Origin: Plantactinospora mayteni | Lineage (GTDB): Bacteria > Actinomycetota > Actinomycetes > Mycobacteriales > Micromonosporaceae | DNA: 64,000 nt | Direction: 5' to 3' | Assembly (NCBI RefSeq): GCF_016862935.1 | Contig: NZ_BONX01000009.1 | Span: forward strand, 186,001 to 250,000 | Shown here: one piece after another, positions 1 to 64,000 of the stretch | Layout: each line of letters starts with the position of its first letter | How positions within the stretch are numbered: the stretch's first letter is position 1 | Notes under the pieces: generated by a model | Database searches by the model: none | Told to the model about the DNA's origin: nothing | Seen by the model: the letters and a program-made list of their open reading frames with translations, nothing else | Position numbers and translations under genes: made by a program

Positions 1-706
1 CGGCAACCCGATGCCCGCCGTGGACAAGCCCCGGGTGCCACCCGCCCCACCGAAGCCGCTGCGCGGCGAGCGTACGCCGGAGCAGTTGCTGGCCGGGGTC
101 GCCGGTCCGGACCAGCGGCAGCGTGATCCGTGGCCGGAGCGGGACCTCGTGGTACTGGCCCTGGCGCTCTGTGCGGGGCTGCGCCTGGCCGAGTTGCTGG
201 CGTTGCGGACGGGGTCGCTGGCTGGCCGGGACGGTGAGCGCCGGGTCGAGGTGACCGGCAAGGGCAGCCGGTCCCGGTTGATTCCGGTGGAGCCGGAACT
301 CGACCAGGTGGTCGTGGACTACCTGGAGAGCCGGCGTCGCCGGTTCGGCTCCCGTACGGTCGGGCCGGACTCGGCGCTGCTGGTCGATCGGCAGGGTGCG
401 CCGCTACGCCGGGGTGGCCTTCAGTATCTGGTGGAGTCCTGTTACCGGCGGGCGGGGATCACCGACCGGGTTCCGCCGGGGGCACGGCTGCACGCGCTGC
501 GGCACACCTTCGCGACCCGGTTGGCGGAGGACGGGGCGAGTGCTCCGGAGATCATGCGGCTGTTGGGGCACGCGAGTCTGGCGACGAGTCAGAACTACAT
601 CGAGGTGACCGCCGAGCAGGAGCGGGCGGCGGTGCGGGCCAACCGGACCAACCGGTCGCTGCGCCGGCTGTTGTCGGAGCGGTCGGCGGCGGGTGGGCCC
701 GGTTAG
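1..706 (+). CDS. Tyrosine recombinase/integrase, C-terminal catalytic part (5' end outside window)
   Basis: The frame is open from the first bases and its first ATG (position 11) lies inside a proline-rich stretch, so the N-terminal core-binding domain is probably upstream of the window. What is visible is a complete tyrosine recombinase catalytic domain. The first Arg is in AGLRLAEL, the Lys in GKGSRSRLIPV, the H-x-x-R box in LHALRHTFATRLAE, the second His in LLGHAS, and the nucleophile Tyr in SQNYIEV. These are the R-K-HxxR-H-Y residues of the XerC/XerD and phage integrase family, which cut and rejoin DNA through a 3'-phosphotyrosine. The 3' end overlaps the convergent Hsp70-like gene by four bases. 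It could be an Xer-like housekeeping enzyme or an integrase; no attachment site or mobile cargo is visible on this side. Confidence 0.85.
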   Translation, partial: GNPMPAVDKPRVPPAPPKPLRGERTPEQLLAGVAGPDQRQRDPWPERDLVVLALALCAGLRLAELLALRTGSLAGRDGERRVEVTGKGSRSRLIPVEPELDQVVVDYLESRRRRFGSRTVGPDSALLVDRQGAPLRRGGLQYLVESCYRRAGITDRVPPGARLHALRHTFATRLAEDGASAPEIMRLLGHASLATSQNYIEVTAEQERAAVRANRTNRSLRRLLSERSAAGGPG

Positions 707-3441
707 CGGGGTGCGGCGGTGCGCAGGCCGGAGACGCTGAGGACCAGGGTCCGGCGGTCGGCGGTGACGACTCCGACCAGGTTGTCGTCGATCGCCACCT
801 GTTCGGGGGCCTTGTCGCCGACGGCGAACCGGTTGGTGCCTTCGCCGACGGTGGTGTCCTCGACCTGTAGGTGCCAGCGCGGTGGTGATCCGCCGACGGT
901 GCTGAGCAGGAGTCGTCCGTCGGCGGTGGCCTCGAGGCTGGCGAATTTGGGGAGTTCGCGTTCTGTCTCGCCGGTGGTGCCGTTGACGAGTCGGGGGTTG
1001 TTGATCGTGTCGAAGGTGCCGCGTCCGGTGACCAGGGTGTTGCCGTGGGCGTACCAGTTCTCGTCGGAGTGCTCGACGGTGCTGGTCCAGCGTTTGTCGC
1101 CGGTTGCGGTGTCGAGGGCGATGACGCGGTGGTCGCCGCTGTTGGTGACGGCGACGCAGACGAGGGTCGCCGCGCAGGGTTTGATCCGTTCGACGTACTC
1201 GCCGGCGGCGAGCGGCACGCTCCACTTGGCCCGGAGGTCGGGTACGGCGTAGGCGGCGAGGACGTGGTCGTCGCCGGTGGTCTTGCCGATCACCGTGTTG
1301 TCGTACGCGGTCCAGAGGTCGGGTTCGAGTGGTAGTTTGCCGCTCCCCCGGATCTTTCCGGTGTTGGCGTCGAGCACGTGGCCGCGGTCGTTGGCGGGGT
1401 CGAGTTCGACGATGGTGGTGCCGCCGCGGGGTGCGTCGTGGAGGGTTCCGGCGACGGCGGGCAGGACGCCGGGGGCGGGTGTGCCCAGGGTGCCGGGGGT
1501 GCTCCACTGCCGTACCGGTTCGGCCCGGTGTTCGCCGGAGGTGAGCAGGTCGGGTTCGCCGGGTCTGCTCCACACCTGGCGGCCGGTGCGCAGGTTGACG
1601 CGGCTGATTGCGAGGTCGTCGGAGCTGCCGAGGGTCTCGACGACGGCGTGGCTGCCGTAGTAGGCGACGTCGACGCGGTCGGGCCAGGCGCGTTGCCAGA
1701 GCACCGTGCCGTCTTTGCCGGAGAGTACGGCGCGGACGTCCTGGCCGCCGTTGGTGACGGAGTTCTCGCCGTCGACGATGATCAGGTCTTCGACGGCGGT
1801 GAGCCGGAGGTCGGTGGGTTCGATCGGCAGGGTCGCCGTCCAGCGGGGTGGGCCGGCGGAGGGGGTCAGGGCCACCACTTCGGTGCTGCGGTCGCCGGCG
1901 ACGGCGGAGATCACGTCGGTGCCGTGCACGGTGACGGCGGCGGCGCCCCGGCGGGTGCCGGTGTACGCGTTGGCCTGGTCGAGGGTTCCGGCGGGTGTGG
2001 CGCCGGGGCCGAGGATGCCGAGGCCGCTGAGCTGGTTGGTCAGCCATTCGCCGCCGACGACGACGGTGCTGACGCAGCCGGCGACGGCGAGGAACGCGGT
2101 GGTGGTGACCAGGAGGCGACGGATCCGTCGGCGGCGGGGGTTGGCCGGGGGTGCCGGTCGGGCGGGGACGGGTCGTGCCGTGCTGGTGGTCGGGGCGGGT
2201 GGCTGCGGTAGCCGTGCGACGGCCGGGGTGGCTGCCGCTGGCCCGGGTACCGCTGGTCCGGTAAGCCGTGGAGGGGCGGGGCTCGCGGGTGCGGGCGGGC
2301 CGCTGGTCGGGTGGCCGGGCGGGCCGCTGGTGGGGTGGCCGGGCGGGGTGGCCGGCTGTCGCGGATCGGGTCCGGTGTGCTGGATGGCGCCGTACGCGAC
2401 GGGGAGTTCGGGTTGTTCGGGGACGGTGGGTGCGATGCCGAGCCGGGCGTGTAGGCGGCTGGCGACCAGGGGCAGCCGGCTGGATCCGCCGACGAGCAGC
2501 AGGCTGCTCAGGTGTCGGGCGTCGATGCCGGCCCGGTCGAGGGTGCGGCGGGTCTCGTCGACGGCGCGGGCGACGAGTGGTCCGGCGATCCGGTCGAGTT
2601 CGTCGCGGGTGAGGTGCAGCGGGTCGTCGCGGCCGGGTACCTGGACGGGGGCGCTGGCGGTGCGGGAGAGCATTTCCTTGGCGGCGCGGACCTCGGTCCA
2701 GAAGGTCTGCCGGTCGCGGCGTTCGGCGGGGGTGTCGGGGTGCCGTAGTCGCCGCCACTGTTCGGGGTCGCGGAGTTCGACGAGTTGGCCGAGGTGGGCG
2801 ACGAGGGCGTCGTCGATGTCGAGGCCGCCGAGGTCGTCGAGGCCGCCGGTGGCGAGGACGTGTGGGCCGGTGGGGTCGAGGCGGACGACGGCGACGTCGA
2901 GGGTGCCGCCGCCGAAGTCGAAGATGCCGATGCTGCCGCCGACGGGGATCTGCTGGTGGAGGATCTGGGCGCAGTAGGTGGCGGCGGCGACGGGTTCGTC
3001 GAGGAGCCGGACGGCGCCGAGGCCGGCGTCGGCGGCGGCGGTGCGGAGCAGGGTACGGCGGGGTTGGCCCCAGTCGGCGGGGCAGGTGAGTACGGTGCCG
3101 CCGGTGGGGTCGACGCCGGCGGTACGGGCTTCGTCGGCGACCCGGCGCAGGGTGGCGGTGAGGAGTCGTTCGACGGGTACCTCGTCGGTGCCGAGCAGCA
3201 GGGTGCCGTCGTCGACCCGGCGTTTCGGGTGTGGTTCGTAGCGTTGCGGGTCGGTGCCGCCGAGCCGGACGGCGTCGCGTCCGGTGTGCACGGTGCCATC
3301 GGGGGTGAGGTGGCCGGCGGAGGCGAGTAACGGGGTGCCGTCGAAGATGAGGGCCCGGGCCGGTTGGTGCGGGTCGCGGCGGACCACGGCGACGGTGTGG
3401 GTGGTGCCGAGGTCTATGGCGAGCCGGACCGGCTGGTCCAC
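703..3441 (-). CDS. Hsp70-family protein fused to a C-terminal PQQ-like beta-propeller
   Basis: About 912 residues. The first 350 are an Hsp70/actin-type ATPase: LAIDLGTTHTVAVV at the start (phosphate 1), FDFGGGTLDVAVV (phosphate 2) and LLVGGSSRLPLV (adenosine loop). A Pro-rich linker of about 90 residues follows and includes a short GHPTSGPP repeat. A single membrane helix lies near residue 440-465. The remaining 450 residues read as outer-facing beta-propeller blades with recurring G-x-x-x-W turns, as in PQQ/quinoprotein-like repeats. There is no substrate-binding domain of normal DnaK type, so this is not the housekeeping chaperone. I chose the second GTG (3441) because GGAGG sits 8 bases before it and overlaps the first GTG at 3450. 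Role unknown; the layout suggests a cytoplasmic ATPase coupled to an extracytoplasmic sensor domain. Confidence 0.85.
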   Translation of the reverse strand: MDQPVRLAIDLGTTHTVAVVRRDPHQPARALIFDGTPLLASAGHLTPDGTVHTGRDAVRLGGTDPQRYEPHPKRRVDDGTLLLGTDEVPVERLLTATLRRVADEARTAGVDPTGGTVLTCPADWGQPRRTLLRTAAADAGLGAVRLLDEPVAAATYCAQILHQQIPVGGSIGIFDFGGGTLDVAVVRLDPTGPHVLATGGLDDLGGLDIDDALVAHLGQLVELRDPEQWRRLRHPDTPAERRDRQTFWTEVRAAKEMLSRTASAPVQVPGRDDPLHLTRDELDRIAGPLVARAVDETRRTLDRAGIDARHLSSLLLVGGSSRLPLVASRLHARLGIAPTVPEQPELPVAYGAIQHTGPDPRQPATPPGHPTSGPPGHPTSGPPAPASPAPPRLTGPAVPGPAAATPAVARLPQPPAPTTSTARPVPARPAPPANPRRRRIRRLLVTTTAFLAVAGCVSTVVVGGEWLTNQLSGLGILGPGATPAGTLDQANAYTGTRRGAAAVTVHGTDVISAVAGDRSTEVVALTPSAGPPRWTATLPIEPTDLRLTAVEDLIIVDGENSVTNGGQDVRAVLSGKDGTVLWQRAWPDRVDVAYYGSHAVVETLGSSDDLAISRVNLRTGRQVWSRPGEPDLLTSGEHRAEPVRQWSTPGTLGTPAPGVLPAVAGTLHDAPRGGTTIVELDPANDRGHVLDANTGKIRGSGKLPLEPDLWTAYDNTVIGKTTGDDHVLAAYAVPDLRAKWSVPLAAGEYVERIKPCAATLVCVAVTNSGDHRVIALDTATGDKRWTSTVEHSDENWYAHGNTLVTGRGTFDTINNPRLVNGTTGETERELPKFASLEATADGRLLLSTVGGSPPRWHLQVEDTTVGEGTNRFAVGDKAPEQVAIDDNLVGVVTADRRTLVLSVSGLRTAAPR

Positions 3442-3810
3442 CGATGTCACCTCCGGGTGCGGCGGGCGCGGCGGGTGGGTCGGCCGCGTGCGGATGCTAC
3501 TTCGCGCCGGGTTGCCGGCCGGGCGGGGGTGTCGCGGGTTCGGGCGCCTGCGCTCCCTGTCCCGGTGGCTGCTGGCTGTGGGATGTTCGGCCGGCTCGGT
3601 CTTTCCGGCGGCTGCTCGCTGGCGACCGGACGCTGGTGCGCGCCGGGTTCCGGTCGATTGCGCTCCGGGTTCCGGTCGATCCTGGACGGCGAGGAGGGCG
3701 TCGAGGTGGTCGACGAGGAGGGCGTCGAGGTGGTCGACGGTGCCGGACCGCCGCCGGGTGACCCGTGTCGTTGCCGCCGCCGGCTCGACGCCGCCCCAGA
3801 GCCGGCGTGG
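3442..3810. other. Gene-poor interval with short tandem repeats
   Basis: No convincing gene. The stretch has the same high GC as its neighbours and contains two short direct repeats (one listed separately; the other is a 16-base unit near 3643-3658 and 3665-3680). It holds the upstream region of the minus-strand Hsp70-like gene; no clear -35/-10 pair is seen. Confidence 0.5.
3691..3738. repeat. Perfect 24-base tandem duplication
   Basis: Two identical 24-base units (3691-3714 and 3715-3738) lie head to tail between the Hsp70-like gene and the EEP hydrolase gene. They are in no supported gene. This looks like a simple slippage duplication. Confidence 0.8.
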
Positions 3811-4596
3811 TCAGGCGAGGTCGACGACGAGTGGCCGGTGGTCGGAGATGGTGGCGATCGGGGCGTCGACGGCGGTGACGGCGGGCAGTGGGTGTCCGTC
3901 GCGCGGGTCGGCGAGGATGTGGTCGAGTTGGACTCGGGGTTGCCGGGCCGGGTAGGTGGGGCGGCGGGCCAGGGAGCGCCAGCCGGAGACGAGGGTGGCG
4001 AGCCCGGCCGGCAGGTTGAGGTCGCCGAGCAGGATCCGGGGCGGTGGCAGGGTACGCAGGGCGCGGATCACCTGGCGCAGTTGTCGGATGTTCCAGCCGG
4101 GTACGAAGGACAGGTGGGTGGCGGCGGCGGTGATCGGCCCGTACGGGGTGTCGAGGATGGCGGCGAGGACGACCCGGGGTTCGTCGCGGAGCATGATGAT
4201 CCCGCCGCGTGGGCCGGGGTCGAGCACCGGAGAGCGTACGGGTACCGGGGCCAGCCGGGTGACCTGCCAGGTCCGGACCGGGTAGCGGCTGATCAGGCCG
4301 ATGCCGTAGAGGGGTTCGCCGTGCCCGTCGTCGTCGTGGGTCAGGGGCCGGAACCGTTCGCCGGGGGTACCGACGACGGCGGCGGCGAACCGGTGTTCGG
4401 GGGCGTCCATCGCGCTCGCGGCGATGGCGGTCAGGTCGAGGTGGTTGCTGCGGGACTGGTCCCGGTCGACCTCCTGGAGGGCCAGGATGTCGGCGTCGAG
4501 GGTGGCGACCGCGGCGGCGAGCCGGGTCTCGTCGACGAGGCCGTCGTGCGGGGATCGGCCGTGCAGGAGGTTGAAGGTTGCCAGGCGCACCTGCAC
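3811..4596 (-). CDS. Endonuclease/exonuclease/phosphatase (EEP) family hydrolase
   Basis: 261 residues, GTG start. It opens with the EEP signature RLATFNLLHG, followed by DADILALQEVD (metal-binding Glu), THLSFVPGWN (catalytic His region), RILLGDLNLPAG (Asp and Asn of the GDxN motif) and ATISDHRPLVVDLA (final SDH-P motif). This set marks a Mg2+-dependent phosphoesterase of the DNase I/sphingomyelinase fold. No signal peptide or membrane helix is visible, so it is probably cytoplasmic. Substrate (nucleic acid, phospholipid or small phosphoester) cannot be told from sequence. It is not tightly linked to its neighbours. Confidence 0.85.
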   Translation of the reverse strand: MQVRLATFNLLHGRSPHDGLVDETRLAAAVATLDADILALQEVDRDQSRSNHLDLTAIAASAMDAPEHRFAAAVVGTPGERFRPLTHDDDGHGEPLYGIGLISRYPVRTWQVTRLAPVPVRSPVLDPGPRGGIIMLRDEPRVVLAAILDTPYGPITAAATHLSFVPGWNIRQLRQVIRALRTLPPPRILLGDLNLPAGLATLVSGWRSLARRPTYPARQPRVQLDHILADPRDGHPLPAVTAVDAPIATISDHRPLVVDLA

Positions 4597-4627
4597 ACCT
4601 TACGGCGGGATGTGCGACAGTTTCGGC

Positions 4628-4717
4628 GTGATCTTCAAAGCGCTGTGTTGTTCCGCGCTGGTCTTCGTGCTGCTGGGCGCGGTCGGTGTCTGGTTGCGGC
4701 GTCGGCGGAGCCGCTGA
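4628..4717 (+). CDS. Possible 29-residue single-span membrane peptide
   Basis: A short GTG-started frame gives a hydrophobic helix (roughly residues 5-21, starting ALCCSALVFVLLG) followed by a basic tail WLRRRRSR, the classic shape of a positive-inside single-span miniprotein. An ATG 19 bases upstream is in another possible extension. No strong ribosome binding site precedes either start. It sits between the divergent EEP gene and the convergent peptide deformylase gene. Function unknown; it could be chance. Confidence 0.3.
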   Translation: MIFKALCCSALVFVLLGAVGVWLRRRRSR

Positions 4718-4741
4718 CCCGGGGGCCGGCTCCGGCTGGGG

Positions 4742-5245
4742 TCACCGGTCGGGGGTGGCGAACCGTCCGGCGCGGATTTCCCGCAGGGCGCGGCGTCGGG
4801 TGTCGCCGCGCAGGGTGTCGACGTAGAGGCGGCCGGCGAGGTGGTCGGTCTCGTGTTGCAGGGCGCGGGCGAGGAAGCCGCTGCCGGTGATGGTGAGCGG
4901 TTCGCCGTACTGGTCGACGCCGTGTGCGGTGGCGTGCATGGCGCGCGGGGTCGGGAAGTAGAAGCCGGGTACGGAGAGGCAGCCTTCGTCGTCGTCCTGT
5001 GTTTCGGTGGAGAGTTCGAGGGTGGGGTTGATCAGGTGGCCGCGCTGCCCGTCGGCGTCGTAGACGAAGACCTGGGCGCTGATGCCGATCTGCGGTGCGG
5101 CGACTCCGGCTCGGCCGGGTGCGCCGAGGAGGGTGTCCATCAGGTCGGTGACCAGCTTACGTAGTGCGGCGTCGAAGCTGGTGACCGGTTCGGACGGGGT
5201 GCGGAGCACGGGGTCTCCGATGATCCGGATGGGCCGCATCGTCAT
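4742..5245 (-). CDS. def: Peptide deformylase
   Basis: 167 residues. Removes the formyl group from the N-terminal Met of nascent proteins in the cytoplasm. All three family motifs are present: GVAAPQIG (motif 1), EGCLSVPG with the metal-binding Cys (motif 2) and QHETDHLAG with the two metal-binding His and catalytic Glu (motif 3). Length is normal for a bacterial enzyme. The start is ATG-ACG-ATG, so translation may begin at either ATG (5245 or 5239). Actinomycetes usually carry more than one deformylase, so this need not be the only copy. Confidence 0.95.
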   Translation of the reverse strand: MTMRPIRIIGDPVLRTPSEPVTSFDAALRKLVTDLMDTLLGAPGRAGVAAPQIGISAQVFVYDADGQRGHLINPTLELSTETQDDDEGCLSVPGFYFPTPRAMHATAHGVDQYGEPLTITGSGFLARALQHETDHLAGRLYVDTLRGDTRRRALREIRAGRFATPDR

Positions 5246-5360
5246 GACCGGAACCCTATCGGTTCGTTACCCGCCCGGGTGTCCCGGCGCACTCGCCCGT
5301 CGGCCTGCCCGTCGTCCCGTAGGTAGGGCCGGCGGGCTCGGACGGAATTTCCGTACAGTG

Positions 5361-5366
5361 TATAAT
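5361..5366 (+). promoter_or_regulatory. Consensus -10 element upstream of the SNF2 helicase gene
   Basis: A perfect TATAAT lies 83 bases before the chosen ATG, in DNA that is otherwise very GC-rich. The region 17-18 bases upstream (TCGGAC) is only a weak -35. If used, transcription would begin near 5373, which rules out the in-frame ATG at 5365 that overlaps the hexamer. Confidence 0.5.
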
Positions 5367-5448
5367 GTCCCGGGCCGGTACGGGTGGCGCCCTGGTCGGT
5401 GGGAGTTCCGAGGCGGGGCGGCTGGCGGACGAGGGGGCACGACCGGAG

Positions 5449-8445
5449 ATGCGACCGAAGGCGACGGCGGAAGCCGGAACACCGCCCCGAACCCGGGACC
5501 GGCGCATCGGTGGCCCGGACGACCGGTGGCCGGCGAACTGTGCGGTGGTGTTCGAGCCGTCCGATCCGCCCCGGGCCGGTGTGCTGGCGTTCTGGCGGCC
5601 GGACGGCGGTCGGCTGCCGGACGGCGGGCCGGGACGGGACGGCGAGCTGACGGTCGTCGTACCGGACGGGGCCGGAGTGCGCGCCGAGGTGGTGCCGGCC
5701 CGCCGGCTGCCGGTCGGCGACGCGCTGCCGCTGCTGCTGGCCATGCGCGAGAAGGTGAGGGCGGCCGAGAGCGACCACCCGGCACCGGCCGACCCGGCGC
5801 TGGCGTACTGGGCGGCGGCGACGGTGCTGGCCCTGCACCTGGTGGCCCGGCGCCGGATCCTGCCGACGGTGTCACCGGCCGGCTTCGACGCCTGGACGGT
5901 CGGGGCGCTGGACGCGGCCGACGCGGGCCGGATCCGGGAACTCGCGGCGGCGATGCCGGCCCGGGCCCGGGCGAATCCGGTCCCGACCGACGAGGCACCG
6001 CCGACCGACGACCGCAGCCAGCTCGCGCAGCCGGGCCGACCCCCGTCCCCGCCCAAGGACGAGTCCGTGGCCCGGCAGGACGAGCCCGTGGTGGGCCCGG
6101 TCCTGCCGGACGCGGCCGGCCTGCTGCGCGGCTTCCTCGACGCGGTCGCCGACACCCTGCCCCGGTCCCCCGCCGCCCGGCACGCCGCCGGCACCGACGC
6201 GTACGCCGCGACGGCGCCGCAGTCGGTACCCCGGCTGCGCGGCTGGGCGGAGGAGGTCCGCGCCGGTCTGGACTCCGGGATACACGTCTCGGTGCGGCTG
6301 GAGCCGGTCGACGGCGACTTCACCCGGCCCGGGCTGCGCGCGGTGGTACAGGTGCACAGCCTCGTCGACCCGGCGCTGGTGGTCGACGCCGCCGCGCTGT
6401 GGCAGGGGGACGTCGCCGGGTTCGGGCCACGGGCCCGGCTCGACACCACACTCGCGGTCCGCCGCGCCGCCGGTGTCTGGCCGCCGCTGCGGCACCTGCT
6501 CGACGCCGCCGTCCCCGACGAACTCCTGCTGACCGACGAGGAGGTCACCGAGCTGGTCGCCGACGCGGCCGGCCGGCTCGACGCGGCCGGGGTACCGGTG
6601 CACTGGCCCCGCGAGCTGGCGGCCGGGCTGACCTCCCGGGCGGTACTCGGCGCCGCCGAGGAGCCGCCGTCGGACCTGGCCGCCTTCTTCGGCGGCGACG
6701 GGCTGCTGCACGTCGACTGGCAGCTCGCCCTCGGCGGGCGACCGCTCACCGCCGCCGAACTGGATCTGCTCGCCGAGGCGCACCGGCCGGTGGTCCGGCT
6801 GCGCGACCAGTGGATACTGCTCGACCCGGAACTGGCCGCCCGGGCCCGCAAGCCGGGGCTGCCGCCGGTCGGCGCGATCGAGGCGCTCGGCGCCGCGCTG
6901 ACCGGGACGGTCGAGGTCGACGGGCGGCCGGTGGAGGTGGACGCCACCGGCTGGCTGGCCGGGCTGCGGCGGCGGATCGCCGACCCGGAGCCGGCCGCCG
7001 GCGCCGGGCCGGAGCGGGTCGCGGTGCCGGCCGGGCTGACCGCCACGCTCCGGGACTACCAGCTGCGTGGGTTGCGCTGGCTGGCCCGGATGACGGAGCT
7101 GGGGCTGGGCGGCTGCCTCGCCGACGACATGGGGCTCGGCAAGACCGTCACGCTGATCGCGCTGCACCTGCACCGGCAGGCGGATCCGGCGACCGCCGGC
7201 CCGACCCTGGTGGTCTGCCCCGCCTCGCTGCTCGGCAACTGGGAGCGCGAGATCGGCCGGTTCGCCCCCGGCACCCCGGTACGCCGCTTCCACGGCGGCC
7301 GACGCAGCCTGGACGCGCTGACCGACGGGTTCCTGCTGACCACGTACGGGACGATGCGGCTGGACGTCGAGCGGCTCGCCGCCGTGCGGTGGGGCCTGGT
7401 CGTCGCCGACGAGGCGCAGCACGTGAAGAACCGCGCCTCGGGTACCGCTCGGGCGCTGCGTCGGATCCCGGCCGCCGCCCGGGTCGCCCTCACCGGTACG
7501 CCGGTGGAGAACAACCTGACCGAACTGTGGGCGATCCTGGACTGGACCACTCCCGGGCTGCTCGGCCCGCTGTCCCGGTTCCGGGCCCGGTGGGCGGGGC
7601 CGATCGAGTCCGGTCGGGATCCGGCGGCGGCGGGTCGGCTGGCCCGGCTGATCGCGCCGTTCCTGCTGCGCCGCCGCAAGTCGGATCCGGGGATCGCTCC
7701 GGAGCTGCCGCCGAAGACCGAGACCGACCATCCGGTCGGGCTGACCGGTGAGCAGGCCGGCCTCTACGAGGCGGTGGTCCGGGAGACGCTGGCGCGGATC
7801 CGGGACAGCACCGGGATGGCCCGCCGTGGCCTGGTGCTGGAGTTGCTGACCTCGTTGAAGCAGGTCTGCAACCATCCGGCGCACTACCTGCGGGAGGCGC
7901 GACCTCGGCTGGCCGGCCGCTCCGGCAAGCTGGAGCTGCTCGACGAGCTGGTCGACACGATCCTCGCCGAACACGGCGCGGTACTGGTCTTCACCCAGTA
8001 CGTCGCGATGGCCCGGCTGATCGAGCGGCATCTCGGCGACCGGGGCGTACCGACCGAGTTGCTGCACGGCGGCACCCCGGTGGCCCGCCGCGACGAGCAG
8101 GTACGCCGGTTCCAGGCCGGTGAGGTGCCGGTCTTCCTGCTGTCGCTGCGGGCGGCCGGGACGGGGCTGAACCTGACCCGGGCCGACCACGTGGTGCACT
8201 ACGACCGGTGGTGGAACCCGGCCGTCGAGGAGCAGGCCACCGACCGGGCGTACCGGATCGGGCAGACCCGTCCGGTGCAGGTGCACCGGCTGGTCACCGA
8301 GGGGACGGTCGAGGACCGGATCGCCGCCCTGCTCGCCGTGAAGCGGGACCTCGCCGACGCGGTACTGACCGGCGGGGAGGCCGCGTTGACCGAACTCTCC
8401 GACGCCGAACTGGCGTCCCTGGTCGAGTTGCGCGGGCCGGCGTGA
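5449..8445 (+). CDS. SNF2-family DEAD/DEAH-box helicase
   Basis: About 998 residues. The N-terminal half (to about residue 510) matches the helical SNF2-associated region seen in bacterial members; the C-terminal half is the two-lobed motor. Motifs seen: DDMGLGKTVTLIA (I/Walker A), VVADEAQHVKN (II), ALTGTPVENN (III), FLLRRRKSD, then VFTQYVAMARLIERHL (IV), AAGTGLNLTRAD (V) and ATDRAYRIGQT (VI). Members translocate on double-stranded DNA and remodel protein-DNA complexes. The start at 5449 is chosen because the earlier ATG overlaps a TATAAT promoter and a purine-rich stretch precedes 5449. The SWIM-domain gene 100 bases downstream is its usual partner in actinobacteria, so the two probably act together, likely in DNA repair or replication stress. 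That role is inference. Confidence 0.92.
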   Translation: MRPKATAEAGTPPRTRDRRIGGPDDRWPANCAVVFEPSDPPRAGVLAFWRPDGGRLPDGGPGRDGELTVVVPDGAGVRAEVVPARRLPVGDALPLLLAMREKVRAAESDHPAPADPALAYWAAATVLALHLVARRRILPTVSPAGFDAWTVGALDAADAGRIRELAAAMPARARANPVPTDEAPPTDDRSQLAQPGRPPSPPKDESVARQDEPVVGPVLPDAAGLLRGFLDAVADTLPRSPAARHAAGTDAYAATAPQSVPRLRGWAEEVRAGLDSGIHVSVRLEPVDGDFTRPGLRAVVQVHSLVDPALVVDAAALWQGDVAGFGPRARLDTTLAVRRAAGVWPPLRHLLDAAVPDELLLTDEEVTELVADAAGRLDAAGVPVHWPRELAAGLTSRAVLGAAEEPPSDLAAFFGGDGLLHVDWQLALGGRPLTAAELDLLAEAHRPVVRLRDQWILLDPELAARARKPGLPPVGAIEALGAALTGTVEVDGRPVEVDATGWLAGLRRRIADPEPAAGAGPERVAVPAGLTATLRDYQLRGLRWLARMTELGLGGCLADDMGLGKTVTLIALHLHRQADPATAGPTLVVCPASLLGNWEREIGRFAPGTPVRRFHGGRRSLDALTDGFLLTTYGTMRLDVERLAAVRWGLVVADEAQHVKNRASGTARALRRIPAAARVALTGTPVENNLTELWAILDWTTPGLLGPLSRFRARWAGPIESGRDPAAAGRLARLIAPFLLRRRKSDPGIAPELPPKTETDHPVGLTGEQAGLYEAVVRETLARIRDSTGMARRGLVLELLTSLKQVCNHPAHYLREARPRLAGRSGKLELLDELVDTILAEHGAVLVFTQYVAMARLIERHLGDRGVPTELLHGGTPVARRDEQVRRFQAGEVPVFLLSLRAAGTGLNLTRADHVVHYDRWWNPAVEEQATDRAYRIGQTRPVQVHRLVTEGTVEDRIAALLAVKRDLADAVLTGGEAALTELSDAELASLVELRGPA

Positions 8446-8544
8446 CCGGGATCGGGTGCGGGGCGCGGTGCACCGGCTCCGGTCGCCCCGAGCCGCAGGA
8501 CGACGGCAGCCGGTGGCCGCGCCCGCCGTGGAAGGTGGGGGCCG

Positions 8545-9792
8545 ATGAGTAGCGGCGACGACCGGGTCCGGGGCTTTCCGGCGTTCCCGCCGGGGCGGCG
8601 TGCCCGGCAGAGCCGCTCCTGGTGGGGGGACGCCTGGATCCGCGCCCTGGAGGAGACCGCGCTGGACCAGACGCTGCTGCGCCGGGGGCGGCGGGCGGCG
8701 TCGGCCGGGCAGGTCGGCTCGATCACCGTCAGCCCGGGCCGGATCGCGGCCGAGGTGCACGACGGGGTACGGGACCTGCCGTACCGGACCCGGGTCTTCG
8801 TGGAGCCGATGACCGACGCGCAGTGGTCCCGATTCCTGGGCCAGGTGGCGGCGAAGGCCGGGCACATCGCCGCGCTGCTGGACGGGGAGATGCCGCGCGA
8901 CCTGGCGTCGGCGGCCGACGATGCCGGGATCGCCCTGCTGCCCGGGCTCGGCGACCTGCAACCGGAGTGCGACTGCCCGGAGTGGGCGGCGGCGGCCTGC
9001 CGGCACGCCGCCGCGCTCTGCTACCAGGTGGCCTGGCTGCTCGACGCCGACCCGTTCCTGCTGCTGCTGATCCGGGGCCGGGGTGCCCGGGAGGTACTCG
9101 CCGAGTTGCGCCGCCGAGGCCACCGGCCGGCGGCCGACGCGCGACCGGAGGCGCCGGCCGGTCGGTCCGGCGCCGGGGTGCCGGCCGCGCGGGCGTACGC
9201 GCGGCCGGATCCGCCGCTGCCCGCCCCGCCACCACCGCCGGAGCCTGGGGTGTCCGGGCCGGTGCTGCCGGAGGCGCCGGGTATCGCGGCGGAGGTGCTG
9301 CGCGGGCTGGTCGAGAACGCCGCCGTACGGGCCGCCGCGCTGCTCGGCGCCGCCCCGTACGGTGCCGGCCCGCCGCTGGCGCTGCCGGAACGGGTGGACG
9401 CGGTCCGGCTCGCGGTCGGGGCGAGCGGTCCGGTGCTGGCCCGGCTGCGCCAGGCCGGCGCCCGGACCGCCCGGGAGTTCAGCCGGGCCGTCCGGGCCTG
9501 GGAGTACGGCGGGCACCCCGGCCTGTCGGTACTCGACGAGCCGTGGGCTCCGCCGCCGGTACGGCTGGCCCGGGCCCGGGCCGAGCTGGCCGCCGGCTGG
9601 GCCGGTGACGACCCGCCGCAGCCGCAGGTGTGGCGCAACCGGTGGACGTTCCCCCGGCACCGGGCCCAGTTGCGGTACGGCCGCGACGGCCGCTGGTACC
9701 CGTACCGGGAGCTGACCGACGGCGACTGGTGGCCGGCCGGGGTACCCCGGGACGACCCGGCCGACGCGCTCGCCGATCTGCTCGGCGCCTGA
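8545..9792 (+). CDS. SWIM zinc-finger protein, partner of the SNF2 helicase
   Basis: 415 residues, ATG start with a GGTGGGGG stretch shortly before it. A SWIM zinc finger is visible at about residues 130-160: CDCPEWAAAACRHAAALCY gives the C-x-C...C-x-H ligand pattern. An Ala/Pro-rich linker (about residues 185-235) leads into a helical C-terminal part. SWIM domains bind DNA or protein and are found beside SNF2 ATPases in bacteria. Placement directly after the helicase on the same strand supports a shared transcript. No enzymatic domain is seen. Confidence 0.88.
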   Translation: MSSGDDRVRGFPAFPPGRRARQSRSWWGDAWIRALEETALDQTLLRRGRRAASAGQVGSITVSPGRIAAEVHDGVRDLPYRTRVFVEPMTDAQWSRFLGQVAAKAGHIAALLDGEMPRDLASAADDAGIALLPGLGDLQPECDCPEWAAAACRHAAALCYQVAWLLDADPFLLLLIRGRGAREVLAELRRRGHRPAADARPEAPAGRSGAGVPAARAYARPDPPLPAPPPPPEPGVSGPVLPEAPGIAAEVLRGLVENAAVRAAALLGAAPYGAGPPLALPERVDAVRLAVGASGPVLARLRQAGARTAREFSRAVRAWEYGGHPGLSVLDEPWAPPPVRLARARAELAAGWAGDDPPQPQVWRNRWTFPRHRAQLRYGRDGRWYPYRELTDGDWWPAGVPRDDPADALADLLGA

Positions 9793-9816
9793 CCGGACCG
9801 CCGGCCGGCGCGGTGG

Positions 9817-11034
9817 TCAGCGGGCCCGGTGGTGGGGGCCGGCCAGGGTGGCCCGGACCGGGCCGGACTTGGCGGCCGCCTCGGCGACCTCGGCCGCCGG
9901 GTCGCTGCCCCAGGTGATGCCGCCGCCGGCCCAGACGTGCACCCGGTCGGCGTCGACCGCCGCGGTCCGGATGGTCAACCCCAGGTCGATCCGGTCCGGG
10001 CCGATCCAGCCCAGTCCGCCCATGCTGGCGCCCCGGCCGACCGGTTCCAGGGCGGCGATCTGGGCCAGGGCGGCGAGCTTGGGCGCACCGGTGACCGACC
10101 CGCCGGGGCAGACCGCGCGGAGCAGGTCGGCCAGCCCGCACCCGTCGACGAGGGTGGCCGAGACGGTCGACTCGGCCTGCCACAGGTCGGACCAGCGCCG
10201 GATCGCGTAGAGCTGGTCGACCCGGACGGTGCCGGTACGGGCAATCCGGGCCAGGTCGTTGCGCTCCAGGTCGACGATCATCACGTGTTCGGCGCGTTCC
10301 TTGGCGGACTCCAGCAGTTCCCGTCGGCCGGGGCCGGTCGCCGGCCGGGTGCCCTTGATCGGCCGGGTGTAGATCATGCCGCCGGTCACCTCGACCAGGG
10401 TTTCCGGGGAGGCGCAGCCGATCGCCCAGCCGGCGCCGGTGAGCACGCCGCCGTACCGGGCGCCGGGTAGCCGGGCCAGCCGGTGCAGCGCCGGCAGCGG
10501 GTCTCCGGCGTACCGGGCGGAGCCGTGGCCGACGACGTTGACCTGGTAGACGTCGCCGGCCGCGATGGCGTCCCGGGCCCGCCGGACCGCGTCGGCGTGC
10601 CGCTGCGGCGTCCAGCTCTCATCCCACGGGCCGAGTTCCCAGTCGCCGGCCGGGCGCCGCCGGGGCCAGCCGTCCGCCGGGGCGGTGCCGTGCCGGTAGA
10701 CCACCGCGACCAGGTCGGGGACGGCGGGCGCAGGGCTGGCCGGGCCGGCCGCCGCGCCGACCATCCGGGCTCCGGCGGCGGCGGAGACGAAGACGGCGGC
10801 GCCGCAGACCGTGCCGGCCGGGCCGTCCGGCCGGTGGACGCCGGGCCGGGTCAGGTCGCGGACCGGCAGGCCGTGTCCGGCGAGGAACTCTTCCAGCAGC
10901 GTGGCGGGGTCGTCCGGGCCATCCGCCCGGCATTGAAGCCGGTCGTGTTCGACGAGCCGGGGTGCGCAGCCCGCCGGCGCTCCCGGCGGCGCGAATGGGA
11001 GCGCTTCCACGACGTACGGATAAATCTGCCTCAT
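9817..11034 (-). CDS. pabB: Chorismate-binding enzyme, aminodeoxychorismate synthase component I type
   Basis: 405 residues. The chorismate-binding fold is clear: VYQVNVVGHGSA, PIKGTRPATG, ERAEHVMIVDLERNDL and CPGGSVTGAPKLAALAQI. The Lys in PIKGT is the residue that distinguishes PabB (aminodeoxychorismate, folate pathway) from anthranilate synthase TrpE, which has Ala there. The N-terminal portion is shorter than in typical TrpE proteins. No glutamine amidotransferase gene adjoins it. It could serve p-aminobenzoate synthesis for folate or for a natural product elsewhere in the genome. It converges on the SWIM gene and diverges from the DUF5999 gene. Confidence 0.88.
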   Translation of the reverse strand: MRQIYPYVVEALPFAPPGAPAGCAPRLVEHDRLQCRADGPDDPATLLEEFLAGHGLPVRDLTRPGVHRPDGPAGTVCGAAVFVSAAAGARMVGAAAGPASPAPAVPDLVAVVYRHGTAPADGWPRRRPAGDWELGPWDESWTPQRHADAVRRARDAIAAGDVYQVNVVGHGSARYAGDPLPALHRLARLPGARYGGVLTGAGWAIGCASPETLVEVTGGMIYTRPIKGTRPATGPGRRELLESAKERAEHVMIVDLERNDLARIARTGTVRVDQLYAIRRWSDLWQAESTVSATLVDGCGLADLLRAVCPGGSVTGAPKLAALAQIAALEPVGRGASMGGLGWIGPDRIDLGLTIRTAAVDADRVHVWAGGGITWGSDPAAEVAEAAAKSGPVRATLAGPHHRAR

Positions 11035-11157
11035 CCGAAAAGTGGATTCTTCCGGTCAGAGACGGATACCCGCTCGTCATCACTGGGCGTGAGGGGGTAC
11101 CGTCCGTCACTGGTCATGTGAACCATGCCACAGCGCCCCCATAGTCCGGAGAACCCG

Positions 11158-11358
11158 ATGTGCCAGCACGAACCGACCTGCCCCTCCGCTGAAGCAACCG
11201 ACCGGGAAGCGGCCCGCGTCCTCGCCTGCTTCCGTGAGCAGGGGTGGAGCCTGCTCTGCAATGGCGTCATCCTCTTCGAGGACACCGGCGAGCTGCTGCC
11301 CGACGGCAGCACCATAGCGCCGCACCGCGGTCCGGCCCGACACGCCCTGGTCGGCTGA
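11158..11358 (+). CDS. DUF5999 family small protein
   Basis: 66 residues, starting MCQHEPTCPSAEATDREAAR and containing GWSLLCNGVILFEDTGELLP. This is the near-invariant pattern of the DUF5999 family, common in Streptomyces and Micromonosporaceae. Four Cys and a His near the ends (MCQHxPxCP and LLCNG) could bind a metal or form a disulphide. An earlier in-frame ATG at 11125 lacks family similarity; GGAG lies 8 bases before the start at 11158. Function unknown. Confidence 0.85.
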   Translation: MCQHEPTCPSAEATDREAARVLACFREQGWSLLCNGVILFEDTGELLPDGSTIAPHRGPARHALVG

Positions 11359-11414
11359 TCCATCACTTACAGTGACCGGCCGACGCCTGGTGCGCCGGCC
11401 GGTCATCCCGGTCA

Positions 11415-14273
11415 CTACTCGAACGCCTCCGGCGGCGGGCAGGCGCAGACCAGGTTGCGGTCTCCGTAGGCGCCGTCGATCCGGCGTACCGGCGGCCAGT
11501 ACTTCGCCCGCCGGTCGACCCCGGTCGGATAGCCGGCCACCGACCGCGGGTACGGGTGCGGCCACTCGTCCCCGGTCACCATCGCCGCGGTGTGCGGCGC
11601 GTTGGCGAGCGGGTTGTCCCCCTTCGGCCAGTCACCTGACCCGACCTTGTCGATCTCGGCCCGGATCGCGATCATCGCGTCGCAGAACCGGTCGAGTTCG
11701 GCCAGGTCCTCGCTCTCGGTCGGCTCCACCATCAGGGTGCCGGCGACCGGGAACGACATCGTCGGGGCGTGGAAGCCGTAGTCGACCAGCCGCTTCGCCA
11801 CGTCGTCCACGCTGACCCCGGTCGCCTTGGTCAGCGGCCGTAGGTCGAGGATGCACTCGTGCGCGACCAGGCCCTTGTTGCCGGCGTAGAGCACCGGGTA
11901 GTGGCCGCGCAGCCGGGCCGCGACGTAGTTGGCGGCCAGTACCGCCACCCCGGTCGCCCGGCGCAGCCCGTCCGGCCCCATCAACCGCAGGTACGCCCAC
12001 GGGATCGGCAGGATCCCGGCCGAGCCGTACCGGGCCGCCGAGATCGCCGGCCGGGCCGCTCCGTCCGCACCGAGCGGGTCGCCGGGCAGGTACGCCGCCA
12101 GGTGGGCCCGGACCGCCACCGGGCCTACCCCGGGCCCGCCGCCCCCGTGCGGGATGCAGAACGTCTTGTGCAGGTTCAGGTGTGACACGTCGGCGCCGAA
12201 CCGGCCCGGCTTGGCGTACCCGAGCAGGGCGTTGAGGTTCGCGCCGTCGACGTACACCTGGCCGCCGGCGTCGTGCACCTTGGCGCAGAGCGCGGCGATG
12301 CCGCCCTCGTAGACCCCGTGGGTGGACGGGTAGGTGACCATGATCGCGGCGAGGGTGTCCCGGTGCGCCTCGATCCTGCGGTCCAGGTCGGCCAGGTCGA
12401 CGTCGCCGTCGGTGTCGCAGCCGACCACCACCACCCGCATCCCGGCCATCACCGCACTGGCCGCGTTGGTGCCGTGCGCCGAGGACGGGATCAGGCAGAC
12501 GTCCCGGTGCCCCTCGCCCCGGTCGCGGTGGTAGGCGCGGATCGCCAGCAGGCCGGCGAGTTCGCCCTGTGAGCCGGCGTTCGGCTGCACGCTGACCGCG
12601 TCGTAGCCGGTCACCTCGGCGAGCCAGCCCTCCAGGATGGCGACCAGGTCGCGGTAGCCGGCGGTCTGGTCGGCCGGGGCGAACGGGTGCACGTCGGCGA
12701 ACTCGGGCCAGCTCACCGGTTCCATCTCGGTGGTGGCGTTCAGCTTCATCGTGCAGGAGCCGAGCGGGATCATGCCCCGGTCGAGGGCGTAGTCGAGGTC
12801 GGCGAGCCGGCGCAGGTAGCGCAGCATCGCCGTCTCCGAGTGGTGCGACCGGAAGACCGGGTGGGTCAGGTAGTCGCTGCTCCGGGCGATCTCCGCCGGC
12901 AGGGCGGTGGCCGGTGCCGCCGGGGCCACGGCCTGTCCGGCGACGGCGCCGAAGGCGGCCCAGACGGTCGTCAGGTGCGCCTCGGTGGTGGTCTCGTCGC
13001 AGGCGATCCCGACCTGGTCGGCGTCGACCAGCCGCAGGTTGATCCCGCGTCGTCCGGCCTCGGCGACCACCTCGGCGGCCCGGCCCGGGAACCGGGCCAG
13101 CACGGTGTCGAAGAACGCCTCGTGTACCACCTCGACGCGATCGAGGGTGCGTAGCCCGGCGGCGAGGGCCGCGGTCCGCCGGTGGGTCCGCTCGGCGATC
13201 GCCCGCAGCCCGGCCGGGCCGTGGTAGACGGCGTACATGCTGGCCATCACGGCGAGCAGCACCTGGGCGGTGCAGATGTTGCTGGTCGCCTTCTCCCGGC
13301 GGATGTGCTGTTCCCGGGTCTGTAGCGCCAGCCGGTAGGCGGGATCGCCGGCCGCGTCCCGGGAGACCCCGACCAACCGGCCGGGCAGCATCCGCTCCAG
13401 TCCGGCCCGGACCGCCAGGTAGCCGGCGTGCGGGCCACCGAAGCCCATCGGTACGCCGAACCGCTGGGTGGTGCCGGCGGCGATGTCGGCGCCGATCTCG
13501 CCGGGTGGCCGGAGCAGGGTCAGCGCGAGCAGGTCGGCGGCGACGGTGACCAGTGCCCCGGCGGCGTGTGCGGCGTCGACCAGCGGGGTGTGGTCGCGGA
13601 CCGCTCCGGAGGCGCCCGGGTACTGCAGGTGCAGGCCGAAGTACTCCGCCGGCAGCGGCTCGGTGCGCAGGTCGAGGACGCGTACCTCGATGCCGAGCGG
13701 CTCGGCCCGGGTGGCCAGTACGGCGAGGGTCTGCGGCAGGGTGTCGGCGTCGACGACGTACACGCTGCTCTTGTTCTTGCCGGCGCGGCGGGCGAGGGTC
13801 ATCGCCTCGGCCGCCGCGGTGCCCTCGTCGAGCATCGAGGCGTTCGCGGTGGCCAGCCCGGTCAGGTCGGTGACCATGGTCTGGAAGTTCAGCAGTGCCT
13901 CCAGGCGGCCCTGACTGATCTCCGGCTGGTACGGCGTGTACGCGGTATACCAGGCCGGGTTCTCCAGCACGTTGCGGCGGATCACCGCCGGGGTGTGGGT
14001 GCCGGAGTAGCCGAGGCCGATCATCGAGACCGCGACGGTGTTCCGGGCGGCCAGCGCGCGCAGCTCGGCGACCACCTCCTGCTCGGTGGCGGCCGGCGGC
14101 AGGTCGAGGCCGCCGGTCCAGCGGATCACCTCGGGGATCGCGGCATCCATCAGGTCGTCGACCGAGTCGTAGCCGACGGTCTCCAGCATCCGGCGTTCGG
14201 CGTCGGTGTCCGGGCCGATGTGCCGGTCGGCGAACTGCCTGCCGTCACGGGTGGGGTGCTGCGCTGTGGTCAT
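11415..14273 (-). CDS. gcvP: Glycine dehydrogenase (decarboxylating), P protein of the glycine cleavage system
   Basis: 952 residues, the length of a full one-chain P protein. It uses pyridoxal phosphate to decarboxylate glycine and pass the aminomethyl group to lipoyl-GcvH. The PLP lysine sits in [15 protein letters not shown]; the glycine-rich GSCTMKLNA and the N-terminal half starting RHIGPD are typical. It stands alone here, without gcvT or gcvH beside it; gcvH is 35 kb away in another operon of the window. Its leader carries a glycine riboswitch, so expression should rise when glycine is abundant. Confidence 0.97.
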
Positions 14274-14304
14274 GGGGGACGCTCCCGGGCGAGGTCGAGG
14301 CTGC

Positions 14305-14446
14305 CACCTCCCCCTCTGTCACGCTCCGCAACGTCGCGGGCGCTCCACAGTCGCCTGCCCGCGGGCTCCTTTTGCCTGAGAGGTTCCGGGGAGGATTTGC
14401 CCCTTCGGCGCCGCCCGACGCTGCCGGGCGGTCTCTCGCTCGCGAG
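14305..14446 (-). ncRNA. Glycine riboswitch (single aptamer plus ghost stem) in the gcvP leader
   Basis: On the minus strand the leader contains the conserved core GCGAGAGACC, a long P3 hairpin, CGCCGAAGGGGCAA and CTCTCAGGCAAAAGGA (about 14446 to 14366), which is the glycine aptamer consensus. Downstream there is no second complete aptamer. Instead a stem with arms at 14357-14362 and 14336-14341 is followed by ACAGAGGGGGAGG (14319-14307), the tail sequence that closes the second aptamer in tandem actinobacterial versions. This fits a type-1 singlet in which a ghost aptamer replaces the second one. It controls gcvP, 32 bases downstream of its end. Confidence 0.88.
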
Positions 14447-14684
14447 TGGTGTCGGCGTTGGCAACGGTACCAGTGACCGGATTTCCGTCGGGTTTCGGCC
14501 GGTCCCCGTTGATCACCGTCAGCAGCGTCGGACCTGCGGGGGCGGTCGGGCCGCCGGCCGGGCCGGGGCCATCGGCAGAACCGGTTAAGCAGCGCGCCTC
14601 CGGCTCGCCTTCCGGCGGATTTCAGGTCTGGCCGTGCGTGTCCGGCCCGGGCGGGTGCGGCGGGTAGCGATCGTTTGTCGTCTA

Positions 14685-14713
14685 TTGACTCTGAACCGGT
14701 TCGGTGTTGTCAT
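14685..14713 (+). promoter_or_regulatory. Candidate promoter with palindrome in the spacer, ABC importer operon
   Basis: TTGACT (14685-14690) and TGTCAT (14708-14713) are separated by 17 bases. The spacer contains the perfect 10-base palindrome GAACCGGTTC (14693-14702), a plausible repressor site. It is 66 bases before the lipoprotein start. The -10 is weak, so the promoter is tentative. Confidence 0.4.
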
Positions 14714-14778
14714 CGATCTCACCCGCCCCGGACACCAGGCGGCAACCCGTCCGAAATCCCCCGACCCGGGAGGCAACG

Positions 14779-16452
14779 ATGCGCCCCACCCTCGCCCGCC
14801 GGCTGCTCGCCGCGCTGGCCACGGCGGCGCTGGCCGTCGGTGTCACCGCCGGCTGCGGCGACGACGGCGACCGGTCCTCGGCCGCCGAGGGCAAGATCAT
14901 CAACGTCTTCTCGGGGGCGAACGCCGGGTTCGTACCCAACTTCAATCCGTTCTCCCAGAACAGCGTCGCCGGCACGATGAGCGTGCTCTACGAGTCGCTG
15001 CTTTACTTCAACGCCGCCCGGGCCGACGACGTGCAGCCGCAGCTCGCCACCGGCTACGAGTTCGCCGACGACGGCCGGCGGCTGAACCTGACGATCCGGG
15101 AGGGGGTGAAGTGGAGCGACGGTACGCCGTTCTCGGCCGAGGACGTGGCGTTCACCTTCAACCTGATCCGGGACAACCCGAAGATCAACCAGAGCGGGCT
15201 GCCGATCGTCGAGGCGGTCGCCACCGACCCGACCCACGCCTCGATCACCTTCAGCCAGGGCGTCTACACCCAGCTCAACCTGATCGCCGGCCGGACCTGG
15301 ATCGTGCCGAAGCACCTCTGGACGACCATCCCCGACCCGTCCGCCTTCACCAACGAGAAGCCGGTCGGCACCGGCGCGTTCACGCTGGCCTCGTTCAGCC
15401 AGCAGAACTACGTCTTCGAACGCAACCCCAACTACTGGGAGACCGGCAAGCCGAAGATCAAGGGGATGCGGTTCCACCAGTTCGCCAGCGCGGACAGCGC
15501 GATCGCGGCGCTCGCCGCCGGCCAGCTCGACTGGGCCGGCTCGTTCATCGCCGACATCGACAAGCAGTACGTCAGCAAGGATCCCGAGCACAACAAATAC
15601 ATCAACGAGTCGCAGCTCTACCTGACCAACCTGATCCCGAACCTGGAGCGGGCGCCGTTCGACAGCGCCGCGGTGCGCAAGGCGATCAGTCTGGCCCTGG
15701 ATCGGGACCAGCTCATCCGGCTGGCCTTCTCCGGCTACGGCAAGGAGGCCAGTCCGGCGCAGCTGCCCCGGCCGCTCTGGGACGACTACATCAAGCCGGA
15801 GTACCGGGACCGGAAGCTGGAGTTCGACCCGGCCCGGGCCGAGCAGACCCTCCAGCAGGACGGCTGGGCCAAGGGCGCCGACGGGATCTACGCCAAGGCC
15901 GGCCGACGGCTCTCCTTCACGGTCAAGGTGGTACAGGGCTACAACGACTACATCTCCGCGTTGCAAATCATGACCCAGTCCCTGAAGTCGGTCGGCATCG
16001 AGCTGAAGACCCAGGAGATCTCGTTCACCGCCTTCTCCACCGACCAGCAGACCGGCGACTTCGACGTGATCATGACCAATCTGTACAGCGAGGGCACTCC
16101 CTACTCCTGGTACAGCCGGGCGTTCTCCACTGCCCGGACCGCGCCGCTGGGCCAGCAGGCCGGCTCCAACTATGGCCGCTTCCGCAACGCCGCCGTCGAC
16201 GCCGCACTGCTGGCGATGGAGACCACCCCGCCGGAGGCGAAGGACGCGATCAGGGAACAACTGTTCAAGATCCAGGACGTGATCATGGAGGAGTTGCCGT
16301 ACATCCCGATCCAGCAGTCCAGTTCGCTGATCGAGTACCGGACCGAGAACCTCGGCAACTTCCCCACCGAGCAGAACCACTACGCGCTGACCACCCCGTA
16401 CAACGGGCCGGACATGGGGATCGTGGCCAAGAACCTCACCCCGGCCGGCTGA
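14779..16452 (+). CDS. ABC transporter substrate-binding lipoprotein, peptide/nickel family 5
   Basis: 557 residues. A lipoprotein signal peptide ends in the lipobox VTAGC, making Cys26 the acylated residue; the mature protein is membrane-tethered and extracellular. The body follows the oligopeptide-binding family: LYESLLYFN, the EGVKWSDGTPFSAEDVAFT stretch, PVGTGAFTL, and the near-terminal PLGQQAG...YGRFRN region. GGGAGG lies 5 bases before the ATG. It is the first gene of a five-gene importer operon, with 7 bases to the permease. The ligand cannot be deduced; dipeptides, oligopeptides, sugars or metal chelates are all taken by this family. Confidence 0.93.
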   Translation: MRPTLARRLLAALATAALAVGVTAGCGDDGDRSSAAEGKIINVFSGANAGFVPNFNPFSQNSVAGTMSVLYESLLYFNAARADDVQPQLATGYEFADDGRRLNLTIREGVKWSDGTPFSAEDVAFTFNLIRDNPKINQSGLPIVEAVATDPTHASITFSQGVYTQLNLIAGRTWIVPKHLWTTIPDPSAFTNEKPVGTGAFTLASFSQQNYVFERNPNYWETGKPKIKGMRFHQFASADSAIAALAAGQLDWAGSFIADIDKQYVSKDPEHNKYINESQLYLTNLIPNLERAPFDSAAVRKAISLALDRDQLIRLAFSGYGKEASPAQLPRPLWDDYIKPEYRDRKLEFDPARAEQTLQQDGWAKGADGIYAKAGRRLSFTVKVVQGYNDYISALQIMTQSLKSVGIELKTQEISFTAFSTDQQTGDFDVIMTNLYSEGTPYSWYSRAFSTARTAPLGQQAGSNYGRFRNAAVDAALLAMETTPPEAKDAIREQLFKIQDVIMEELPYIPIQQSSSLIEYRTENLGNFPTEQNHYALTTPYNGPDMGIVAKNLTPAG

Positions 16453-16459
16453 GCACCCG

Positions 16460-17443
16460 ATGCGGTACCTGCGGCGCAAGGCGCTGTTCTACCTGGTCGC
16501 GGTCTGGGCGGCGGTCACCCTCAACTTCCTGATCCCCCGGCTGATCAAGGGCAACCCGGTCGACGCCGTACTGGCCAAGACGCAGAACATGACCCCGATG
16601 TCGCCGGAGGCCCGCCGCGCCCTGGAGTTGCAGTTCGGGGTCTCCGACGACCCGCTCTGGCAGCAGTACCTCGGCTATCTCGGCAACCTGCTGCGCGGCG
16701 AGTTCGGGCTGTCGGTCGCCTACTACCCGACCCCGGTGTCGAAGGTACTCAGCCAGAGCCTGCCGTGGACGGTGGTGATGGTCGGCATCGCCACCGTACT
16801 CAGCGTGCTGCTCGGGATCACCCTCGGCATGCTCGCCGGCTGGCGTCGCGGCACCTGGCTGGACGCGCTGGTGCCGACCACCACCTTCCTGGCCGCCATC
16901 CCGTACTTCTGGCTCGCGCTCGTGCTGCTCTACCTGCTCGGCGGGGTGCTCGGCTGGTTCCCGCTGAACAGCGGCTACAGCTACGAGACCACCATCGGGT
17001 TCAACTGGCCGTTCCTGCGCAGCGCGATCTACCACGGCATCCTGCCGGCGGCCTCGATCGTGCTCGCCTCGGTCGCCGGCTGGCTGCTCGGGATGCGCAA
17101 CATGATGGTCTCCACGATGGCCGAGGACTACGTGCTGACCGCCGAGGCCAAGGGGCTGCGCCCGGGCCGGATCATGGTCCAGTACGCGGCCCGCAACGCC
17201 GTACTGCCCAGCGTCGCCGGGTTCGCCATCACCCTCGGCTTCGTGGTCAGCGGCTCCATCGCCACCGAGATCGTCTTCTCCTATCCCGGCGTCGGGATGA
17301 GCCTGGTCGCTGCGGTCGCGAACGCCGACTACCCGCTGTTGCAGGGCATCTTCCTGGTCATCTCGCTGGCCGTGCTCGGCGCCAACTTCGTCGTCGACCT
17401 GCTGTACGCGGTGATCGACCCCCGTACCCGGCAGGCCGGCTGA
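16460..17443 (+). CDS. ABC importer permease, DppB type
   Basis: 327 residues with six membrane helices. It starts MRYLRRKALFYLVAVWAAVT, typical of the first permease. The long extracytoplasmic loop after helix 1 contains the usual TPMSPEARRALELQFG segment. The EAA coupling loop reads EDYVLTAEAKGLRPGRIM. The protein pairs with the next gene to form the channel. One base separates its stop from the next start, so translation is likely coupled. Confidence 0.93.
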   Translation: MRYLRRKALFYLVAVWAAVTLNFLIPRLIKGNPVDAVLAKTQNMTPMSPEARRALELQFGVSDDPLWQQYLGYLGNLLRGEFGLSVAYYPTPVSKVLSQSLPWTVVMVGIATVLSVLLGITLGMLAGWRRGTWLDALVPTTTFLAAIPYFWLALVLLYLLGGVLGWFPLNSGYSYETTIGFNWPFLRSAIYHGILPAASIVLASVAGWLLGMRNMMVSTMAEDYVLTAEAKGLRPGRIMVQYAARNAVLPSVAGFAITLGFVVSGSIATEIVFSYPGVGMSLVAAVANADYPLLQGIFLVISLAVLGANFVVDLLYAVIDPRTRQAG

Positions 17444-17444
17444 G

Positions 17445-18365
17445 ATGGCGACCATCGAGACCCCGCGGGACGTGACCGGCGAGGTCGTACCCGTGGTGGT
17501 GCCGACCCGGCGACCCCGCTGGCGTGGCCTGCTGCGGTCCCGCAAGCTGGCCGCCGGGCTGGCCGTCGTCGGCTTCTTCGCCGTGGTCGCCGTGCTCGGC
17601 CCGCTGCTGGTCGACGACCCGAACCTGGTCAGCGACGACCGGCTGCTCGCCCCCTCCGCCGAGCACCTGCTCGGCACCACCACCACCGGTCAGGACGTGT
17701 TCCGGCAACTCGTCGTCGCCACCCGGGGCTCGATGCTGGTCGGCCTGGTCGTCGGGCTGCTCGCCACCGTCGTCTCGGTGCTGGTCGGGGTCCTCGGCGG
17801 CTACGCCGGCGGGCACGCCGACGAGAGCCTGTCGCTGGTCAGCAACGTCTTCCTGGTGCTGCCGGGGCTGCCGCTGGTGGTCCTGATCACCGACTATGTG
17901 CAGACCCGGGGCGCGCTGGCCATCGCCCTGATCGTCTCGATCACCGCGTGGGCCGGCTCCGCCCGGGTACTGCGGGCCCAGACCCTGTCGCTGCGCTCCC
18001 GCGACTACGTCGACGCGGCCCGGGTCAGCGGCGAACCCGGTTGGCGGATCGTCACCTTCGAGATCCTGCCGAACCTGCTGCCGCTGATCGCCGCCCAGTT
18101 CGTCTTCGCGGTGATCGGCGGCATCCTCACCGAGGCCGCGCTGGCCTTCCTCGGCCTCGGCGGCGCCGGCTCGTGGGGCACGATGCTCTACTTCGCGCAG
18201 AACTCGCAGGCGCTGTCCCAGGGCGCCTGGTGGTGGTTCGTGCCGCCCGGGCTCTGCATCGCGCTGGTCGGCGCCGGACTCGCACTGATCAACTTCAGTC
18301 TCGACGAGCTGATCAACCCGAGGCTGCGGGTGGCCCGCCGCCCCCGACGGACCGGACCGGCATGA
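17445..18365 (+). CDS. ABC importer permease, DppC type
   Basis: 306 residues. The N-terminus is cytoplasmic and basic, then six helices. The family segment LLGTTTTGQDVFRQLV (LGTDxxGRDxxSR in others) precedes the transport domain, and the EAA loop is SRDYVDAARVSGEPGWRI. Its stop overlaps the next ATG by four bases (ATGA), as expected for a coupled importer operon. It forms the second half of the translocation channel. Confidence 0.93.
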   Translation: MATIETPRDVTGEVVPVVVPTRRPRWRGLLRSRKLAAGLAVVGFFAVVAVLGPLLVDDPNLVSDDRLLAPSAEHLLGTTTTGQDVFRQLVVATRGSMLVGLVVGLLATVVSVLVGVLGGYAGGHADESLSLVSNVFLVLPGLPLVVLITDYVQTRGALAIALIVSITAWAGSARVLRAQTLSLRSRDYVDAARVSGEPGWRIVTFEILPNLLPLIAAQFVFAVIGGILTEAALAFLGLGGAGSWGTMLYFAQNSQALSQGAWWWFVPPGLCIALVGAGLALINFSLDELINPRLRVARRPRRTGPA

Positions 18366-19615
18366 CCCTCGACACCACCGCAGTCACCGGCACCGACGTG
18401 GTGCTGTCGGTCCGCGACCTGAGCGTCGTCTACGACGGTGCCGATCCGGTACGGGCGGTCCGGGACGTCAGCTTCGACCTGGCCCGGGGCGAGGTGCTCG
18501 GCATCGCCGGCGAGAGCGGCTGCGGCAAGTCCACCCTCGCCTACGCGATCACCCGACTGCTCAAGCCACCCGGCCGGGTCGCCTCCGGCGAGGTCGTCTT
18601 CCACCCCGCCGACGGTCCGCCGGTCGACCTGTCGACGCTGCACGGCGAGCCGCTGCGCCGGTTCCGCTGGAACCGGGTCGCGATGGTGTTCCAGGGGGCG
18701 ATGAACGCCCTCAACCCGGTGCTCTCGGTACGCCGGCAACTCGCCGACGTCTTCACCGCGCACCGCCCCGAACTGCGCCGCGCCGAGCGGGAAGAACGCT
18801 GCCGGGAACTGCTCGACCTGGTCGGGATCGGCCCGGAACGGCTCTCGGCGTATCCGCACGAACTCTCCGGCGGGATGCGCCAGCGGGTGCTGATCGCGAT
18901 GGCGATGGCGCTGCGCCCGGACGTGGTGGTGATGGACGAGCCGACCACCGCGCTGGACGTGGTGGTGCAGCGCGACATCCTGGAGGAGATCGACCGGCTC
19001 CGGGCCCGGTTCGGCTTCGCGGTCGTCTTCATCACCCACGACCTGTCCCTGCTGCTGGAGATCAGCGACCGGCTCGCCGTCATGTACGGCGGCCGGATCG
19101 TCGAGTACGGCCGCGCCGCCGACCTGCACGCCGCGCCGGCCCACCCGTACACGGTCGGGCTGCTGCGCTCGTTTCCCCGGCTGCGGGGCGAGCGGACGGT
19201 ACTGCACGGCGTCCCCGGCAGCCCGCCGGACCTGTCCCGGCCGCTCACCGGCTGCGCGTTCACCGCCCGCTGCCCGTACGTCTTCGACGCCTGCCACCAC
19301 ACCGATCCGTCGCTGCGGGTCGCCGGTACCACCCGGGCCGCCTGCCTGCACTACGACCCGGCACTGCGCCCGGACGGCCCACCCGAGGCGCTGCGCGCCG
19401 GCCGGTTCGACTCCGGCCCTGCCGAGTGCGCGGTCGAGGAGGCCGGCGGCGACCCGCCGGTCGACACCACCGGGCGGCAGCCACGGCGCGAGGCCGCCGA
19501 GCCGCCGCAAGCGTCCACGGACCCGGTGACAGCACAGGCCGAGTCGGCACCGGAGCGCGACGGGGCGGCGCCGGAGACCGGGCCGTGGCCGCCGACCGGA
19601 GGTGGGACGCGATGA
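18362..19615 (+). CDS. ABC importer ATP-binding protein, DppD type, with long C-terminal tail
   Basis: 417 residues. Walker A GESGCGKST, signature LSGGMRQRV, Walker B VVVMDEPTTALD and switch THD are all present. The oligopeptide-transporter C-terminal region follows, with Cys motifs GCAFTARCPY and a later Cys, as in members that bind an iron-sulphur cluster. The last 65 or so residues are an Ala/Pro/Glu-rich low-complexity tail not typical of the family. The start is the ATG overlapping the permease stop. It powers import with the next gene's product. Confidence 0.93.
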   Translation: MTLDTTAVTGTDVVLSVRDLSVVYDGADPVRAVRDVSFDLARGEVLGIAGESGCGKSTLAYAITRLLKPPGRVASGEVVFHPADGPPVDLSTLHGEPLRRFRWNRVAMVFQGAMNALNPVLSVRRQLADVFTAHRPELRRAEREERCRELLDLVGIGPERLSAYPHELSGGMRQRVLIAMAMALRPDVVVMDEPTTALDVVVQRDILEEIDRLRARFGFAVVFITHDLSLLLEISDRLAVMYGGRIVEYGRAADLHAAPAHPYTVGLLRSFPRLRGERTVLHGVPGSPPDLSRPLTGCAFTARCPYVFDACHHTDPSLRVAGTTRAACLHYDPALRPDGPPEALRAGRFDSGPAECAVEEAGGDPPVDTTGRQPRREAAEPPQASTDPVTAQAESAPERDGAAPETGPWPPTGGGTR

Positions 19616-20607
19616 CCACGCTGACGGTCAGCCAGCTCAGCAAGCATTTCCCGCTACGCGACGGGCGGCGCCGCCGCACCCTGCGGGCGGTCGACGGAGT
19701 CTCCTTCGAGCTGCGCTCCGGGCAGACGGTGGCGCTGGTCGGCGAGAGCGGCAGCGGCAAGTCGACCATCGCCCGGATGCTGGTCCGGCTGACCCGGCCG
19801 ACCACCGGCGAGATCCGCCTCGACGGTATCCCGGTGGCCGCCGACCGCCGGGCGGTCCGCCGCTACCGCCGGGACGTGCAGATGGTGTTCCAGGACCCGT
19901 TCGGGTCGCTGAACCCGGCACACACCGTCGAATACCACCTGCGCCGGCCGCTGCGCCTGCACGGGGTCGCCCGGTCCGCCGGCGACGTCCGGGCGGCCGT
20001 GCACGACCTGCTGGCCCGGGTCAACCTCACCCCGGCCGACCAGGTCGCCCGCCGGCTGCCGCACGAACTCTCCGGCGGGCAGCGGCAGCGGGTCGCGATC
20101 GCCCGCGCCCTGGCGCCCCGGCCCCGGATCCTGCTCGCCGACGAGCCGGTGTCGATGCTCGACGTGTCGATCCGGCTGGAGATCCTCAACCTGATCGACC
20201 GGCTCAAGCGGGAGGAGGAGCTGGCCGTGCTGTACGTCACCCACGACCTCGCCACCGCCCGCTACTTCGCCTCGTCGATCATGGTGTTGTACCGGGGCCA
20301 GGTGGTCGAGTCCGGCCCCGCCGACGAGGTGATCCTGCGCCCCGCGCACCCGTACACCCAACTGCTGGCGTCGGCGGCACCGGACCCGGGCCGGCCGCGT
20401 AGCAGCACGCCGGGCGGGATGCGGGCGCTGCGCGGCGGGCAGCAGACGGCCACCGACAGCGGCGGCTGCCTGTTCCGGGACCGCTGCCCGGCCGCGATGC
20501 GGGTGTGCCACACCGAGGTGCCGGAGTTCCCGGTCGGCGCCGGGCACATGGCCCGGTGCTGGCTGCACCGGCCCGACGCCGGTCAGCTCCCGCCGCAGCC
20601 CCGTTAA
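19612..20607 (+). CDS. ABC importer ATP-binding protein, DppF type
   Basis: 331 residues. Walker A GESGSGKST, signature LSGGQRQRVAIARAL, Walker B ILLADEPVSMLD (Ser replaces the common Thr) and switch THD. The C-terminal region contains GGCLFRDRCPAAMRVC, the Cys pattern of oligopeptide transporter ATPases. It begins at an ATG four bases inside the previous gene, with GGAGGTGGG upstream. Its end overlaps the convergent carbonic anhydrase gene by four bases. Confidence 0.93.
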   Translation: MTTLTVSQLSKHFPLRDGRRRRTLRAVDGVSFELRSGQTVALVGESGSGKSTIARMLVRLTRPTTGEIRLDGIPVAADRRAVRRYRRDVQMVFQDPFGSLNPAHTVEYHLRRPLRLHGVARSAGDVRAAVHDLLARVNLTPADQVARRLPHELSGGQRQRVAIARALAPRPRILLADEPVSMLDVSIRLEILNLIDRLKREEELAVLYVTHDLATARYFASSIMVLYRGQVVESGPADEVILRPAHPYTQLLASAAPDPGRPRSSTPGGMRALRGGQQTATDSGGCLFRDRCPAAMRVCHTEVPEFPVGAGHMARCWLHRPDAGQLPPQPR

Positions 20608-21239
20608 CCGCCGGTCGGGGCGGTGCCGGGTACCGTCACCGACACCCGGCCGTCGGCCAGTTGGTAGAACATCCCGACCACGTCACACCGGCCACCGGCG
20701 ACCGCGTCGGCGAGCTCGGTACCCGGACGGGTGATCATCTCGACGGTGTGCCGGGTGTGTATCGCGGCGATCCCGGCGTCGTCGGTGATCTGCCGCGCCT
20801 GGGCGGCCTCGATGCTCGGGGTGACCCGCTCGACGATCGAGCCGAGTTCCCGACCCGGCAGCCGGGCACCGTCCCGGGCCGCCCGGGTGGCCTGGATCGC
20901 CCCGCACGAGTCGTGGCCGAGGACGACGACCAGCGGCGCCCCGAGCACCACCACCCCGTACTCGATGCTGGCGGTCACCTCCGCGCCGACGATGTGCCCG
21001 GCGGTGCGGACCACGAACAGGTCACCGAGCCCCCGATCGAAGATGATCTCGGCGGCGAGGCGGGAGTCGGAGCAGCCGAACACCACCGCGAACGGCCGTT
21101 GCGCCGCGGCGACCACCGCGCGGTGCTCGGCGTCCTGGTGCGGGTGGATCCGGGTACCGGCGACGAACCGCTCGTTACCGGAGAGCAGCTCGTCGAGCGC
21201 CTCGCTGGGTGTTGCCGGCCGGTGGTCCAGGTATGCCAT
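20604..21239 (-). CDS. Beta-class carbonic anhydrase
   Basis: 211 residues. Interconverts CO2 and bicarbonate in the cytoplasm. The zinc ligands are the Cys in VFGCSDSRLAAE and the His and Cys in VLGHDSCGAI; the Asp-Arg dyad of CSDSR is intact. The N-terminal helix DELLSGNERFVAG is typical. Length is standard. AAGGGG lies 7 bases before the ATG. The leader carries a short hairpin (listed). It is transcribed towards the ABC operon. Confidence 0.95.
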   Translation of the reverse strand: MAYLDHRPATPSEALDELLSGNERFVAGTRIHPHQDAEHRAVVAAAQRPFAVVFGCSDSRLAAEIIFDRGLGDLFVVRTAGHIVGAEVTASIEYGVVVLGAPLVVVLGHDSCGAIQATRAARDGARLPGRELGSIVERVTPSIEAAQARQITDDAGIAAIHTRHTVEMITRPGTELADAVAGGRCDVVGMFYQLADGRVSVTVPGTAPTGG

Positions 21240-21553
21240 GACGTCCCCTTTTCGACGGCACCACCCCGAGGTGGTGAACCGAGGTCGGCGCCTTCGGCGA
21301 CCTGATGCCTACCGATCAGATACCACGGAACACCGCGCCGCCCCGCCCGGAGTTGGCCCGACCGTGATCGACGGAACACCAGGCGGCGCCCCGGGGAAGC
21401 CCGCGTACGAACAGGCTACGGCCTGTCTCCCACCCGCACCGGCCGGCACGCGGCCGGACCGGATCCCGACTCTCGCCACGCGGTCCGTCGTGACCGCAGG
21501 CGGGGCGCCGGGCGTGACCTCCGCGCGGTCGAGCCGCGGACAGGTTCAATAGG
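21240..21553. other. Divergent intergenic region, carbonic anhydrase / aldo-keto reductase
   Basis: No gene is supported in this 314-base stretch. It must hold both divergent promoters, but no clear -35/-10 pair was found. A perfect hairpin lies next to the carbonic anhydrase start and a second, imperfect one just beyond it (about 21281-21303). Confidence 0.5.
21259..21276 (-). promoter_or_regulatory. Hairpin in the carbonic anhydrase leader
   Basis: CACCACC and GGTGGTG (7-base arms, 4-base loop) form a perfect stem 20 bases upstream of the carbonic anhydrase ATG, just before the ribosome binding site. It could be an operator or a leader structure affecting translation. Confidence 0.35.
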
Positions 21554-22558
21554 GTGGCGACCGTGACCTACCTTGCCGTGGACGACCGCTACGACTCGAT
21601 GACCTACCGCCGGGCCGGCCGCAGCGGCCTGCGACTGCCCGCCATCTCGCTCGGACTCTGGCACAACTTCGGTGACGAGCGGCCGTGGCAGCGGCAGCGG
21701 GAGATCTGCCGCCGGGCGTTCGACCTCGGGGTGACCCACTTCGACCTGGCCAACAACTACGGCCCGCCGGCCGGCTCCGCCGAGGAGAACTTCGGCCGGA
21801 CCCTCGCCGCCGACCTCGGCCCGTACCGCGACGAGCTGGTCATCTCCACCAAGGCCGGCTACTACATGTGGCCCGGCCCGTACGGCGAATGGGGTTCCCG
21901 CAAGTACCTGGTCTCGTCGCTGGACCAGTCGCTGCGCCGGATGGGCCTCGACTACGTCGACGTCTTCTACCACCACCGGCCCGATCCGGACACTCCGCTG
22001 GAGGAGACGATGGCGGCCCTGGACGCGGTCGTCCGGGCCGGCAAGGCCCTCTACGTCGGGTTGTCGAACTACACCTCGGAACAGACCCGGCAGGCCGCCG
22101 CGATCCTGGAACGCCTCGGCACCCCGCTGCTGATCTCGCAGCCGTCTTACTCGATGGTCAACCGGTGGATCGAGGCGGACCGGCTGCTCGACACCCTCGA
22201 AGAGGTCGGTGCCGGCTGCATCGCCTACAGCCCGCTCGCCCAGGGTGTGCTCACCGACCGCTACCTGGACGGCATCCCGGCCGGCTCACGGATCCGCACC
22301 AGCGTCTTTCTCAACGAGAGCGCCCTCGACGAGACCACCATGGCGACCGTACGGGCGCTGCACGCCATCGCCGAGCGGCGCGGCCAGTCCCTGGCTCAGC
22401 TCGCGCTCGCCTGGGCGCTGCGGGACTCCCGGATGACCAGCCTGATCATCGGTGCGAGCAGCGTCGCCCAGTTGGAGACGAACGTGGCCGCGCTGGACAA
22501 CCTGACCCTGACCGACAGTGAACTCGCCGAGATCGGCGACCACCTGACCGTCGGCTGA
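21554..22558 (+). CDS. Aldo/keto reductase, YghZ-like (L-glyceraldehyde 3-phosphate reductase type)
   Basis: 334 residues from the GTG at 21554; the family N-terminus MTYRRAGRSGLRLPAISLG begins at an in-frame ATG at 21599, which is an alternative start. The catalytic tetrad is visible: Asp in THFDLANNYG with Tyr in the same motif, Lys in ISTKAGYYM and His in FYHHRPD. The segment GPYGEWGSRKYL is characteristic of the YghZ/Kv-beta-like group. It reduces aldehydes with NADPH in the cytoplasm. It converges on the SDR gene. Confidence 0.9.
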   Translation: MATVTYLAVDDRYDSMTYRRAGRSGLRLPAISLGLWHNFGDERPWQRQREICRRAFDLGVTHFDLANNYGPPAGSAEENFGRTLAADLGPYRDELVISTKAGYYMWPGPYGEWGSRKYLVSSLDQSLRRMGLDYVDVFYHHRPDPDTPLEETMAALDAVVRAGKALYVGLSNYTSEQTRQAAAILERLGTPLLISQPSYSMVNRWIEADRLLDTLEEVGAGCIAYSPLAQGVLTDRYLDGIPAGSRIRTSVFLNESALDETTMATVRALHAIAERRGQSLAQLALAWALRDSRMTSLIIGASSVAQLETNVAALDNLTLTDSELAEIGDHLTVG

Positions 22559-22590
22559 CTCCGGGCGATCACCACCCCTCGCCGCGCGGC

Positions 22591-23499
22591 TTACAGGTAC
22601 GCCCGCAGCAGTTCCGCCGAGCGCTCCCACAACTGGGTCGCGAGCCGGGGATCGTCGGCCTGCGGATTGACCCTGGCGTCCCGGTGGAAGCCGTCGTAGT
22701 ACGCACCGCTCGACCCGGCGACCTCGGGCGCGGCGGCGAGCCAGACCAGCGGCATGGCGCCCTGCTCACCGGTGAGCTGGATCCGCCGCAGCGGCGTACG
22801 GGCGACCAGTGGAGCCAGCCGGGAGCCGGAGGCGAAGTTGGTCGGCGTCGCCTCCGGCCTGGTGCCACCGGCACGCTTACCGGCCCGCCCCGGGTCGGGA
22901 TGGAAGGACACCGCGTCGATGTCGACGGCGGCGGTACGCCGGGCGAGTTCCCGGGTGAACAGGACGTTCATCAGCTTGGTGGTGGAGTACGCGATCCAGC
23001 CTCCGCCGTACCGGCGCCGCTCCCATTCGAGGTCGTCGAGGCGGAGCCGGCCGAACCGGTTGCCGAGACTGGACGTGGTGACGATCCGGACCGGGGCCTG
23101 CCGGGCGGACTCGCGCAGCCGGGGCAGCAGCAGGTTGGTGAGCAGGAACGGGGCCAGGTGGTTGGCCTGGAACGTCAGTTCGTGCCCGTCGCCGGTGACC
23201 TGCCGGGTCGAGACCAGCGCCCCGGCATTGTTGGCGAGTATGTCGATGCGCGGACACCGGGCCAACAGGGTCTCCGCGAGCCGGCGGACCTCGGCGAGCC
23301 GACCGAAGTCGGCGACGATCGGCTCCACCCCGAGCCTGGCGGCGACCTCGGCGGTGCGCCGGGCGGACCGGCCGACCGGTACGACGGTCGCGCCCAACCC
23401 GGCCAGCCGGAGCGCGGCGGCGGCACCGATGCCGGAACTCGCCCCGGTCAGTACGACGGTCCGGCCGGTCATGTCGACATCGATCACGCGAGCAGCCAT
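22591..23499 (-). CDS. Short-chain dehydrogenase/reductase (SDR)
   Basis: 302 residues. Rossmann motif TGASSGIGAAAALRLA, then LANNAGAL, the catalytic Ser in TTSSLGNRF and YSTTKLMN with the Tyr-x3-Lys pair. The sequence resembles the retinol-dehydrogenase/light-dependent-reductase-like branch used by actinomycetes for varied alcohols and ketones. Substrate unknown. An 18-base inverted repeat just upstream suggests control by a TetR-type repressor encoded elsewhere. Confidence 0.9.
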   Translation of the reverse strand: MAARVIDVDMTGRTVVLTGASSGIGAAAALRLAGLGATVVPVGRSARRTAEVAARLGVEPIVADFGRLAEVRRLAETLLARCPRIDILANNAGALVSTRQVTGDGHELTFQANHLAPFLLTNLLLPRLRESARQAPVRIVTTSSLGNRFGRLRLDDLEWERRRYGGGWIAYSTTKLMNVLFTRELARRTAAVDIDAVSFHPDPGRAGKRAGGTRPEATPTNFASGSRLAPLVARTPLRRIQLTGEQGAMPLVWLAAAPEVAGSSGAYYDGFHRDARVNPQADDPRLATQLWERSAELLRAYL

Positions 23500-23519
23500 G
23501 AATCATCTCCGTCTTGAAA

Positions 23520-23537
23520 TGAGACACTATCGTCTCA
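23520..23537 (-). promoter_or_regulatory. Operator-like inverted repeat at the SDR promoter
   Basis: TGAGAC-6 bases-GTCTCA forms a perfect dyad 21 bases upstream of the SDR start. On the minus strand its centre reads GATAGT, a fair -10 hexamer. Binding of a dimeric repressor would therefore block transcription. The size and symmetry are typical of TetR-family sites. Confidence 0.55.
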
Positions 23538-23606
23538 CTCGCGGGACCGCCCCGTCAACGCGCCCACTCGGCGGCGGCCGGCAAAGGTGGCCGGCAAAGG
23601 CGCCCG

Positions 23607-24281
23607 TCAGAGGTGGTCGCGCAGCCGCGACCAGGCCAGGACCACCTGCACCCGGTCCGGAACACCGAGCTTGGCCAGCACGTTCGACACGTGCACCTTC
23701 ACCGTGTAGCGGCTGATCGTGAGCCGCTGCGCGATCTCGTCGTTGGAGAGCCCGTCCGCGACCAGTTCGCAGATCTCCCGCTCACGCCCGGTGAGCCGAT
23801 CCAGCGAGCGCAGCAGCGTCCAGTCCTGCGGCACCGCCAGCCGGGGCCGGAGCACCTCGACCAGCCGGGTCGTCGCCTCCGGGGCGAGCACCGCCTGACC
23901 GGACGCCACGATCCGGATCCCGTCGCGCAGCCGTTCGCCCGGGGCATCCTTCAACAGGAAACCGCTGGCGCCGGCCTGGAGCGCGGCGTACACGTAGCTG
24001 TCCAGGTCGTACGTGGTCAGGATCAGGACCCGACTGCGCGGCCCGTCGTCGGCAGAAGCCCGGGAGACGATCCGTCGGGTCGCCTCGATACCGTCCATCC
24101 CGGGCATCCGGATGTCCATCAACACCACGTCGGGACGGTGCTCCCCGACCAACTCCACCGCCTGCTCGCCGCTGGCAGCCGTACCGACCACCGTCAGCTC
24201 CGGTGCGACGTTGACGAGCCGGGTCAGCGCCTCCCGGAGCAACTGCTCGTCGTCGCAGACCAGCACCCGGACCGGAGTCAC
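23607..24281 (-). CDS. NarL/LuxR-type response regulator of the AmoC-like cluster
   Basis: 224 residues. Receiver domain with the acidic pair in VLVCDDEQLLREAL, phospho-acceptor Asp in DVVLMDIRMPGMDG and Lys in GFLLKDAPG. The C-terminal LuxR-type HTH reads LTGREREICELVADGLSNDEIA then SRYTVKVHVSNVLAKLG in separate helices. It is the last gene of the operon and probably acts with the kinase just upstream. Two GTG starts are possible because the junction is duplicated: 24281, or 24314, which overlaps the kinase stop as GTGA and adds 11 residues. Confidence 0.92.
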   Translation of the reverse strand: MTPVRVLVCDDEQLLREALTRLVNVAPELTVVGTAASGEQAVELVGEHRPDVVLMDIRMPGMDGIEATRRIVSRASADDGPRSRVLILTTYDLDSYVYAALQAGASGFLLKDAPGERLRDGIRIVASGQAVLAPEATTRLVEVLRPRLAVPQDWTLLRSLDRLTGREREICELVADGLSNDEIAQRLTISRYTVKVHVSNVLAKLGVPDRVQVVLAWSRLRDHL

Positions 24282-24337
24282 GACGGCGCCCGTACCCGTA
24301 CCGGCAGCAGTCACGACGGCGCCTGTACCGGCAACAG
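24278..24337. repeat. Imperfect tandem duplication at the kinase/regulator junction
   Basis: A 33-base unit (24278-24310) and a 27-base unit (24311-24337) share nearly all positions; the longer has an extra CGTACC. The duplication contains the end of the kinase gene and a GTG start for the regulator, so each copy offers a start. Confidence 0.75.
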
Positions 24338-25438
24338 CGCCCGTACGGCGAACCCGCCGTCCGGCAGCAGGCCGGCCTCGAACGACCCGCCGACGAGTTG
24401 GACCCGCTCCCGCATACCGGTCAGCCCGATGCCACCGCCGGTCGAGATCGGCCGCCGGTGTCTCGGCGCCGTGTTGCTGACCCGGACCACGAGTTCCCCC
24501 GGCGAAAAGGTGATCGACACGTCCACGTCCACCGCGCCCGCGTGCCGGACCACGTTGGTCAACGACTCCTGCACCACCCGGTAGGCCGCCAGCTCGACGC
24601 TGGCGGCCACCGGGCGGGCGGTACCGCAACGGCGGAGCCGGACCCGCGGGCCCCGCTCCGGCACGGCCCGGACCAACTCGTCCAACTGGGCCAACCCCGG
24701 CGGCACGGCCAGCGGGTCGTGGCCGTCGTCACCTCCGGCACTGCGGAGTACGCCGAGCAGCCGGCGCAACTCGGCCAGCGAGCCCCGCCCGGTCTCGGCG
24801 ATCCGCCGCAGCGCGACCCGGGCCTCGGCCGCGTCCCCGGTCTCCGCCGTCGCGTCCGCGTCCAGCACCATCGCGGTGACCGCGTGGTTGAGGATGTCGT
24901 GCAGTTCCCGGGCCAGCAGGACCCGTTCCCGTTCCGCGGCCCGGGTCACCGCCAGTTCCCGTTCGACCATCAGCCGCCGGGAATAGGCGTCCAGCTCACG
25001 GATCCGGCCGCGCTGCCGGGCGCCCAGCCGGCCGATCGTCCAGAACCCGGACAGGATGACGGCGACGACCACGAACGCCGAGGCGCTGAGCGCCGGGTTG
25101 CTTCCCTTGGTCACCAGACTGAACACCAGGATCGACAGCAGTACGCCCAGCCCGAAGGCGATGCCGAGCCGCTGCTGACGCCGCCGTCCCCAGGCGCCGA
25201 GGCCGGCGACCGCCACCAGCACCCCGACGAAAATCGACTGGTGCACCAGCGCCAACACCAGCTCCAGCCCGGTCACCACGACCAGGACGGCCAGCGGAAA
25301 GCGCCGGTATCCCAGCAGCGCGACGGACTGGGCGACGGCCAGCCCGAACAGCCGCCAGTGCCCGTGAGCCGGCCCGTCGGCAACCGCGACGACCCAGGCG
25401 GCCAGCGCCGGAAGCCCGACGACCAGGCCGTCGCTCAA
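24311..25438 (-). CDS. NarL-family sensor histidine kinase of the AmoC-like cluster
   Basis: About 375 residues. The first 150 hold four or five membrane helices with very short loops, so sensing is probably within or at the membrane. The dimerisation/phospho-acceptor helix is ERVLLARELHDILNHAV (HisKA_3, His at about 177). The ATPase part has the N box ESLTNVVRHAGA and GGGIGLTGMRERVQLVGG. The start proposed is a TTG overlapping the stop of the preceding gene (TTGA); no better ATG or GTG is available before the first helix. The partner regulator follows directly. Confidence 0.9.
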   Translation of the reverse strand: MSDGLVVGLPALAAWVVAVADGPAHGHWRLFGLAVAQSVALLGYRRFPLAVLVVVTGLELVLALVHQSIFVGVLVAVAGLGAWGRRRQQRLGIAFGLGVLLSILVFSLVTKGSNPALSASAFVVVAVILSGFWTIGRLGARQRGRIRELDAYSRRLMVERELAVTRAAERERVLLARELHDILNHAVTAMVLDADATAETGDAAEARVALRRIAETGRGSLAELRRLLGVLRSAGGDDGHDPLAVPPGLAQLDELVRAVPERGPRVRLRRCGTARPVAASVELAAYRVVQESLTNVVRHAGAVDVDVSITFSPGELVVRVSNTAPRHRRPISTGGGIGLTGMRERVQLVGGSFEAGLLPDGGFAVRALLPVQAPS

Positions 25439-26019
25439 CCACTCCAGCCCTCCAGACCGGCCCGCCGACGCAGCGGCCTGGTCCGGATCCAGCCGTACAC
25501 CAGGAGGGGGACGATCGGGATCCAGGGGAGCACCGAGACGATCCAGCTCACCGCGAACGGCGGCCCCGGCGCCGGCTCCACCCGCAGCGGGAGGACGCCG
25601 GTCACCGTACCTTGTGGACTCTCCACCGTGAACTCGAATCGCCACGTGCCCTCCTCGGTCAGCGCGACGACGTCGAGACCCCACACGTCGCGCGCCCGGG
25701 GGTGCCTCGGCAGCACCAGTGCGTCGCCCCGCCGGTCGAGGCCGATCGTCCGGACCGCGTCCTCGGTCTCGCCAGACGGCGAGACTACCCGGAGCAGACC
25801 CGTACGGCCGTCGATGCCGCCCTCGGGCTCGAAGGTGAAGTCCAGGGAACGGTGCGACTCCAGTGGCCACCGGCTGAACGAGGCGGTCAGGGTCGACGCG
25901 CCGATCTGGACCCGTTCGGCGTGCACGATGTCGATCGGCGCCGGTGCCGCCGCGGCCGGTGCACCGGTCGCCACCACCAGCAGGACGGCCGCCGCACAGG
26001 TGGCCCACAGTCGCCTCAT
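25435..26019 (-). CDS. Exported, C-terminally membrane-anchored Ig-like protein of the AmoC-like cluster
   Basis: 194 residues. A Sec signal peptide (about 1-24, ending APAAAA) is followed by a beta-rich domain of about 120 residues and then one membrane helix (WIVSVLPWIPIVPLLVYGW) with a basic cytoplasmic tail. The shape resembles small periplasmic-facing cupredoxin/CopC-like or PmoD-like accessory proteins, but I see no Cys or His/Met cluster in the mature domain, so metal binding is not supported. It begins in the ATGA overlap with the AmoC-like gene and ends overlapping the kinase start. Function unknown. Confidence 0.8.
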   Translation of the reverse strand: MRRLWATCAAAVLLVVATGAPAAAAPAPIDIVHAERVQIGASTLTASFSRWPLESHRSLDFTFEPEGGIDGRTGLLRVVSPSGETEDAVRTIGLDRRGDALVLPRHPRARDVWGLDVVALTEEGTWRFEFTVESPQGTVTGVLPLRVEPAPGPPFAVSWIVSVLPWIPIVPLLVYGWIRTRPLRRRAGLEGWSG

Positions 26020-27152
26020 GCCGGTGCCCCGTCCAGGGCGAGCCCTGCCGGTCCGGTGCGGCCCGGTGCGGCCAACTCCCGGCCACGAACCAGGGCGGCG
26101 CAGCGCCAGCCGAACCAGCCCGTCGCGCCGGAGAGCAGGGCGGTGACCAGCAGGGTGACCGGCCGGTTGAGCCCCGACTCCAGGAACGCGTACATCAGGG
26201 CGGTGAGCAGGCCGGCGACCACCCCGAGGACCGGTACGACCCGGGTCGGCGCGGCGGCGCGGCGGCGGGCGTACCAGAGCACGGCCGCGACGAGCAGCAT
26301 CACCACCGGGTACGCGGCCGGCAGGAAGATGCCCGGGGAGATGCCGGCGGCGTAGTCCCGGAACGGCATGTCGATCGCGTCCGCGTACCAGCGGGTGGCG
26401 GCCGGGGTGAAGAGGATGATCCCGACCTGCGTCGTGAGGAAGACGAGTCCACTGGCCAGCAGCCACCGCACGCTCCGGGTGACCCCGACCGCGAGACAGA
26501 CGACCAGGGCGGACGCCACCCCCATCAGCACGGTACGCGGCCCGAGCGCCGGAAACACCCGGCTGACCGGATCCGACAGCACGTTCGCCAGCTGCGTCGA
26601 GCCCATCACCCCGACCGCGCAGGCTGCGGCGAACGCCCACCGCTGCCCCCGGCTCGGGCCGAGCACCGTGGCGGCCATCACCACCCCGACAAGCTCGGTG
26701 AAGATGCAGAGCGCGAGGCCGAGATGTGACGGGGTGGAGGCGAGCGCGATGTCGAAGCCGTAGAAGTCGTGCCACCACAGGTCGGCGACGCCGTACAGCA
26801 GGTTGCCGGCCGCGCCGACCCCGCCGACCAGGAACGGGAGCGGGGCCCGGAAGACCCCGAACACCCGTACCGCCGGGCGGTCGCCGTCCAGGCCGGGCCG
26901 CCAGGTGTTCACCAGGACCACGGTGAGGCAGGTCAGGCCCATGATCGCGGTACCGGAATAGAGCAGCAGGTGCGGCGCGGTCCAGAAGTTGTCCGGTCCC
27001 ACGTCGTTGTGCCACTGCCCGTCCCAGGTCAGCCCGAGCAGCAGGCTGAGGTACCCCGCGAGCAGGAACCAGGCGCCGATCACCTCCCGGCGTGGACGGC
27101 CGGAGCCGGCGGTCGCCGCCGGTTCGGACCCACCGGATTGCAGCACGGTCAT
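26016..27152 (-). CDS. Multi-pass membrane protein with two AmoC/PmoC-like D-x3-H...H motifs
   Basis: 378 residues with about ten membrane helices. Residues 43-61 read WDGQWHNDVGPDNFWTAPH, giving D44-x3-H48-x12-H61. AmoC of ammonia oxidisers, as I remember it, has DASWHQVIIRDTSFTPSH: the same D-x3-H-x12-H spacing, plus shared Trp, second Asp and Thr. In PmoC these three are copper ligands. A second motif at residues 124-143 reads DLWWHDFYGFDIALASTPSH and can be lined up with a later AmoC segment (EWGHAFWFMEELFSAPLH) with one gap. The comparison is from memory, not an alignment search. The gene starts 14 bases after the FixH-like gene and overlaps the next gene by ATGA. Best reading: a distant CuMMO subunit C relative, or a copper-binding membrane protein sharing the site. 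No enzymatic activity is established. Confidence 0.75.
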   Translation of the reverse strand: MTVLQSGGSEPAATAGSGRPRREVIGAWFLLAGYLSLLLGLTWDGQWHNDVGPDNFWTAPHLLLYSGTAIMGLTCLTVVLVNTWRPGLDGDRPAVRVFGVFRAPLPFLVGGVGAAGNLLYGVADLWWHDFYGFDIALASTPSHLGLALCIFTELVGVVMAATVLGPSRGQRWAFAAACAVGVMGSTQLANVLSDPVSRVFPALGPRTVLMGVASALVVCLAVGVTRSVRWLLASGLVFLTTQVGIILFTPAATRWYADAIDMPFRDYAAGISPGIFLPAAYPVVMLLVAAVLWYARRRAAAPTRVVPVLGVVAGLLTALMYAFLESGLNRPVTLLVTALLSGATGWFGWRCAALVRGRELAAPGRTGPAGLALDGAPA

Positions 27153-27166
27153 GCTCTCTCCCTTTC

Positions 27167-27580
27167 CTATCGCTGGACGGAAATGCCGATGGTGACGGCG
27201 TCGGCGCCGGCGGCACCGTGGATCCGGATCGTCAGCTCCCAGGCGCCGGGCATGGCGAAGAACTCGCCCCGGGCCCGGAACCGGCCGGGCCGCTCGGGTT
27301 CGGCGGCAATCTCCGGCATCGCGTGGCCCATGCTCGGCATCGCCGCCGAGAGCGACACCACCGTGCCGGCCGCCGCCGGTACACCACCGGACGCGACGTC
27401 GAGGTCGGCCTCGACAACTCCGGTACGGGCCGGCACCAGCGCGATGCTGACCGCGTACCGCTCGCCGGAGCCGGTCAGCCGGGCCGGCGCGGAGTCGGAC
27501 CCGACGGCACCGACGACCCGGAGCACCCCGACGGTGGCGGCCAGCACCAGCAGGACCAGGAGCAGGCGGGCCCGCTTCAT
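27167..27580 (-). CDS. FixH/YtkA-like exported protein
   Basis: 137 residues. One N-terminal membrane helix or uncleaved signal (residues 4-24) is followed by a single beta-sandwich domain of the FixH/YtkA type. It contains the family's PSMGHAMPEI segment and ends in a W-E-L-T-I-R strand (PGAWELTIRI). YtkA-like domains occur beside copper transport and cytochrome oxidase genes. The Met/His pairs in MPSMGHAMPE could bind Cu(I). It overlaps the upstream 456-residue gene by ATGA, so the two are translationally coupled. Confidence 0.8.
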   Translation of the reverse strand: MKRARLLLVLLVLAATVGVLRVVGAVGSDSAPARLTGSGERYAVSIALVPARTGVVEADLDVASGGVPAAAGTVVSLSAAMPSMGHAMPEIAAEPERPGRFRARGEFFAMPGAWELTIRIHGAAGADAVTIGISVQR

Positions 27581-28947
27581 GCCGCCCCCGGCCCGGGTAC
27601 GACGTCGACGACGAACGGCACCGTGACGATCTCGAAGTTCCGGACGTACTGCGTCCAGGCCAGGTAGCGGCCGGGGGCGGGGAAGCTGAAGGTGAACCGC
27701 AGCCGCGGCCCGTACCCGCCGACGGTGTCGTCCGGTGCCTGACCGGTGCCCGACATCGCCATCGCCATCGCCATCGACCCCGACTCGTGTACGTGGCCGA
27801 GGAAGTCGCCCCGCTGGTTCCGTACGATCAGGTGCCCCGCCATCCCCAGCCAGGACTGTAGGTCGGCGTGCCCGGTGTCGACCTCGACCAGGGTCGGCCG
27901 GCCAACGACGGGCCGCTGCGGGCTGGTCGTCACCACCACCCCGGCCTCCGGTACGGCCGTCCCGGCCCGGGCCTCGCCCGCGACGGTGAACTCCCCGGTC
28001 AGCAACTGCGCGCCGGAGTCGAGCCGTTCGACCTCCACCGCCGCCAGATACCGGCCGGGTCGGTCGACCCGCAACCCGACGGCGAGCCGGCCGGCAGCGG
28101 TCCTCAGTGGATGGGCGTGCCGGAAGAAGCCGCCGTCCTGACTGGTCACCACCAGGTGGCCCAGCGCCGCGTGGTGCGGGACGAGATCGTCCACCGGCCG
28201 CCCGGTCGCGCCGTCGAACAGGTCCAGCCGCAGCGTGAACTCCTCGCCGGCCCGGGGCACGGCCGGATCGGTACCGACGACCGGCTCGACGTACGGGCGG
28301 CCGGCCGGCACCGTCCCGGCCGCCCGTACGGCCGCCGCTGCGCCATCGGGCGGCACCGGTGGCAGTTGTGCCGACATCACCGCGACGGTGAACGCGACCA
28401 CGAGCGCGACGACCGCGCCGCCACCGAGGGCGGTCGCTGGCAGCCGCCGGGACGCGGCGGCGGTGAACAACGCCCCGACCAGCAGGAGCGCGGCGACCCC
28501 GAACGCCACATGCCCGGCCAGGACCCAGGGCGCGACCCGGGGCCGCAACACCCGGAACGGCAGGATCGACCGCTCCGCGCCGGCCCGGAGTTCCAGCTCG
28601 TGTGCCCCGGTCTGGGTCACCCGCAGAGTGCTGGGATAGGTGCCGGCCCGGGCCTGCACCAGGTGCACGGTGCCGGTACTGGCCCGCTGCCCGGTGCCGG
28701 GACCGACCGCCAGACCGACGGCCAGGTCCCGGACCGGCTGGTGCGCGATCACGTCGACGTACAGCGGTCCGGGGACCTGCCGGGCGTACCGGATCACCAC
28801 CGTCAACTCGACGCTGCCGATGGTCTGGGCCAGGCGTACGTCGTCGGTGTCGGCACCGCCGTGCGCCGCCGCCGGGGCCGGCCAGCCGAGCACCACGACG
28901 AGGCCGAACACGAGGACGGTGCCGAACAGCCGGGTGAGCATGCGCAA
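27577..28947 (-). CDS. Exported three-domain membrane protein with predicted N-terminal His (AmoB/PmoB-like layout)
   Basis: 456 residues. A signal peptide ends PAPAAA, so cleavage after residue 28 would leave His29 as residue 1 (HGGAD...). AmoB/PmoB also begin with His after cleavage (HGE...), where it is a copper ligand. A beta domain (about 35-135), two membrane helices (about 141-165 and 171-192) and two further beta domains (about 220-325 and 335-452) follow. AmoB has domain-TM-TM-domain. The last two domains carry H-x-H motifs: FFRHAHP (H277/H279) and FLGHVHE (H385/H387). The first domain lacks the H-x-H that AmoB has there, so sequence homology is unproven and only the layout matches. 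First gene of the six-gene operon. Confidence 0.75.
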   Translation of the reverse strand: MRMLTRLFGTVLVFGLVVVLGWPAPAAAHGGADTDDVRLAQTIGSVELTVVIRYARQVPGPLYVDVIAHQPVRDLAVGLAVGPGTGQRASTGTVHLVQARAGTYPSTLRVTQTGAHELELRAGAERSILPFRVLRPRVAPWVLAGHVAFGVAALLLVGALFTAAASRRLPATALGGGAVVALVVAFTVAVMSAQLPPVPPDGAAAAVRAAGTVPAGRPYVEPVVGTDPAVPRAGEEFTLRLDLFDGATGRPVDDLVPHHAALGHLVVTSQDGGFFRHAHPLRTAAGRLAVGLRVDRPGRYLAAVEVERLDSGAQLLTGEFTVAGEARAGTAVPEAGVVVTTSPQRPVVGRPTLVEVDTGHADLQSWLGMAGHLIVRNQRGDFLGHVHESGSMAMAMAMSGTGQAPDDTVGGYGPRLRFTFSFPAPGRYLAWTQYVRNFEIVTVPFVVDVVPGPGAA

Positions 28948-29210
28948 ACACTAGGAATTCGCGCTGCCGCGCACATAGGGCCCGGGAACTGACCCTGGCT
29001 AGTTCCCAGGAACTATCCCGACGGGCCGGTCCGGGACCGGGACGCCGCCGGTCGAGCAACCCGAACCGGTGCGTGGCTCCTCGGTTAGTGTCTAGGTTGT
29101 GGCGCGGCAACATCGAATCCCTGATGGTCGGGTTCCCGAGTGCAAGAGACTCATCGGGCGAAGATCGAGCGAGCCGCCCAGGCCGGCGGCCGGCAGTGGG
29201 GCGTCCGACC
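28948..29210. other. Intergenic region upstream of the AmoC-like cluster
   Basis: Holds the promoter region of the six-gene minus-strand operon. A palindromic stretch GCTAGTTCCCAGGAACTA-like (about 28998-29014, TAGTTCC...GGAACTA) is a perfect 7-base dyad that could be an operator. The right half borders the relic region and shows no gene. Confidence 0.45.
28999..29014 (-). promoter_or_regulatory. Inverted repeat upstream of the AmoC-like operon
   Basis: TAGTTCC and GGAACTA flank a CA centre, a near-continuous 16-base dyad about 52 bases before the first start of the six-gene operon. It is a plausible binding site for the cluster's LuxR-type regulator or another dimeric protein. No clear -35/-10 pair could be assigned around it. 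Confidence 0.5.
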
Positions 29211-29472
29211 GTGGCTGAGCGGATCTTGATTACCGGCGCCACCTGTCACCTGGGGTCGCGTGTGGCCGAGCGCGCAGCAGCTGCGGGTGGTCGGTCGTCG
29301 GCACCTACCTGCGCGCCGCCAGTGAGGTTGCTGACGAGCAGTTGGACGTCCGAGACGCTGCCGCGGTTCGTGCGCTGGTGCGCCGGTTCCGTCCGGATGT
29401 GGTGATCCATACCGCTGCCGGCCGAGGTGACTGGCGGGTCATCGCCGATGGCGCCGCCCACGTCGCGGTGGC
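29211..29472 (+). pseudogene. Frameshifted fragment of a dTDP-4-dehydrorhamnose-reductase-like (RmlD) gene
   Basis: Begins VAERILITGATCHLGSRVAE, the N-terminal NAD(P)-binding motif (GATGxLG, with one Gly changed to Cys). Near 29285-29300 the frame shifts and continues as LDVRDAAAVRALVRRFRPDV then VIHTAAGRGDW, the next conserved strands of the family. Similarity stops at about 29472, where a Tn3 transposase fragment begins on the other strand. Only about 85 of the usual 280-300 residues remain. It is broken by frameshift and truncation and probably inactive. Confidence 0.7.
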
Positions 29473-29474
29473 CA

Positions 29475-29815
29475 CGGCTACGCAGGGCAGTCGCGTGGTC
29501 CAGATGATCCGTACGGGTCTGCTCCCGCTCGCCGTACGCCCGCAGCTCACCCATCGCGATCCCGAGCCGCTGCGACAACCGGCCCACCGCGGCGGCCGGC
29601 GCCGCCGACACCTCATCGGGCACGAACCCGAGTCACGGCAGCGTCCACAACTGGACCGCCACGCCCAGCACGTTGCGGCCCGTACGGAACTGGCGCACGA
29701 ACACCTCGTCCGCACCGGTCAACGTGAAGTACCGGATCAGCTCAGCCCGGTTGAGCTCCGGGAAGCCCCGAAGCCGCGCCAGTTCCTCCGCCGAGAACAC
29801 GTCCTGAGTCGCCAC
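29475..29815 (-). pseudogene. N-terminal remnant of a Tn3-family transposase (DUF4158), with in-frame stop
   Basis: On the minus strand MATQDVFSAEELARLRGFPE starts the DUF4158 region of actinobacterial Tn3 TnpA. The frame reads through FTLTGADEVFVRQF and VQLWTLP, then meets TGA (29633-29635) where relatives have Trp, and continues in the same frame with LGFVPDEV, GELRAYGEREQTRTDHL. A single G-to-A change would make this stop. The remaining 850 or so residues are absent; the fragment abuts the reductase relic. It is dead. Confidence 0.75.
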
Positions 29816-30004
29816 GAACCCACCACCTGAGCATCGACCGTCACCAAACGGGACGGGACGCTACGGCCCGGGTCAGAGCTTGATCAACCCTCAGTTCTTG
29901 GCGTTGTTTTGGTCTGGAAACTACGGGAGGGCCCGCCCGCGTCGCCGGCGCCCAGTGGAGGAATGCCTCCAGCAGGGCGAACAACGTCCACCCGAACATG
30001 GAGT
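29816..30004. other. Non-coding stretch upstream of the Tn3 remnant
   Basis: No gene. This would be the left-hand end of the former transposon or adjoining DNA. I did not find an intact 38-base Tn3 terminal repeat. AT content is higher around 29875-29925 than in the surrounding chromosome. Confidence 0.4.
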
Positions 30005-30033
30005 TTGGGGGAGCACCTCCGTCCGGTTAGGGT
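30005..30033 (+). promoter_or_regulatory. Candidate promoter of the small secreted protein gene
   Basis: TTGGGG (30005-30010), a 17-base spacer and TAGGGT (30028-30033) lie 44 bases before the ATG. The -10 fits TANNNT; the -35 keeps TTG only. Confidence 0.4.
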
Positions 30034-30077
30034 ACATCGACGTAACAAGATCCGTTCCCCGGAAGAGGAGTTGCAGC

Positions 30078-30473
30078 ATGAGGCTGAAAAGATGGCGTGC
30101 CTATGTGGTGGCGACCATGGTGGCGACTCTCAGCGTGGTGGTCGGACTGCAGGCTCCGGCCGCGGCGGAAGAGCACACCATCTATGTGACCGGTGGCTAC
30201 GGAGTGTTCAATGACGACCCGTACGGGCCGTGGCCCGGTGACGCGATTCGGGCTTGCGACACTTATAGCGACGGGTGGGGAATCGAGGTCCGAATGGACA
30301 TCAGCAACAACGGCAGTTGGGACCTTATCATCAGCACCCGGGGTCACAATGCGATCTACTGCACCGATTACCACAGCAAGAACGCGGTCGAGAATGACTT
30401 CATTCGCATCCGCGTTACCCCGGTGAGGGGCGATGAGAGAGGGCAATGGACCGAAGCGATCCGTCGCGCCTGA
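30078..30473 (+). CDS. Small secreted protein of unknown function
   Basis: 131 residues, ATG with GAGGAG 8 bases upstream. A Sec signal peptide (residues 1-30, ending APAAAEE) is followed by a mature domain of about 100 residues with two Cys (ACDTYSDGWG and IYCTDYHS) that could form one disulphide. The mature domain is acidic and rich in Tyr, Asp and Gly, and the GC content is slightly lower than that of neighbours. I do not recognise the family. It is the only intact gene between two relic stretches. Confidence 0.7.
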   Translation: MRLKRWRAYVVATMVATLSVVVGLQAPAAAEEHTIYVTGGYGVFNDDPYGPWPGDAIRACDTYSDGWGIEVRMDISNNGSWDLIISTRGHNAIYCTDYHSKNAVENDFIRIRVTPVRGDERGQWTEAIRRA

Positions 30474-30652
30474 CAGAGGGACCTGCTTACCAGAGTCTGG
30501 GTGGGGACCGTCCTTAGGAGTCCCTGACGCGGGCAGTGTGGGCGTGGGTGTCGTACCCGCAGTCCCGGTAAGCGCGGCGGTGCCCTGTGGAGAGGTCTCT
30601 TCGCAGGGCACCGCTGAAGCCCGCGTCGTCCTGCACGGTTCGGTCGCCAGAC
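30474..30652. other. Relic-type DNA, no gene
   Basis: No supported gene in either strand. It leads into the membrane-protein and transposase scraps listed next. Confidence 0.4.
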
Positions 30653-30745
30653 TTGCTGACGGGCGTCCTGCTGACCGCCGCCGGGTACGCGATCCTGCGC
30701 AGCGGAGTCCTGCCACGCTGGACCGGCCTCCGACGGGCCACGTAG
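30653..30745 (+). pseudogene. Scrap of a multi-pass membrane protein
   Basis: About 30 codons read LLTGVLLTAAGYAILRSGVL then PRWTGL and stop at TAG. The pattern of a hydrophobic helix ending in RSGVLPRW is that of an inner segment of actinobacterial DUF4386-like membrane proteins. No start or other helices remain in frame. Confidence 0.4.
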
Positions 30746-30816
30746 TTGCGCACCGTCGAGTACGACGCCTCGGTGAAACTATGCTCAATCGCCAGACGGT
30801 CATATCGGGAGGCCGG
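30724..30816 (-). pseudogene. Scrap resembling the HTH of an IS21-family transposase (IstA)
   Basis: The minus strand gives YDRLAIEHSFTEASYSTVRN then YVARRRP. This resembles the helix-turn-helix of IstA proteins (SYSTVRxYVxRRRP). Only about 30 residues are recognisable and the rest of the frame is unrelated. It overlaps the end of the membrane-protein scrap, which marks the junction. Confidence 0.4.
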
Positions 30817-31043
30817 GGTGTTCACGCGTGTCGAGTTGAACCGTGTTCGCACAGGCCCGCAGGTCCGGGCGGCCAAATCAGAGCCACGGCGACCCACGAT
30901 GAACATGATCGGTCACAAGACCATGCTCGGCCGGCCCGTCGGCACGTGCACGCCCTGGCGGCCGGCTGACGTCGGCGTCAGCGTTCACGGAAGGTGACGA
31001 TGGTTGCGCCCGGACGCGCCCGCACGGCGGCAGATCCGCGCAC

Positions 31044-31190
31044 GTGACCGTGGGCTTGCTGCTCGCCATCTCCTTCGGCGGCGCCCCAGTCGTGCTCGTC
31101 GGCCCGCTCTACACCGCCCGCAACTACCGACTCAGCCACCGAGGCCAGGTCACCGACCGGCTCACCAACGCCCTGGAACGCCTCGGCTCC
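31044..31190 (+). pseudogene. Fragment of a pentapeptide-repeat-type membrane protein
   Basis: From a GTG the frame reads a membrane helix (GLLLAISFGGAPVVLVGPLY) then TARNYRLSHRGQVTDRLTNA and LERLGSD. The (T/A)AR-x5-L-x3-GQVTDR...LGSD sequence is the hallmark of actinobacterial pentapeptide-repeat proteins just after their membrane helices. Similarity ends there and no repeats follow, so this is a truncated remnant. Confidence 0.6.
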
Positions 31191-31376
31191 GACTGGGCTG
31201 GCCGGTCAGGTCGGCCATCTTCTCGCCGACCAGCCCATCACCGTCCTGCGTTCGGGCACGACGAACTCGCCGCGCTGGTCGGGGACCTCGGCCCGACCGA
31301 CCTGGTCCGGCGAGGGGCCGTCGTCCGACGTGAGGTACTGGCGGAACAAGTCGGATCTTGAGCACACCATGGGACG

Positions 31377-31388
31377 GCGGAATTCCGC
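31377..31388. promoter_or_regulatory. 12-base perfect palindrome before the FAD monooxygenase gene
   Basis: GCGGAATTCCGC lies 18 bases upstream of the monooxygenase ATG, where a repressor would block transcription or ribosome loading. No -35/-10 pair is clear nearby. Confidence 0.35.
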
Positions 31389-31406
31389 TGGCTAGCTTTG
31401 CCGGCT

Positions 31407-32960
31407 ATGGGGGACAACAGAACAGTACCGGTGATCATCGTCGGGTGTGGACCGACCGGAGCGACCGCCGCACTCGAACTGGCGCATTATTCCGTTCCGT
31501 CCATTGTGCTCGACTCGGGCGCCGAAAGGCCGCAGGGATCACGCGCGATCGCCATTCATCGCACCGCGCTTGCAGTCTGGGAGAAGCTCGGCTGCGTCGA
31601 GCCGATGTTGGCGCGGGGCATCGCCTGGCGTACCCGGAGAACCTATTTCCGGCAGCACGAGATGCAGACCCAGACCGCAGCCGCACCGGCGCCCGGAGAA
31701 CTACCGCCCTTCCTCAACCTGCCGCAGCACGAGACCGAACGCCAACTGCTGGCGGCGATGGCCCGTTCACCCCTGGTCGACCTGCGCTGGCAGCACACCG
31801 TGGTCGGGCTGCACCAGGACGCCGACGGGGTCACCGTCACCGCGCGGACACCGTCCGGCCCGGTGTCGATCCGGGGCCGATACCTGCTGGCCTGCGACGG
31901 CGCGCGCAGCGCCACCCGCAAACTGCTCGGGCTCGACTTCCCGGGCCGGACGTATCCGGACCGGTTCCTGATCGCCGACATCCGCGCGAAGTTGCCCTTT
32001 CCGGCCGAGCCGCGGTTCTTCTTCGACCATCCCGCCAACCCCGGGCACAACATCCTCGTCCACCCGCAGCCGGACGACGTGTGGCGCGTCGACTGGCAAC
32101 TCGGCGGCGACGCGGCCGTCGAGGACGAGCGCTCCCCCGAGGCGATGGACAGCCGGATCCGGGCGCTGATCGGGGATCTGCCGTATGAGCTGGTGTGGCT
32201 GACCGACTACCGCTTCCACCAGCGTCTGCTGCGCCGGCTCCGGCACGGCCGGGTCTTCCTGCTCGGAGACGCCGCGCACCTGGTCGCGCCCTTCGGGGCA
32301 CGGGGCATGAACGGCGCCATCCACGACGTGGAGAACCTGTGCTGGAAGCTCGCCTACGTGCTGACCGGCCGCGCCGGGCCGGACCTGCTCGAGACGTACC
32401 AGACCGAACGCTGGGCGGCGCAGCGGCACAACCAGGAGGTCACCGAGGCCACCATGCGGTTCATGGCGCCCCGGACCCGCTGGCAGCGCCTGCGCCGGAA
32501 CGTGATCCTGCGACTGCGACTCCGGCGGCTCGTCGACAGCGGCAGGATGAGCACGCCGTACACGTACGCCACGTCGCCGCTGTCCCTGGCCGACGACGTA
32601 GCGAACTGGGGCGGGGCACCCGCGCTCGGGTCCAAGCTGGTACCCGCGGATCCGGACGTACGCCGACGGCTGGGGCACGGCTTCACCGCCCTGTACTCTT
32701 CGCCCGAGCCGGTCGACGCCGTCGGTGTCGTGACGATGCCGCCCGACGAGGTGTCGCCACCGGGCACCTGCTACCTGCTGCGGCCGGACGGACACGTCGC
32801 GGCACGGCGGCGGGACATCGCGCCCGCCGCCCTGCCCGCCCTGGTACGGACGGTGCTAGGCGAGCCGGTCCCGCACACCCTGGCTCAGCACGGCCACGTC
32901 GGTGGCGACGTTGACCATGACGAAGCCCTGCTCGAGCCGCTCGGCGGCCGCCTCGGGTGA
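31407..32960 (+). CDS. FAD-dependent aromatic monooxygenase (PheA/TfdB, MhpA-like)
   Basis: 517 residues from the ATG at 31407. Class A flavoprotein hydroxylase: GCGPTGATAALELA (FAD Rossmann), ACDGARSATRKLLG (DG motif) and LLGDAAHLVAPFGARGMN (GD motif). Relatives hydroxylate phenolic acids or polyketides using NAD(P)H and O2. The last 35 residues or so are encoded by DNA that is also the 3' end of the convergent aldolase gene, and they do not look like a monooxygenase C-terminus. The native end may have been lost. The adjoining aldolase suggests aromatic or hydroxy-keto-acid catabolism, though the two are on opposite strands. Confidence 0.88.
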   Translation: MGDNRTVPVIIVGCGPTGATAALELAHYSVPSIVLDSGAERPQGSRAIAIHRTALAVWEKLGCVEPMLARGIAWRTRRTYFRQHEMQTQTAAAPAPGELPPFLNLPQHETERQLLAAMARSPLVDLRWQHTVVGLHQDADGVTVTARTPSGPVSIRGRYLLACDGARSATRKLLGLDFPGRTYPDRFLIADIRAKLPFPAEPRFFFDHPANPGHNILVHPQPDDVWRVDWQLGGDAAVEDERSPEAMDSRIRALIGDLPYELVWLTDYRFHQRLLRRLRHGRVFLLGDAAHLVAPFGARGMNGAIHDVENLCWKLAYVLTGRAGPDLLETYQTERWAAQRHNQEVTEATMRFMAPRTRWQRLRRNVILRLRLRRLVDSGRMSTPYTYATSPLSLADDVANWGGAPALGSKLVPADPDVRRRLGHGFTALYSSPEPVDAVGVVTMPPDEVSPPGTCYLLRPDGHVAARRRDIAPAALPALVRTVLGEPVPHTLAQHGHVGGDVDHDEALLEPLGGRLG

Positions 32961-33614
32961 CGAGCAATAGATTCCTGCCGGCAGCCCGGCCGCCCTGGCC
33001 GCGCGCAGGATCTCGTCCAGCGCCTGGCGGAAGGCCGGATCGCGGCTGTCCGAATCCGGACCCAGGCCCAGCGAGATCGCGAGGTCGACGGGGCCGACGA
33101 ACACGCCGTCGAGTCCCGGCACACCGCAGATCGCGTCGAGGTGATCCAGAGCCGCACGGTTCTCGATCTGCACCATCGCGATGGTCTGCTCGTTGGCGAC
33201 ACGCAGGTAGTCCGGCGCGGCCACATCGAAGGCGAGCCCTGCCCAGGCGCTGCCGAAGCTGCGCTGCCCGACCGGCGGGAACTTCGCCGCCGCCACGAAC
33301 GCCTCCGCCTCGGCGCGAGTGTTGACCATCGGGCCGATCACGCCCCACGCACCCGCGTCCAGGGCGCGTTTGACGTTCTCCACACCCGGGCTCGCCAGCC
33401 GTACCAGCGGTGCCGGGCCGCGGGCGTCGGCGATCGTCGCCACCATCCGGGTCATCGTCTCCGCACCCACCGGGGCGTGCTCGACGTCGACAACCAGCCA
33501 GTCCGCCGGCATCCGTGCCATCAGCCGGGCGGATTCCACGCTGGGCAACGCCAACCACACTCCGCGGACCGGCTCGCCCCGCCGCATCCGATCCTTCAAC
33601 GTGTTCCCCCGCAT
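32856..33614 (-). CDS. HpcH/HpaI-family aldolase (2-keto-3-deoxy acid type)
   Basis: 252 residues from the ATG at 33614. The fold's conserved pieces are present: GVWLALPS, WLVVDVEHAP, VRLASPGVENVKRALDAGA, GPMVNTRAEAEAFV, the MVQIENRAALDHLD strand with the metal-binding Glu, and DGVFVGPVDLAISLG with the metal-binding Asp. Members cleave 2-keto-3-deoxy sugar acids or 4-hydroxy-2-ketoheptanedioate to pyruvate or a pyruvate derivative and an aldehyde, with a divalent metal. The 3' end overlaps the monooxygenase gene by 105 bases. Confidence 0.92.
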   Translation of the reverse strand: MRGNTLKDRMRRGEPVRGVWLALPSVESARLMARMPADWLVVDVEHAPVGAETMTRMVATIADARGPAPLVRLASPGVENVKRALDAGAWGVIGPMVNTRAEAEAFVAAAKFPPVGQRSFGSAWAGLAFDVAAPDYLRVANEQTIAMVQIENRAALDHLDAICGVPGLDGVFVGPVDLAISLGLGPDSDSRDPAFRQALDEILRAARAAGLPAGIYCSSPEAAAERLEQGFVMVNVATDVAVLSQGVRDRLA

Positions 33615-33817
33615 CCGCCCGAGCCTATACCCGGGTCGGCGGTCACCGGCGGGTCGATCGTGGTGCCTGCCCCGACGGGCCCAACCGACCACGCCGACGG
33701 ACCGGGTCAAGGCCGGCCCGCTCCGAAAATACTTGCCTAGGGGTCTGTGCTCGTTGACACTATCCTTCATCGATCGACTGCGACCTGCCTGATCGCCCGA
33801 TCCACCGTGGAGTCTCT

Positions 33818-36409
33818 GTGTCTGGTTGTCGACGTCTGTTTGGACCCTGGTCACGGGTTGCCGGCGAGGCTCTGGCCGCGGCGTTGCTGACCATCGCCTG
33901 TTGCTGGCTGGTACTGACAATTCTGGGCGGCGGTGCGGCCGACGCCGGCCCGATCGGCGCCTTCCTCGCCCGTGACCTGCCCGGACTCGCTGCGGCGGTT
34001 GCCGCGAGTACCGGAGCGCCGGTCGACTGGACCCTGGCCGGATCCGGCGGTCGGCTGTATCCGGTCTCGATGCTGCTGTCGGGTTCAACCCTGTCCCTGC
34101 TGGCGGTCGGCCCGGCTGCGGGCGTCACGCTGCTCGCCTGGCGGGTCCGCCGCCGCGCCTACGGCCACCCGGTCCAGGCTGCCGGCGTTGCCGTCGGGTA
34201 CGCCGCACTGATCGCCGCTTTCGCCGCCATCGGCGCCGGGGTGGGCAGCGATCCGCTGGTACGGCTGGCCGCGCCGGCCGGGCTCGCCGGGCTCGCCGCG
34301 CTGGCCTGGGCCGGCACCGCGTTGCTGCTCAGCGCTGCGGCACCGAACCGGCCCTGGCGCCGGGTCGGTCGGGCCCGCGTGGCCGTGTTCGCAGCCGTGC
34401 TGCTGCTGATCCCGACCGTGGTCCCGCCGTCGGCGCAGGCGCAGCCGGTGACCACGGACCGGGTGGTGCCGTTCGGCGCCGATGCCTCGCCGCCACCCGT
34501 CGGGTACCGGCGCTCCGGGGTCGCGGCGGCGCTCTCCCGGCTCCGCGCCGAGCAGGGCTCCGATCCGGTCGTCTCGTACGAGCCCTGGCGGGGCACCCCG
34601 TCGATGGTGAGCCTGCGCAGCCGGGTCGACGGCGACGTGACCGGGTGGTTGCGCCGTAACTCCGGCCTGTTCGGTGTCCCCGACGCGGCTGCCCAACTCC
34701 GCCCACTGCGCGAGGAGCGGGAGCCGACCGGCGAGCGGCACCTCTGGTATGAGCAGTACGTCGACGGGGTGCCCGTGTTCGGCTCACGCGTCGGCGTGCA
34801 CCTGGACACCACCGGTCGCTACGTGGAGTTCTTGACCAACGCGCTGGAGCCGGCGCTGGCGGTCACCGGCGCCCCGGCCAGCGTCCCGGCAGCGACCGCC
34901 ATCGGCACCGCCGCCAAGGCGCTGCCGCAGGGCCGGCTGGTCGAGCCGGCGAAGCGCTACCTGCTGCCGGCCGGCGCCGACCCGGGCCGCAGCACGCCGA
35001 CCGTACTGGCCTGGCACGTCTGGCTCACCGACGACAAAGGACTGTCCACGTCGTACTTCGTCGACGCGACCTCCGGCCGGCTCGTCTACGCCCTGCCCCG
35101 GACCGCACACGCGAAGAAACGTTCCATCTACGACCTGAACAAGCTCAGCGAGGACAAGATCCCGGCGTTTCCCGTACGCACCGAGGGCGAGGGCCGGTCC
35201 GGGATCGCCGACGTCGACGAGGCGTACGACAATCTCGGCCACACGTACGACTACTACCACGACACCTTCGGCCGGGACAGCTTCGACGGGAACGGTGCCA
35301 CGCTGCGCACACTGGTCCGGGTGCGACAGAACGTCAACGAGCCGATGCGCAACGCGATGTTCGTGCCGGGCGGCATCGACACGATGATCTTCGGCGAGGA
35401 GATGACGAAGCTGGACGTGGTGGCGCACGAACTCACCCACGGGGTGACCTTCCACAGCGCCGACCTCTGGTACATGTACCAGTCCGGCGCGCTCAACGAG
35501 AGCTTTTCCGACATCTTCGGCGAGGCGATCGAGCACTTCGCCACGGGCAGGAACGACTGGTTGATCGGCGCCAGCATCCCGGGCGGTGCACTGCGCAGCA
35601 TGGCCGACCCGCCGCAGTACGGCGACCCGGGCCACTACACCGACTTCGAGCGGAGCTGTCTCGACCTGGGTGGCGTGCACACCAACAGCGGCATCCAGAA
35701 CAAGGCCTTCTACCTGCTGGCCAAGAGCATCGGCATCGAGAAGGCGGCGAAGCTCGCGTACCGCACGTTGACCACGTACCTGGCGCCGAGGGCCCGGTTC
35801 ACCGACTCCCGGGTCGGCTTCATCGAGTCGGCGAACAAGCTGTTCGGCAAGGGCTCGAAGGAGGCGACGGAGGCGGCGGCGGCATGGACCGCGGTCGGTG
35901 TGGACGGCGTCTACGAGCAGCCCCGACAGGACTGTCTGTGCATCGCCGACACGTCACTGACCGGCGCCGGTCCGGAGGGGATGGATCCGCAGGGACCGAA
36001 CGTGGACGCGGTGCTCGGCGCGCTGCTGCACGTGCGGGACCTGTTCAGTGACGCGCGTACGCCCGCGCTGCGGCACTACGAGGTCGTCTACGCGCACGGC
36101 GGCGACCGCGCGATCGAGCTGATGACCGCTGACGACGGCCTCCGGCGTCGCACCGCGCACGCGCTCCAGACGCTGCAACCGGTGCTGCGTACCGTCGGGA
36201 CGTCCGAGGGGGACACCACGCCGGTTACCGCGGCCATGCTCTCCGAACTGGAGACGCTGCTGCGCGACTACGCCGCGGCGGACCGGACGGCAGGCGGCGG
36301 CGGGCTGGCCAGCACCATCGAGAGCGAACTGGCCAAGGCGAACATCCAGCAGCTCGCCGGGCAACCCGCCAACCAGGCGCTCGCGTTGCTCGACGAGCGG
36401 GTCGGCTGA
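33818..36409 (+). CDS. M4 (thermolysin) metallopeptidase with multi-pass membrane N-terminus
   Basis: 863 residues, GTG start. The first 210 residues form about five or six membrane helices with basic loops, not a simple signal peptide. A propeptide region follows (FTP/PepSY-like, about 215-440). The catalytic domain has VAHELTHGVTF (zinc His pair and Glu, about residue 537), ALNESFSDIFGE (third zinc ligand, about 559) and GGVHTNSGIQNKAF (transition-state His, about 620). Thermolysins are secreted; here the enzyme seems fused to a membrane domain, with the protease domain predicted outside. The C-terminal 170 residues are not recognised. The S8 peptidase gene follows 79 bases downstream on the same strand. 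Confidence 0.88.
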   Translation: MSGCRRLFGPWSRVAGEALAAALLTIACCWLVLTILGGGAADAGPIGAFLARDLPGLAAAVAASTGAPVDWTLAGSGGRLYPVSMLLSGSTLSLLAVGPAAGVTLLAWRVRRRAYGHPVQAAGVAVGYAALIAAFAAIGAGVGSDPLVRLAAPAGLAGLAALAWAGTALLLSAAAPNRPWRRVGRARVAVFAAVLLLIPTVVPPSAQAQPVTTDRVVPFGADASPPPVGYRRSGVAAALSRLRAEQGSDPVVSYEPWRGTPSMVSLRSRVDGDVTGWLRRNSGLFGVPDAAAQLRPLREEREPTGERHLWYEQYVDGVPVFGSRVGVHLDTTGRYVEFLTNALEPALAVTGAPASVPAATAIGTAAKALPQGRLVEPAKRYLLPAGADPGRSTPTVLAWHVWLTDDKGLSTSYFVDATSGRLVYALPRTAHAKKRSIYDLNKLSEDKIPAFPVRTEGEGRSGIADVDEAYDNLGHTYDYYHDTFGRDSFDGNGATLRTLVRVRQNVNEPMRNAMFVPGGIDTMIFGEEMTKLDVVAHELTHGVTFHSADLWYMYQSGALNESFSDIFGEAIEHFATGRNDWLIGASIPGGALRSMADPPQYGDPGHYTDFERSCLDLGGVHTNSGIQNKAFYLLAKSIGIEKAAKLAYRTLTTYLAPRARFTDSRVGFIESANKLFGKGSKEATEAAAAWTAVGVDGVYEQPRQDCLCIADTSLTGAGPEGMDPQGPNVDAVLGALLHVRDLFSDARTPALRHYEVVYAHGGDRAIELMTADDGLRRRTAHALQTLQPVLRTVGTSEGDTTPVTAAMLSELETLLRDYAAADRTAGGGGLASTIESELAKANIQQLAGQPANQALALLDERVG

Positions 36410-36488
36410 CCCGGTTCCGGCCTCCTGCCGACGGTGGCGGGCGTGAGCGCGCCCGCCACCGCCTCCCTTCCACCGTGACGAGGTCTCC

Positions 36489-39400
36489 ATGCCCAGCCCG
36501 CTTTCCCGGCGACTTGCGTCCGTGCTCACCGCGCTGCTCGCCGCCACCCTGCTGCCCACGCCGACACCGGCCGGGGCGGCGCCGCCCGGTGCCGCCCCGG
36601 CCGACCGCCTCCAGCCCGCGGCCCGACAGGCGCTCACCGGCGGCCGGACCGCCGACCTGATCGTGGAGTTCACCGAGCGGGCCGACCTGAGCGCGGCCCG
36701 TGGCCTGCGCAGCCACGGCCAGCGCACCGGGTACGGCCGGAGCGCCCTGGCCGCCGTCGCCGAACGCAGCCAACGTGACGTTCGCGACCTGCTCACCGCC
36801 CGGAAGGTCCGCCACCAGCCGCTCTGGATCGTCAACGCCGTGCACGTCACGGGCGCCGACGCGAAGCTCGCGGCGGAGCTGGCCCGCCGGCCGGAGGTGC
36901 GGACCGTCCGTACCGCCCGTACCTTCGCCGCGCCGAAGCCGACCCCGACCCGGACCGCCGCCGCGGCGGCCGGGGTCGAGTGGAACATCGAGCGAATCCG
37001 CGCCAACCGGGTCTGGTCCGAGTACGACATCCGCGGCGAGGGCATCGTGGTCGCCAACATCGACACCGGGGTGCAGTACGACCACCCGGCGTTGGTCCGG
37101 CAGTACCGGGGCAACCTCGGCGACGGCCGGATGGACCACCGCTTCAACTGGTACGACCCGTACGGGGATTGCAGTGGCGAGCCGTGTGACACGAGCGGCC
37201 ACGGCACCCACACGATGGGCGCGATGGTCGGTGACGACGGTGAGGGCAACCAGGTCGGCGTGGCCCCCGGGGCCCGATGGGTGGCGGCCCGGGGCTGCTT
37301 CGCCGACGGCTGTAGGGAGCTTGCCCTGCTGCTGGCCGGCGAGTGGGTGATGGCACCGTTCGACGACACGCTCCAGTTCCGTCCGGACCTGGCCCCGCAC
37401 ATCGTCAACAACTCGTGGGGCTCGGACGTCGGTGGGGACCCGTTCTTCCAGGACGTCGTGCGGCGGTGGACCGAGGTCGGGATCATGCCGGTGTTCGCCG
37501 CCGGCAACGCCGGCCCCGACTGCGGCAGCGCGGGCTCGCCGGGGGACTACCCGCTCTCGTTCGCGGTCGCCGCGTTCGGGAGCGACAACGCCATTGCCGA
37601 CTTCTCCAGCCGGGGAGCGGCCGGCGCGGCCGAGGTCAAGCCGGACATCGCCGCTCCGGGGGTGGCGATCCGCTCCACCGTGCCGGGCAGCCGGTTCTCG
37701 TCGTACGACGGCACCTCGATGGCCGCCCCGCACGTGGCCGGCTCGGTGGCCCTGCTCTGGTCGGCCGCGCCGGAGCTGATCGGCGACGTCGCCGCCACCC
37801 GCGCGCTGCTGGCCGGCGCCGCGATCGAGACGGCCGACCTGAGCTGCGGCGGCACCGCCGCCGACAACCCGGTGTGGGGCGAGGGCCGGCTGGACGCGTA
37901 CGCCGCGGTGACGGCGGCGCCCCGCGGACCCCGCGGAACGCTGACCGGCGTGGTCCGGTCGACGGCCGGGCAGCCGGTGTCTGATGCGCTGGTGCGGATC
38001 ACCGGCGGCAACCGCACGGAACGGGTCACCCGCACCGACGCGACCGGCCGCTACACGGTGACCGCGCCGCCCGACGACTACCGGCTGACCGTGGCGGCGT
38101 TCGGCTTCACCGAGGGAGGTACGTCGATTCGGATCACCGCGGACGCGACCACCACCGGTGACCTGACGGTCAACGCCCTGCCCCGGCACACGATCCGTGG
38201 CGTCGTCCGCGATCCGGGTGGCACCGGCGCCCCGGGTATCGCGGTCCGGCTGCTGGCCACGCCGCTGCCCACCATCCCCACCGGAGACGACGGCAGCTAC
38301 CGGATCGACGACGTGCCGGTCGGGTCGTACCGCCTCACCTTCGGGTCCGGCCGCTGCCTCACCGCCGGCAGCCGGTGGGTGACGGTGGACGGCGACGAGA
38401 CGGTCGACCTCGAACCGCCGGCCGAGGTGGACGCTCAGGGCTACCAGTGCAACGGTACGGACGCCGGCTACGTGGCCGGTACCGATGTGCTGCCGCTCAC
38501 CGGCGACGACGAGTCGCTGCGGGTCACGCTGCCGTTCACGATGCCGTTCTACGGGCGTTACCAGAGCAGCGCGTGGATCGCGACGAACGGCTTCCTCTCC
38601 TTTGACAGGGCGGCCGACAACTCCATCAACCGCGAGGTGCCCAACCCGTCCATCCCGAACGCCGCGATCTTCGGGTTCTGGGACGACCTGGTCGTCGACG
38701 CCCAGGCCAGCGTCCGTACCGCGAGTTTCGGCAGCGCGCCGGACCGGCGGTTCGTGGTGGAGTGGCGCAACGTGACGTTCTACGACGAGCCGGAGCGAGT
38801 GAGCTTCTCGATCGAGATGTTCGAGTCTGGCGACGTCGTCGTGCACTACGGGGACCTGTCGGCCGGCGCGTTGGCCCGGGGCGCGGGCGCCTCGGTCGGG
38901 GTGGAGAACCAGGCTGGCACGGTCGGCCTGGAGTACTCCCGCGACGTGGCGGCACTCCGGCCGCACACGGCGATCGCCTTCCGGGCCGCCGGGGCGATCC
39001 ACGGCACGGTGACCAAGCCGGACGGCTCGCCAGCCGATGGTGCACTGGTGTCGGCGACGACCGGCGACTCGGCGGCGGTCACCACGACCACTGCCACCGA
39101 CGGCATCTACCTGCTGCATCTGCCGCTCGGCACCTATCAGGTGGAGGTAACGCTCGCCACGTTCGGCGTGCACCGCTCCACGGTGGCACTGGACACCAGC
39201 GGCGCCCGGGTGGTGCACGACGTCCGGTTGGCGCTCAACGAGCGGGTGGTCAGTGGCGTGATCCGCGATTCACTCGGCGCGCCGGTGCGCGGCGCCCGGG
39301 TACGCCTGCAGCATCCGCGGTTCACCACGCCAGCGGTGACCACCGGGGGTGACGGGGCGTACCGGTTCGAGAAGGTGCCGGAGAACGACACCGCGACGTA

Positions 39401-40346
39401 CGTCTACGCCAGCGTCGACGGCTGTCAGCGCGACGGCCGACTGTACCTGCCGGAGATCATCGGCGGGGACGTCGTCGGTGATGTCACGGTCGTCGCGCCC
39501 ACGGGTGTGGTGGACGGCGCGGACAGCTACGGCTACCAGTGTCTGCTGGGCGGGGTGGAGCAGAGCTTTGCCACCACCCCGGTGGCGGTCGACACGGCGG
39601 CCGGCCCGACCGCCGTCGCCCTGCCCTTCCCGTTCCGGTTGTACGACGAGTCGTACTCCACCGCGTACGTCTCCGCGTACGGATACCTGACGTTTCTGCC
39701 CGCCACCTACCAGAGCGGCTCGAACTCGACCCTGCCGACGACTGTGTCGCACCAGCCCGACGCGGCGGTCTACGGCTTCTGGGACGGCCTCACCCTGGAC
39801 GCGACCTCGCGGGTCAGCTTCGGGACGGCCGGCAGCGCCCCGAACCGCCGGGTCATGGTGTCCTGGCAGAACGTGCTGCTGGGCGACGCCGCCCGGGCGA
39901 GTTTCGATATCGTGCTGCACGAGAGCGGACGGATCGACATTCAGCACCGGGCGCTGCCGGACACCCCGGCCGGACGTGGGCGCTCGGCGACGGTGGGAAT
40001 CGAGGATGAGTCCAGCGACCAGGCGCACGAGTACCTGTACATGGACGAGCGTCTGCGGTCCGGGCAGTCGATCCGCTATCTGCCGCCGGGCACCGTCACG
40101 GGGCTGGTGACGGACGCCGTGACGGGCGCGCCGGTGGCCGGGGCGACGTTGGAGTTCCTGCGCCTCGACGACGTGGAGGAGCAGGTCACTACCGACGCGG
40201 CCGGTAGGTACACACTGCGCGCGCCGCTCGGCACGTACGCGGTGAGGGTCCTTCGGACCGGCTGGTTCGGGGCCGACGGTCAGGTCACGCTGGACCTTCC
40301 GTTCGGCACAGTGCACCGGAACTTCGCGCTCGACGCCGTGGGCTGA
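36489..40346 (+). CDS. Secreted S8 (subtilisin-like) peptidase with carboxypeptidase-regulatory and repeated beta domains
   Basis: 1285 residues. Signal peptide (about 1-30, ending AGAAPP) and an inhibitor-I9-like prosegment precede the catalytic domain, with Asp in VANIDTGVQYDHP (about 191), His in SGHGTHTMGAMVGD (about 237), oxyanion Asn in NNSWGSD and Ser in DGTSMAAPHVAGS (about 408). C-terminal to it are carboxypeptidase-regulatory-like beta sandwiches (near 480-560, 565-635, 830-910, 915-980, 1205-1285). Between them sit two similar domains of about 180 residues: one begins YQCNGTD and the other YQCLLGG, and both contain WxxxNGFLSF/AYGYLTF-type strands and FGFWDDL/YGFWDGL. These probably bind other proteins or cell wall. 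It is likely co-expressed with the upstream M4 protease. Confidence 0.9.
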   Translation: MPSPLSRRLASVLTALLAATLLPTPTPAGAAPPGAAPADRLQPAARQALTGGRTADLIVEFTERADLSAARGLRSHGQRTGYGRSALAAVAERSQRDVRDLLTARKVRHQPLWIVNAVHVTGADAKLAAELARRPEVRTVRTARTFAAPKPTPTRTAAAAAGVEWNIERIRANRVWSEYDIRGEGIVVANIDTGVQYDHPALVRQYRGNLGDGRMDHRFNWYDPYGDCSGEPCDTSGHGTHTMGAMVGDDGEGNQVGVAPGARWVAARGCFADGCRELALLLAGEWVMAPFDDTLQFRPDLAPHIVNNSWGSDVGGDPFFQDVVRRWTEVGIMPVFAAGNAGPDCGSAGSPGDYPLSFAVAAFGSDNAIADFSSRGAAGAAEVKPDIAAPGVAIRSTVPGSRFSSYDGTSMAAPHVAGSVALLWSAAPELIGDVAATRALLAGAAIETADLSCGGTAADNPVWGEGRLDAYAAVTAAPRGPRGTLTGVVRSTAGQPVSDALVRITGGNRTERVTRTDATGRYTVTAPPDDYRLTVAAFGFTEGGTSIRITADATTTGDLTVNALPRHTIRGVVRDPGGTGAPGIAVRLLATPLPTIPTGDDGSYRIDDVPVGSYRLTFGSGRCLTAGSRWVTVDGDETVDLEPPAEVDAQGYQCNGTDAGYVAGTDVLPLTGDDESLRVTLPFTMPFYGRYQSSAWIATNGFLSFDRAADNSINREVPNPSIPNAAIFGFWDDLVVDAQASVRTASFGSAPDRRFVVEWRNVTFYDEPERVSFSIEMFESGDVVVHYGDLSAGALARGAGASVGVENQAGTVGLEYSRDVAALRPHTAIAFRAAGAIHGTVTKPDGSPADGALVSATTGDSAAVTTTTATDGIYLLHLPLGTYQVEVTLATFGVHRSTVALDTSGARVVHDVRLALNERVVSGVIRDSLGAPVRGARVRLQHPRFTTPAVTTGGDGAYRFEKVPENDTATYVYASVDGCQRDGRLYLPEIIGGDVVGDVTVVAPTGVVDGADSYGYQCLLGGVEQSFATTPVAVDTAAGPTAVALPFPFRLYDESYSTAYVSAYGYLTFLPATYQSGSNSTLPTTVSHQPDAAVYGFWDGLTLDATSRVSFGTAGSAPNRRVMVSWQNVLLGDAARASFDIVLHESGRIDIQHRALPDTPAGRGRSATVGIEDESSDQAHEYLYMDERLRSGQSIRYLPPGTVTGLVTDAVTGAPVAGATLEFLRLDDVEEQVTTDAAGRYTLRAPLGTYAVRVLRTGWFGADGQVTLDLPFGTVHRNFALDAVG

Positions 40347-40649
40347 TGCCCGATCGGGGATCGGTCAGCGATGAGGTCGTGACGACGAGGCGGCCCCGCC
40401 GTTGACGATGGAATGTCGAGGAACCATTCCTCGGCGGCGGCCAGACGCGCCCACGGGTCGGAAACCTAGGGGCCGCCTGGCGGTGTCAGACGTCCGCCCT
40501 GCCCCCTCCCCCCGAAGGGAGGGGGCAGGGTTGGGTAGGGCAGGGGTCGTGTGAGTCTCACGCGTGACACCGGGGCGGCCGGCGGCGTGCCAGCGCCTGT
40601 CCGATAGAGGCGAGGGCGGTCACCGGAGCCGATGACCTGCTCACTCCCG
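40347..40649. other. Intergenic region between convergent S8 peptidase and membrane-protein genes
   Basis: No gene is supported. The one clear structure is the 14-base perfect hairpin listed separately, which probably ends transcripts arriving from one or both sides. Confidence 0.6.
40497..40530. terminator. Perfect 14-base-pair hairpin, likely bidirectional terminator
   Basis: CCCTGCCCCCTCCC and GGGAGGGGGCAGGG flank a 6-base loop (CCCGAA). There is no T-run, as is usual in actinobacteria. It lies 150 bases after the S8 gene and 120 bases after the stop of the convergent membrane-protein gene, where a terminator for both would be expected. Confidence 0.75.
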
Positions 40650-41591
40650 CTAGGTGCGGGCCTGGCGGCGGAGGCCGAGGGCGCCGCCGGTTAGCAGGGC
40701 GATGGCCCCGATGACGAGTGTCCAGAACCACGTGACGCCAAGAACCTCGGGCTGATCCCAGGCGCCCAGGGCTCCGAGTGACAGCATGGCGATGATCAGC
40801 GGGATGAGCAGCACCCCGGCCGCGATGGTCGCTCGCGCATCGACGGCAACCCATAGCAGGAAGCCGGCCATCACGACGACGGTGGCCCCCGGTTGCAGGC
40901 CGATCGTCACGTCGTAGTCCGTGGGTAGCAGAAACACCGCGACCGGCACAGTGAGCAGCCAGGCCACAGGCCGCCGCGTGCCCGGCGCCGGCCAGAGAAT
41001 CAACGGCACGATCAACAGCACGGCGAGCGGCAGCGGCCAGAGGGTCGAGTCAGTCATGGCGCCGTCGCGGACGAACTCGATCGGTGGATAGTGGCGCTCA
41101 CCGGTGACGCTGTCTACGCCGACCGAGACGAGGCGCAGAACGACCAGCGCCGCGGCGAGCGCGCCAAGCGTCGCCAGTAGGCCCAGTACGTATCGCCCGC
41201 CGGCTACCGCGACGACCGCCAAGGCGGCGATGACGGTTACCAGTGGATAGATGAGCTCAGGTGGGTATTCCACGCCGTCCGTGACGATGCGGGGAAGGAC
41301 TCTGCCGGTCTCGGCCAGGCTGCCGGCCGTGGCATACACCAGCAGCAGGAGCACCGCCAGGCGCAGCGACCCACGCAGGCCCCGGCTTGTCGAACCCGCG
41401 TCGTGCGTCCTGGCACGGGTTTGCAATCCCCTTAGGACCAGCATTGCCCCCTCCCGCACCGTTGGGCGCCGCTGATCAGGGCCGGCCGCCTCCATGAGCG
41501 TGCCGATCATCTCAGCGCCACGCTCACGCCGGTAGCGCTTCGGGTACGCCAACAGCAGCCGGTACCGCGCCTCGAGTACCTCCTGAGTCAT
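40650..41591 (-). CDS. Multi-pass membrane protein paired with a PadR regulator
   Basis: 313 residues. A cytoplasmic N-terminal helix (LEARYRLLLAYPKRYRRERG, then EMIGTLMEAA) is followed by about seven or eight membrane helices. This N-terminal pattern is common in actinobacterial membrane proteins encoded next to PadR regulators. Function unknown; the usual inference is a membrane component of a stress or export response. It overlaps the PadR gene by ATGA, so it is translated with it. Confidence 0.8.
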   Translation of the reverse strand: MTQEVLEARYRLLLAYPKRYRRERGAEMIGTLMEAAGPDQRRPTVREGAMLVLRGLQTRARTHDAGSTSRGLRGSLRLAVLLLLVYATAGSLAETGRVLPRIVTDGVEYPPELIYPLVTVIAALAVVAVAGGRYVLGLLATLGALAAALVVLRLVSVGVDSVTGERHYPPIEFVRDGAMTDSTLWPLPLAVLLIVPLILWPAPGTRRPVAWLLTVPVAVFLLPTDYDVTIGLQPGATVVVMAGFLLWVAVDARATIAAGVLLIPLIIAMLSLGALGAWDQPEVLGVTWFWTLVIGAIALLTGGALGLRRQART

Positions 41592-41920
41592 GCCGGCCTC
41601 ACCACCCGAACGGCCAGCGCCGGTCGGTCGGTCACGACGCGCGCAGCCTGGATCATCCGATCGGCCTCGGCTCGGAGCACGGCGGTGCCCTCCTCCGTGA
41701 GGTTGTAGTAGCGGCGGGCCCGCCCGTTGACCACCTCCTCCTCGACGACGTGTAGGAGCCCTTCGGTGCTGAGTCGATCGAGCGCCGCGTAGAGGGTGCC
41801 AGCCGCCATGCGTACCCGACCTTCCGACAGTTCCTCGGCGCGCTTGATGATCGCGTATCCGTGGAGTGGGCCGTCCATCAGCGCGGCGAGCGCGAAATAG
41901 CTCTGTTCGCGGATAGTCAT
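41588..41920 (-). CDS. PadR-family transcriptional regulator
   Basis: 110 residues from the ATG at 41920. The winged helix reads SYFALAALMDGPLHGYAIIK, then GRVRMAAGTLYAALDRLSTE, GLL and GRARRYYNLTEEG, the full PadR pattern including the LYxxLxRLxxxGLL helix. It lacks the long C-terminal helix of the larger PadR group but keeps a short one. It is probably an autorepressor of its own operon with the membrane protein downstream. A leaderless promoter lies right at its start. Confidence 0.92.
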   Translation of the reverse strand: MTIREQSYFALAALMDGPLHGYAIIKRAEELSEGRVRMAAGTLYAALDRLSTEGLLHVVEEEVVNGRARRYYNLTEEGTAVLRAEADRMIQAARVVTDRPALAVRVVRPA

Positions 41921-41926
41921 GACGAA

Positions 41927-41955
41927 AGGATATCTAGCTGAACTGAGTATGGCAA
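41927..41955 (-). promoter_or_regulatory. Promoter of the PadR operon, apparently leaderless
   Basis: On the minus strand TTGCCA (41955-41950), a 17-base spacer and TATCCT (41932-41927) are followed after 6 bases by the ATG. Transcription would start on the start codon itself. The spacer also contains AGATATC-type dyad symmetry (near 41930-41937) where PadR could bind. Confidence 0.6.
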
Positions 41956-42245
41956 GGTTGGTGCGATAGAGGGCGGAAACGACCACACATGGCTGACACG
42001 CTCCAAGGCAAGAGTTCCGCACGGCGCGCAAGCGCCGTACAGCAGCGAGATCCCCCGAACGGCCAAACAGAGCGGCTCGACTTCCTCGTCACCCAGATCG
42101 CTGGCACCAGGTGGACCGGCCACGAGGTGAGGGAAATCGAAGGGCCAAGGATCGCGTCGCCCGGCCGGCGGCCCCCACAGCCGCCGGCCGGCCCAACACG
42201 CATACCAGGGCCGGCCCACCACCGGACCGGGCCAGGGCCGGCAGC
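41956..42245. other. Intergenic region between PadR and DivIVA-domain genes
   Basis: No gene is supported on either strand. The region upstream of the PadR promoter carries no other obvious motif. Confidence 0.5.
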
Positions 42246-42962
42246 TCACATCTGCCGCGGATGCTCCGGACGCGGCGACAGGGCCGGCCGGGCCCCACCC
42301 GGCGGTGTGTTGCCGATCCCCGGACTCGCCTCCCGGACGATCCGGTCCATCGTCCGGGCCAGATGCTCACTGCCGTCGTCGAGATGCCGGGCCGCCGCCT
42401 GCATGTGCGAGATCATCATCTCGCCGAAGATCCGCAGCGCCTCCCGGGTCGCGACCGTGTCGTCGAAATTCGACCCGGCCGACGCCCGATAGTCCTGCAC
42501 CGCCCGCTCCGCCTCGGCCCGGGCGTCCTCGGCCGCCGCCCGCAGATAGTTCTCGTACTGCACCCGGGCGTACTCGGCGACCCGGCGGGCGTAGTCGTGC
42601 GCCTGGGCGATGATCTGCTCGGCCTCCCGCTGCGCCGCCGACAGCAGGTTGACCTCCTTCGACCCCGGCAACTGCGGCCGGCTGCTGGCACTCGGCAGCA
42701 CCCCGTGCCGGTGCAGCTCCACATGGTCGTGCAGCCGCTGGTTCTCCGCCCGCAGGTCCGCCAACTGGGTCGCCAACAGGTCCAACTCGTCGGCGACCTG
42801 GTGCCGGAACCGGTCGACGTCCCGGTCGTCGTAGCCACGCCGGGTGAACGACGACGTCGAGAACTCCCACCGCCGCACCCGGTCCGCCGTCATCCTCACC
42901 CGGGGACTCGGACCCGACAGCGCCGTGGCGCGGTCGTACTCGCTGATCGGGCTGACGCTCAC
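42246..42962 (-). CDS. DivIVA-domain coiled-coil protein
   Basis: 238 residues, GTG start overlapping the flavohaemoprotein stop (GTGA). A DivIVA-type segment FSTSSFTRRGYDDRDVDRFR is followed by a coiled coil (about residues 50-85, VADELDLLATQLADLRAENQ), then a second helical stretch (about 115-215) rich in Ala, Glu and Arg. DivIVA/Wag31-type proteins sit at cell poles and curved membranes. Position as last gene in a haemoglobin operon is unusual. Whether it helps place the haem proteins at the pole or is just a co-transcribed neighbour is unknown. Confidence 0.85.
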   Translation of the reverse strand: MSVSPISEYDRATALSGPSPRVRMTADRVRRWEFSTSSFTRRGYDDRDVDRFRHQVADELDLLATQLADLRAENQRLHDHVELHRHGVLPSASSRPQLPGSKEVNLLSAAQREAEQIIAQAHDYARRVAEYARVQYENYLRAAAEDARAEAERAVQDYRASAGSNFDDTVATREALRIFGEMMISHMQAAARHLDDGSEHLARTMDRIVREASPGIGNTPPGGARPALSPRPEHPRQM

Positions 42963-44137
42963 TGCGTACCTCCGTCTGCCGGCCTATGCTCCTGCACCTC
43001 GCCGATCCGCCGCCCGGGCGAATACCACTGCCCACCCAGCGCCTCGTAGTGCAGCTGCCCGGCGTGGTAACCCGCCTGCGCCAGTCCGGAGACCGAGCCC
43101 GACACCATCGGATCGGACCCACAGACGAAGACGTGCCGGTTGCGCCAGTCGCCGTCGGCGAGGGCGCGGTCCACCACCTGGACGAACTCTCCGGGCCGCG
43201 ACGGGTCGGCATTGACCACGTACGTCACCCGCAACCATGGGTACGACGCCACCAACTTCTCGGTCGCGTCGACGTCGTAGAACTCGGTACGGGACCGGGC
43301 GCCGACATACGCGTCGACCCGCCGGCCGCCGCCCTCGGCCGCCGCCTGCTCCACCAGCGCCTTCAACGGCGCCCAGCCGGTGCCGTTCCCCAGCAGCAGC
43401 AGGTCGGCACCGCCGGACGCCTGGCGCAACGTCAGCCGCTCCCCCACCGGGGCCGCCAGATGCACCTGGTCACCGACGCTGGTGCCATACACCAGCCGGG
43501 AACTCACCGCCCCGCCCGGGGCCGCCCGCACGTGCAGCTCGATCGTGCCGTCGGCGCGGGGCGCGTTCCCGGGTGAGTAGAAGCGCCACGCCCGGTTCGC
43601 CGGACTCGACACCCCGATCGACTGCCCCGCCTCGAACGGCAGCAGATACTGCGGGCGCAGCGTCAGTACCGCGATGTCGAACGTCCGCGGCTCGTGCGCG
43701 ACGACCTCGCCGACCCACCACGGCGGGCTGACGTTCTCCGCCGCCGTCGCACCGTCCGACATCACCTTCGCGACCAGCCCGTACGCCGCCGTCCAGTCCG
43801 CGGCCAGCTCGTCGGTCCAGTGCTCGCCGAGGAAGTGCGCCAGGGTGGCCAGCAGCGCCTCCCCGACCGCCGGATAGTGCTCCGGCCGGACCGCGAACTT
43901 GCGGTGGTCGGCGCCGAGGGAGGAGAGGAAGCCGACGAGCTGCTCCACCTGGTCCACGTTGGACACGATGTGACCGAGCGCGGTGACCAGCCGGTCCCGC
44001 TGGCCGGCCATGTTCGTCGGGAACATCTGCCGGACGTCGGGATGGGCGAGGAAGAGAGTCGAGTAGAAGTAGAGCGGCACCTGGTCGCCGTGTCCGGCGA
44101 CCAGGTGCCAGCTCTGCTTGAGACGAGCGACGTCCAC
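42959..44137 (-). CDS. Flavohaemoprotein (globin plus FAD/NAD reductase)
   Basis: 392 residues, the normal length of Hmp. The globin domain (1-140) has the proximal His in ADHRKFAVRPEHYPAVG and the distal B10 Tyr/E7 region at LYFYSTLFLAHPDVRQMFP. The FAD domain has WRFYSPGNAPR (RxYSx(S/N) motif). The NAD domain has LLLGNGTGWAPLKAL and VFVCGSDPMVSG. It converts NO to nitrate using NAD(P)H and O2, or reduces NO when oxygen is absent. It begins 2 bases before the end of the truncated haemoglobin gene, so the two are one unit. GTG start. Confidence 0.9.
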   Translation of the reverse strand: MDVARLKQSWHLVAGHGDQVPLYFYSTLFLAHPDVRQMFPTNMAGQRDRLVTALGHIVSNVDQVEQLVGFLSSLGADHRKFAVRPEHYPAVGEALLATLAHFLGEHWTDELAADWTAAYGLVAKVMSDGATAAENVSPPWWVGEVVAHEPRTFDIAVLTLRPQYLLPFEAGQSIGVSSPANRAWRFYSPGNAPRADGTIELHVRAAPGGAVSSRLVYGTSVGDQVHLAAPVGERLTLRQASGGADLLLLGNGTGWAPLKALVEQAAAEGGGRRVDAYVGARSRTEFYDVDATEKLVASYPWLRVTYVVNADPSRPGEFVQVVDRALADGDWRNRHVFVCGSDPMVSGSVSGLAQAGYHAGQLHYEALGGQWYSPGRRIGEVQEHRPADGGTQ

Positions 44138-44139
44138 GG

Positions 44140-44589
44140 TCAGACGCCCGCGGAGGTGCCGCTCGACACCACCTGGTCACGCACCGAACCCAGCGTCGCC
44201 CGCACGTCGTCCAGGATGTCGTCCGGCACGCCGAGCCCGGTCAGGGTGTCGACCAGGTGCACACCGACCCGGGCGTAGTGCTCGTCCGGGATGTTCAGCG
44301 GCTGATGCGCCTCGGCCAGGCCCCGACCGGCGTAGGTGTTCGGCCCGCCGAGCACCACGGTCAGCATCAGCACCATGTGCCGCCGCTGCTCCTCCATGTT
44401 CACCGAGGTGAAGTAGCCGGCCAGCTCGGGGTCGACGAGCACCCGGTCGTAGAACAGCCGCACGGCCGCCTTGACCGACTCCGCCCCGCCGATCCGCTCG
44501 TAGTGCGTCGGCTGGGGAGCCGAACCGTTACCGCTGGTCGTGGCGCCGTCCGCGGGGGATGACACGGCGCTGTCATGTGGATCCGTCAC
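44140..44589 (-). CDS. Group I truncated haemoglobin
   Basis: 149 residues from the GTG at 44589, with GGAAGGAAG 5 bases upstream. After a low-complexity N-terminal 27 residues the 2-on-2 globin begins HYERIGGAESVKAAVRLFYD, with the B10 Tyr and proximal-helix segment RHMVLMLTVVLGGPNTYAGR then LAEAHQPLNI, where the proximal His lies. Family roles are NO detoxification and oxygen binding. It leads a three-gene operon with the flavohaemoprotein and a DivIVA-domain protein. The 270 bases upstream hold its promoter; no clear hexamers. Confidence 0.92.
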   Translation of the reverse strand: MTDPHDSAVSSPADGATTSGNGSAPQPTHYERIGGAESVKAAVRLFYDRVLVDPELAGYFTSVNMEEQRRHMVLMLTVVLGGPNTYAGRGLAEAHQPLNIPDEHYARVGVHLVDTLTGLGVPDDILDDVRATLGSVRDQVVSSGTSAGV

Positions 44590-44859
44590 GGTCTTCCTTC
44601 CAGCGCGAGGGGGATCGCGCGGCGTGTGGGGGTGTAGCACCGACAGTGCCGAACCGACGGGCCGACGGGCGACACTGGGTGGGGACACTACCCCGCCCAG
44701 CCGTTCTGTGTCATCCAACCCGAATCGGGGTCATCCATACCCAACCGGCTCGGCAATCATCGCGCTCGATCCGAACCCGGACCATCATCCCCATCGGACA
44801 CCGCGCCGGCCACCCCGGGGTCACACACCTCGACGATCCTCCACCCCACCGACGTACCG

Positions 44860-45579
44860 TCAGCCGGCCAACGCGTCCCGGACCCCCGGTTCGGCCGGAC
44901 CCAGGAACACCGGATCCCGCCCACTCAGCACGTCGTAGACCGCCTTCACCGCCGCGAAATTCTCCCGGAACCCGCCCCACCGCCAGGCCCGCTCGAACCG
45001 GCGTACCGAGTCGTCGCCGACACCGACGGCGTCCAGACCCACCCGCCGGCACACCGTGACCGCCCGCTCGACGTGGAAGCTCTGGGTGACCACAATGGCC
45101 CGATCGACCCCGAAGACCCGACGAGCCCGCGAACACGAGTCATAGGTGTCGAACCCGGCATGGTCCTGCACCACCAACCGGGCCGGCACACCCCGCTCCA
45201 CCAACCAGCGACTCATCGCACCCGGCTCGTCGTACGCCCAGCTCCGGTGGTCGCCGGAGACCAGGATCGCCCGGATCTTCCCCGCCGCCAACAACTCCTG
45301 CGCCAACCCCAACCGGGCGGCCAGGAACGCTGCTGGAGTGCCGTCCGGATACACCCGGGCACCCAGCACCAGCGCGACCGGCGCCGCCGGAACATCGGCC
45401 AGCGGAAACACGTGCTCCCGCGCCGACTGCCGCACCCAGACCACACTGCCGACCACCGACACCGGCAACAGCAGCGACGCGGCCAGGACCCCGAGCAACA
45501 CCCGGCGACGCCAACGGCGCCCAACGGTTCGACGCGGACGGTCGGACCCGGACGACTCCGGCGACGAAGCAGACGGCAT
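44860..45579 (-). CDS. SanA/YdcF-family (DUF218) membrane protein
   Basis: 239 residues from the ATG at 45579. One N-terminal membrane helix (about 28-48, VLLGVLAASLLLPVSVVGSV) follows a basic segment. The DUF218 domain has VALVLGARVYPDGTP, AILVSGDHRSWAYDEPGAMS, GFDTYDSCSRARRVFGVDRA (20 residues) and VVTQSFHVERA. The family is linked to envelope barrier function (SanA in Enterobacteria) but its chemistry is unknown. The domain probably faces outside or the membrane surface. Confidence 0.88.
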   Translation of the reverse strand: MPSASSPESSGSDRPRRTVGRRWRRRVLLGVLAASLLLPVSVVGSVVWVRQSAREHVFPLADVPAAPVALVLGARVYPDGTPAAFLAARLGLAQELLAAGKIRAILVSGDHRSWAYDEPGAMSRWLVERGVPARLVVQDHAGFDTYDSCSRARRVFGVDRAIVVTQSFHVERAVTVCRRVGLDAVGVGDDSVRRFERAWRWGGFRENFAAVKAVYDVLSGRDPVFLGPAEPGVRDALAG

Positions 45580-45695
45580 ACCGCCAATTATGCGATAACG
45601 ATCAAGACGGACGGCGGCGGGAGACGAGCCACCAACCCACCCCGCGCCCCGGCGGGTACACCCGGACAACCCCGACCCCGACGGCCGGGGACGGG

Positions 45696-46334
45696 TCAGC
45701 CCGCGCGCCGGCGGGCCCGACGGGCCGCCAACTCGTCGCCGGCCTCCACCGCGGCCGGCTCCGGCGACTCCCCCGCCAACGGCGTCTCCCCGGCCGGCTC
45801 CGCCGGCAGATGCGACAGCGAGCCCTGGACCTCCTTGAACGCCCCACCGATGGCGATCCCGAACACCCCCTGCCCACCCTGCAACAGGTCGACGACCTCC
45901 TCCGGAGACCGGCACTCGTAGACCGTCGTCCCGTCCGAGATCAGCGTGATACCGGCCAGATCCGCCACCCCACGCGACCGCAGCGCGTCGATCGCCCGCC
46001 GGATGTTCTGCAACGAGACCCCGGCGTCCAGCAGCCGCTTGACCACCTTCAGCACCACCAGGTCCCGGAACGAGTAGAGCCGCTGCGTCCCCGACCCCGA
46101 GGCGTCCCGCACACTCGGCACCACCAGCGCCGTACGCGCCCAGTAGTCCAACTGCCGGTAGCTGATCCCGACGGCGTGGCACGCCGTCACACCCCGATAG
46201 CCGACCGAACCGTCCTCCACCGACGACCCGGCACCCGGGTGATCCTCCGCCACCCGACCAGACCCGTCGACACGCCGCTGATCCGTACCCTCGAAACTCG
46301 ACCTACCCGGATCAGGGTCCTGTGGCTCATGCAT
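45696..46334 (-). CDS. MerR-family regulator (Rv1830-like)
   Basis: 212 residues from the ATG at 46334. A disordered, acidic 45-residue N-terminus precedes the winged helix VGISYRQLDYWARTALVVPS, then QRLYSFRDLVVLKVVKRLLD and a helical C-terminal region. There are no Cys metal ligands, so it is not a metal sensor. Position after the bifunctional nuclease gene matches M. tuberculosis Rv1829-Rv1830. It probably regulates cell-division-related genes together with FtsR, by analogy. Confidence 0.88.
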   Translation of the reverse strand: MHEPQDPDPGRSSFEGTDQRRVDGSGRVAEDHPGAGSSVEDGSVGYRGVTACHAVGISYRQLDYWARTALVVPSVRDASGSGTQRLYSFRDLVVLKVVKRLLDAGVSLQNIRRAIDALRSRGVADLAGITLISDGTTVYECRSPEEVVDLLQGGQGVFGIAIGGAFKEVQGSLSHLPAEPAGETPLAGESPEPAAVEAGDELAARRARRRAG

Positions 46335-46551
46335 CGGACAACCTCCCCGCCCGTGCGGTGACACGTCGTTTCCGGGACGTGCACCCCTCGACAGGCCCAA
46401 CCCTATAGCCCGGCTGGAGGGTTGCCCCGCAGGAAATGCCGCGACACGCCGCACACGGGGATCACCGCAGGGTTACCCCACGGCGAATCGATCGTTACCC
46501 GACCGACAGAAACACGACCACCCGCCGGGGCAACCGCCACCGACCGACAGG

Positions 46552-47016
46552 TCAGCCGGCGAAGTCCTCCGGGCGGACCTGCTCCAGGAACTCCCGGAAC
46601 TTCTCCACCTCGTCCTCCTGCTCGTCCGGGATGATGATCCCGGCCTCGGTGAGCACCTGCTCCGCACAGCGGATCGGCGCACCCACCCGCAACGCCAACG
46701 CGATCGAGTCCGACGGCCGCGCCGACACCCGCAGACCGTCCCCGATCAGCAGATCGGCGTAGAAGACGTTCTCCTTCAACTCCACGATCTCCACCGCCCG
46801 CAGCGGCGCCTGCAACGCGGCGAGGATGTCCCGGAGCAGATCGTGGGTCAGCGGCCGGGCCGGCTTGACCCCCTGCTGCTCGTAGGCGATCGCGGTAGCC
46901 TCCACCGCCCCGATCCAGATCGGCAGATAACGGTCGCCCTCGACCTCTCTGAGCAGGACGATCGGCTGGTTGGTGGGTAGCTCCACCCGAACCCCGACCA
47001 CGCTCAGCTCGCGCAC
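46552..47016 (-). CDS. Bifunctional nuclease family (DUF151) protein
   Basis: 154 residues, GTG start. It opens MRELSVVGVRVELPTNQPIV and contains LPIWIGAVEATAIA, HDLLRDILAA, VYADLL-like strand ENVFYADLLIG and ARPSDSIALALRVGAPI, all typical of the BFN domain. Some plant members have nuclease activity; the bacterial role is unknown. Orthologue of M. tuberculosis Rv1829 by neighbourhood. Confidence 0.92.
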   Translation of the reverse strand: MRELSVVGVRVELPTNQPIVLLREVEGDRYLPIWIGAVEATAIAYEQQGVKPARPLTHDLLRDILAALQAPLRAVEIVELKENVFYADLLIGDGLRVSARPSDSIALALRVGAPIRCAEQVLTEAGIIIPDEQEDEVEKFREFLEQVRPEDFAG

Positions 47017-47308
47017 CGCCGCCTCCGTGTCGCCGTCGTCTCGTTCCCCACCACCGCCCTGCGGCGGCCGATGCTACCCGCCGCCGGAGCCGGTATGCCC
47101 CTTCCCTGCACGGTACACGGGCTCGGATAACACCGCCCCACCCGCGCCGCCCGCAACCGCCGCACCGCACGGGTTACCCCGGGAAGCGTACGCCACGCAC
47201 ACCGCCACAGATCTTTCCCGCCGGCCGAGTGCGCCAGGCCACACCGGCCCCACCCGCGGAACCCACCGGACAACCACCCCAGGACGGCACTATCAGCCGC
47301 CCCGGCCG
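47017..47308. other. Intergenic region between ftsR and the bifunctional nuclease gene
   Basis: No gene is supported on either strand in this 292-base stretch. It contains the promoter region of the minus-strand nuclease gene; no confident hexamers were found. Confidence 0.45.
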
Positions 47309-48016
47309 TCACCGGCCCAACGTCCCGCGCAACCCCGCCCGGACCAGCGCCGCGTGCAGCCGCTGCGACAGCCCCACCAGCTCCCGCGCCACCTCCGCCG
47401 CCCGCGCCCGGGCCGCCGGATCGTTCTGCCGGGCCAACGGCGCCACCAACTGGGCGAACAACCCCACCTCACGATCCGCCGCCGTCCGGTAACCCCGCAG
47501 ATGCCGAGGCTCCAGCCCGTACGCCGCCAACCCCGCCACCGCCTGCGCGATCACCAGCGCGTCCGCGTCATACCAACCGGGTGGCTGCGACACCACCAGA
47601 CCCATCCGCTCCAACTCGGCCAGCAACCGCTCGCCGAGCCCACTGCGGGACAGCAACTCGGTCCGGTCCAGTCGGGTCTCCGACGACTCACCGACCGGGG
47701 CAGCCAGCTCCCGACCCGGCACCTCGCCGTCCGGCCCCACCGCCACCAACGACGGCCGGTGCCGCTCCGACCCCGGCAACCCGTCCCGATCCGCCTCCGC
47801 GAGCTGCTCCCGGATCACCCGCAACGGCAGGTACTGGTCACGCTGAGCGGTCAACACGAACCGCAACCGCGCCACGTCGTCCCAGCTGTACTTGCGGTAA
47901 CCCGCCGGCGTGCGTTGCGGCTCGACCAGACCCTCGGACTCCAGAAAGCGCAGCTTGGAGATCGTCGTGTCGGGAAACTCCACCCGAAGCTGCGCCAGCA
48001 CCTCACCGATACTCAT
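47309..48016 (-). CDS. ftsR: MerR-family cell-division regulator FtsR
   Basis: 235 residues from the ATG at 48016; a longer form from further upstream is possible but lacks family similarity. The winged helix starts MSIGEVLAQLRVEFPDTTIS and continues KLRFLESEGLVEPQRTPAGY, then RKYSWDDVARLRFVL. This is diagnostic for FtsR/Rv1828, which activates ftsZ in corynebacteria. The C-terminal half holds the second helical dimerisation region. It follows the FHA gene, the same order as Rv1827-Rv1828. Confidence 0.92.
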   Translation of the reverse strand: MSIGEVLAQLRVEFPDTTISKLRFLESEGLVEPQRTPAGYRKYSWDDVARLRFVLTAQRDQYLPLRVIREQLAEADRDGLPGSERHRPSLVAVGPDGEVPGRELAAPVGESSETRLDRTELLSRSGLGERLLAELERMGLVVSQPPGWYDADALVIAQAVAGLAAYGLEPRHLRGYRTAADREVGLFAQLVAPLARQNDPAARARAAEVARELVGLSQRLHAALVRAGLRGTLGR

Positions 48017-48147
48017 CAGAGAACCCTTTTCAACCTCCCCCTGCGGTCCGTCGTGGCCGCGGGTGGAAGTCGGAGGTGGAAAAAAGTTCGTTGGCTGGCC
48101 CCGAGCCGCCGCCCCCGGGCCGGGAACAGCCGCCGCCGCACGCTCGC

Positions 48148-48600
48148 TCACCCCCGGACGGCCCCCTCCTCCGGACGCGGACCGGCGATGAAGACCAGCC
48201 GGAACTTCCCGACCTGGACCTCGTCACCATTACTCAGCGTCGCCGCCTCGACCCGCTCCCGATTCACGTACGTCCCGTTCAGGCTGCCCACGTCCCGGAC
48301 GGTGAACGTGCCACCGTCCCGGTGGAACTCGGCATGCCGACGGGACACCGTGACGTCGTCCAGGAAGATGTCACTGTCCGGGTGCCGGCCACTCGTCGTC
48401 ACATCGTGGTCCAGCAGGAACCGGGCGCCGGCATTCGGGCCACGCCGAACCACCAGCAACGCCATACCCGGAGGCAGCGAACCTGACATCCGGCTCGGTA
48501 CGACGTCGGTCTCGGGCCCCTCCAACATCTCGTCGAGAGAACCAAGGTTCAGCGTCGATGTGACGTCGAGTGGGGGGAACTCGTCGTCTGGGCGCGTCAT
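48148..48600 (-). CDS. garA: FHA-domain protein GarA/OdhI-like
   Basis: 150 residues from the ATG at 48600. The FHA domain (about 45-140) has MALLVVRRGPNAGARFLLD, TSGRHPDSDIFLDDVTVSRR, then HAEFH and GSLNGTYVN: the phosphothreonine-binding residues are all there. The N-terminal DVTSTLNLGS corresponds to the ETTSVFR-type segment whose Thr is phosphorylated by Ser/Thr kinases in GarA. The unmodified protein inhibits 2-oxoglutarate dehydrogenase and glutamate dehydrogenase in relatives; that function is presumed here. Neighbours are gcvH and ftsR. Confidence 0.92.
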   Translation of the reverse strand: MTRPDDEFPPLDVTSTLNLGSLDEMLEGPETDVVPSRMSGSLPPGMALLVVRRGPNAGARFLLDHDVTTSGRHPDSDIFLDDVTVSRRHAEFHRDGGTFTVRDVGSLNGTYVNRERVEAATLSNGDEVQVGKFRLVFIAGPRPEEGAVRG

Positions 48601-48814
48601 TGGGACCACCTCACGGATCTGTTCGGTCGGCGTCGGGTGTGACGGGTCTGGCCGCCGGGCGCCCTCGATGCCCAGCGGCTGGCTCCCCCGTGCCCGGGAA
48701 GGCATTTCCGCAACGCGCAACTATTGGTTCTCGGTCGACTGGGCGAGCCTAGCCAGCGCCGAAATACAGGGCAACCAGACGCGCGGACACAACCACGCGC
48801 CGGCCTCACCACGA

Positions 48815-49195
48815 TCAGCTCTCGGTCAGCTCCCGATAGGCGTCGGCGGTCAGCAGACCCGCCACCGCCGACGCGTCACTGGGCGCGATCTCGACCAGCC
48901 AACCCGAACCGTACGGGTCGGTGTTGATCACCTCAGGGGTGTCCGTGAGCTGCTCGTTCCGCGCCACCACCGTGCCGGTCAACGGGGCGTAGATCTCCGA
49001 GACACTCTTCGTCGACTCGACCTCGCCGAACGATTCGCCGGCCTGCACCGTCGCACCCTCGTCGGGAAGCTGGACGTACACGATGTCGCCAAGCGCGTCC
49101 TGCGCGAAGTGGGTGATGCCCACCCGCACCGGTCCGCTGCCGTCGCCAGCCACCCACTCGTGCTCGGCGGTGTACCGCAGGTCCTCAGGAATCAC
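48815..49195 (-). CDS. gcvH: Glycine cleavage system H protein
   Basis: 126 residues from the GTG at 49195 (VIPEDLRYTAEHEW). The lipoylated Lys lies in GEVESTKSVSEIYAPLTG, and the terminal ADAYRELTES is typical. It shuttles the aminomethyl group among P, T and L proteins. Its gene lies in the DUF881/garA block rather than beside gcvP, as in mycobacteria. No riboswitch was seen upstream. Confidence 0.95.
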   Translation of the reverse strand: MIPEDLRYTAEHEWVAGDGSGPVRVGITHFAQDALGDIVYVQLPDEGATVQAGESFGEVESTKSVSEIYAPLTGTVVARNEQLTDTPEVINTDPYGSGWLVEIAPSDASAVAGLLTADAYRELTES

Positions 49196-49264
49196 CAGAC
49201 GCGTCCTTCTTCGTCGCACCACCCGATAACCGGGACGCCGAGTCGCCGCCCCGACCGCACCCGG

Positions 49265-50251
49265 TCAGGAGACCGGACGCGCATGTTGCAGATCCTTCGG
49301 CGGGCTGAGGGCCGTCACGTCGACCACCTCCCGCTCCTGGATCGCCACGTTACCGCCGTCCCCGCTGACCGATGCCACCACCCCGCCCGGGATGTTCAGT
49401 GCGGTTTGCATCGTCTTCGGATCGCCGATGACCGTGATCATGTACGGTCCGGTCAACCGCCGTCCACTCACCGAGATGCCGCCCTCCGCGTCGAGGAAGT
49501 ACGTCGACGCGATGATCCGCACCGTGGCACCGTCACCGCCGGAGATCTGCATCGCCTCCGCCCCCGCGCCCCGCAACTCCTGCACCGCGTCCAACACCCG
49601 CGACGCCGCCACCGGCTTGCTCACCGGCATGAAACTGACAGTCAACCCCGGCCCCCGGGCCGGCAACGTCCCGGCCAGGATCCCCAACTCGTCCGCCCGA
49701 CGGGTCGCCTCGTCCAACGCCGCCTGCCGCCCCTCGGCACCCGAGTTCAACTGCCGCTGGCTCTCCTCCAGCCCCGCGATGTCCTGCCGGACCCGCTCCT
49801 CCTGCGCGTCCAGGTCCGACAGGATCCGCACCAGGTCCTCCTGGCGGGTCGTCTCCAGCGACGCGTCCGTGGAGTTCGTCCGCAACTGCACCACCAGGGT
49901 GAACCCCAACAGCGCCAGCAGCACCCCGATCATCGCGTTCGCCGCGGTCAGCCGGGGCAGCAGCCGTCGACCCGCCGACACCGGCCCGGCCGGCGGCTCC
50001 GCAGCCTCCGCGGACGGGATCGGCACCGTCTCGTCGTCCCCCGGCAACGGCACCGTCGGCCCGTCGTCCGTCGTCGACAGCCGCACCGTCGGCCCGTCGT
50101 CGGCCGAGACCTCGCCCCGGTCGACGACCGGGTCCGCGCCGCCGGCCGTCGCGTCCGGCGACTTCGGGGTACCAGGGTCCCGGCCCGGCGCCGAACCATC
50201 CGACCGCCCAGCCGCCTCGGCCGGGCCGTTCCGCTCGCTCGCTCCCGCCAT
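49265..50251 (-). CDS. DUF881 membrane-anchored protein (first copy)
   Basis: 328 residues. A disordered, acidic, Pro/Asp-rich cytoplasmic segment (1-95) precedes one membrane helix (about 103-123, ANAMIGVLLALLGFTLVVQL), a coiled coil (about 130-180) and the DUF881 domain ending DLQHARPVS. It pairs with the second DUF881 gene around sbp, the order found in Rv1823-Rv1825. Role unknown; position suggests an envelope or division complex. Confidence 0.9.
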   Translation of the reverse strand: MAGASERNGPAEAAGRSDGSAPGRDPGTPKSPDATAGGADPVVDRGEVSADDGPTVRLSTTDDGPTVPLPGDDETVPIPSAEAAEPPAGPVSAGRRLLPRLTAANAMIGVLLALLGFTLVVQLRTNSTDASLETTRQEDLVRILSDLDAQEERVRQDIAGLEESQRQLNSGAEGRQAALDEATRRADELGILAGTLPARGPGLTVSFMPVSKPVAASRVLDAVQELRGAGAEAMQISGGDGATVRIIASTYFLDAEGGISVSGRRLTGPYMITVIGDPKTMQTALNIPGGVVASVSGDGGNVAIQEREVVDVTALSPPKDLQHARPVS

Positions 50252-50262
50252 CGCCGTCGAAC

Positions 50263-50595
50263 CTACGCCCGGAACAGGTGCCGGCGAATAGCCGCCACGT
50301 TGCCGAAGATCCGGACACCGAGCACCACCACGACACCGGTGGACAACTGCCCACCGACACCGAGCTGGTCACCCAGGTAGACGATGATCCCGGCGACCAG
50401 CACGTTCGAGATGAACGAGATCACGAACTGCTTGTCGTCGAAGATCCCGTCGAGCTTGGCCCGCACCCCACCGAACACCGCGTCCAAGGCCGCCACCACG
50501 GCGATCGGCAGATATGGCTGGAGCGCCGACGGAACCGTCGGATCCAACCAGACGCCGAGCAACACCCCGGCGAGCAACGCGAGCACAGCGATCAT
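50263..50595 (-). CDS. sbp: Small basic protein Sbp (DUF1290)
   Basis: 110 residues with three or four short membrane helices, starting MIAVLALLAGVLLGVWLDPT. The middle contains AALDAVFGGVRAKLDGIFDD, the hallmark of Sbp. It is always found between DUF881 genes and near ftsZ or pgsA genes. It overlaps the upstream DUF881 gene by 4 bases. Function unknown. Confidence 0.93.
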   Translation of the reverse strand: MIAVLALLAGVLLGVWLDPTVPSALQPYLPIAVVAALDAVFGGVRAKLDGIFDDKQFVISFISNVLVAGIIVYLGDQLGVGGQLSTGVVVVLGVRIFGNVAAIRRHLFRA

Positions 50596-51494
50596 CGGCC
50601 GCCTCCAAGCGGACTCGGGGATCCCCCGCCACCCGCCGACGACCCGGACGGCGTCGGAGTGGGCTCGGGCGAAGGAGTGGCATAGCGCAGCCGCGGCTCG
50701 GTCGCGGCCGGCAGGGTCAGGTCGTCGACCCTACGGAACTCGAACGACATCCCGTGCTCCTCGGAGACGCTCTCCAGCAACCGCGCCGCCGCGCTGTCCC
50801 GGAACCGCCGCTCCAACTGGCGGGGACCGATCGCGGACACCTCGTACGGGCCGATCACCGGCTTGAAGTCGACCAGGATCGCCCCACCCGCCGCCCGGAT
50901 CGTCGAGGTGGCGGTCAACCGCTGTCCGTTGATCGAGACCGCCTCCGCCCCGCCGCTCCAGAGCGCGTTCGCGATGTCCTGGAGGTCCCGGTCGAGCACC
51001 CGGCCGAGATTCGTCCCACCGGCACCGGTTACCGCGTCCGACTCGTCCGGGGCGTCCGCGACCCGCACCACCAGGCCGTCGCCGCGCACCCGGCCCAACC
51101 CGGTGGCCGCCTCCAGATTCCGCAGCCTCGCCGCCGCACTACCGGAGAGCGCGGCGTCCCGCTGCCGGAGCACCTCGGCCCGCAGCCGGTCGGCCCGCTC
51201 GGTCAGCGCGGCGTTCTCCGCCTCCCGCTGCTTGATCTGGGCCACCAGGCCGGCCCGGGCCTCGCTGCGGCTCGGCTCCGCCGCCATCGTCTGGCGGTAG
51301 GCCATCGCCAGCAGCAGCCCCAGCACCACCAGGGTCACCAGGGTCACCGCCCGGGGCGTCGACCGGCGCCACCCGGTGGCCGGGGCGTCCCGCCGGCGCC
51401 GCTCGGCCGCGTCGGCGTACCCGGGGTCGAGGGGGTTCTGGAACAGCTCGGTGAGGAAATCGGGCGTGTACGTCCGCCTGCCCGGCCCGGTCAT
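50592..51494 (-). CDS. DUF881 membrane-anchored protein (second copy)
   Basis: 300 residues from the ATG at 51494. A basic cytoplasmic segment is followed by one membrane helix (about 49-66, AVTLVTLVVLGLLLAMAY), a coiled coil (about 75-120) and the DUF881 domain containing LWSGGAEAVSINGQRLTATS. The C-terminal 35 residues are a low-complexity Pro/Ser/Gly tail. It overlaps both neighbours by about 4 bases, so the pgsA-like, DUF881 and sbp genes form one coupled operon. Confidence 0.92.
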   Translation of the reverse strand: MTGPGRRTYTPDFLTELFQNPLDPGYADAAERRRRDAPATGWRRSTPRAVTLVTLVVLGLLLAMAYRQTMAAEPSRSEARAGLVAQIKQREAENAALTERADRLRAEVLRQRDAALSGSAAARLRNLEAATGLGRVRGDGLVVRVADAPDESDAVTGAGGTNLGRVLDRDLQDIANALWSGGAEAVSINGQRLTATSTIRAAGGAILVDFKPVIGPYEVSAIGPRQLERRFRDSAAARLLESVSEEHGMSFEFRRVDDLTLPAATEPRLRYATPSPEPTPTPSGSSAGGGGSPSPLGGGR

Positions 51495-52132
51495 CCCGCC
51501 TCCGCCCGCGCCGCCCGGATCAGCCGACCCGCCTGGATCAGATAGAGCCCGCCGGCCAGCCAGTAGAGGCCCAGTCCCCACAGCGCCAGCCCCCAGCCGA
51601 TCGCCCCGGCGACGGTAGCCGCCCCGGGCACCGTAGCCGCGAGCAGCAGTACCGGAAAAGCGGCCAGCAGTACGAACGTCGCCGTCTTGCCCAGATAGTG
51701 CACCGGCGGGGGCTGGTAGCCGTACCGGCGCAGCACGGCGAGGTTGACGGTCATCACGGCATCCCGGGCCAGCAGCGCGACGGTGAACTGCCACGGCACC
51801 ACGTCGCGTACGGTCAGCGCGATCAGGGTGGCCAGGATGTAGAGCCGGTCGGCGACCGGGTCGAGCAGCTCGCCGAGTCGGCTGACCTGGCGCAGTCGCC
51901 GGGCGACGAAGCCGTCCACCCAGTCGCTCATGCCGCCGACGGCGAGGACGACCACGGCGGCCACGTCCGCCTCGGCGACCAGGAAGAGATAGAGGAAGAG
52001 CGGTACGCCGAGCAGTCGGACGAAGCTGATCAGGTTGGGGACGGTGAGGATCCGCCCCGTCGAGCCGGCAGGCCCGGCGGCGGCGTCACCGGTTGGCTGG
52101 GCGTCATCCGCCCGCGCCGGCCGACGCGACAC
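51491..52132 (-). CDS. CDP-alcohol phosphatidyltransferase (PgsA-like)
   Basis: 213 residues from the GTG at 52132, chosen because GGAGGGAGG lies 5 bases before it; ATG starts further upstream (52171 and beyond) have no such site. The catalytic motif D-x2-D-G-x2-A-R-x8-G-x3-D-x3-D is complete in DWVDGFVARR...LGELLDPVADR. About six membrane helices. It makes a phospholipid from CDP-diacylglycerol and an alcohol, most likely glycerol 3-phosphate or similar. Matches pgsA2 (Rv1822) by neighbourhood, whose exact product is unsettled. Confidence 0.9.
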   Translation of the reverse strand: MSRRPARADDAQPTGDAAAGPAGSTGRILTVPNLISFVRLLGVPLFLYLFLVAEADVAAVVVLAVGGMSDWVDGFVARRLRQVSRLGELLDPVADRLYILATLIALTVRDVVPWQFTVALLARDAVMTVNLAVLRRYGYQPPPVHYLGKTATFVLLAAFPVLLLAATVPGAATVAGAIGWGLALWGLGLYWLAGGLYLIQAGRLIRAARAEAG

Positions 52133-52489
52133 CGAACCTCCCTCCGCGCCACGGCCCGGCGTCCGCACCATGGCGGAGGACGGTCCAGAAACCGATGCGC
52201 GCTCCGACCGACCTCTCCCCGGCAGGCTGACGCATTCCGGACGAGTTGACGGCACCTGACGCAGCCCCGGTTACGGCCCTTTCGGCTTCCGTGGCTGCTC
52301 AATTGCCGTGCCACTATATCCGGCCCGATTTTGGCGCGGCCGGCCGTGTCCCGGTGTCTTCGTGTTTCTGTCGTTCCGGTGTGCCAGTGGGCACACCCTG
52401 TAACGCATCCTAGGACGCTAGTTCAATGGGATCGGCTTGGGGCCGGGCAGGGTCGGAGCGGGGAGCGGTGCGAACTCGGAACGGCGGGG
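52133..52489. other. Intergenic region upstream of the PgsA-like operon
   Basis: Holds the promoter region of the PgsA-DUF881-Sbp operon. On the minus strand TATAGT (plus 52313-52318) is a fair -10, about 180 bases before the start, but no matching -35 is seen. The hairpin beyond it probably ends the DUF2267 transcript. No gene. Confidence 0.5.
52378..52397 (-). terminator. Perfect 8-base-pair hairpin after the DUF2267 gene
   Basis: GGTGTGCC and GGCACACC flank AGTG, about 93 bases past the DUF2267 stop. No T-run. It could be a factor-independent terminator of actinobacterial type, or a protein-binding dyad. Confidence 0.4.
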
Positions 52490-52882
52490 TCAGCCGCTCA
52501 GGCCGGCGCGGCCGAAGAGTGCGGCGTACCCGGACGGGAGCTGGGTCAGCACGTCGTTGAGCTCTCCGCCGGAGACGGCCTCGGCCACGGTGCACAGCAC
52601 CGCGCTGGCGTCCCACTCGGCGGTCCGGGCGGTCGCCCCCGCCCCGGTGGCGACCCGGGCCAGGAACTCCCGCGAGCCGAACGCGCCCGCGGCGCCCTGC
52701 CCGGCCGAGATCAGGGTGGCGGCCAGCGGGCCGGGCAACTGGGCGGCCAGATCCTCCGCCTCGTCCGGGTGCAGCCGCTGGGCGAGGATGCCGAGCACCA
52801 GGTGGGTCACCCGTTCCGCCTCCGCCGGATCGGCGTACTCGCCACGGTCGCGCACCTTGGCGACGAACTCGTCGTACCGCAC
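52490..52882 (-). CDS. DUF2267 domain protein
   Basis: 130 residues from the GTG at 52882. It starts MRYDEFVAKVRDRG and continues as amphipathic helices with EAERVTHLVLGILAQRLHPD, EAEDLAAQLPGPLAA and FLARVATGAG, the pattern of DUF2267. All-helical, cytoplasmic, function unknown. The reading frame is open further upstream, but no upstream start has family similarity. Confidence 0.8.
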   Translation of the reverse strand: MRYDEFVAKVRDRGEYADPAEAERVTHLVLGILAQRLHPDEAEDLAAQLPGPLAATLISAGQGAAGAFGSREFLARVATGAGATARTAEWDASAVLCTVAEAVSGGELNDVLTQLPSGYAALFGRAGLSG

Positions 52883-52968
52883 TCCCCCACCCCCGTAGCC
52901 GGCCTCCGGAACGCCGATACCCGCCGGCACGCCGATGATGCCTCCGGCGGGTATCGGGCAGCTACGAA

Positions 52969-54084
52969 TCAGACCCGGGTGACCCGGACGGCGTCGGCGA
53001 TCACGTAACCGGCGGCGCCACTCCACCGGCTCACCCCGACCACGTTCTTGTCACCGGCGGTCAGCGTGAAGTTGCCCAGCGAGCGCCACGCCCCGCCGCC
53101 GGTGCTCTGGTCCACCACCACCGTCTGGTTGCCGCTCTTGGCCAGCACGATGTACGGAGTGGCGGTGTTGTAGCCGGCGATGCCCGGATACCAGGCGTCG
53201 ACCCGGTACGTCCCCTCGGCCGGGATGTTCACCTTGTAGTAGGCCACGTCGCTGATCGCCTCCGGGTTGGCGTACCGGTAGTCGGCGCCGTACCGCTCGG
53301 TGGAGTACGTCGAGGTGAGCCAGTTGGCGCTGGCGGTGAACCGGCCGCTGGTGGTGTTGTCGACGATCGCGCTGAACGCCGGCGGCGGGGTGGTGCCCCC
53401 GTCGAGCGCGTCGGCGACGTCGGCACGCAACTGCGGGAGCATGCCGTAGAGCACGTTGCCGGGGCAGGCGGTGGCGATGTAGTCCCGGTGCCCGTAGATC
53501 CGGGACGCGGCGATGCCGTACTGGTCGCAGATGTACGCGCAGAACTGCACCAGGCTGTCGTAGAGCGCGGCCGGCGGGGTGGCGCTGGTGTAGGTGCCCT
53601 CGTTCTCGATCCCGATGCCCTTGTCGTTCTGCCCCGGGCAGTGCGCGCCGACCACCATGCCGCTGCCGGCACGCAGCCGGGTGAGGCTGTTGTGCCGGCC
53701 CTCCATGATGTAGCCGCCACGACTGATGGTGAAGTGCTGCCCCGAGTCGGCCCAGCCGTTGCCGTCCATGTGGAAGCTCTGGATGCTGCGGGCCATCGCG
53801 AACGCCTGTGCCTGGGTGTAGTTGGTGGTGTTCGCTCCGGCGGTGTGGTGGATCACGATCTTGTCCGGCGAGGACGAGATCACGCTGAGCGCGCCCGGCG
53901 ACCGGGCGCCCCAGGTGGCGCAACTGGCGATGGTCGGCACGGGTACCGCGAGCGCGGCTGCCTCGTCGGGCGCGGCCAGCGCCGGTGGTGCGCCGGCGAT
54001 CGACAGGCCGCCGGTCGCGGCGCCGACGCCGAGGAAGACCGCGCCGCGTACGACGTCGCGGCGGGACAGGGGGTTGCCGGTCAC
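52969..54084 (-). CDS. Secreted N-acetylmuramoyl-L-alanine amidase with golvesin-like C-terminal domain
   Basis: 371 residues, GTG start with GGAGG 6 bases before. A twin-arginine signal (LSRRDVVRGAVFLGVGAATG) leads to a cleavage site near PALAAP. The amidase_2/PGRP domain has zinc ligands in KIVIHHTAGA, YGHRDYIATACPGN (His and Cys) and the catalytic Tyr region. The last 135 residues are a golvesin C-terminal-like beta domain (VDNTTSGRFTASANW, then YRVDAWYPGIAGYNTATPY). It cuts the bond between muramic acid and the stem peptide in cell wall. Confidence 0.92.
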   Translation of the reverse strand: MTGNPLSRRDVVRGAVFLGVGAATGGLSIAGAPPALAAPDEAAALAVPVPTIASCATWGARSPGALSVISSSPDKIVIHHTAGANTTNYTQAQAFAMARSIQSFHMDGNGWADSGQHFTISRGGYIMEGRHNSLTRLRAGSGMVVGAHCPGQNDKGIGIENEGTYTSATPPAALYDSLVQFCAYICDQYGIAASRIYGHRDYIATACPGNVLYGMLPQLRADVADALDGGTTPPPAFSAIVDNTTSGRFTASANWLTSTYSTERYGADYRYANPEAISDVAYYKVNIPAEGTYRVDAWYPGIAGYNTATPYIVLAKSGNQTVVVDQSTGGGAWRSLGNFTLTAGDKNVVGVSRWSGAAGYVIADAVRVTRV

Positions 54085-54365
54085 GGTGGACCTCCAGGTG
54101 AACGGGGGTTGAAGGTTTCTTTGATGACGGCCGGGCAGACTGAAGGAATTCTTACCAGAGGATCGACGTCCGCCGCTAGAGCCTGATCCATCCGGGATAC
54201 CGGCCCATTCCGATAGCGGGGTGCCGCCGGCAACGCGCCTGGCCGAGTTCGACGCCTCGGAGTCTTGGACACCGACCGACCCAGGACGCGATCCGACGCC
54301 ACCCGCCGGCGGTCGGGCGGTGGTCGGCCGCCGGGCTCGGCGGGGAGGCTCGGCTGCGATCCGGG
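54085..54365. other. Intergenic region upstream of the amidase gene
   Basis: No gene. I looked for a ydaO (c-di-AMP) riboswitch, common before actinobacterial wall hydrolases, and did not find its core. No clear promoter hexamers. Confidence 0.4.
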
Positions 54366-55523
54366 TCAGCCGACCGGGGCCGCCTCGCCGGGTACCGGCA
54401 CCTCGTGGTGGATCCGGCCGGAGAGCGCCGACAGCGGGCTGCCGGTACCACCCCAGCGGCCGGCGACGACCTCGGCGGCGATGCTGACCGCGGTCTCCTC
54501 CGGGGTACGGGCGCCGAGGTCGAGCCCGAGGGGTGAGGAGAGCCGCCCCAGTTCCGCCGCGGAGAGACCGGCCGCCCGCAGCCGGGCCAGCCGGTCGTCG
54601 TGGGTACGCCGGGAGCCCATCGCGCCGACGTAGCCGAGCGGCAGCCGCAGCGCCACCTCCAGCACCGGTACGTCGAACTTGGGATCGTGGGTCAGCACGC
54701 AGACCACGGTCCGGGCGTCCACCCGGCCGGCCTCCGCCTCGGCCCGCAGGTAGCGGTGCGGCCAGTCGACCACCACCTCGTGCGCGTCCGGCAGCCGGCG
54801 CGGGGTGGCGAAGACCGGGCGGGCGTCACAGACCGTCACCCGGTAGCCGAGGAACGTGCCGATCCGGGCCAGCGCGGCGGCGAAGTCGATCGCCCCGAAC
54901 ACGATCATGCGGGGCGGGGCCGCGTACGCCGCGACGAAGAGCAGCAGGTCGTCGCCGCGCCGCTGGCCGTGGTAGCCGTACCGGAGGGTGCTGGTGCGGC
55001 CGGCGGCGAGCAGGCCCCGGGCGTCGTCGGTGGCCGCCGCGTCCAGCCGCGCGGTGCCGAGGGAGCCGGCGGTGCGGTTCGGCCAGACCACCAGCCGCCG
55101 GCCGAGCCGCCCGGCCGGGTCGGAGTCGCCGGCCGACACGCAGGTCACCACCGCGACCGGCTCGCCGGCCCGGATCGAGTCGGCCAGCTCGGCGAACTCG
55201 CCGTACCCGGTCGGGTCGACCCGTTCGACGTAGACGTCGAGAATGCCTCCGCAGGTCAGGCCGACCGCGAACGCGTCGTCGTCGCTGACCCCGTACCGTC
55301 GCAGTGCCGGCTCTCCGGTGACGGTGACCTGCTGGGTCAGGTCGTAGACCGCGCCCTCGACGCAGCCGCCCGAGATGCTGCCGACCGCCGCGCCGTCCGG
55401 GCCGACCAGCATGGTGGCGCCGGCCTGGCGGGGCGCGGAACGCCAGGTCGCGACGACCGTCGCCATTCCGACCGGCTCGCCCGCCCGCCACCACCGGTCC
55501 AGTTCGTCCAGCACGTCACGCAT
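54366..55523 (-). CDS. XdhC/CoxI-family protein
   Basis: 385 residues from the ATG at 55523. The N-terminal XdhC_CoxI domain contains GGCVEGAVYDLTQQV and LTCGGILDVYVE; the C-terminal Rossmann part has MIVFGAIDFAAALARIGTFL (normally GAGxxAxxLA, here Ala-Ile in place of Gly-His) and YVGAMGSRRTHDDR. XdhC proteins bind molybdenum cofactor and insert it, sulphurated, into xanthine dehydrogenase-type enzymes. No such hydrogenase gene is in the window, so it may serve an enzyme encoded elsewhere. Confidence 0.9.
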   Translation of the reverse strand: MRDVLDELDRWWRAGEPVGMATVVATWRSAPRQAGATMLVGPDGAAVGSISGGCVEGAVYDLTQQVTVTGEPALRRYGVSDDDAFAVGLTCGGILDVYVERVDPTGYGEFAELADSIRAGEPVAVVTCVSAGDSDPAGRLGRRLVVWPNRTAGSLGTARLDAAATDDARGLLAAGRTSTLRYGYHGQRRGDDLLLFVAAYAAPPRMIVFGAIDFAAALARIGTFLGYRVTVCDARPVFATPRRLPDAHEVVVDWPHRYLRAEAEAGRVDARTVVCVLTHDPKFDVPVLEVALRLPLGYVGAMGSRRTHDDRLARLRAAGLSAAELGRLSSPLGLDLGARTPEETAVSIAAEVVAGRWGGTGSPLSALSGRIHHEVPVPGEAAPVG

Positions 55524-55778
55524 GACCCGCTCACCCGTACCCGTTCCGCCGTCGGCCGGCAACAACCCACCTGTCGGGCTCCCGCACGGTTACCGGGCCA
55601 GCTCGCACCATCCGTCGATCGTCCCATATGTCCGATCACTCGGGGTCGGGCCGCCCCATTCCGCACTGCGAGATTACGTGGGCCGGCACGCGCCGTCGGG
55701 GGCGTCACGCTCCGTGAATGGCCTGGACCCGTGCGGGTAGACCAGCCGGGACGGCGCCGACACGACGGGAGGCAGCCC

Positions 55779-55991
55779 ATGCCAGGACCACGACCGGGCA
55801 GCAACGCGTACGACGTGGAGCGGGCCCGACTGCGCAAGCGCATCGACGACTCCGGCCGGGGGACAACCGACCGGAAGGCCGACGACACCGCGAACCGGTA
55901 TCTCCGGGAGGACAGCGGTCGGCCGGGCTTCGTCCGGGGCGAACGAGGGCTCGGCCCCAAGGGCGAGCGCGGCCGGGGAGAGCCGAAGTGA
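55779..55991 (+). CDS. Small basic hypothetical protein
   Basis: 70 residues, ATG with GGGAGG 6 bases before. Very hydrophilic: ERARLRKRIDDSGRGTTDRK, then a Gly/Arg-rich C-terminal end. No membrane helix or known motif. It overlaps the next gene by GTGA, which supports translation. Probably a cytoplasmic or nucleic-acid-associated protein; family not recognised. Confidence 0.65.
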   Translation: MPGPRPGSNAYDVERARLRKRIDDSGRGTTDRKADDTANRYLREDSGRPGFVRGERGLGPKGERGRGEPK

Positions 55992-56503
55992 CGGGGTACG
56001 TCTCCGCCCTGCTGGAGCGGCCGGCACCCGGTGGTCCGGTCAGCGACGCGGTGGACGGGGCGATCGCCGGAGCGGTCGGCAGCGTGGCGCTGAACATGGT
56101 CACCTACCTCGACATGGCGCTGCGGGCGCGACCAGCCAGCAGCACCCCGGAGGAGAGCGCCCAGCGGCTGACCGAGAAGCTGCACATCGGTCTGGGGCCC
56201 GAGGACCGGGCGGCGAACCGCCGCTCGGGCCTCGGGCCCCTGCTCGGCTCCGCGACCGGCGTACTGTCCGGTGCCGCGCTCACCGTGATCGGGCTGCGGC
56301 GGCTCCCCGGGCCGGTGGCGGCCGGGCTCTTCGGTGCCGGCGTGATGCTGGCGTCGAACGGCACGCTGACCGCGCTCGGCGTCAGCGATCCGCGCCGGTG
56401 GAGCCGGACAGACTGGCTCTCCGACATCGTGCCGCACCTGGCGTACGGGCTGGCCGTTGTCGCGACGCTCGGACAGCTACGTCGCGGCCGGTACCGACGG
56501 TGA
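55988..56503 (+). CDS. Integral membrane protein of unknown function
   Basis: 171 residues, GTG start overlapping the previous stop. About four membrane segments, separated by a cytoplasmic loop with an acidic helix (PASSTPEESAQRLTEKLHIG). Gly- and Ala-rich helices (VSDAVDGAIAGAVGSVALNM, LLGSATGVLSGAALTVIG). Coupled to the small basic protein just upstream. Family not recognised. Confidence 0.7.
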   Translation: MTGYVSALLERPAPGGPVSDAVDGAIAGAVGSVALNMVTYLDMALRARPASSTPEESAQRLTEKLHIGLGPEDRAANRRSGLGPLLGSATGVLSGAALTVIGLRRLPGPVAAGLFGAGVMLASNGTLTALGVSDPRRWSRTDWLSDIVPHLAYGLAVVATLGQLRRGRYRR

Positions 56504-56570
56504 CACCCGGTACGAGGGATCCCGCCGGGGTGCCGACCGTCCAGGACGGTCAACCGCACGCCGGATCGGA

Positions 56571-56798
56571 TCAGCTGGACTCGACCCGACGCGCCCCGCT
56601 CCGGCCCGCGGCATTCCGGTCCGGGTCCTCGGCGACGGGCCGGGCCGACGGGCCGTACGGGGACACCTGCTCGGGCGGGATCCGCCGACCGGCGCCGCCC
56701 CGGACCCGGGTCGGGTCACCCGGGCGCGGACGTTTGCTCTCCTGCACCGTCGGGTTCAGTTCGTTGCGACGCATCTCCGGCTGCTGCACGTTCGTCAT
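56571..56798 (-). CDS. Small hydrophilic hypothetical protein
   Basis: 75 residues starting MTNVQQPEMRRNELNPTVQE, then a Pro/Arg/Gly-rich tail. GGAAGGGG lies 7 bases before the ATG, and the N-terminal composition (Asn, Gln, Met, Glu) is unlike a chance frame in this genome. Antisense frames exist here, so support is moderate. Probably disordered; function unknown. Confidence 0.5.
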   Translation of the reverse strand: MTNVQQPEMRRNELNPTVQESKRPRPGDPTRVRGGAGRRIPPEQVSPYGPSARPVAEDPDRNAAGRSGARRVESS

Positions 56799-57011
56799 CG
56801 CCGTCCCCTTCCGCCGTCGTACCGCTCGATGGTGGGCGCCGGCCGACGGTGGTCCGCCGACCGGCGGGGTGCCCCGGGGGTTCGCAACCGACCCGGTTCG
56901 CCGAGCGCGTCACGCACACCCGGGTACCCGGCACGGGATTACCCGGTGCGGGTGCCGCCATTCGGTCGCCCGCCCTGGTGCGCGGAGCGGCTGCGCGGGT
57001 AACCGGACGAA
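56799..57011. other. Intergenic region before the HhH endonuclease gene
   Basis: No gene and no clear promoter hexamers. It separates the minus-strand hypothetical gene from the plus-strand endonuclease gene. Confidence 0.35.
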
Positions 57012-57665
57012 ATGAACCGTGACCGCGCACTGGTACGGGTGCTGCTGGACCGGCAGGGCCGCACGTACGCCGACGAGGCGGGCATCCGGCTGGCCGACCG
57101 CCCCGGCCCGCTCTACCAGTTGTTGGTGTTGACCACGCTGCTCAGCACCCGGATCCGGGCGGGTGTGGCGGTGGCCGCCGCCCGGGAACTCTTCGCCGCC
57201 GGCTGCCGTACCCCGCAGGGCACGGACGCGCTGAGCTGGCAGGACCGGGTGGACGCGCTGGGCCGGGGCCACTACCGGCGCTATGACGAACGGACCGCGA
57301 CGATGCTGGGCAACGGGGCGCGGCTGTGCCTGGAACGCTGGAACGGCGACCTGCGCCGGTTGCACCGGGAAGCCGGTAGCGACCCGAGCGCGCTGCGCCG
57401 CGAACTGACCCGGTTTCCCGGTATCGGGCCCACCGGGGCGGACATCTTCCTCCGGGAGGCTCAGGCGGTCTGGCCGGACGTCCGCCCGTACGCCGACCGC
57501 CGGACGGTGAACGCCGCCGGCCGGCTCGGTTTGCCGTCCACACCGGACAAACTGGCCAGACTGGTCGGCGGCGCCGATTTTCCACGACTGGCCTCCGCGC
57601 TGGTCCGGGTCTCCCTCGGCCAGCAGTCGATCGGCGAACTGACCAGGGCGGCGGGCGCCCGCTGA
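57012..57665 (+). CDS. HhH-GPD-type endonuclease (endonuclease III-like)
   Basis: 217 residues. Helix-hairpin-helix segment RRELTRFPGIGPTGADIFLR (usually LPGVGxxTA) and following Asp in RPYADRRTVN, the position of the catalytic Asp of the HhH-GPD superfamily. The early LLTTLLSTRIRAGVAVAAAR helix is also typical. There is no Cys cluster for an iron-sulphur centre, so it is not classical Nth. It probably removes damaged bases or cuts abasic DNA. Confidence 0.82.
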   Translation: MNRDRALVRVLLDRQGRTYADEAGIRLADRPGPLYQLLVLTTLLSTRIRAGVAVAAARELFAAGCRTPQGTDALSWQDRVDALGRGHYRRYDERTATMLGNGARLCLERWNGDLRRLHREAGSDPSALRRELTRFPGIGPTGADIFLREAQAVWPDVRPYADRRTVNAAGRLGLPSTPDKLARLVGGADFPRLASALVRVSLGQQSIGELTRAAGAR

Positions 57666-57686
57666 CCGGCCCGCCCGGGTGCGCGG

Positions 57687-57875
57687 TCAGCTCACCGGCT
57701 TGCCCGAGGTGGGTCTGGTCAGATACCAGACGATCAGTCCGGCGGCGACCGCCAGCAGCAGGACGGTGTTGGTGACCCCGTCTCCCCCCTCGCCGGTGCT
57801 GCCGAAGTAGATGACGGCGAGCGCGGCGCCGATCGACAACAGGGTCCGCAGTCCCTTGTTCTTCACACAAATCAT
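57687..57875 (-). CDS. Small two-helix membrane protein
   Basis: 62 residues from the ATG at 57875. Two membrane helices (about 9-24, LRTLLSIGAALAVIYFG, and 35-52, NTVLLLAVAAGLIVWYL) separated by a short Gly-rich loop. The AT-richer start region (near 57866-57886) suggests a promoter close by. Function unknown. Confidence 0.6.
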   Translation of the reverse strand: MICVKNKGLRTLLSIGAALAVIYFGSTGEGGDGVTNTVLLLAVAAGLIVWYLTRPTSGKPVS

Positions 57876-58015
57876 ACTAATTACGGCAGGGCTGCCCTCT
57901 TCCGGAAATCGGCCCAACAAACCCCGATCCGGTGACCCGGACCGGAGGTCCGCACGGCCGACGGGTAGCGCGTACGGAGGTCGGTCCGGCGGGGCCGGGA
58001 CATCCGAGGCGACCG

Positions 58016-59125
58016 ATGGCCGTACAGTTTTCCGCCGTGACCGAAATCCGGACCAGCGTCGAGCTGCGCCATCCCCCGGAGCGGGTCTGGCGGGCCCTCA
58101 CCGACCGCGAGCTGCTGCCGAAGTGGTTCGCCGCGATCGAACCACGACCCACGTCGATCAGCCGGTTCGAGCTGCGCCCCGTGGACCTGCCCGAACTCGA
58201 CGAGCTGATCGTCATCGAGCTGATCGAGGTCGACCGGCCACACCGGATGGTGCTGCGCTGGCCGGAGGAGGGCCAACCGACCCGGCTGGAGTGCGAGCTG
58301 ACCCCGACCGCGGAGGGCTGCCGGCTGACCGTCGTGCAGGGCGACGACGAGGAGCCCTGGCTGCCGGCCGACCCGGCCCGGCGCGAGGAGTGCTACCAGG
58401 GGCTGCTCGACACCCGGCTGCCCGCCGTACTCGACTGGTTGGCCTTCCGGGAGGTGGACCTTCCCGTACCGACCCAGGTCATCGGCGCCGTGCCGGCCGG
58501 ACGGGCCGGACCGGGCCGGCGGTCCCGGCGCCGCCTCGGCGCCGGGATGGCGGCGCTGGCCCTGGCGGTCGGCGCGGTGGTCGTGGTCGCCGGCCTGGCC
58601 CGCGGGCGGGGCGACGACTCGCCGTCCGGAGCGGCGGCCACCGCCGCCAGTGCCGCGCCGAGCACGTCATCGGGTACGACCACTCCGGTCGCCCGGACCC
58701 CGGCCAGCGGTGTCACCCCGGTGCAGCCCAGCCGGCCGGTCCCGCCCAGCGCCACGCCGCGCCGGACGTCGCCGGCCGCCACGACCAACCCGCCCAGGCC
58801 GGGCCAGCCGAGGCTGACCGCCGGGTACAGCACGCTGAACACCGAGCTTTTCGGCTTCCAGGGCGAGGTGGTGGTGACCAACGACGGCGACGCGACCGCG
58901 ACCCGGTGGACGGTGGTGATCGTCCTGGCCGGCGGCGCCCAGGTTTCGGCCGCCACCGGGGCGGAGAGCTTCCGGCAGGAGGAGCAGCAGGTCACCTTCA
59001 CCGGCGCCCCGCTCGCCGCCGACAGCTCGGCGACGATCCGGTTCGACGTAGACCGCGCCGGCGCGCTCGCCCAGAAGCGGCCGACGAGCTGCGCCGTGGG
59101 CGACCAGCCGTGCGCGGGGCTGTGA
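58016..59125 (+). CDS. SRPBCC (AHSA1-like) domain fused through a membrane helix to a CBM2-like domain
   Basis: 369 residues. The N-terminal 155 residues are a START/SRPBCC domain: LRHPPERVWRALTDRELLPK (20 residues) and PHRMVLRWPEEGQPT are typical of AHSA1-type proteins. A basic stretch and one membrane helix (about 178-200) follow, then a Ser/Thr/Pro-rich linker (about 205-265) and a C-terminal domain of about 100 residues (GFQGEVVVTNDGDATATRWT...CAVGDQPC). This end resembles a family 2 carbohydrate-binding module, with the terminal Cys pair but lacking most surface Trp residues. The cytoplasmic and outside halves would be joined across the membrane. No known function. Confidence 0.75.
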   Translation: MAVQFSAVTEIRTSVELRHPPERVWRALTDRELLPKWFAAIEPRPTSISRFELRPVDLPELDELIVIELIEVDRPHRMVLRWPEEGQPTRLECELTPTAEGCRLTVVQGDDEEPWLPADPARREECYQGLLDTRLPAVLDWLAFREVDLPVPTQVIGAVPAGRAGPGRRSRRRLGAGMAALALAVGAVVVVAGLARGRGDDSPSGAAATAASAAPSTSSGTTTPVARTPASGVTPVQPSRPVPPSATPRRTSPAATTNPPRPGQPRLTAGYSTLNTELFGFQGEVVVTNDGDATATRWTVVIVLAGGAQVSAATGAESFRQEEQQVTFTGAPLAADSSATIRFDVDRAGALAQKRPTSCAVGDQPCAGL

Positions 59126-59132
59126 CGCCGGG

Positions 59133-60491
59133 TCAGTAGAGCAGGTACGGCCGGCGGCGGCGGTCGAACTCCGCCAGCTCGGCCGACCAGGCGCCGACCA
59201 CGTCCGGCACGTCCGCCCCGGCGTCGATCATCGTACGCAGCCGGGTGGAGCCGGTGAGCTTGTCGATCCAGTACGGCCGGGCGGTGTCCCAGGTGTCCGC
59301 CCGCCAGGCGAAGGCGGGATATTTCCGGGACTCGACCAGCAGCGCCACCCCGGTGCGGATCGGGTCGAACCGGGCCGGGTCGGTGACCTTCACCTCCACA
59401 CCCGCGCAGAGCTTGTTGAGCAGGGCCGGCTTCTGCCCGGCCGCGGTCGGCGAGAAGTACGCCTCCCGGAACTCGACCCCGGGCAGGTCCCGGGCGACGA
59501 GCCGGTCCACCAGGTGGTAGTCGAAGTCGGTGGCCAGGCCGCCGATCAGCTCGAACGGCCGGGTGGTGCCCCGCCCCTCGGTCATCGACGCCACCCCCTC
59601 GAACATGCAGGTGCCGGGATAGGCCAACGCGGTGTCCGGGGTCGGCATGTTCGGGCTGGGCAGCACCCACGGCACCCCGGTGTCGACGGCGAAGTCGCCC
59701 CGGCGCCAGCCCTTGCACCTGATCACCGTCAGGTCGACCGGCCGGCCCGCCTCGGCCGGCAGGAACTCGCCGTTGTAGAACCGGGCCAGCTCGCCGACCG
59801 TCATGCCGTGCTGCTGCACGATCTCCTTCTTGCCGACGCCGGAGGTGAACGGCGTGGTCATCATCGGCCCGTACGCCCGCCCACCGATCGGGTTCGGCCG
59901 GTCGAGTACGACGTACCGGATGCCGAGCCGGGCGGCGGCGACCATCGAGTCGTAGAGGGTCCAGATGTAGGTGTAGAAGCGGGCGCCGACGTCCTGGATG
60001 TCGAAGACGACGGTGTCGACCCCGGCCTGGGTGATCAGTTCCCCCCACTTCGCCTGCGTGGCGCCGTACGCGTCGTAGACGGTGACGCCGGTCCGGGCGT
60101 CGATCCCGGTCCCCTCGCTGCCACCGGCCTGTGCCGAGCCCCGGAACCCGTGCTCCGGCCCGAACGCGGCGGTGAGCCGGACCCGGCCGGAGGCGTGCAT
60201 CAGGTCGACCAGGTGGCGGTAGCGGGCGTCCACTCCGGTCGGGTTGGACAGCACCCCGACCCGCTGGCCGGCGAGGGCGGCGAACCGGGAGTCGACCAGC
60301 ACGTCCAGGCCGGTGCTGACCCGCCGGCCGGACCCACCGCCACCCTGCGCACCGCCACCCTGCGCGCCCGATCCGGAGCGGTCCGCCCCGGTGTCCGGGG
60401 CGGCCGAGGCGGTGGCGCCACCGAGGGTGCCGGCGGTCGCGCCCAGGGCGCTCACGGCGGCGGTGCTGGCGAGGAATCTTCTGCGTTGCAC
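59133..60491 (-). CDS. DUF1343 / NamZ-type exo-N-acetylmuramidase, exported
   Basis: 452 residues from the GTG at 60491, with GGGAGG 6 bases before. A twin-arginine-like signal peptide (RRRFLASTAAVSALGATAGT) ends near ASAAPD; an upstream ATG at 60563 would only add a signal-disrupting stretch. The DUF1343 domain reads GVLSNPTGVDARYRHLVDLM, FGPEHGFRGSAQAGGSEGTG, VVFDIQDVGARFYTYIWTLY, LDRPNPIGGRAYGP and PNMPTPDTALAYPGTCMFEG. Members release N-acetylmuramic acid from muropeptides. It may recycle or scavenge wall material alongside the amidase 5 kb away. Confidence 0.9.
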   Translation of the reverse strand: MQRRRFLASTAAVSALGATAGTLGGATASAAPDTGADRSGSGAQGGGAQGGGGSGRRVSTGLDVLVDSRFAALAGQRVGVLSNPTGVDARYRHLVDLMHASGRVRLTAAFGPEHGFRGSAQAGGSEGTGIDARTGVTVYDAYGATQAKWGELITQAGVDTVVFDIQDVGARFYTYIWTLYDSMVAAARLGIRYVVLDRPNPIGGRAYGPMMTTPFTSGVGKKEIVQQHGMTVGELARFYNGEFLPAEAGRPVDLTVIRCKGWRRGDFAVDTGVPWVLPSPNMPTPDTALAYPGTCMFEGVASMTEGRGTTRPFELIGGLATDFDYHLVDRLVARDLPGVEFREAYFSPTAAGQKPALLNKLCAGVEVKVTDPARFDPIRTGVALLVESRKYPAFAWRADTWDTARPYWIDKLTGSTRLRTMIDAGADVPDVVGAWSAELAEFDRRRRPYLLY

Positions 60492-60614
60492 GGCGGCCTC
60501 CCGGGGGCGGGGCTGCGGGCAGGGGACGTGTCGGAAGTTACCTACATCGTAATGGTTGGTCAAGAAGGAAAATTACGGCGTGCGCCGAGTGGCGGGGGTC
60601 GACGCGGAGCGGGG

Positions 60615-60818
60615 TCAGAGTTCCTCCGCCTCCAGATCGCCGAGTTCGAGGTTCTGGATCATCAGCCAGCGGGCCAGCGCCGGCATGCCGTACAGCCACA
60701 GGGGGGCGGACTCGGTGGTGCCGTTGGTGGCGTAGATGGCGAACCGCAGGTCGGGAGCGTGGATCGCCTCGATCCGCCAGCGATGGTTCTTGTCCCGCCA
60801 GATGGCGGATGGGTCCAT
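60615..60818 (-). CDS. Hypothetical small protein
   Basis: 67 residues from the ATG at 60818. MDPSAIWRDKNHRWRIEAIH, then FAIYATNGTTESAPLWLYGM and a C-terminal LELGDLEAEEL. Aromatic- and Trp-rich, no membrane segment or motif known to me. The composition looks like a real protein rather than an antisense frame. Divergent from the DUF6461 gene. Function unknown. Confidence 0.65.
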   Translation of the reverse strand: MDPSAIWRDKNHRWRIEAIHAPDLRFAIYATNGTTESAPLWLYGMPALARWLMIQNLELGDLEAEEL

Positions 60819-60934
60819 GCCCCTCACCGTAGTGCCGCCCGCGGTAGCGTTCGCCGGGTTTTGTCGTACCCCCGGGGTTGGCTCGGGCGATCGGGTTGCG
60901 CCGCGCGGCGGGTGCGGATCGGGACGGGGGCGGC

Positions 60935-61975
60935 ATGGCCGACTACGACTGGCTTGAGGAGGACGGCCTCCACGAGGCGTTCTGCCTGACGTTCGTCCGG
61001 GACCCGGACGACTCGGCGGTGCTGCGCCGGTTCGGCGTCGACCCGGCCAGCCTCCGCGCGTTGACCGGCATCGCCCGGGCCACCGAGCTGCCGTTCGACC
61101 ACCTCGTGCTCGGCGGCCGGCTCGACGGCTGGGTATTCGTGCTGGAGGAGAACGGCTTCCAGGGGAGCCGGACGGAGGTGCTGCGGGCCGTCTCGGGCGG
61201 CACCGAGGCGGTGTCGGTCTTCACCAACGTCAACAGCGACCGGCAGTTCGCACACGCGGTGGACGGCATCCTCCGCACCGGGTTCGACCCGAGTTCCCCG
61301 GTACGACGCTGGGGCGCGGCACCGGACGCCCTGGTGCCGCTGATGCGCCAGGTCGGCCTGCCGGAGAGCGGCGACGCCGGCTGGAACGACGCCGGACTCG
61401 ACGCGGGGCTGGACCTCGCCGACCTGATCACCGGTGTGCACCTCGACGCCGACCGGCTGACCGGGCCGTTGACCACCGGCCGGCTGGTGCCGCTGCTCCC
61501 GGATCCGCCCGCGCTGCCGAGCTGGATGCTGCGCGACGACCACGAGTTGCTCACCGCGATCACCTCCGCCCCGCCCGAACTGCTCCGCCGGGTGGTGGCG
61601 GCCGAGGCGCGGCGGCGCGCCGACGAGGCGGGACTCGGCACCGAGCCGGTGGTGGCGGAGGCGCTGGCCGAGGTGGACCGGGGCGGGACCCGGAGCGTGC
61701 CGGACGACTCGGCGCTCGGGCTGCTGCTGCGCGAGCTGGGCTGCCGGGCCGACGAGGCCGGCACCTCGCTGGCGTTGCCGACCGAGCGGGGCCGGATGAC
61801 GGACGCGCAACGGCAGCAGGCGTTCCGCCGGCACGGGGCCGGGCTGACGGTGCTGGCAGCACTCTTCGCCGACCCGGTGCGGGCCGCCTACGAGGTGCTC
61901 GGCTGGGTGGCCCCGGCCCGTGACCCGGCCCGGGTCGCCCGCCGGGCCCAGTTCCTCGCCGACCTGCGGGCCTGA
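60935..61975 (+). CDS. DUF6461 domain protein
   Basis: 346 residues from the ATG at 60935. The N-terminal half (MADYDWLEEDGLHEAFCLTF, then RDPDDSAVLRRFGVDP and GWVFVLEENGFQGSRTEVLR) matches DUF6461. The C-terminal half is helical with several acidic/Arg pairs. Members occur in many paralogues in actinomycetes and are of unknown function; some are near immunity-type genes. No signal peptide. Confidence 0.8.
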   Translation: MADYDWLEEDGLHEAFCLTFVRDPDDSAVLRRFGVDPASLRALTGIARATELPFDHLVLGGRLDGWVFVLEENGFQGSRTEVLRAVSGGTEAVSVFTNVNSDRQFAHAVDGILRTGFDPSSPVRRWGAAPDALVPLMRQVGLPESGDAGWNDAGLDAGLDLADLITGVHLDADRLTGPLTTGRLVPLLPDPPALPSWMLRDDHELLTAITSAPPELLRRVVAAEARRRADEAGLGTEPVVAEALAEVDRGGTRSVPDDSALGLLLRELGCRADEAGTSLALPTERGRMTDAQRQQAFRRHGAGLTVLAALFADPVRAAYEVLGWVAPARDPARVARRAQFLADLRA

Positions 61976-62144
61976 CCATTCCGGTCGACCTCGGGGACTG
62001 ATCCGTCCTCGTCGGCCTCAGGGACTGATCGTCCAGCCGGTCCACCGGCACAGTGCCACCGCAGGCGCTGAGCCAGCGTCAGACCCGGCACCTACTGTGT
62101 GCGGTGCTCGTTTTCGTACACCATTCGGGATATCGGGGGAACAC

Positions 62145-64000
<1,856 letters not shown>

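Follow-up and report, generated by a model that had tools for sequence, protein, structure and literature searches.

The closest described systems to the locus analysed here are the C subunits of the copper membrane monooxygenases (AmoC/PmoC/HmoC, PF04896) and YcnJ of B. subtilis. The ligands of the CuC and CuD sites of PmoC are taken from PMC12576850, in which the CuD site is suggested as the active site of pMMO in recent work. YcnJ, according to PMC13344008, joins a membrane CopD domain to CopC and YtkA and acts in copper import and oxidase metalation. In the window, by which we mean the whole stretch of 64,000 nucleotides from Plantactinospora mayteni, the membrane protein P0003 has in common with AmoC/PmoC/HmoC a core of about 120 residues, where the D-x3-H-x12-H and (N/D)-x3-H-x13/14-H triads stand in register; it differs in being longer, with ten predicted helices, in carrying Asp for the CuD Asn, in belonging to a family below the Pfam and NCBIfam thresholds, and in that no A or B partner was found. 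With YcnJ the locus shares a polytopic membrane part accompanied by a YtkA-like domain, here in a separate gene and in relatives fused; unlike YcnJ, P0003 shows no detected CopD or CopC domain, and the Pfam CopD profile matched neither P0003 nor any of 23 family members.

Layout and conservation of the operon

Positions 23607-28947 of the minus strand hold six tightly coupled ORFs, ending where the sequence-only reading had placed them. Gene 1 (27577..28947, with ATG 28941 as an alternative possible start) encodes P0001 of 456 aa; gene 2 (27167..27580) encodes P0002, 137 aa with a YtkA-like domain, anchored or secreted; gene 3 (26016..27152) encodes P0003, 378 aa with the AmoC/PmoC-like core; and gene 4 (25435..26019) encodes P0004, 194 aa, a secreted domain that has a hydrophobic stretch at its C-terminus. 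They are followed directly by gene 5 (24311..25438), for the sensor histidine kinase P0005 of 375 aa, and gene 6 (23607..24314), for the NarL/LuxR-type response regulator P0006. Read from the sequence, genes 1/2 and 3/4 are joined by ATGA overlaps and genes 4/5 by a TTGA overlap, and 14 bases separate genes 2 and 3. The ATGA, GTGA and TTGA overlaps described earlier stand. The maximum gap of 14 bases given there conflicts with the start at 24281, which would leave 29 bases after gene 5; the in-frame GTG 24314 produces a GTGA overlap and is preferred as the start of gene 6.

P0005 matches HisKA_3 and HATPase_c and P0006 matches Response_reg and GerE, all four above the curated cut-offs, so that genes 5 and 6 can be assigned by sequence to a NarL-type two-component system, as had been proposed for the regulator of this operon. 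An alignment-based search of genome contigs for P0003 relatives found 167 loci, of which 80 were kept, while a single-sequence search of genome contigs returned nothing. The order and strand of genes 1-2-3-4 are kept in 70 of the 80 loci, which, together with the invariance of six P0003 motif residues described below, argues that the operon is not a chance arrangement; gene 4 adjoins gene 3 in 78/80. The neighbourhood survey used a crude GC-based ORF caller, listing clusters present in at least 8 loci and annotating those from 12 loci up. Its six largest clusters correspond to genes 1-4 and the two-component pair, and the next one, read as a short-chain dehydrogenase, occurs in 12/80 loci. Copies of P0003 on plasmids were not found at E<=1e-5 in 72,556 records. 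Cultivated soil actinomycetes, among them a Nonomuraea, also carry the operon.

Relationship of P0003 to the C subunit

Sequence comparison supports P0003 as a distant relative of AmoC/PmoC in which both predicted copper triads are kept. The first triad, CuC-like, is D44-x3-H48-x12-H61, the CuC site spacing of the CuMMO enzymes, and the second, CuD-like, is D124-x3-H128-x14-H143. Both align in register with AmoC/PmoC, the CuC set as D/H/H and the CuD set as N/H/H with Asp replacing Asn; this replacement is seen in 150/150 locus rows (about 136 distinct places by coordinates, some having been fetched twice). Further acidic or Pro positions near the triads also correspond (D54/D166, D134/E237 and P141/P243). 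The two motifs of AmoC/PmoC spacing noticed at first sight in the 378-residue protein are thus confirmed, and the D/H residues, whose loss in homologues had been named beforehand as the observation to fear, are invariant at all six triad positions in 87/87 close relatives, P0003 itself counted. The 80 loci were gathered with patterns covering D44/H48 or H61, so the invariance of the first triad is partly built in; the second triad lies outside those patterns and is unaffected. K/R is nearly absent from the ligand loops, and positive charge is found in the N-terminus and in the loop that separates the two; by the positive-inside rule the ligand loops are predicted to lie outside. In the AF2 model (pLDDT 80, from 11 sequences), the triads are found on successive helix hairpins.

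When the profile of the P0003 family was compared with PDB sequences, 14 of 15 matches were AmoC/PmoC (best E 0.0032), and hhalign of the family against seven XmoC gave Prob 85.4. A further comparison used a core of 38 sequences, thinned from 114 that passed the motif pattern (87/87 close relatives and 27/32 other loci), with column conservation that is partly built in because its members were chosen by that pattern: against XmoC it reached Prob 88.3 and a score of 45.2, as compared with a maximum of 22.8 in 100 column shuffles and with control scores of 16.5 for PmoA, 15.0 for PmoB and 10.4 for reversed PmoC. The core HMM in turn recovers 11 of 13 true XmoC loci (7 from plasmids, fetched out of 10 plasmid matches, 3 near-identical actinobacterial ones and 3 of 80 phage), with all six ligand columns in register and i-E values from 3.6e-7 (Rhodococcus HmoC) to 0.017 at a database size set to 5000; the best-scoring domain of each locus was used, and some places are present under two locus numbers. 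The remote C-subunit relative suspected by the sequence-only reading, and the profile similarity on which that suspicion had been staked, were accordingly both found. In a tree of the core, made from 64 hand-picked rows and to be read with a long-branch warning, the XmoC sequences group as a separate clade, whose branch measures 2.47 changes per site.

Several observations limit this match. It leans on the six ligand columns: with these masked, the score falls to 24.2, and the best of 60 shuffles reaches 20.1. A narrower alignment of 23 close relatives gave only Prob 13.5 against PmoC, in an unchanged register. In Foldseek, PmoC was not among the 50 of 448 PDB matches listed for P0003, and neither these nor the 50 of 187 listed from viral models included a match at E<=0.001. 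P0003 had no AmoC match in Pfam and NCBIfam at E<=1; six further family members came closer (best E 0.23 for PF04896, 0.2 for TIGR03078 and 0.055 for NF041641), all under the cut-off. PF04896 itself has 0 matches in the source genome and matches 3/396 genomes of the phylum.

Partner proteins and the A and B subunits

P0001 consists of a signal peptide, a beta domain, two TM helices and two more beta domains (AF2 pLDDT 88). Each of the last two carries an H-x12-H-x-H motif (H264/H277/H279 and H372/H385/H387), and these six His are invariant in 28 aligned sequences out of 82 available. The family alignments A6, A7, A8 and A9 hold 28, 23, 23 and 14 sequences, part of those available, and alignment A2 omits L022, L024 and L027, whose sequences are incomplete or broken. 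P0001 had been proposed as a relative of the B subunit, and this did not hold: hhalign against PmoB gave Prob 1.6, PmoB was not among the two matches of the family to PDB sequences, and in Foldseek it was absent from the 50 of 1555 matches listed, which were Ig-like multidomain proteins. Behind the signal peptide, as predicted with a simple pattern, the first residue is His in 27/81 relatives and Asp in 52/81, such that the mature N-terminal His is not conserved. From the proposed domain-TM-TM-domain layout, a similar order is present in the AF2 model, with a third beta domain in addition. The beta-TM-TM-beta layout and the His clusters, in which a single H is combined with HxH, are likenesses to PmoB by analogy only, set against the lack of profile similarity, the extra domain and the variable N-terminal residue. 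P0001 itself had no match in Pfam; at E<=1, weak YtkA matches are seen in 6 of 28 family members and Filamin-type Ig repeats in 9 of 28. For P0004 and P0002, too, a relationship to PmoB was rejected, hhalign giving Prob 1.7 for the former and 3.7 for the latter, and P0004 matched no Pfam family.

The accessory protein P0002, FixH-like in the sequence-only reading, does resemble the YtkA/FixH-like proteins (PF13115, PF05751). P0002 alone differs from them in scoring 23.0 against YtkA, under the Pfam cut-off of 25.9; in its family, 11 of 14 scanned members match YtkA at E<=0.01, the family matches a PDB 'Copper resistance protein' with E 1.2e-4, and P82-x-M84-G85-H86 is invariant in 14 sequences. 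Some relatives carry the C-like core and a YtkA-like domain, of the type encoded here by gene 2, in one fused protein: in 22 larger family members, the C-terminal domain resembles the P0002 family (Prob 86.6, score 44.1, maximum 15.4 in 30 shuffles) and, less, P0001. P0004 scored 17.3 against this fused domain, below the 21.5 of the best shuffle, and was rejected as its counterpart.

No A subunit had been visible in the operon, and none was found in the source genome either, where the PmoA profile gave 0 matches (the two control plasmids match, their sequences being in the query alignment) and PF02461 gave 0 matches in a run without positive control. The PmoB profile likewise had 0 matches there, with controls also drawn from the query alignment. 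An A subunit hidden next door was considered, and none was recognised among the largest recurrent neighbour clusters.

A proposed copper complex and its alternatives

On balance, we lean towards genes 1-4 encoding a complex that has a PmoC-type site and acquires or delivers copper, controlled by genes 5-6. A copper-handling system that reuses a monooxygenase site, the fallback of the sequence-only reading, is thus the favoured one. Computed support comes from the relationship of the core to AmoC/PmoC, the ligand invariance, the gene order, the YtkA partnership and the failure to find PmoA or PmoB. Copper binding, complex formation, the direction of copper flow and the signal of the kinase are what we infer. 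The products of genes 1-4 would form an extracytoplasmic, membrane-anchored complex, whose integral subunit P0003 would share ancestry with the CuMMO C subunit and hold two predicted copper triads in its outer loops. On the outer side, the YtkA-like domain of P0002, the beta domains of P0001 with their many His, and P0004 may take up copper and hand it to these triads or receive it from them, and the complex would acquire or deliver copper, for example to envelope cuproenzymes, as YcnJ does in Bacillus, under the control of the sensor kinase and regulator. Regarding copper handling, some points run the other way: it is not evident why a transporter should keep the two triads without exception, a constancy that fits an enzyme too; no copper-gene cluster was recognised beside the 80 loci among clusters of at least 12 loci; and P0003 shows no CopD similarity in Pfam.

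A C-only copper enzyme, activating O2 at the C-subunit site without A or B and supplied with copper by YtkA-type domains, is a tentative and somewhat unlikely alternative. The correspondence of both ligand sets and of the nearby acidic and Pro positions with PmoC favours it, as does the suggestion from recent work, reported in PMC12576850, that CuD is the active site of pMMO. It is weakened by the constant Asp in place of the CuD Asn and by the failure to find PmoA and PmoB in the source genome; the largest recurrent neighbour clusters also included none that could be recognised as an electron donor or as metabolic. The kinase and regulator genes directly after genes 1-4 in the window could instead mean that P0003 and its partners detect outside copper or O2 and signal through the coupled kinase. 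In 22/80 loci a P0006-like regulator match is located downstream, on the same strand and at most 4 kb away, and in 30/80 it is located upstream, at most 6 kb away. A sensor is nevertheless quite improbable: there is no regulator match in 26/80 loci and it lies elsewhere in 2/80, such NarL-type matches are generic, and MAG loci L102 and L128 carry genes 3-4 with no P0005- or P0006-like match. That an unrelated membrane family evolved similar metal triads by convergence appears improbable: much of the profile score does come from six ligand columns and Foldseek offered no structural match among those listed (50 of 448 and 50 of 187), but the two triads share their order and nearly their spacing with those of PmoC, sit on helix hairpins that follow each other in the model and are accompanied by further shared positions, and the masked profiles still score above all 60 shuffles.

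Returning to the favoured copper complex, the P0003 family is a widespread, unnamed bacterial family that probably handles copper, with members in Actinomycetota, Deinococcota and probably further phyla. It is hard to see in current annotation because no scanned member reached a Pfam or NCBIfam cut-off over the core. It has long been asked which of the copper sites carries out the chemistry of pMMO, and how this enzyme arose. A family with the CuC and CuD ligand sets and no detectable PmoB or A subunit is a natural minimal C subunit, and if copper is bound, CuC/CuD chemistry would be open to study apart from the rest of the enzyme. It is conceivable, if rather unlikely, that AmoC/PmoC represents a single specialised branch within a far larger, unnamed membrane family, some of whose members are themselves copper enzymes and use the C-subunit site to activate O2 (or another small molecule) without A or B; were this true, the C site would be the ancestral and sufficient catalytic core of the methane and ammonia monooxygenases. 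If the family only moves copper, this would suggest an origin of the monooxygenase site in copper handling, from which it was later recruited.

Relation of P0003 to AmoC and PmoC

Searches of Pfam and NCBIfam returned no meaningful match for P0003, the 378-residue membrane protein encoded by gene 3, and none at E≤1 for genes 1 and 4; in the same databases, gene 2 is YtkA-like slightly below the cut-off, gene 5 encodes a HisKA_3 kinase and gene 6 a NarL-type regulator. With an 11-sequence profile of the P0003 family, 14 of the 15 PDB chains matched at E≤10 were AmoC or PmoC (best E 0.0032), and profile-profile comparison with seven plasmid-borne XmoC (AmoC/PmoC/HmoC) sequences gave Prob 85.4, against 0.2 for the PmoA control. 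A core alignment of about 120 residues, made from 38 sequences chosen by motif, reached Prob 88.3 and score 45.2 against XmoC, where 100 column shuffles of XmoC gave at most 22.8, PmoA 16.5, PmoB 15.0 and reversed XmoC 10.4. The core HMM recovered 11 of 13 XmoC loci (i-E 3.6e-7 to 0.017 at a database size of 5000), the two that escaped it being from Methylocystis; in all 11 the ligand columns read D, H, H, N, H, H.

In pMMO structures, the CuC site is formed by Asp156, His160 and His173, and CuD by Asn227, His231 and His245 (excerpt of PMC12576850). From the register with XmoC and these published ligands, D44/H48/H61 of P0003 correspond to CuC and D124/H128/H143 to CuD, as predicted sites; further corresponding positions are W47, D54, D134 (Glu in PmoC) and P141. 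The two copper-site-like motifs with AmoC/PmoC spacing that the sequence-only reading had pointed out are upheld by profile similarity with both triads in register, and homologues keep the residues: all six are identical in 87/87 sequences, the window's included, and throughout the locus rows of the wider set (32/32, 21/21, 17/17 and 80/80, counts in which some places occur twice and which were partly selected on the first motif).

The AF2 model places D44/H48 and D124/H128 close to where a helix ends, and H61 and H143 close to where the following helix begins. Mean Lys+Arg is 0.02 and 0.00 in the two ligand loops, 3.1 in the N-terminus and 4.0 in the inter-ligand loop, so that by the positive-inside rule both predicted copper sites would face the outside, the side on which the secreted partners would lie. 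An unrooted tree of 64 hand-picked core sequences, with long branches flagged, groups the 11 XmoC in a single clade (100/99) whose branch has length 2.47; Actinomycetota, Deinococcota and a second bacterium's phylum account for the other 53 sequences. On a plasmid of Nitrosomonas sp. sh817 typed as conjugative, an amoC (L223, 3659-4474) lies about 1.1 kb from a tyrosine-type recombinase; neither amoA nor amoB is listed in the 8.4 kb covered.

Distribution of the family and its partner genes

One-sequence searches with P0003 found matches in 6/101 relatives' genomes and 7/396 genomes of the phylum, its own genome counted each time. An 11-relative profile matched 50/396 Actinomycetota genomes, the window's own included, 37/201 from a second bacterium's phylum and 18/111 from that of a Deinococcales MAG. 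Scanning named genomes yielded 167 relatives; the 80 kept include actinomycetes such as Nonomuraea, Lentzea, Nocardia, Amycolatopsis and Kribbella, the Deinococcales MAG and one further bacterial MAG. Members comprise about 330-420 residues alone, about 490 with a C-terminal domain, or about 600 with extra N- and C-terminal parts. At L037 and L038, a 600-residue C-like protein shares one open frame with sequence read as short-chain dehydrogenase-like, which could be a genuine fusion or two in-frame adjoining genes. Paired adjacent C-like genes occur at L266 (5371-7874) and L267 (5841-8266), in the phylum of G491; both at L267 have lost the Trp preceding the first His and retain D-x3-H-x12-H.

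The order and strand of genes 1-2-3-4 are conserved in 70/80 loci; only 3-4 are in place in six (in two of which genes 1 and 2 lie nearby, rearranged), 1-2-3 in two and 1-3-4 in two. Gene 4 adjoins gene 3 in 78/80, one of the other two being at a contig end. Among recurrent neighbour clusters, the six largest are the operon genes themselves and the next, in 12/80 loci, is read as a short-chain dehydrogenase (annotation covered the largest clusters).

The P0002 family (gene 2) has a YtkA match in 11/14 members and hits a PDB entry named 'Copper resistance protein' (E 1.2e-4); that of P0004, the secreted domain, hits Ig-like repeats of KIAA0319-like protein, also in the PDB (E 0.0012). In 22 larger members the fused C-terminal domain resembles two families, that of P0002 (Prob 86.6, score 44.1; 30 shuffles ≤15.4) and that of P0001 (Prob 58, score 41.7; shuffles ≤16.9). 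A P0004- or PmoB-type assignment was tried for it, with no match to either. Judged by these similarities, the C-like core has a YtkA-type domain associated with it in two ways, encoded by a separate gene or fused to it.

Operon layout and the search for subunits A and B

The operon consists of six head-to-tail genes on the minus strand (23607-28947), in a genome of 9.84 Mb in 123 contigs. Junctions 1/2 to 4/5 are ATGA, a 14-base gap, ATGA and TTGA, and 5/6 is GTGA provided gene 6 starts at GTG 24314. The tight coupling first described stands, whereas its widest gap of 14 bases does not hold for the start at 24281, which leaves 29. As a one-sequence search found no P0003 match in the six same-genus genomes listed, the operon looks patchily inherited. 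Just upstream on the minus strand (29246-29815), two DUF4158 (PF13700) pieces with a stop between them match successive parts of that family, which corresponds to the N-terminal part of Tn3-type transposases; the remnant looks like a decayed mobile element.

P0001, the 456-residue product of gene 1, had been proposed as AmoB/PmoB-like with a mature N-terminal His. This was not borne out: comparison with PmoB gave Prob 1.6, PmoB was absent among its 2 PDB sequence matches, and by a simple pattern His directly follows the predicted signal peptide in 27/81 relatives (Asp in 52, unread in 2). Ig-like multidomain proteins fill its best 50 of 1555 Foldseek matches. Two His clusters of equal spacing, H264-x12-H277-x-H279 and H372-x12-H385-x-H387, are invariant in 28 aligned sequences. 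Neither PmoA nor PmoB was found in the window's genome, in agreement with the A subunit not being visible at first; the two control plasmids matched, their sequences being within the query alignments. With the searches for subunits A and B negative, P0003 can be filed as a distant XmoC relative, not as a CuMMO.

Possible role of the operon

That the likeness to XmoC is convergent we consider the least probable explanation. The low Prob of 13.5 for 23 close relatives aligned against PmoC counts against a relation, as does the fall of the core score to 24.2 once the six ligand columns are masked in both alignments (60 shuffles ≤20.1). Foldseek with the P0003 model (pLDDT 80) gave no match at E≤0.001, also against viral models, and PmoC was absent from the best 50 of 448. 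On the other side are the 14 PDB chains and the shuffle controls of the unmasked core. A sensor, for which genes 5 and 6 would speak, is also improbable, if a little less so: of the 80 loci, 22 have a P0006-like regulator match downstream on the same strand, 30 have one upstream, 2 elsewhere and 26 have none, and MAG loci L102 and L128 have genes 3-4 and no match to gene 1, 2, 5 or 6. An enzyme made of the C-like subunit only deserves more weight and is still unlikely; studies reported in the excerpt of PMC12576850 suggest CuD as the pMMO active site.

We lean slightly towards an outward-facing membrane complex that acquires or delivers copper. Among the literature matches listed, with subscription papers and preprints mostly outside coverage, we recognised no description of a PmoC-/AmoC-like family, or of CuMMO-subunit relatives, outside CuMMOs. 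YcnJ of B. subtilis offers a parallel: for copper import and the metalation of oxidase, it combines CopC and YtkA domains with a CopD domain in the membrane (excerpt of PMC13344008). Unlike YcnJ, the complex proposed here would acquire or deliver copper with a membrane part of the PmoC type in place of the CopD type.
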